From assembly GCA_017519685.1 (NCBI GenBank), contig JAFWRV010000456.1, positions 1 to 11,565 of the forward strand: DNA of 11,565 nucleotides. Direction: 5' to 3'. The notes under the pieces are model-generated. The model saw only the letters and a program-made list of their open reading frames with translations. It did not search any database and was not told the origin of the DNA. Position numbers and translations under genes: made by a program. Positions 1-11,565 of this stretch are shown piece by piece (position 1 is the first letter of the stretch; each line of letters starts with the position of its first letter). The DNA is from Clostridia bacterium. GTDB taxonomy: Bacteria; Bacillota; Clostridia; Oscillospirales; Acutalibacteraceae.

Positions 1-306
1 GTCATAGAGCGCGACATAATAGCCTTCCGGAACTCCGGTTGCTTTGGCTTTTACAATCAATGTAACGGCATACCCCACCTCAGTATCTGAAGGAACTTTG
101 AGTTGTGCATTTGAGATTGATTCGCTGCCATCCATATTTATTGCAGCAGTTTGATTTCCGTCTTTATCTACCACGGAATACGCGGCGCTTGATTTTACAC
201 TTAACACCTCAAGCAAATCGGCTATTCCGTCTGTGCCGACTGCGAGAGTACCGAAAAGCATAATAAAGCACATCGCAACTGAAATTACTTTTCTGCCGGT
301 CTTCAT
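1..306 (-). CDS. Secreted or surface protein, N-terminal part (runs off the left edge)
   Basis: The window holds 102 in-frame codons from the start at 306 to base 1 with no stop, so the gene continues beyond the window. The N-terminus is a classic export signal: basic residues K2, R5 and K6, then a hydrophobic core at about residues 7-23, then a polar stretch and a Ser-Ser-Ala-Ala-Tyr segment at 39-43 that is a plausible cleavage region. Similar Ser/Ala-Ala endings are common on exported proteins of Ruminococcaceae-type Clostridia (family knowledge). The start is set by AGGAGG at 313-318, 6 nt upstream; an in-frame ATG at 319-321 sits too close to that site to be preferred. Residues from about 44 on are polar and beta-prone, as in extracellular modular proteins, but too little is visible to name a domain. 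It lies 105 nt downstream of tsaD on the same strand, and I see no convincing promoter of its own. Confidence 0.72.
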   Translation of the reverse strand, partial: MKTGRKVISVAMCFIMLFGTLAVGTDGIADLLEVLSVKSSAAYSVVDKDGNQTAAINMDGSESISNAQLKVPSDTEVGYAVTLIVKAKATGVPEGYYVALYD

Positions 307-312
307 ATATAT

Positions 313-318
313 CCTCCT
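313..318 (-). promoter_or_regulatory. Ribosome binding site of the secreted protein
   Basis: On the minus strand this reads AGGAGG, 6 nt before the ATG at 304-306. It is a perfect Shine-Dalgarno core and decides between that ATG and an in-frame ATG 15 nt upstream that overlaps the site. Confidence 0.75.
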
Positions 319-322
319 CATC

Positions 323-352
323 GTGCCTGACAAGAACAAAGTCTTTCAGCAC
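323..352 (-). other. Imperfect hairpin in the tsaD / secreted-protein intergenic region
   Basis: GTGC (323-326) pairs with GCAC (349-352), TGA (328-330) with TCA (346-348), and AAGA (332-335) with TCTT (342-345). This leaves single bulged C bases at 327 and 331 and a 6-nt loop at 336-341. No T-tract follows on either strand, so it is not a canonical terminator. On the minus transcript it lies just upstream of the AGGAGG of the secreted-protein gene, so it could be a processing or stabilising leader structure. Its function is not known. Confidence 0.35.
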
Positions 353-411
353 GTTATTAACAAGTTTAGATTTATGCCCTCCTGACAGATGACCGTGGAA
401 GCGTAGCCCGG

Positions 412-1428
412 TTATTTCGACGGGTTGTCAATCGGCATTGTGGCGTAGGCGTTCAGCGTTTCATCCGCTGTGTTTCCCGAAAGGAATTCATAATATCCCT
501 GAGCGCCGACCATCGCGGCATTGTCGCCGCAGAGATTCTTTTCGGGCATATAGAGTTCCCAGCCGTTTTCAGCGCAGACTTCCGTCATCTTTCTTCTCAG
601 AACCGAGTTCGCGCTCACTCCGCCCGCGAGGGCGATTTTTTTATACCCGTATTCGAGAGCCGCCTCGACGGTGTTGTCAACAAGACATTTTGTCACCGCG
701 TCGATGCATGAGGCGCCGAGGTCGGGTATGCTGACATCTTCGCCTTTCTGCGCGGCGTTGTGGATAATATTCACGACCGCGGTTTTAAGCCCGGAAAAGC
801 TGAAATCGTATTTGCTGCCGTCAACTCTCGGTCTTGGAAGCTTATACGCCGCCGGGTTTCCTTCGGCGCTTATTCTGTCAAGATTAACTCCGCCGGGATA
901 ATCAAGTCCCATTGCCCTTGCGGATTTATCCATGCATTCGCCCGCGGCGTCGTCGCGGGTTTTTCCGATTACGGTTAAATCCGTGTAGCCGTTGACCGTA
1001 ACGATATGGCTGTGGCCGCCCGATACGACAAGGCAGAGAAACGGCGGCTCAAGTCCGGGTGAGGTTATGTAATTCGCCGCTATATGAGAGCGGAGATGAT
1101 GAACAGGTATCAGCGGCTTTCCCGCCGAGAAGGCGAGACCTTTGGCGAAGTTGACGCCGACAAGCAGCGCGCCGATAAGCCCGGGCGCGTAAGTTACCGC
1201 CACGGCGTCAATGTCGGCGATTGTAACCGAAGCGTCGTCAAGCGCCTTTTTCACGACTCCGCTTATCGCCTGCGCGTGAAGGCGCGAAGCGATTTCGGGA
1301 ACGACGCCGCCGTATATGATATGTTCTTTCACCTGCGACGCAATAACATTTGAAAGCACGCGTCTGCCGTCCTCGACAACAGCCGCCGCTGTTTCGTCAC
1401 AGGATGATTCGATTGCAAGTATTTTCAT
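412..1428 (-). CDS. tsaD: TsaD, tRNA N6-threonylcarbamoyladenosine transferase subunit
   Basis: TsaD (Gcp/YgjD/Kae1 family) transfers the threonylcarbamoyl group from threonylcarbamoyl-AMP to A37 of ANN-decoding tRNAs, working in the cytoplasm with TsaB and TsaE. At 338 residues the protein is a normal full length. It opens with the family's ILAIESSCDET block at residues 3-13. Metal-ligand residues are visible: H111 and H115 in the HHLRSHI motif and D302 in CGDNAAM. The ATP-binding glycine-rich segments SGGHSH (136-141) and ALAGGVSAN (266-274) are intact. The ATG at 1428 has AGGAAGGA at 1435-1442, 6 nt upstream, and overlaps the rimI stop by 4 nt (ATGA), indicating translational coupling. tsaB and tsaE, often neighbours in Firmicutes, are absent here and must be encoded elsewhere. 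Confidence 0.97.
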   Translation of the reverse strand: MKILAIESSCDETAAAVVEDGRRVLSNVIASQVKEHIIYGGVVPEIASRLHAQAISGVVKKALDDASVTIADIDAVAVTYAPGLIGALLVGVNFAKGLAFSAGKPLIPVHHLRSHIAANYITSPGLEPPFLCLVVSGGHSHIVTVNGYTDLTVIGKTRDDAAGECMDKSARAMGLDYPGGVNLDRISAEGNPAAYKLPRPRVDGSKYDFSFSGLKTAVVNIIHNAAQKGEDVSIPDLGASCIDAVTKCLVDNTVEAALEYGYKKIALAGGVSANSVLRRKMTEVCAENGWELYMPEKNLCGDNAAMVGAQGYYEFLSGNTADETLNAYATMPIDNPSK

Positions 1429-1877
1429 CGGGATTCCTTCCTGAATGTCAGAGTATAAATAATCGCGTCTTCATCCGGCTTTGTATAGAAATTTCTGCGC
1501 TTGCCCGCTTCGGTAAACCCGAGAGACTTATAAAGATCTATCGCGACGGAATTGCTCTCTCTGACCTCAAGCGTTATGAAGTCGCAGTTTCTCTCCTGCG
1601 CTCCGTCAACTGCCGCCTTGAGCAAAGCCCTGCCGATTCCGTTGCCGCGATAACCGGGAAGAACCGCAACATTTGTTATGTACGCTTCGCCGCATATTTC
1701 TATAACGCCGATGTAACCCGCCGTGTCTTCACATTCCGCAACGAGAAAACGATAGACGGGGTTTTCCGACGCTTCCCTGATTTCTTCTTCGGTCCACGGA
1801 GAAGAGAAGCATTGATTTTCAATGTTTACAATACCGGCAATATGCCGTTCCTCAAATTCAATTATCCTGTAATCCAT
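1425..1877 (-). CDS. rimI: RimI-type ribosomal protein S18 alanine N-acetyltransferase
   Basis: This is a GNAT-fold enzyme that uses acetyl-CoA to acetylate a protein N-terminus; in Escherichia coli and Salmonella RimI the substrate is ribosomal protein S18 (family knowledge). At 150 residues it has the usual length. The acetyl-CoA pyrophosphate-binding motif RGNGIG is at 77-82. The RimI signature around LEVRESN (103-109) includes E104, and Y116 sits in LYKSLGF; these two match the catalytic Glu and Tyr described for RimI. The gene begins 2 nt after the polA stop and its own stop overlaps the tsaD start. No good Shine-Dalgarno sequence precedes the ATG, so translation probably depends on ribosomes finishing polA. 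RimI and TsaD are commonly linked in bacteria. The exact substrate in this organism is inferred. Confidence 0.9.
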   Translation of the reverse strand: MDYRIIEFEERHIAGIVNIENQCFSSPWTEEEIREASENPVYRFLVAECEDTAGYIGVIEICGEAYITNVAVLPGYRGNGIGRALLKAAVDGAQERNCDFITLEVRESNSVAIDLYKSLGFTEAGKRRNFYTKPDEDAIIYTLTFRKESR

Positions 1878-1879
1878 AA

Positions 1880-4456
1880 TTATGTTTTGGCGTCATACCA
1901 TGTTTTGCCCGTACCCACATCGGCAAGCATGGCTACCCGCATTTTAACCGCGTTTTCCATTTCCCGTTTGAGGAGTGACGCGACTGTGTCCGCCTCCTCC
2001 GAGGGCGCTTCCACTATCAGTTCATCGTGAACCTGAAGAATGAGTTTCGCTTTAAGGCCGAGTTTTTCGAGCGCGTCGTAAACTCTTATCATCGCTATTT
2101 TGATTATATCGGCGGCGGTGCCCTGAATCGGCATATTCATTGCCATTCTTTCTCCCGCGGCGCGGACCATCGCGTTTGAAGCGGAGATTTCGGGAAGATA
2201 TCTTCTGCGCTTGTAAACAGACTCCACATAGCCGTTTTCCTTCGCTCCCTCAACAACGGCTTTCATATAGTCGCGCACACCGCTGAAATTATTGAGATAG
2301 TCCTCAATATACTTCCTTGCTTCGCCGACCGAAACGCCTATATCCTTTGAAAGGGAAAACGCTCCGATGCCGTAAACGATGCCGAAGTTTACCGCCTTGG
2401 CTCTGCTTCTCATAAGCGGAGTAACCATCATCAGAGGCATATCGAATACCTGTGAGGCGGTAATCGCGTGAATATCCTCGCCGTCATTGAAAGCCGCAAT
2501 CATATTTTTATCGTTTGCCATGTGGGCGAGAACGCGCAGTTCAATCTGCGAATAGTCGGCGTCAACAAGCACGCAGCCGTCTTTTGCCGTGAAGAATTTA
2601 CGCATTTCCCTGCCCAGCGGAGAACGCACCGGGATATTCTGAAGGTTCGGCTCAGCGGACGATATTCTGCCTGTTCTCGTTTCTGTCTGATTCAGAGTCG
2701 AGTGAATCCTGCCGTCCTCGCCGATTGCCTTGAGCAGTCCGTCACAGTAAGTTGATTTGAGTTTTGTGAGAGTCCTGTATTCAAGAATCTTTGACACAAC
2801 CGGGAAATCCGCGGCAAGGGATTCGAGCACCTCGGCGTTTGTCGAATATCCGCTCTTTGTCTTTTTCTTTGCCGGAAGCCCGAGCTTCTCAAACAGTGCC
2901 TCACCGAGCTGCTTTGGCGAATTGAGATTGAATTCATATCCCGTTTCCCCGAAGATTTCGCGTGTAAGTGTGTTGATTTTTCCGGTAAGTCTGTCTCCGA
3001 ATTCCCTGATGCCCTGAGCATCGACAAGGAATCCCTCGCACTCCATCGAAGCGAGAACTTTTGAAAGCGGAAGCTCTATGTTTCCGAGAAGCTCGCGCTG
3101 ACCTCTCTCATCGATTATTTTATCGAGATTTTCAAAAGCCGCCTGAAGATAAGCGGTGTAAACGGCTGTTCCGTCACCGTCCGATGTGATGTGACCGGCG
3201 TATTCCTCGGTTATTCTCTTAAGGGAATATTCTGAAGACGGGTTGACAATATAGGCGGCGAGCATGGCGTCTCCCGCGATGCCGTTGATTTCAATATCGA
3301 GTCTGTATTTATAGAAGAAAGCGTAGAGGGCTTTCACATTGAAGGTGTATTTTTCAATTGATTTGTCAAACAGGAATTTTTCGCAGAATCCGAGATAGCC
3401 GTCATTGTCGGGATTGACCTCGGCAACTCCGAGAGGCGTTTTGATATAGAAAATTCCGCTGTCAAACACAAAATACACTTTACCGCTTTTTCTGATGGTG
3501 TTGTAAAGCAGTTCGGTATCTTCAACCTTATAAAGGTCTGTTTTCACCTGAGCCGCATCGGCTGTTTCCCTGACGGGCGCGACGGGCTTGAGATTGAGCC
3601 GCTCAATCATTTTGAACATCTCAAGTTTTGAGAGAAGCGAAGTCAGCTTGTATGCGTCGGGCTCGGCGGGAATGTAACTGTTATAGTCTTTATCAATGGG
3701 CGCCTCATCGCTTATCGTGCCGAGAGTTCTGCTGAGATATGCCATATCCCTGTCGGCGGCGAGCTTGTCGTGAACGCCTTTTTTGATATCAATTGTTTCA
3801 AGGTTTGCGTAGATTTCATCTATCGTACCGAACGAGGAAACAAGTTCCTTCGCGGTTTTTTCGCCTATGCCTGCAACTCCGGGGATGCAGTCGGATGAAT
3901 CGCCCTGAAGCGCTTTGATATCAATGAGCTTATGAGGGTCGTCAACCAGATAGTCCTCTCTGATTTTTTCTTTGTCATATTTTACGGTGACGGCGGCACC
4001 CATTTTGGTTGAAGCGAGCAGGACATTAACATTATCCCTGACAAGCTGGAGCGAGTCACGGTCGCCGGTCGCGATATAACAGAAATCATCCGGACCGCAG
4101 CCGGAAGCGAGAGTTCCGAGAATGTCATCGGCTTCCCAGCCGGGCGCCTCGATGATTTTATATCCCATAGCCGACAGGATTTCCTTGAGAACGGGCATCT
4201 GCTGCGCGAGTTCCTCGGGCATCGGTTTGCGGTTTGCCTTGTAGCCGTCATACATCTTATGGCGGAAAGTCGGCGCTTTGACATCAAAAGCCACGGCAAC
4301 GGCGTCGGGATTGACATCGGAGCGGAGTTTCAGAAGAATATTCAGAAAGCCGAAAACGGCGTTGGTATAGTATTTCCCGTCCTTCGTTGTCAGAAGCTTT
4401 ACTCCGTAAAACGCCCTGTTGACTATACTGTTGCCGTCAAGAGCCAGCAGTTTCAT
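1880..4456 (-). CDS. polA: DNA polymerase I (5' nuclease plus polymerase; proofreading site decayed)
   Basis: The 858-residue length fits family A DNA polymerase I, which removes RNA primers and fills gaps in replication and repair. The 5' nuclease domain (about 1-290) keeps its acidic metal ligands: D7, EADD at 108-111, D132 and D134 in ATGDRD, and D186/D189 in LQGDSSD, followed by the helix-hairpin-helix GVAGIGEKTA (193-202). The polymerase domain (about 460-858) has motif A with D634 in DADYSQIELR, motif B with R683, K687, F691 and Y695, and motif C QVHDE with D811 and E812. The middle 3'-5' exonuclease-like domain (about 305-450) lacks the DxE motif: D332 is followed by S and G. D396 remains, but the last Asp-bearing motif is not visible. 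Proofreading is therefore probably absent, as in many Firmicutes. The ATG at 4456 follows AAGGAT at 4465-4470 by 8 nt. Confidence 0.97.
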   Translation of the reverse strand: MKLLALDGNSIVNRAFYGVKLLTTKDGKYYTNAVFGFLNILLKLRSDVNPDAVAVAFDVKAPTFRHKMYDGYKANRKPMPEELAQQMPVLKEILSAMGYKIIEAPGWEADDILGTLASGCGPDDFCYIATGDRDSLQLVRDNVNVLLASTKMGAAVTVKYDKEKIREDYLVDDPHKLIDIKALQGDSSDCIPGVAGIGEKTAKELVSSFGTIDEIYANLETIDIKKGVHDKLAADRDMAYLSRTLGTISDEAPIDKDYNSYIPAEPDAYKLTSLLSKLEMFKMIERLNLKPVAPVRETADAAQVKTDLYKVEDTELLYNTIRKSGKVYFVFDSGIFYIKTPLGVAEVNPDNDGYLGFCEKFLFDKSIEKYTFNVKALYAFFYKYRLDIEINGIAGDAMLAAYIVNPSSEYSLKRITEEYAGHITSDGDGTAVYTAYLQAAFENLDKIIDERGQRELLGNIELPLSKVLASMECEGFLVDAQGIREFGDRLTGKINTLTREIFGETGYEFNLNSPKQLGEALFEKLGLPAKKKTKSGYSTNAEVLESLAADFPVVSKILEYRTLTKLKSTYCDGLLKAIGEDGRIHSTLNQTETRTGRISSAEPNLQNIPVRSPLGREMRKFFTAKDGCVLVDADYSQIELRVLAHMANDKNMIAAFNDGEDIHAITASQVFDMPLMMVTPLMRSRAKAVNFGIVYGIGAFSLSKDIGVSVGEARKYIEDYLNNFSGVRDYMKAVVEGAKENGYVESVYKRRRYLPEISASNAMVRAAGERMAMNMPIQGTAADIIKIAMIRVYDALEKLGLKAKLILQVHDELIVEAPSEEADTVASLLKREMENAVKMRVAMLADVGTGKTWYDAKT

Positions 4457-4483
4457 AAAATCACATCCTTATATAACATTAAA

Positions 4484-4512
4484 ATTTTATCATATTAAGA
4501 AAATCTTTTCAA
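4484..4512 (-). promoter_or_regulatory. Predicted sigma-A promoter of polA-rimI-tsaD
   Basis: On the minus strand, TTGAAA (4507-4512) and TAAAAT (4484-4489) are separated by exactly 17 nt (4490-4506). The predicted start site is near 4477, leaving a leader of about 20 nt before the polA ATG that includes the AAGGAT ribosome site at 4465-4470. Confidence 0.68.
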
Positions 4513-4553
4513 CCTGAAAACCGAAAATACCCCTTAAAACGCCAAATTGTTTG

Positions 4554-4582
4554 TTGACGGGGTTGAAAAATCGTATTATAAT
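4554..4582 (+). promoter_or_regulatory. Predicted strong sigma-A promoter of the HAD-mfd operon
   Basis: TTGACG (4554-4559) and a perfect TATAAT (4577-4582) are separated by 17 nt (4560-4576), close to the ideal housekeeping promoter. Transcription would begin near 4588-4592, just before the hairpin at 4601-4627. It is divergent to the polA promoter, with the two -35 boxes about 41 bp apart. Confidence 0.8.
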
Positions 4583-4600
4583 ATATAAAATACGTTAATC

Positions 4601-4627
4601 TGCCCTCCCATCTTTATGGAGAGGGCA
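4601..4627 (+). promoter_or_regulatory. Hairpin in the 5' leader of the HAD-mfd operon
   Basis: TGCCCTC (4601-4607) pairs perfectly with GAGGGCA (4621-4627), and CCAT (4608-4611) with ATGG (4616-4619). This gives an 11-bp stem with a CTTT loop (4612-4615) and one bulged A at 4620. It begins about 10 nt after the predicted transcription start and ends 1 nt before the AGGGA ribosome site (4629-4633). No T-tract follows, so it is not an intrinsic terminator. A role in 5'-end mRNA protection, or as a protein or antisense target controlling initiation, is inferred only. Confidence 0.6.
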
Positions 4628-4640
4628 TAGGGACATTTAT

Positions 4641-5249
4641 ATGATAAAAAATATTGTTTTTGATATGGGCGGGGTGCTTATAGAGTTTAACCCGGAAAGA
4701 ATTCTTTATTCTCTGTTTGACAAAGACACCGCCGATATCGCTCTCAGAGAAATTTTCAGGAGCAGACTGTGGTCCGAAAAAGACCGCGGCGTTGTGTTTC
4801 CGGAGGATATTATGCGCATCGCCGGGGATAAATTACCGGCTGAGCATTATGAAAAAATCCGTGAACTGACTTACAATTTCTATCCGTATATGAAGCCGTA
4901 TCCCGAAATGGAAGAACTGGTGAAAAGACTGAGAAAAAACGGATACGGGATTTTTCTTCTCTCAAACGCCGCCGCTGATTTTTATGACAACAGGAAAAAC
5001 ATTCCCGCGCTGTCATATTTTGATGGCTATCTGATTTCCGCGGACTGTCATTTGCTCAAGCCCGAAAAAGAAATCTATTATAAACTTTTTTCAAAATTCA
5101 ACCTCAGAGCCGAAGAATGCTTCTTCACCGACGATGTTCCCGCAAACTGCGAGGGCGCCCGGGAGTGCGGAATGACCGCGTACTGCCACAAAAGCGGCTG
5201 TACGGATGAACTTATCGGCGCGCTGAGGAAAGCCGGAGTTAATATATGA
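4641..5249 (+). CDS. HAD-superfamily phosphatase (subfamily IA, YihX-like)
   Basis: This 202-residue cytoplasmic protein has all four HAD motifs in order. Motif I is VFDMGGVL, with nucleophile D8; motif II is FLLSNA, with S108; motif III is LLKPEK, with K140; motif IV is FFTDDV, with D164 and D165. A helical cap lies between motifs I and II, at about residues 15-85. In motif I the usual second Asp is replaced by Gly, a variant also known in YihX-type sugar-phosphate phosphatases, so activity on a small phosphorylated metabolite is plausible but the substrate cannot be read from sequence. The ATG follows AGGGA (4629-4633) by 7 nt. It is the first gene of the operon, and its TGA overlaps the mfd start by 4 nt, so the two are translationally coupled. 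Confidence 0.88.
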   Translation: MIKNIVFDMGGVLIEFNPERILYSLFDKDTADIALREIFRSRLWSEKDRGVVFPEDIMRIAGDKLPAEHYEKIRELTYNFYPYMKPYPEMEELVKRLRKNGYGIFLLSNAAADFYDNRKNIPALSYFDGYLISADCHLLKPEKEIYYKLFSKFNLRAEECFFTDDVPANCEGARECGMTAYCHKSGCTDELIGALRKAGVNI

Positions 5250-6040
5250 ACTGTTTCACCGAAATCGCAAAAAGTATTCCCGAATTCCGTTCGGTTGTCA
5301 ATGCCATACATAAAAACCGCACGCCTCTGGGAGTCACCGGTCTTGCCTATATTCACAAGGCGCACGTAATCGCGTCGCTTGTATCCGGCTTCAAAAGGTC
5401 CGCGCTTGTAATCGTTCCCGATGAAACGCAGGGATCAAAAATGGTTGCCGACCTTGAAAACTTCGGAATAAAGGCATATCTTTATCCCGCGAGGGATTTT
5501 TCATACAGAATAGAGGAAACCGTTTCAAGAGAATACGAGCATAAGCGTCTTAATGTTCTTGACAGGATGCTGACAGGAAAATTCGACGCTGTGGTTCTTT
5601 CATCCGAAGCCGCGATGCAGCTTACCATACCTCCCGATGTTCTTATGGCAAACTCGCTGAGCATCACGGCGGGAGAGGAATACTCAACGGAAGAACTCAC
5701 CGGGCTTCTGCTCAGAAGCGGATATTCATTCTGCGACCAGATTGACGGCCCCGGGCAGTTTGCCGTCAGAGGCGGCATTCTCGACTTTTTCCCTCCCGAT
5801 TCGTCATATCCCTGCAGGGTGGAGTTATGGGGAGACACGGTTGACTCGGTCTTTTATTTTGACATTGATTCACAGAGAAGAACGGAGCTGCTCGATGAAA
5901 TCAGAATCACTCCCGCAAAGGAGGTCCTGATAACCGACGAACAGCTTATCGCTGTTATTGAGAAGCACATTAAAGAAAAGAGAATCCGCGGCGACGGTTA
6001 TAAAATGCTTTTCGCGGAAATCGAAAAAATAAAGAGCTGA
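5246..6040 (+). CDS. mfd: Mfd N-terminal part (UvrB-like, UvrA-binding module), ends early
   Basis: Mfd recognises RNA polymerase stalled at DNA damage, removes it, and recruits UvrA for nucleotide excision repair. These 264 residues cover the N-terminal UvrB-homology region (domains D1a-D2-D1b), where UvrA binds. The hallmark VRGGILDFFP is at 174-183 and RVELWGD at 191-197, matching the UvrB/Mfd pattern. The fragment stops before the end of D1b, at about three quarters of the module's usual 350 residues. The ATG at 5246 overlaps the HAD stop and is preceded by GGAG at 5235-5238, 7 nt upstream. If it is made as a separate polypeptide it has no motor or RNA polymerase-binding domain. Confidence 0.85.
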   Translation: MNCFTEIAKSIPEFRSVVNAIHKNRTPLGVTGLAYIHKAHVIASLVSGFKRSALVIVPDETQGSKMVADLENFGIKAYLYPARDFSYRIEETVSREYEHKRLNVLDRMLTGKFDAVVLSSEAAMQLTIPPDVLMANSLSITAGEEYSTEELTGLLLRSGYSFCDQIDGPGQFAVRGGILDFFPPDSSYPCRVELWGDTVDSVFYFDIDSQRRTELLDEIRITPAKEVLITDEQLIAVIEKHIKEKRIRGDGYKMLFAEIEKIKS

Positions 6041-6217
6041 ATAAAAATAAACTGCGCCGATAAATATCTGCCGCTTATTTATCCCGGCTCGGGCGGAATA
6101 TTTGATTACGCGGAAAACTGTCTGCTTTTTGTCTGCGAAAGTTTTTCCGTCAAAGACAGGTTCAACGCCGCCATCCAGCTTCAGCATGAAACGGTCAAAT
6201 CGCTTTTCAAGGAAAAG

Positions 6218-8701
6218 GTGCTCTGCCGCGGACTTGAGCGTTACGGTCTTGAGCAGTTTGAGTTATATAAGAACTACACCGATATGGGTGTCGTTTATCT
6301 TGACAGTCTGCCGAGAGGAAGCTTTGACACGGGTGTCAAGGAGCTTATCAGTTTTTCCGCAAAGCAGCTTGTTCCCTGGAACGGTCTGCTGACCGCCCTG
6401 ACCGAGGATATAAACGGCAGGCAGGCGCATAAGGAGCACACCTGCATTGTTATGGCGGGCACGGAAAAAGCGGCGCAGACGCTTGCGAGTGATCTCAACG
6501 CGGAAGGGATTCCCTGTAATTTTTATCCGTCGCTTCCCGAGAAATTCCCGGTAGGAAAAACCTCGGTTGTTCCGGGCGGCTTATCATACGGAATGGAATA
6601 TCCGGGCGCGGCGTTCACGGTATTCACCTACCGTTCACAGACTGCCGTAAAGCCGAAAAAAACAAGAAGGACGAGCAAAAACGCCTTCAACAGTCTTACC
6701 GAGCTTCACAGGGGCGAGTATGTTGTTCACTCGGCTCACGGCATCGGAATTTTTGACGGCATCAGCGGTCTTGAAACGCAGGGCACAATCAAGGACTATA
6801 TCAAAATCCGTTATGATAAGGGAGATATCCTCTATGTCCCCGTAACCCAGCTTGACCAGGTTTCCAAATATATCGGCGCGGGTGAGGACAGACCCGTAAA
6901 ACTCAATAAATTGGGCGGCGCCGACTGGCAGAAGACACGCAGCAAGGTTAAGGCGTCCGTCAAAAACATGGCGAAGGAGCTCATTGAGCTTTATTCAAAG
7001 CGTCTGAAGGTTCAGGGACATTCTTTTTCACCCGATATTGATATGCAGAATGACTTTGAAAGCCGTTTTGAATACGCGGAGACGGATGACCAGCTTCGCT
7101 GTATCAGGGAAATAAAGCGCGATATGGAAAAGCCGTATCCGATGGACAGACTCCTGTGCGGCGATGTCGGCTTCGGCAAAACGGAGGTTGCTCTGCGCGC
7201 CGTTTTCAAATGCGTTGCCGACGGTATGCAGGCGGCGATACTTGTTCCGACCACGATACTCGCGCTCCAGCATTACCAGACCATTCTCAAAAGATTTGAC
7301 GGCTTCCCGATTGAAGCGAGAATGCTTTCGAGATTCTGCTCAAAGAAGGATATAGATTCAACCGTTCTCGGCCTGCGCAGAGGCAGCGTCGATATAGTTG
7401 TCGGCACTCACCGCCTCATTTCCAAGGATATTCAGTTCAGCAAGCTCGGCCTTATCATAGTTGACGAGGAACAGCGTTTCGGTGTAGCGCAGAAGGAAAA
7501 GCTCAAGTCGCTTTATCCGAGCGTAGATGTGCTGACTCTTACCGCCACGCCTATTCCGAGAACGCTGAATATGGCGATGACAGGCATCCGCGATATGTCG
7601 GTGCTTGAAGAAGCGCCGCAGGACAGACACCCTGTTCAGACCTATGTTATCGAGCACGATATGGATGTTCTCGCGCAGGCGATGGAGCAGGAGCTCCGCA
7701 GGGGAGGACAGGTTTACTATCTTTACAATAAAATAGAAACAGTTGAACGCAAGGCGGCTGAAATCAAAGAACTGCTTCCCGACGCGACGGTTGCCGTCGG
7801 CCACGGCAGGATGAATGAGGACGAGCTCAGCGAGGTCTGGCGCAAACTGCTTGACGGCGAGATAGATATACTTGTCTGCACGACGATAATCGAAACGGGT
7901 GTCGATGTTCCCAACGTCAACACTCTGATAATAGAAAACGCCGACAGGATGGGACTTGCCCAGCTTCACCAGATAAGAGGCAGGGTGGGGCGCTCATCGA
8001 GAAGGGCAAGCGCGTATTTCACGTTCACGAGAGGAAAACAGCTTTCGGAAATCGCGGAAAAACGTCTTGAGGCAATCCGTGAATTCACGGAATTCGGTTC
8101 CGGTTTCCATATTGCCATGAGAGACCTTGAGCTTCGCGGAGCGGGCAATATTCTCGGAGCGAATCAGCACGGTCAGATGGAGTCCGTCGGTTATGATATG
8201 TATATTAAACTGCTTGAGCAGGCGGTCAGCGAGGAGAAGGGAGAAAAACCCTCGGAGCCCGAGAAAGACTGCCTGATAGACCTTCCGATAGACGCGCACA
8301 TTCCCGAAAAATATATCGGAAGTCTGCCGCAGCGGCTTCAGATTTACAGAAGAATTGCCGATATACGCACCAAGGAGGACGCCCTTGACGTTACGGATGA
8401 GCTTATCGACCGTTTCGGAGAACCGCCTGAAAGCGTACTCGGACTTATCAGGATTTCAACCATCAGAAGCAAGGCGGCAAATGCCGATATCTATGAGATT
8501 TCAATTGAGGGAGACAGAATCATATTCAAAACCGATAATCTCGATATGGATATGATGTACCGTATCGCTCCGCATTACAGCGGAAGATTCAAAGTCAGTT
8601 CCGGAAACGGAAAACCTCATTTTGATGTAACGGTGATGAAAGACGATAATAAACTTTCTCTTATTGAAAAAGTGCTTGAATACGCCTCAAACAACGGATA
8701 A
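6218..8701 (+). CDS. mfd: Mfd C-terminal part (RNA polymerase-binding and DNA translocase)
   Basis: This part carries the working core of Mfd. In full-frame numbering (codon 1 at 5246), the CarD-like RNA polymerase interaction domain lies at about 484-552. The superfamily 2 translocase then has Walker A GDVGFGKT at 639-646, a DEEQ box at 740-743, TATPIPRTL at 766-774 and QIRGRVGR at 909-916. A RecG-like TRG segment follows (GAGNILGANQHGQ region), and the D7 domain occupies about 1008-1151. The frame is open from 6041, but the first usual start codon after the TGA is GTG at 6218, with AAGGA at 6209-6213 only 4 nt away, so independent initiation would be weak. Starting there would lose the end of D1b and keep D3 to D7. 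Its TAA is directly followed by the ribosome site of the next gene. Confidence 0.85.
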   Translation: MLCRGLERYGLEQFELYKNYTDMGVVYLDSLPRGSFDTGVKELISFSAKQLVPWNGLLTALTEDINGRQAHKEHTCIVMAGTEKAAQTLASDLNAEGIPCNFYPSLPEKFPVGKTSVVPGGLSYGMEYPGAAFTVFTYRSQTAVKPKKTRRTSKNAFNSLTELHRGEYVVHSAHGIGIFDGISGLETQGTIKDYIKIRYDKGDILYVPVTQLDQVSKYIGAGEDRPVKLNKLGGADWQKTRSKVKASVKNMAKELIELYSKRLKVQGHSFSPDIDMQNDFESRFEYAETDDQLRCIREIKRDMEKPYPMDRLLCGDVGFGKTEVALRAVFKCVADGMQAAILVPTTILALQHYQTILKRFDGFPIEARMLSRFCSKKDIDSTVLGLRRGSVDIVVGTHRLISKDIQFSKLGLIIVDEEQRFGVAQKEKLKSLYPSVDVLTLTATPIPRTLNMAMTGIRDMSVLEEAPQDRHPVQTYVIEHDMDVLAQAMEQELRRGGQVYYLYNKIETVERKAAEIKELLPDATVAVGHGRMNEDELSEVWRKLLDGEIDILVCTTIIETGVDVPNVNTLIIENADRMGLAQLHQIRGRVGRSSRRASAYFTFTRGKQLSEIAEKRLEAIREFTEFGSGFHIAMRDLELRGAGNILGANQHGQMESVGYDMYIKLLEQAVSEEKGEKPSEPEKDCLIDLPIDAHIPEKYIGSLPQRLQIYRRIADIRTKEDALDVTDELIDRFGEPPESVLGLIRISTIRSKAANADIYEISIEGDRIIFKTDNLDMDMMYRIAPHYSGRFKVSSGNGKPHFDVTVMKDDNKLSLIEKVLEYASNNG

Positions 8702-8713
8702 AGGAGACAGAAT

Positions 8714-10309
8714 ATGCCATCAGAAAGTAAACAGCTTATTTCCGCGGATTTTCCCGAGCAGGTCGGAGTTGATTCCGCCGGGATAAAGGAACTGCTTGAT
8801 GATTTCAGAAACAGCAATATTGAACTTCATTCATTGATGATACTGCGTCACGGAAAAGTTGCCCACGAGTGTTATGCGGCGCCTTACGGCCGTGACATTC
8901 CCCACACGCTTTATTCTGTCAGCAAGAGCGTCACTTCTGTCGCAATCGGTTTCGCAATATCCGAGGGACTGATATCCCTTGACTCAAAGGTGATTGATTT
9001 CTTCCCTCTGTACAGACCGTCAAAGCCGGATGAAAAGCTCGAAAAAATGACGGTTTATCATCTTCTGACAATGACTTCGGGCAAAAACGTCAGTCTGATT
9101 TCAGACAAAACGGGAAAAGACTGGGTAGGGGATTTCTTCCGCTCGCCCTGGTACGCCGAGCCCGGAGAAAAATATCGCTATATAAGCGAAAACGCGTATA
9201 TGTGCTGCGCGATAATCAAAAAAGTTACGGGTATGGGTGTTATTGATTACCTTATGCCGCGGCTTTTTGAGCCGCTCGGAATAACAAGAAGACCGTTCTG
9301 GGAAACCGACAACAACGGTCTTGAAGCGGGCGGATGGGGGCTGTTCCTGACTCCGGAAGAGCTCGCGAAGTTTTCGCTCTGCGTTCTTAATTACGGAAAA
9401 TACGCGGGCAGGCAGGTTATCCCCGAAGACTATATAAGACAGGCGACCTCGCCGCATTCAAACGACAGCGCGAATCCCGATGATGAATGGAGACACGGAT
9501 ACGGATTTTTATTCCCGATGAGTTCTATTGAGAACACTCCGAGATGCGACGGAATGTTTTCCCAGTTCGGAATTATGTTCCGCGGTTACGATGCCGTTCT
9601 GGTCTGCAACTGCAGTGAGATAGACGAAGACAAAACAAAGAAGTGCATATTCCGTCACTGTCCGGGTATGTTCATTGAGGAAACCGCGGAAAAGCCCGCT
9701 TCTGAATATGACCTGTCTCTTGAGCCGCTTCCGGTTCTTCCCGCTTCGGATCATTGCATAACCGAGCAGCTTCTTCAGAGCAAGGTTATAAGGACATCGA
9801 AAAACGCGCTTCTGAACGCCGTGGGATTCCCGACCTCCATGCTTCCTCTCCCGGTAGTTTATATGTCGGCTGACAAGAGCGGCAATATAGACAATATCAT
9901 CCTGAATTTTGACGGCGACGTCTGCACTATGATCTGGGATGAGGGCAGAGATCACAATATAATGGAGTGCGGAATGGACGGAACGCCGAGAAAATCCGTA
10001 ATACACCTCGGAGGAGCGGATTTCACCGCGCTGAGTTCCGCAATCTGGCGCGATTACAATACGCTTGAAATAAGAATGCGTCCGCTTGAGTCAATCAGCG
10101 AAAGAATTCTTGTAATAAAAATGAATCTTCTCAAACTGAAGGCGGAGCTTTATCCGTCATCTGTTCCCGCGGTCGGAGAAATGGCAAAGAGCTTATCCTA
10201 TGTTTTCACATATACTCTTCCGCAGGGAATCAGGGACACCGCCGGCGATATAGCGGGCAAGCTCGAAAAGATAGTTGACGCGCCGATAAAAGCGAAAATA
10301 AAACTGTAA
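8714..10309 (+). CDS. Beta-lactamase-fold serine hydrolase (class C/family VIII-like)
   Basis: The 531-residue protein has no signal peptide or membrane segment, so it is predicted to be cytoplasmic. Its N-terminal 320 or so residues match the PF00144 group of penicillin-binding-protein-like serine hydrolases. The catalytic SxxK is S68-V-S-K71 within LYSVSKS. A Y-I-S-E-N block at 156-160 stands where the second active-site motif (YxN/SxN type) belongs, and RHGYGF at 260-265 where the third lies. LLTMTSG (117-123) and the LTPEELAKF segment (212-220) are also typical. Residues about 330-531 form a C-terminal extension I do not recognise. Family members include esterases, peptidases and 6-aminohexanoate hydrolases, so the substrate is open, and nothing here points to antibiotic resistance. 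The start follows AAGGAG (8701-8706), which overlaps the mfd stop, placing it firmly in the operon. Confidence 0.87.
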   Translation: MPSESKQLISADFPEQVGVDSAGIKELLDDFRNSNIELHSLMILRHGKVAHECYAAPYGRDIPHTLYSVSKSVTSVAIGFAISEGLISLDSKVIDFFPLYRPSKPDEKLEKMTVYHLLTMTSGKNVSLISDKTGKDWVGDFFRSPWYAEPGEKYRYISENAYMCCAIIKKVTGMGVIDYLMPRLFEPLGITRRPFWETDNNGLEAGGWGLFLTPEELAKFSLCVLNYGKYAGRQVIPEDYIRQATSPHSNDSANPDDEWRHGYGFLFPMSSIENTPRCDGMFSQFGIMFRGYDAVLVCNCSEIDEDKTKKCIFRHCPGMFIEETAEKPASEYDLSLEPLPVLPASDHCITEQLLQSKVIRTSKNALLNAVGFPTSMLPLPVVYMSADKSGNIDNIILNFDGDVCTMIWDEGRDHNIMECGMDGTPRKSVIHLGGADFTALSSAIWRDYNTLEIRMRPLESISERILVIKMNLLKLKAELYPSSVPAVGEMAKSLSYVFTYTLPQGIRDTAGDIAGKLEKIVDAPIKAKIKL

Positions 10310-10322
10310 GGAAAGGTCAGGC

Positions 10323-11207
10323 ATGAGCGGATTAACGAACAGAAGCAATAAAAAAACCGACGGTCACGGCAGACTTGCCGCTGTGGCCGGGATAATTGCT
10401 GCCGCCGTTATCGTAACAATACTCGTGCTTGTTTTCAAAAACAGCGTATATTATTCGCTGGCTCTCGGAAAGGTCCGAAACAATGAGTTTACCTCCTCGC
10501 TGTCGCTTCTCGAAAGGACGGACAGCGAAAAAGCGGAGGTAATGAAGGATTATGTCAGTCTCCGCCTTGATATCAACCGGAATTATTCGGTGATGATTTC
10601 ATCGTTTGATATTGAGGTTATAAATGACTGGAACGGAAAAGTTGACGCTCTGACGGAAAAAATCGAACTGTTTCCCACCGATATAGGAAAGGACATTTCC
10701 GCTCTGAGCGAAAAGCTCAAAAACATTGTTTCGATTAATGAGAAATATCAGCTGATACGCTCCGATGTGTTTTCCGCACTGGATGTTTTCAATGAGCTTA
10801 ACCGCCTTTACGCGGTTGACGCTTCCGGAAACAGGACAACATTCACGGTTGCCGAGGAAAACGCGAAGGCGGCGGAGTGGGAAAACCGGGTGAACATACT
10901 GTCGGATTTCAGCTCGCAGATACCGGGAGGCGATACGATATATCTTCTCAGTTATCTGATAAGCGAAACGAGAAGCGAGTGCGCCGATATCCGCGAGGCA
11001 ATGCAGACCGTTCTTTCACACGGCTACACCGAAACCGATTCCGTAAGAATCAGCGGCAGCGGTCAGAAACAATTCCCCGATATCACCAATTCATCGGGAA
11101 CGGCAGTAAATGTCACCCGTAAAGAAGAATATGAGGAATATATGTATGCCGGAATCTGCCGTGCTCTTGTTGAAACGCTTGCCGGATACTATACCGGAAT
11201 AGAATAA
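10323..11207 (+). CDS. Single-pass membrane-anchored protein of unknown function
   Basis: I do not recognise a family for this 294-residue protein. It begins with a basic, polar tail (residues 1-17) and one strongly hydrophobic helix at about 18-38, with positive residues mostly on the N-terminal side. By the positive-inside rule, the remaining 250 residues should lie outside the membrane. That part is acidic and helix-rich, and starts with a segment around 42-66 that resembles the first half of a TPR-like helical pair; coiled-coil character is possible at about 105-160. No catalytic motif, cysteine pair, lipobox or sortase signal is apparent. The ATG has AAGGAAAGG at 10308-10316, overlapping the stop of the serine hydrolase gene, and the gene ends just before the operon terminator. 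It may be an accessory or scaffold protein; that is inference. Confidence 0.8.
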   Translation: MSGLTNRSNKKTDGHGRLAAVAGIIAAAVIVTILVLVFKNSVYYSLALGKVRNNEFTSSLSLLERTDSEKAEVMKDYVSLRLDINRNYSVMISSFDIEVINDWNGKVDALTEKIELFPTDIGKDISALSEKLKNIVSINEKYQLIRSDVFSALDVFNELNRLYAVDASGNRTTFTVAEENAKAAEWENRVNILSDFSSQIPGGDTIYLLSYLISETRSECADIREAMQTVLSHGYTETDSVRISGSGQKQFPDITNSSGTAVNVTRKEEYEEYMYAGICRALVETLAGYYTGIE

Positions 11208-11228
11208 TCACATCTTGATTTAAATAAA

Positions 11229-11256
11229 AAAGGGGCTGCCAAACGGCAGCCCTTTT
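11229..11256. terminator. Bidirectional intrinsic terminator
   Basis: The 12-bp stem comprises GGGCTGCC (11233-11240) pairing perfectly with GGCAGCCC (11245-11252), extended by a G-T wobble and three A-T pairs. The loop is AAAC (11241-11244). It has TTTT at its 3' end on the plus strand, with a further CTCTTTT just beyond, and on the minus strand it ends in TTTTTT. It sits between the convergent membrane-protein gene and the hisE-type gene, so it can stop transcription from both sides. Confidence 0.92.
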
Positions 11257-11273
11257 GCTCTTTTGATATTGAA

Positions 11274-11565
11274 TCAGGTCATTTTTTCCTGCTTGACTTT
11301 TTTGTCAATCACATGTCTTGAGGCAAGCTCTTTATGTATGTCATCGAGAGAAATGCCCATTTCTATCATCAGCACCATAACGTGATAGGTAAGGTCGGCG
11401 ATTTCATAGACGGTTTCTTTTTTATCGTCGGCTTTGGCGGCTATGATGACCTCCGTGCTTTCTTCTCCGACTTTTTTGAGAATCTTGTCTATTCCCTTTT
11501 CAAACAGATAGGTTGTGTAGGAGCCCTCTTTCTTTTCGGTCTTTCTGCCTTCAATCAGCGCCATA
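11274..11565 (-). CDS. hisE: Phosphoribosyl-ATP pyrophosphohydrolase (HisE), partial at the right edge
   Basis: HisE removes pyrophosphate from phosphoribosyl-ATP to give phosphoribosyl-AMP, the second step of histidine biosynthesis. The visible 96 residues hold the family core: [19 protein letters not shown], then [13 protein letters not shown] with its metal-binding glutamates, then the EIADLTYH segment with the conserved acidic residues. The Met codon at 11562-11564 is the last complete codon in the window and comes about ten residues short of a typical HisE N-terminus. The gene therefore probably begins beyond the right edge, either as a standalone hisE or as the C-terminal half of a hisI-hisE fusion; the window cannot tell which. 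It is convergent with the mfd operon and shares its terminator. The stop is TGA. Confidence 0.9.

Follow-up and report, generated by a model that had tools for sequence, protein, structure and literature searches.

The window examined here, the whole of an 11,565-base contig (C2) of a draft bacterial genome, carries an mfd gene, encoding the transcription-repair coupling factor, whose reading frame is interrupted by one TGA at codon 265. The question raised by this locus is whether the interrupted frame represents a divided or recoded Mfd, a nonsense mutation confined to one strain, or a fault in the assembled sequence. The genome from which the window derives comprises 493 contigs (84.79% complete, 3.44% contaminated), and its relatives suggest that the source is an uncultured species of gut Clostridia. 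Specifically, among named relatives the closest by Mfd sequence is a Clostridia MAG obtained from horse faeces (84% identity, in a search that may omit the window's own genome), and most titles among the 80 Mfd loci kept refer to uncultured Clostridia, Clostridiales or Oscillospiraceae MAGs, many of them from herbivore guts.

Analysis of the frame itself (Table 1) bears out what a sequence-only reading of this DNA had described: the TGA is the sole internal stop, and Mfd sequence resumes beyond it without a change of frame, with Mfd domains on both sides and in order. The ATG start overlaps the end of a HAD gene, the portion preceding the TGA covers part of the UvrB-homology module and matches PF17757 (UvrB_inter) with 76 bits, and the 886 open codons that follow encode the CarD_TRCF_RID, DEAD, Helicase_C and TRCF domains of Pfam and score 914.6 bits against TIGR00580, for which the cut-off is 800. 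This domain order is that of known Mfd proteins (TIGR00580 and the solved structures from Mycobacterium smegmatis, 6ac6, and Escherichia coli, 2eyq), and the length is about that of relatives; the difference lies in the one in-frame TGA, which prevents the printed sequence from encoding a single continuous chain. The first ATG, GTG or TTG past the TGA is the GTG at codon 325. Seven further genes of the window, the frame truncated at its left edge not among them, were examined and have no internal stop. The window also encodes a 294-residue protein (10323-11207) that has no Pfam match.

Table 1. Features of the interrupted mfd frame and of the two comparable in-frame stops elsewhere in the draft genome.
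Feature	Position	Strand	Basis or content
mfd frame (transcription-repair coupling factor)	5246..8701	+	1151 codons plus TAA, single internal stop
In-frame TGA, codon 265	6038..6040	+	Frame translation
264-residue piece ahead of the stop, part of the UvrB-homology module	5246..6037	+	PF17757 at residues 138-226
Codon 256, residue in 0/120 rows of relatives, 9 codons ahead of the stop	6011..6013	+	
59 conserved codons, from the stop to the first ATG/GTG/TTG	6041..6217	+	Frame and pN/pS
827-residue frame from GTG 6218	6218..8701	+	RNA-polymerase-interaction, motor and TRCF domains
GAPDH in-frame TGA	L148:2981-2983 (G000:C21)		Gp_dh_C positions 1-76 before, 79-158 after
GH92 in-frame TAG	L284:10869-10871 (G000:C103)	minus	Catalytic-domain profile positions 1-276 before, 281-463 after

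Recurrence of the same TGA in related genomes, a test named beforehand, was sought by using the read-through mfd frame as a query against 45 genomes of the genus, 44 of them besides the source genome. A match covering codon 265 with at least 57% identity was obtained in 41 of the 44, and a stop at that codon in none of the 41. In one further genome (G041) the match starts only at codon 272, at the edge of its contig, while two others (G002 and G009) match best with the helicase part alone, at 37-39% identity, a match that was taken for RecG. One of these two, G002, is listed as 96% complete and yet has no mfd match, its helicase-part match standing at 37% identity. Likewise, once tblastn rows with less than 45% identity (60% for GAPDH) or fewer than 150 bits (100 for GAPDH) had been excluded, codon 265 proved to be a sense codon in all 120 aligned rows (105 distinct, the two collections overlapping), with the same residue present in 108. 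These alignments indicate that position 265 is strongly conserved and that the TGA is not a trait of the lineage. The lack of the TGA in the relatives argues against a split or recoded gene, which in conserved form would be expected to show the same stop in independent relatives.

Additional evidence is provided by an intact copy of the gene. P0122, a protein of 1151 residues belonging to a cluster of 5 sequences in the protein collection, is 99% identical to the window mfd across its full length and forms the single continuous chain that the printed sequence does not; it aligns to the solved Mfd 6ac6 over residues 5-1086. Because the 111,259-base contig on which it is encoded is approximately 10 times longer than that of the window, P0122 presumably comes from another assembly. 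The two sequences differ at 6 of 1151 positions, the stop included, and codons 266 to 435 contain no amino-acid difference. The window residue is shared with relatives at four of these six positions, and the window state at codon 256 and the stop at codon 265 are each found in 0 of 120 rows. The closeness of these two codons is weakly consistent with a local stretch of bad sequence, the chance of such closeness being about 0.08. P0122 itself has a residue at position 436 that none of 123 rows contains, so that a residue unseen in relatives, taken alone, proves little.

The remainder of the draft genome was also searched for interrupted genes. Of 121 contigs (window included), the 76 that were readable, amounting to 560,814 bases once contigs returned as N had been left out, were scanned for stops flanked on either side by same-frame open stretches whose codon use is coding-like, a total of 522,849 coding-like bases. 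Twelve of 1075 same-frame pairs were flagged, the mfd junction among them, and at three of the twelve a single Pfam family or gene lies on both sides of the stop: mfd, GAPDH and GH92. The others consist of two junctions at which adjacent genes belong to different families (L222:2162 and L171:3283), five with no Pfam match on either side (L240, L222:8756, L135, L167 and L217), one matched on its first side alone (L136), and one antisense to mfd within the window. Four further same-frame pairs were inspected, three of which have different families on the two sides (L172, L183 and L140) and one of which has none (L152). As the scan is blind to frameshifts and to short pieces, the three stops represent a lower bound. 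With 4.17% of random substitutions yielding a stop, 3 stops in 522,849 bases correspond to about 72 wrong or changed bases, or 1.4e-4 per base.

The interruption of GAPDH bears directly on how these stops are to be read. GAPDH was matched in 41 of the 45 genus genomes and has an internal stop in the source genome alone, where the stop-bearing copy is the one match, though the portion of the genome that is missing could contain another GAPDH. The interrupted position holds one invariant residue in 29 relatives, and this residue differs from the usual one at mfd codon 265. Among the 120 GAPDH sequences listed there is no near-identical copy from the same species, the rows of longest cover not exceeding 95-97% overall (95% over 98% for the best listed; 97% for the best genus relative). 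A third gene, polA, was matched in 42 of 45 genomes and has an internal stop in none. The stops among the mfd, GAPDH and polA matches listed for the other 44 genomes are a TAG at 1147 of the G036 mfd, which is its natural end, and another TAG within a fragment of mfd in G014; approximately 1.6 stops would be expected in those matches at the rate of the source genome, a comparison that neither helps nor hurts the reading of the stops as errors. In another member of the genus, GAPDH is broken up on a single contig into three matches, each in a different frame (G001:C27:2685-3678), a pattern that looks like the result of frameshifts.

Single stops in three unrelated genes, of two kinds and including one in the genome's sole GAPDH match, point either to substitution errors in the draft consensus or to private nonsense alleles. 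We consider the former the probable explanation for mfd: the TGA would stem from one incorrect base in the low-contiguity draft consensus and the mfd of the species would be intact, a reading that draws on the absence of the stop from relatives, the existence of a near-identical intact copy, and the occurrence of other isolated stops in the same draft. We thus infer that the bases rather than the cells are at fault, in which case the organism would make an ordinary full-length Mfd.

Less likely, yet the most credible of the alternatives, is a true, recent nonsense allele private to one strain, in which case the cells would make a 264-residue piece and have hardly any functional Mfd, or none. 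Consistent with such an allele, the stop is clean and in frame, the gene has neither a second stop nor a change of frame, and the intact, near-identical allele shows that strains vary at mfd; moreover, Mfd is dispensable in other bacteria, so that a nonsense allele could live. One mfd allele, however, leaves unexplained the like stops in the only GAPDH match and in GH92 of the same draft, and it is difficult to believe that living cells would carry a stop in the only match to GAPDH, an enzyme central to glycolysis. According to a survey of in-frame stops in prokaryotic genes, which counted only stops common to at least two independent genomes so as to limit sequencing error, such stops frequently represent transient polymorphisms in bacteria (PMC7918605). 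The mfd stop resembles the surveyed stops in being clean, within a conserved frame and flanked by intact sequence, but differs in coming from a single genome, no second one having been found among the genomes searched. Of the four options offered without preference by the sequence-only reading (nonsense mutation, error, readthrough and a split protein), error and private nonsense retain support, while a split Mfd and recoding find none in the 41 genomes, the 120 rows or the intact P0122. The mfd stop most probably reflects an erroneous base or a private mutation that arose by chance, and not a novel type of divided protein. The case counsels caution: where a draft genome shows a single in-frame stop, its remaining sequence should be examined before a split or recoded gene is invoked.

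It is improbable that the UGA is read through or decoded such that full-length Mfd is made from the printed sequence. UGA is leaky, at about 6% in a Bacillus subtilis reporter, as cited in PMC7918605, and TGA accounts for two of the three stops found as compared with a share of 23% expected from random substitution. Against this, the third stop is TAG, and the differing residues of relatives at the mfd and GAPDH stops mean that one reassignment would not fit both. TGA is, furthermore, in regular use as a terminator, as had been argued from the HAD, rimI and hisE genes of the window, all three of which end in it: among 419 closed frames of at least 150 codons on the 76 contigs, 175 end in TGA, 228 in TAA and 16 in TAG, and a genome-wide change of code is accordingly unlikely. 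Neither component of selenocysteine insertion was recovered, although a miss is possible in a genome of this completeness: a profile search for SelB returned 8 matches, none over the cut-off, and four tRNA-Sec-like matches, one just at the gathering score (47.0 bits) and three weaker, are read by ARAGORN as ordinary tRNAs for Gly, Ser, Leu and Ser. The RNA downstream of the TGA shows no unusual fold (z -0.92), 34 of 200 shuffled sequences folding equally well. We regard it as very improbable that the stops are real and that the strain tolerates scattered ones in Mfd, GAPDH and GH92 through leaky termination, owing to a release-factor change or a suppressor tRNA; if true, such leakiness would matter for gene calling and for the survival of nonsense changes in essential genes.

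Similarly slight credence is given to a split Mfd, composed of a UvrA-binding piece and a separate, deregulated motor begun at GTG 6218. An AAGGA motif lies four bases upstream of this GTG, and the piece begun there would resemble E. coli Mfd deleted for the UvrB-homology module, for which a deregulated ATPase and translocase and continued displacement of RNA polymerase are described (PMC3025350). The E. coli protein is a laboratory construct, while its counterpart in the window is predicted from sequence; the earlier proposal that Mfd without its N-terminal module is deregulated and no longer coupled to UvrA agrees with what is established for E. coli (PMC3025350), and would apply here only if the stop is real and the second piece is made. 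Several observations stand against a split, beginning with the absence of the stop from every relative examined and of any amino-acid difference from P0122 across codons 266 to 435. In addition, the 59 codons that would go untranslated are about as conserved as their flanks, which argues against an old split: comparison of the window with four relatives gave pN/pS values of 0.198, 0.258, 0.175 and 0.206 for these codons, as against 0.207 to 0.263 for the stretch upstream of the stop and 0.132 to 0.201 for that downstream of the GTG, values that look back to species divergence and in which a very recent split would leave no trace. For three pairs of intact relatives, the ranges over the same three stretches are 0.133 to 0.218, 0.190 to 0.257 and 0.169 to 0.196. 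The TGA also falls, by what we take to be the domain limits of Mfd, inside domain 1b and not between modules.

The protein collection and the literature were consulted for divided forms of Mfd. N-terminal Mfd pieces number 154 in the collection, and the 120 listed are fragment-like: 9 end at codons 255-275 and the rest are spread from about 160 to 520, with none more than 67% identical to the 264-residue piece of the window. Among the papers retrieved on Mfd with nonsense mutation or readthrough, none mentions a split Mfd in its title or the opening of its abstract. A split Mfd, a changed code, selenocysteine and an RNA structure linked to the stop were accordingly set aside on the grounds of the relatives, the terminators, SelB and the tRNAs, the fold and pN/pS. 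One 370-residue N-terminal Mfd protein in the collection (P0017), at about 43% identity, stands for 177 sequences and 19 contigs; its alignment to Mfd ends at residue 347 of 370, and it is possibly the product of a recurrent frameshifted mfd in one species.
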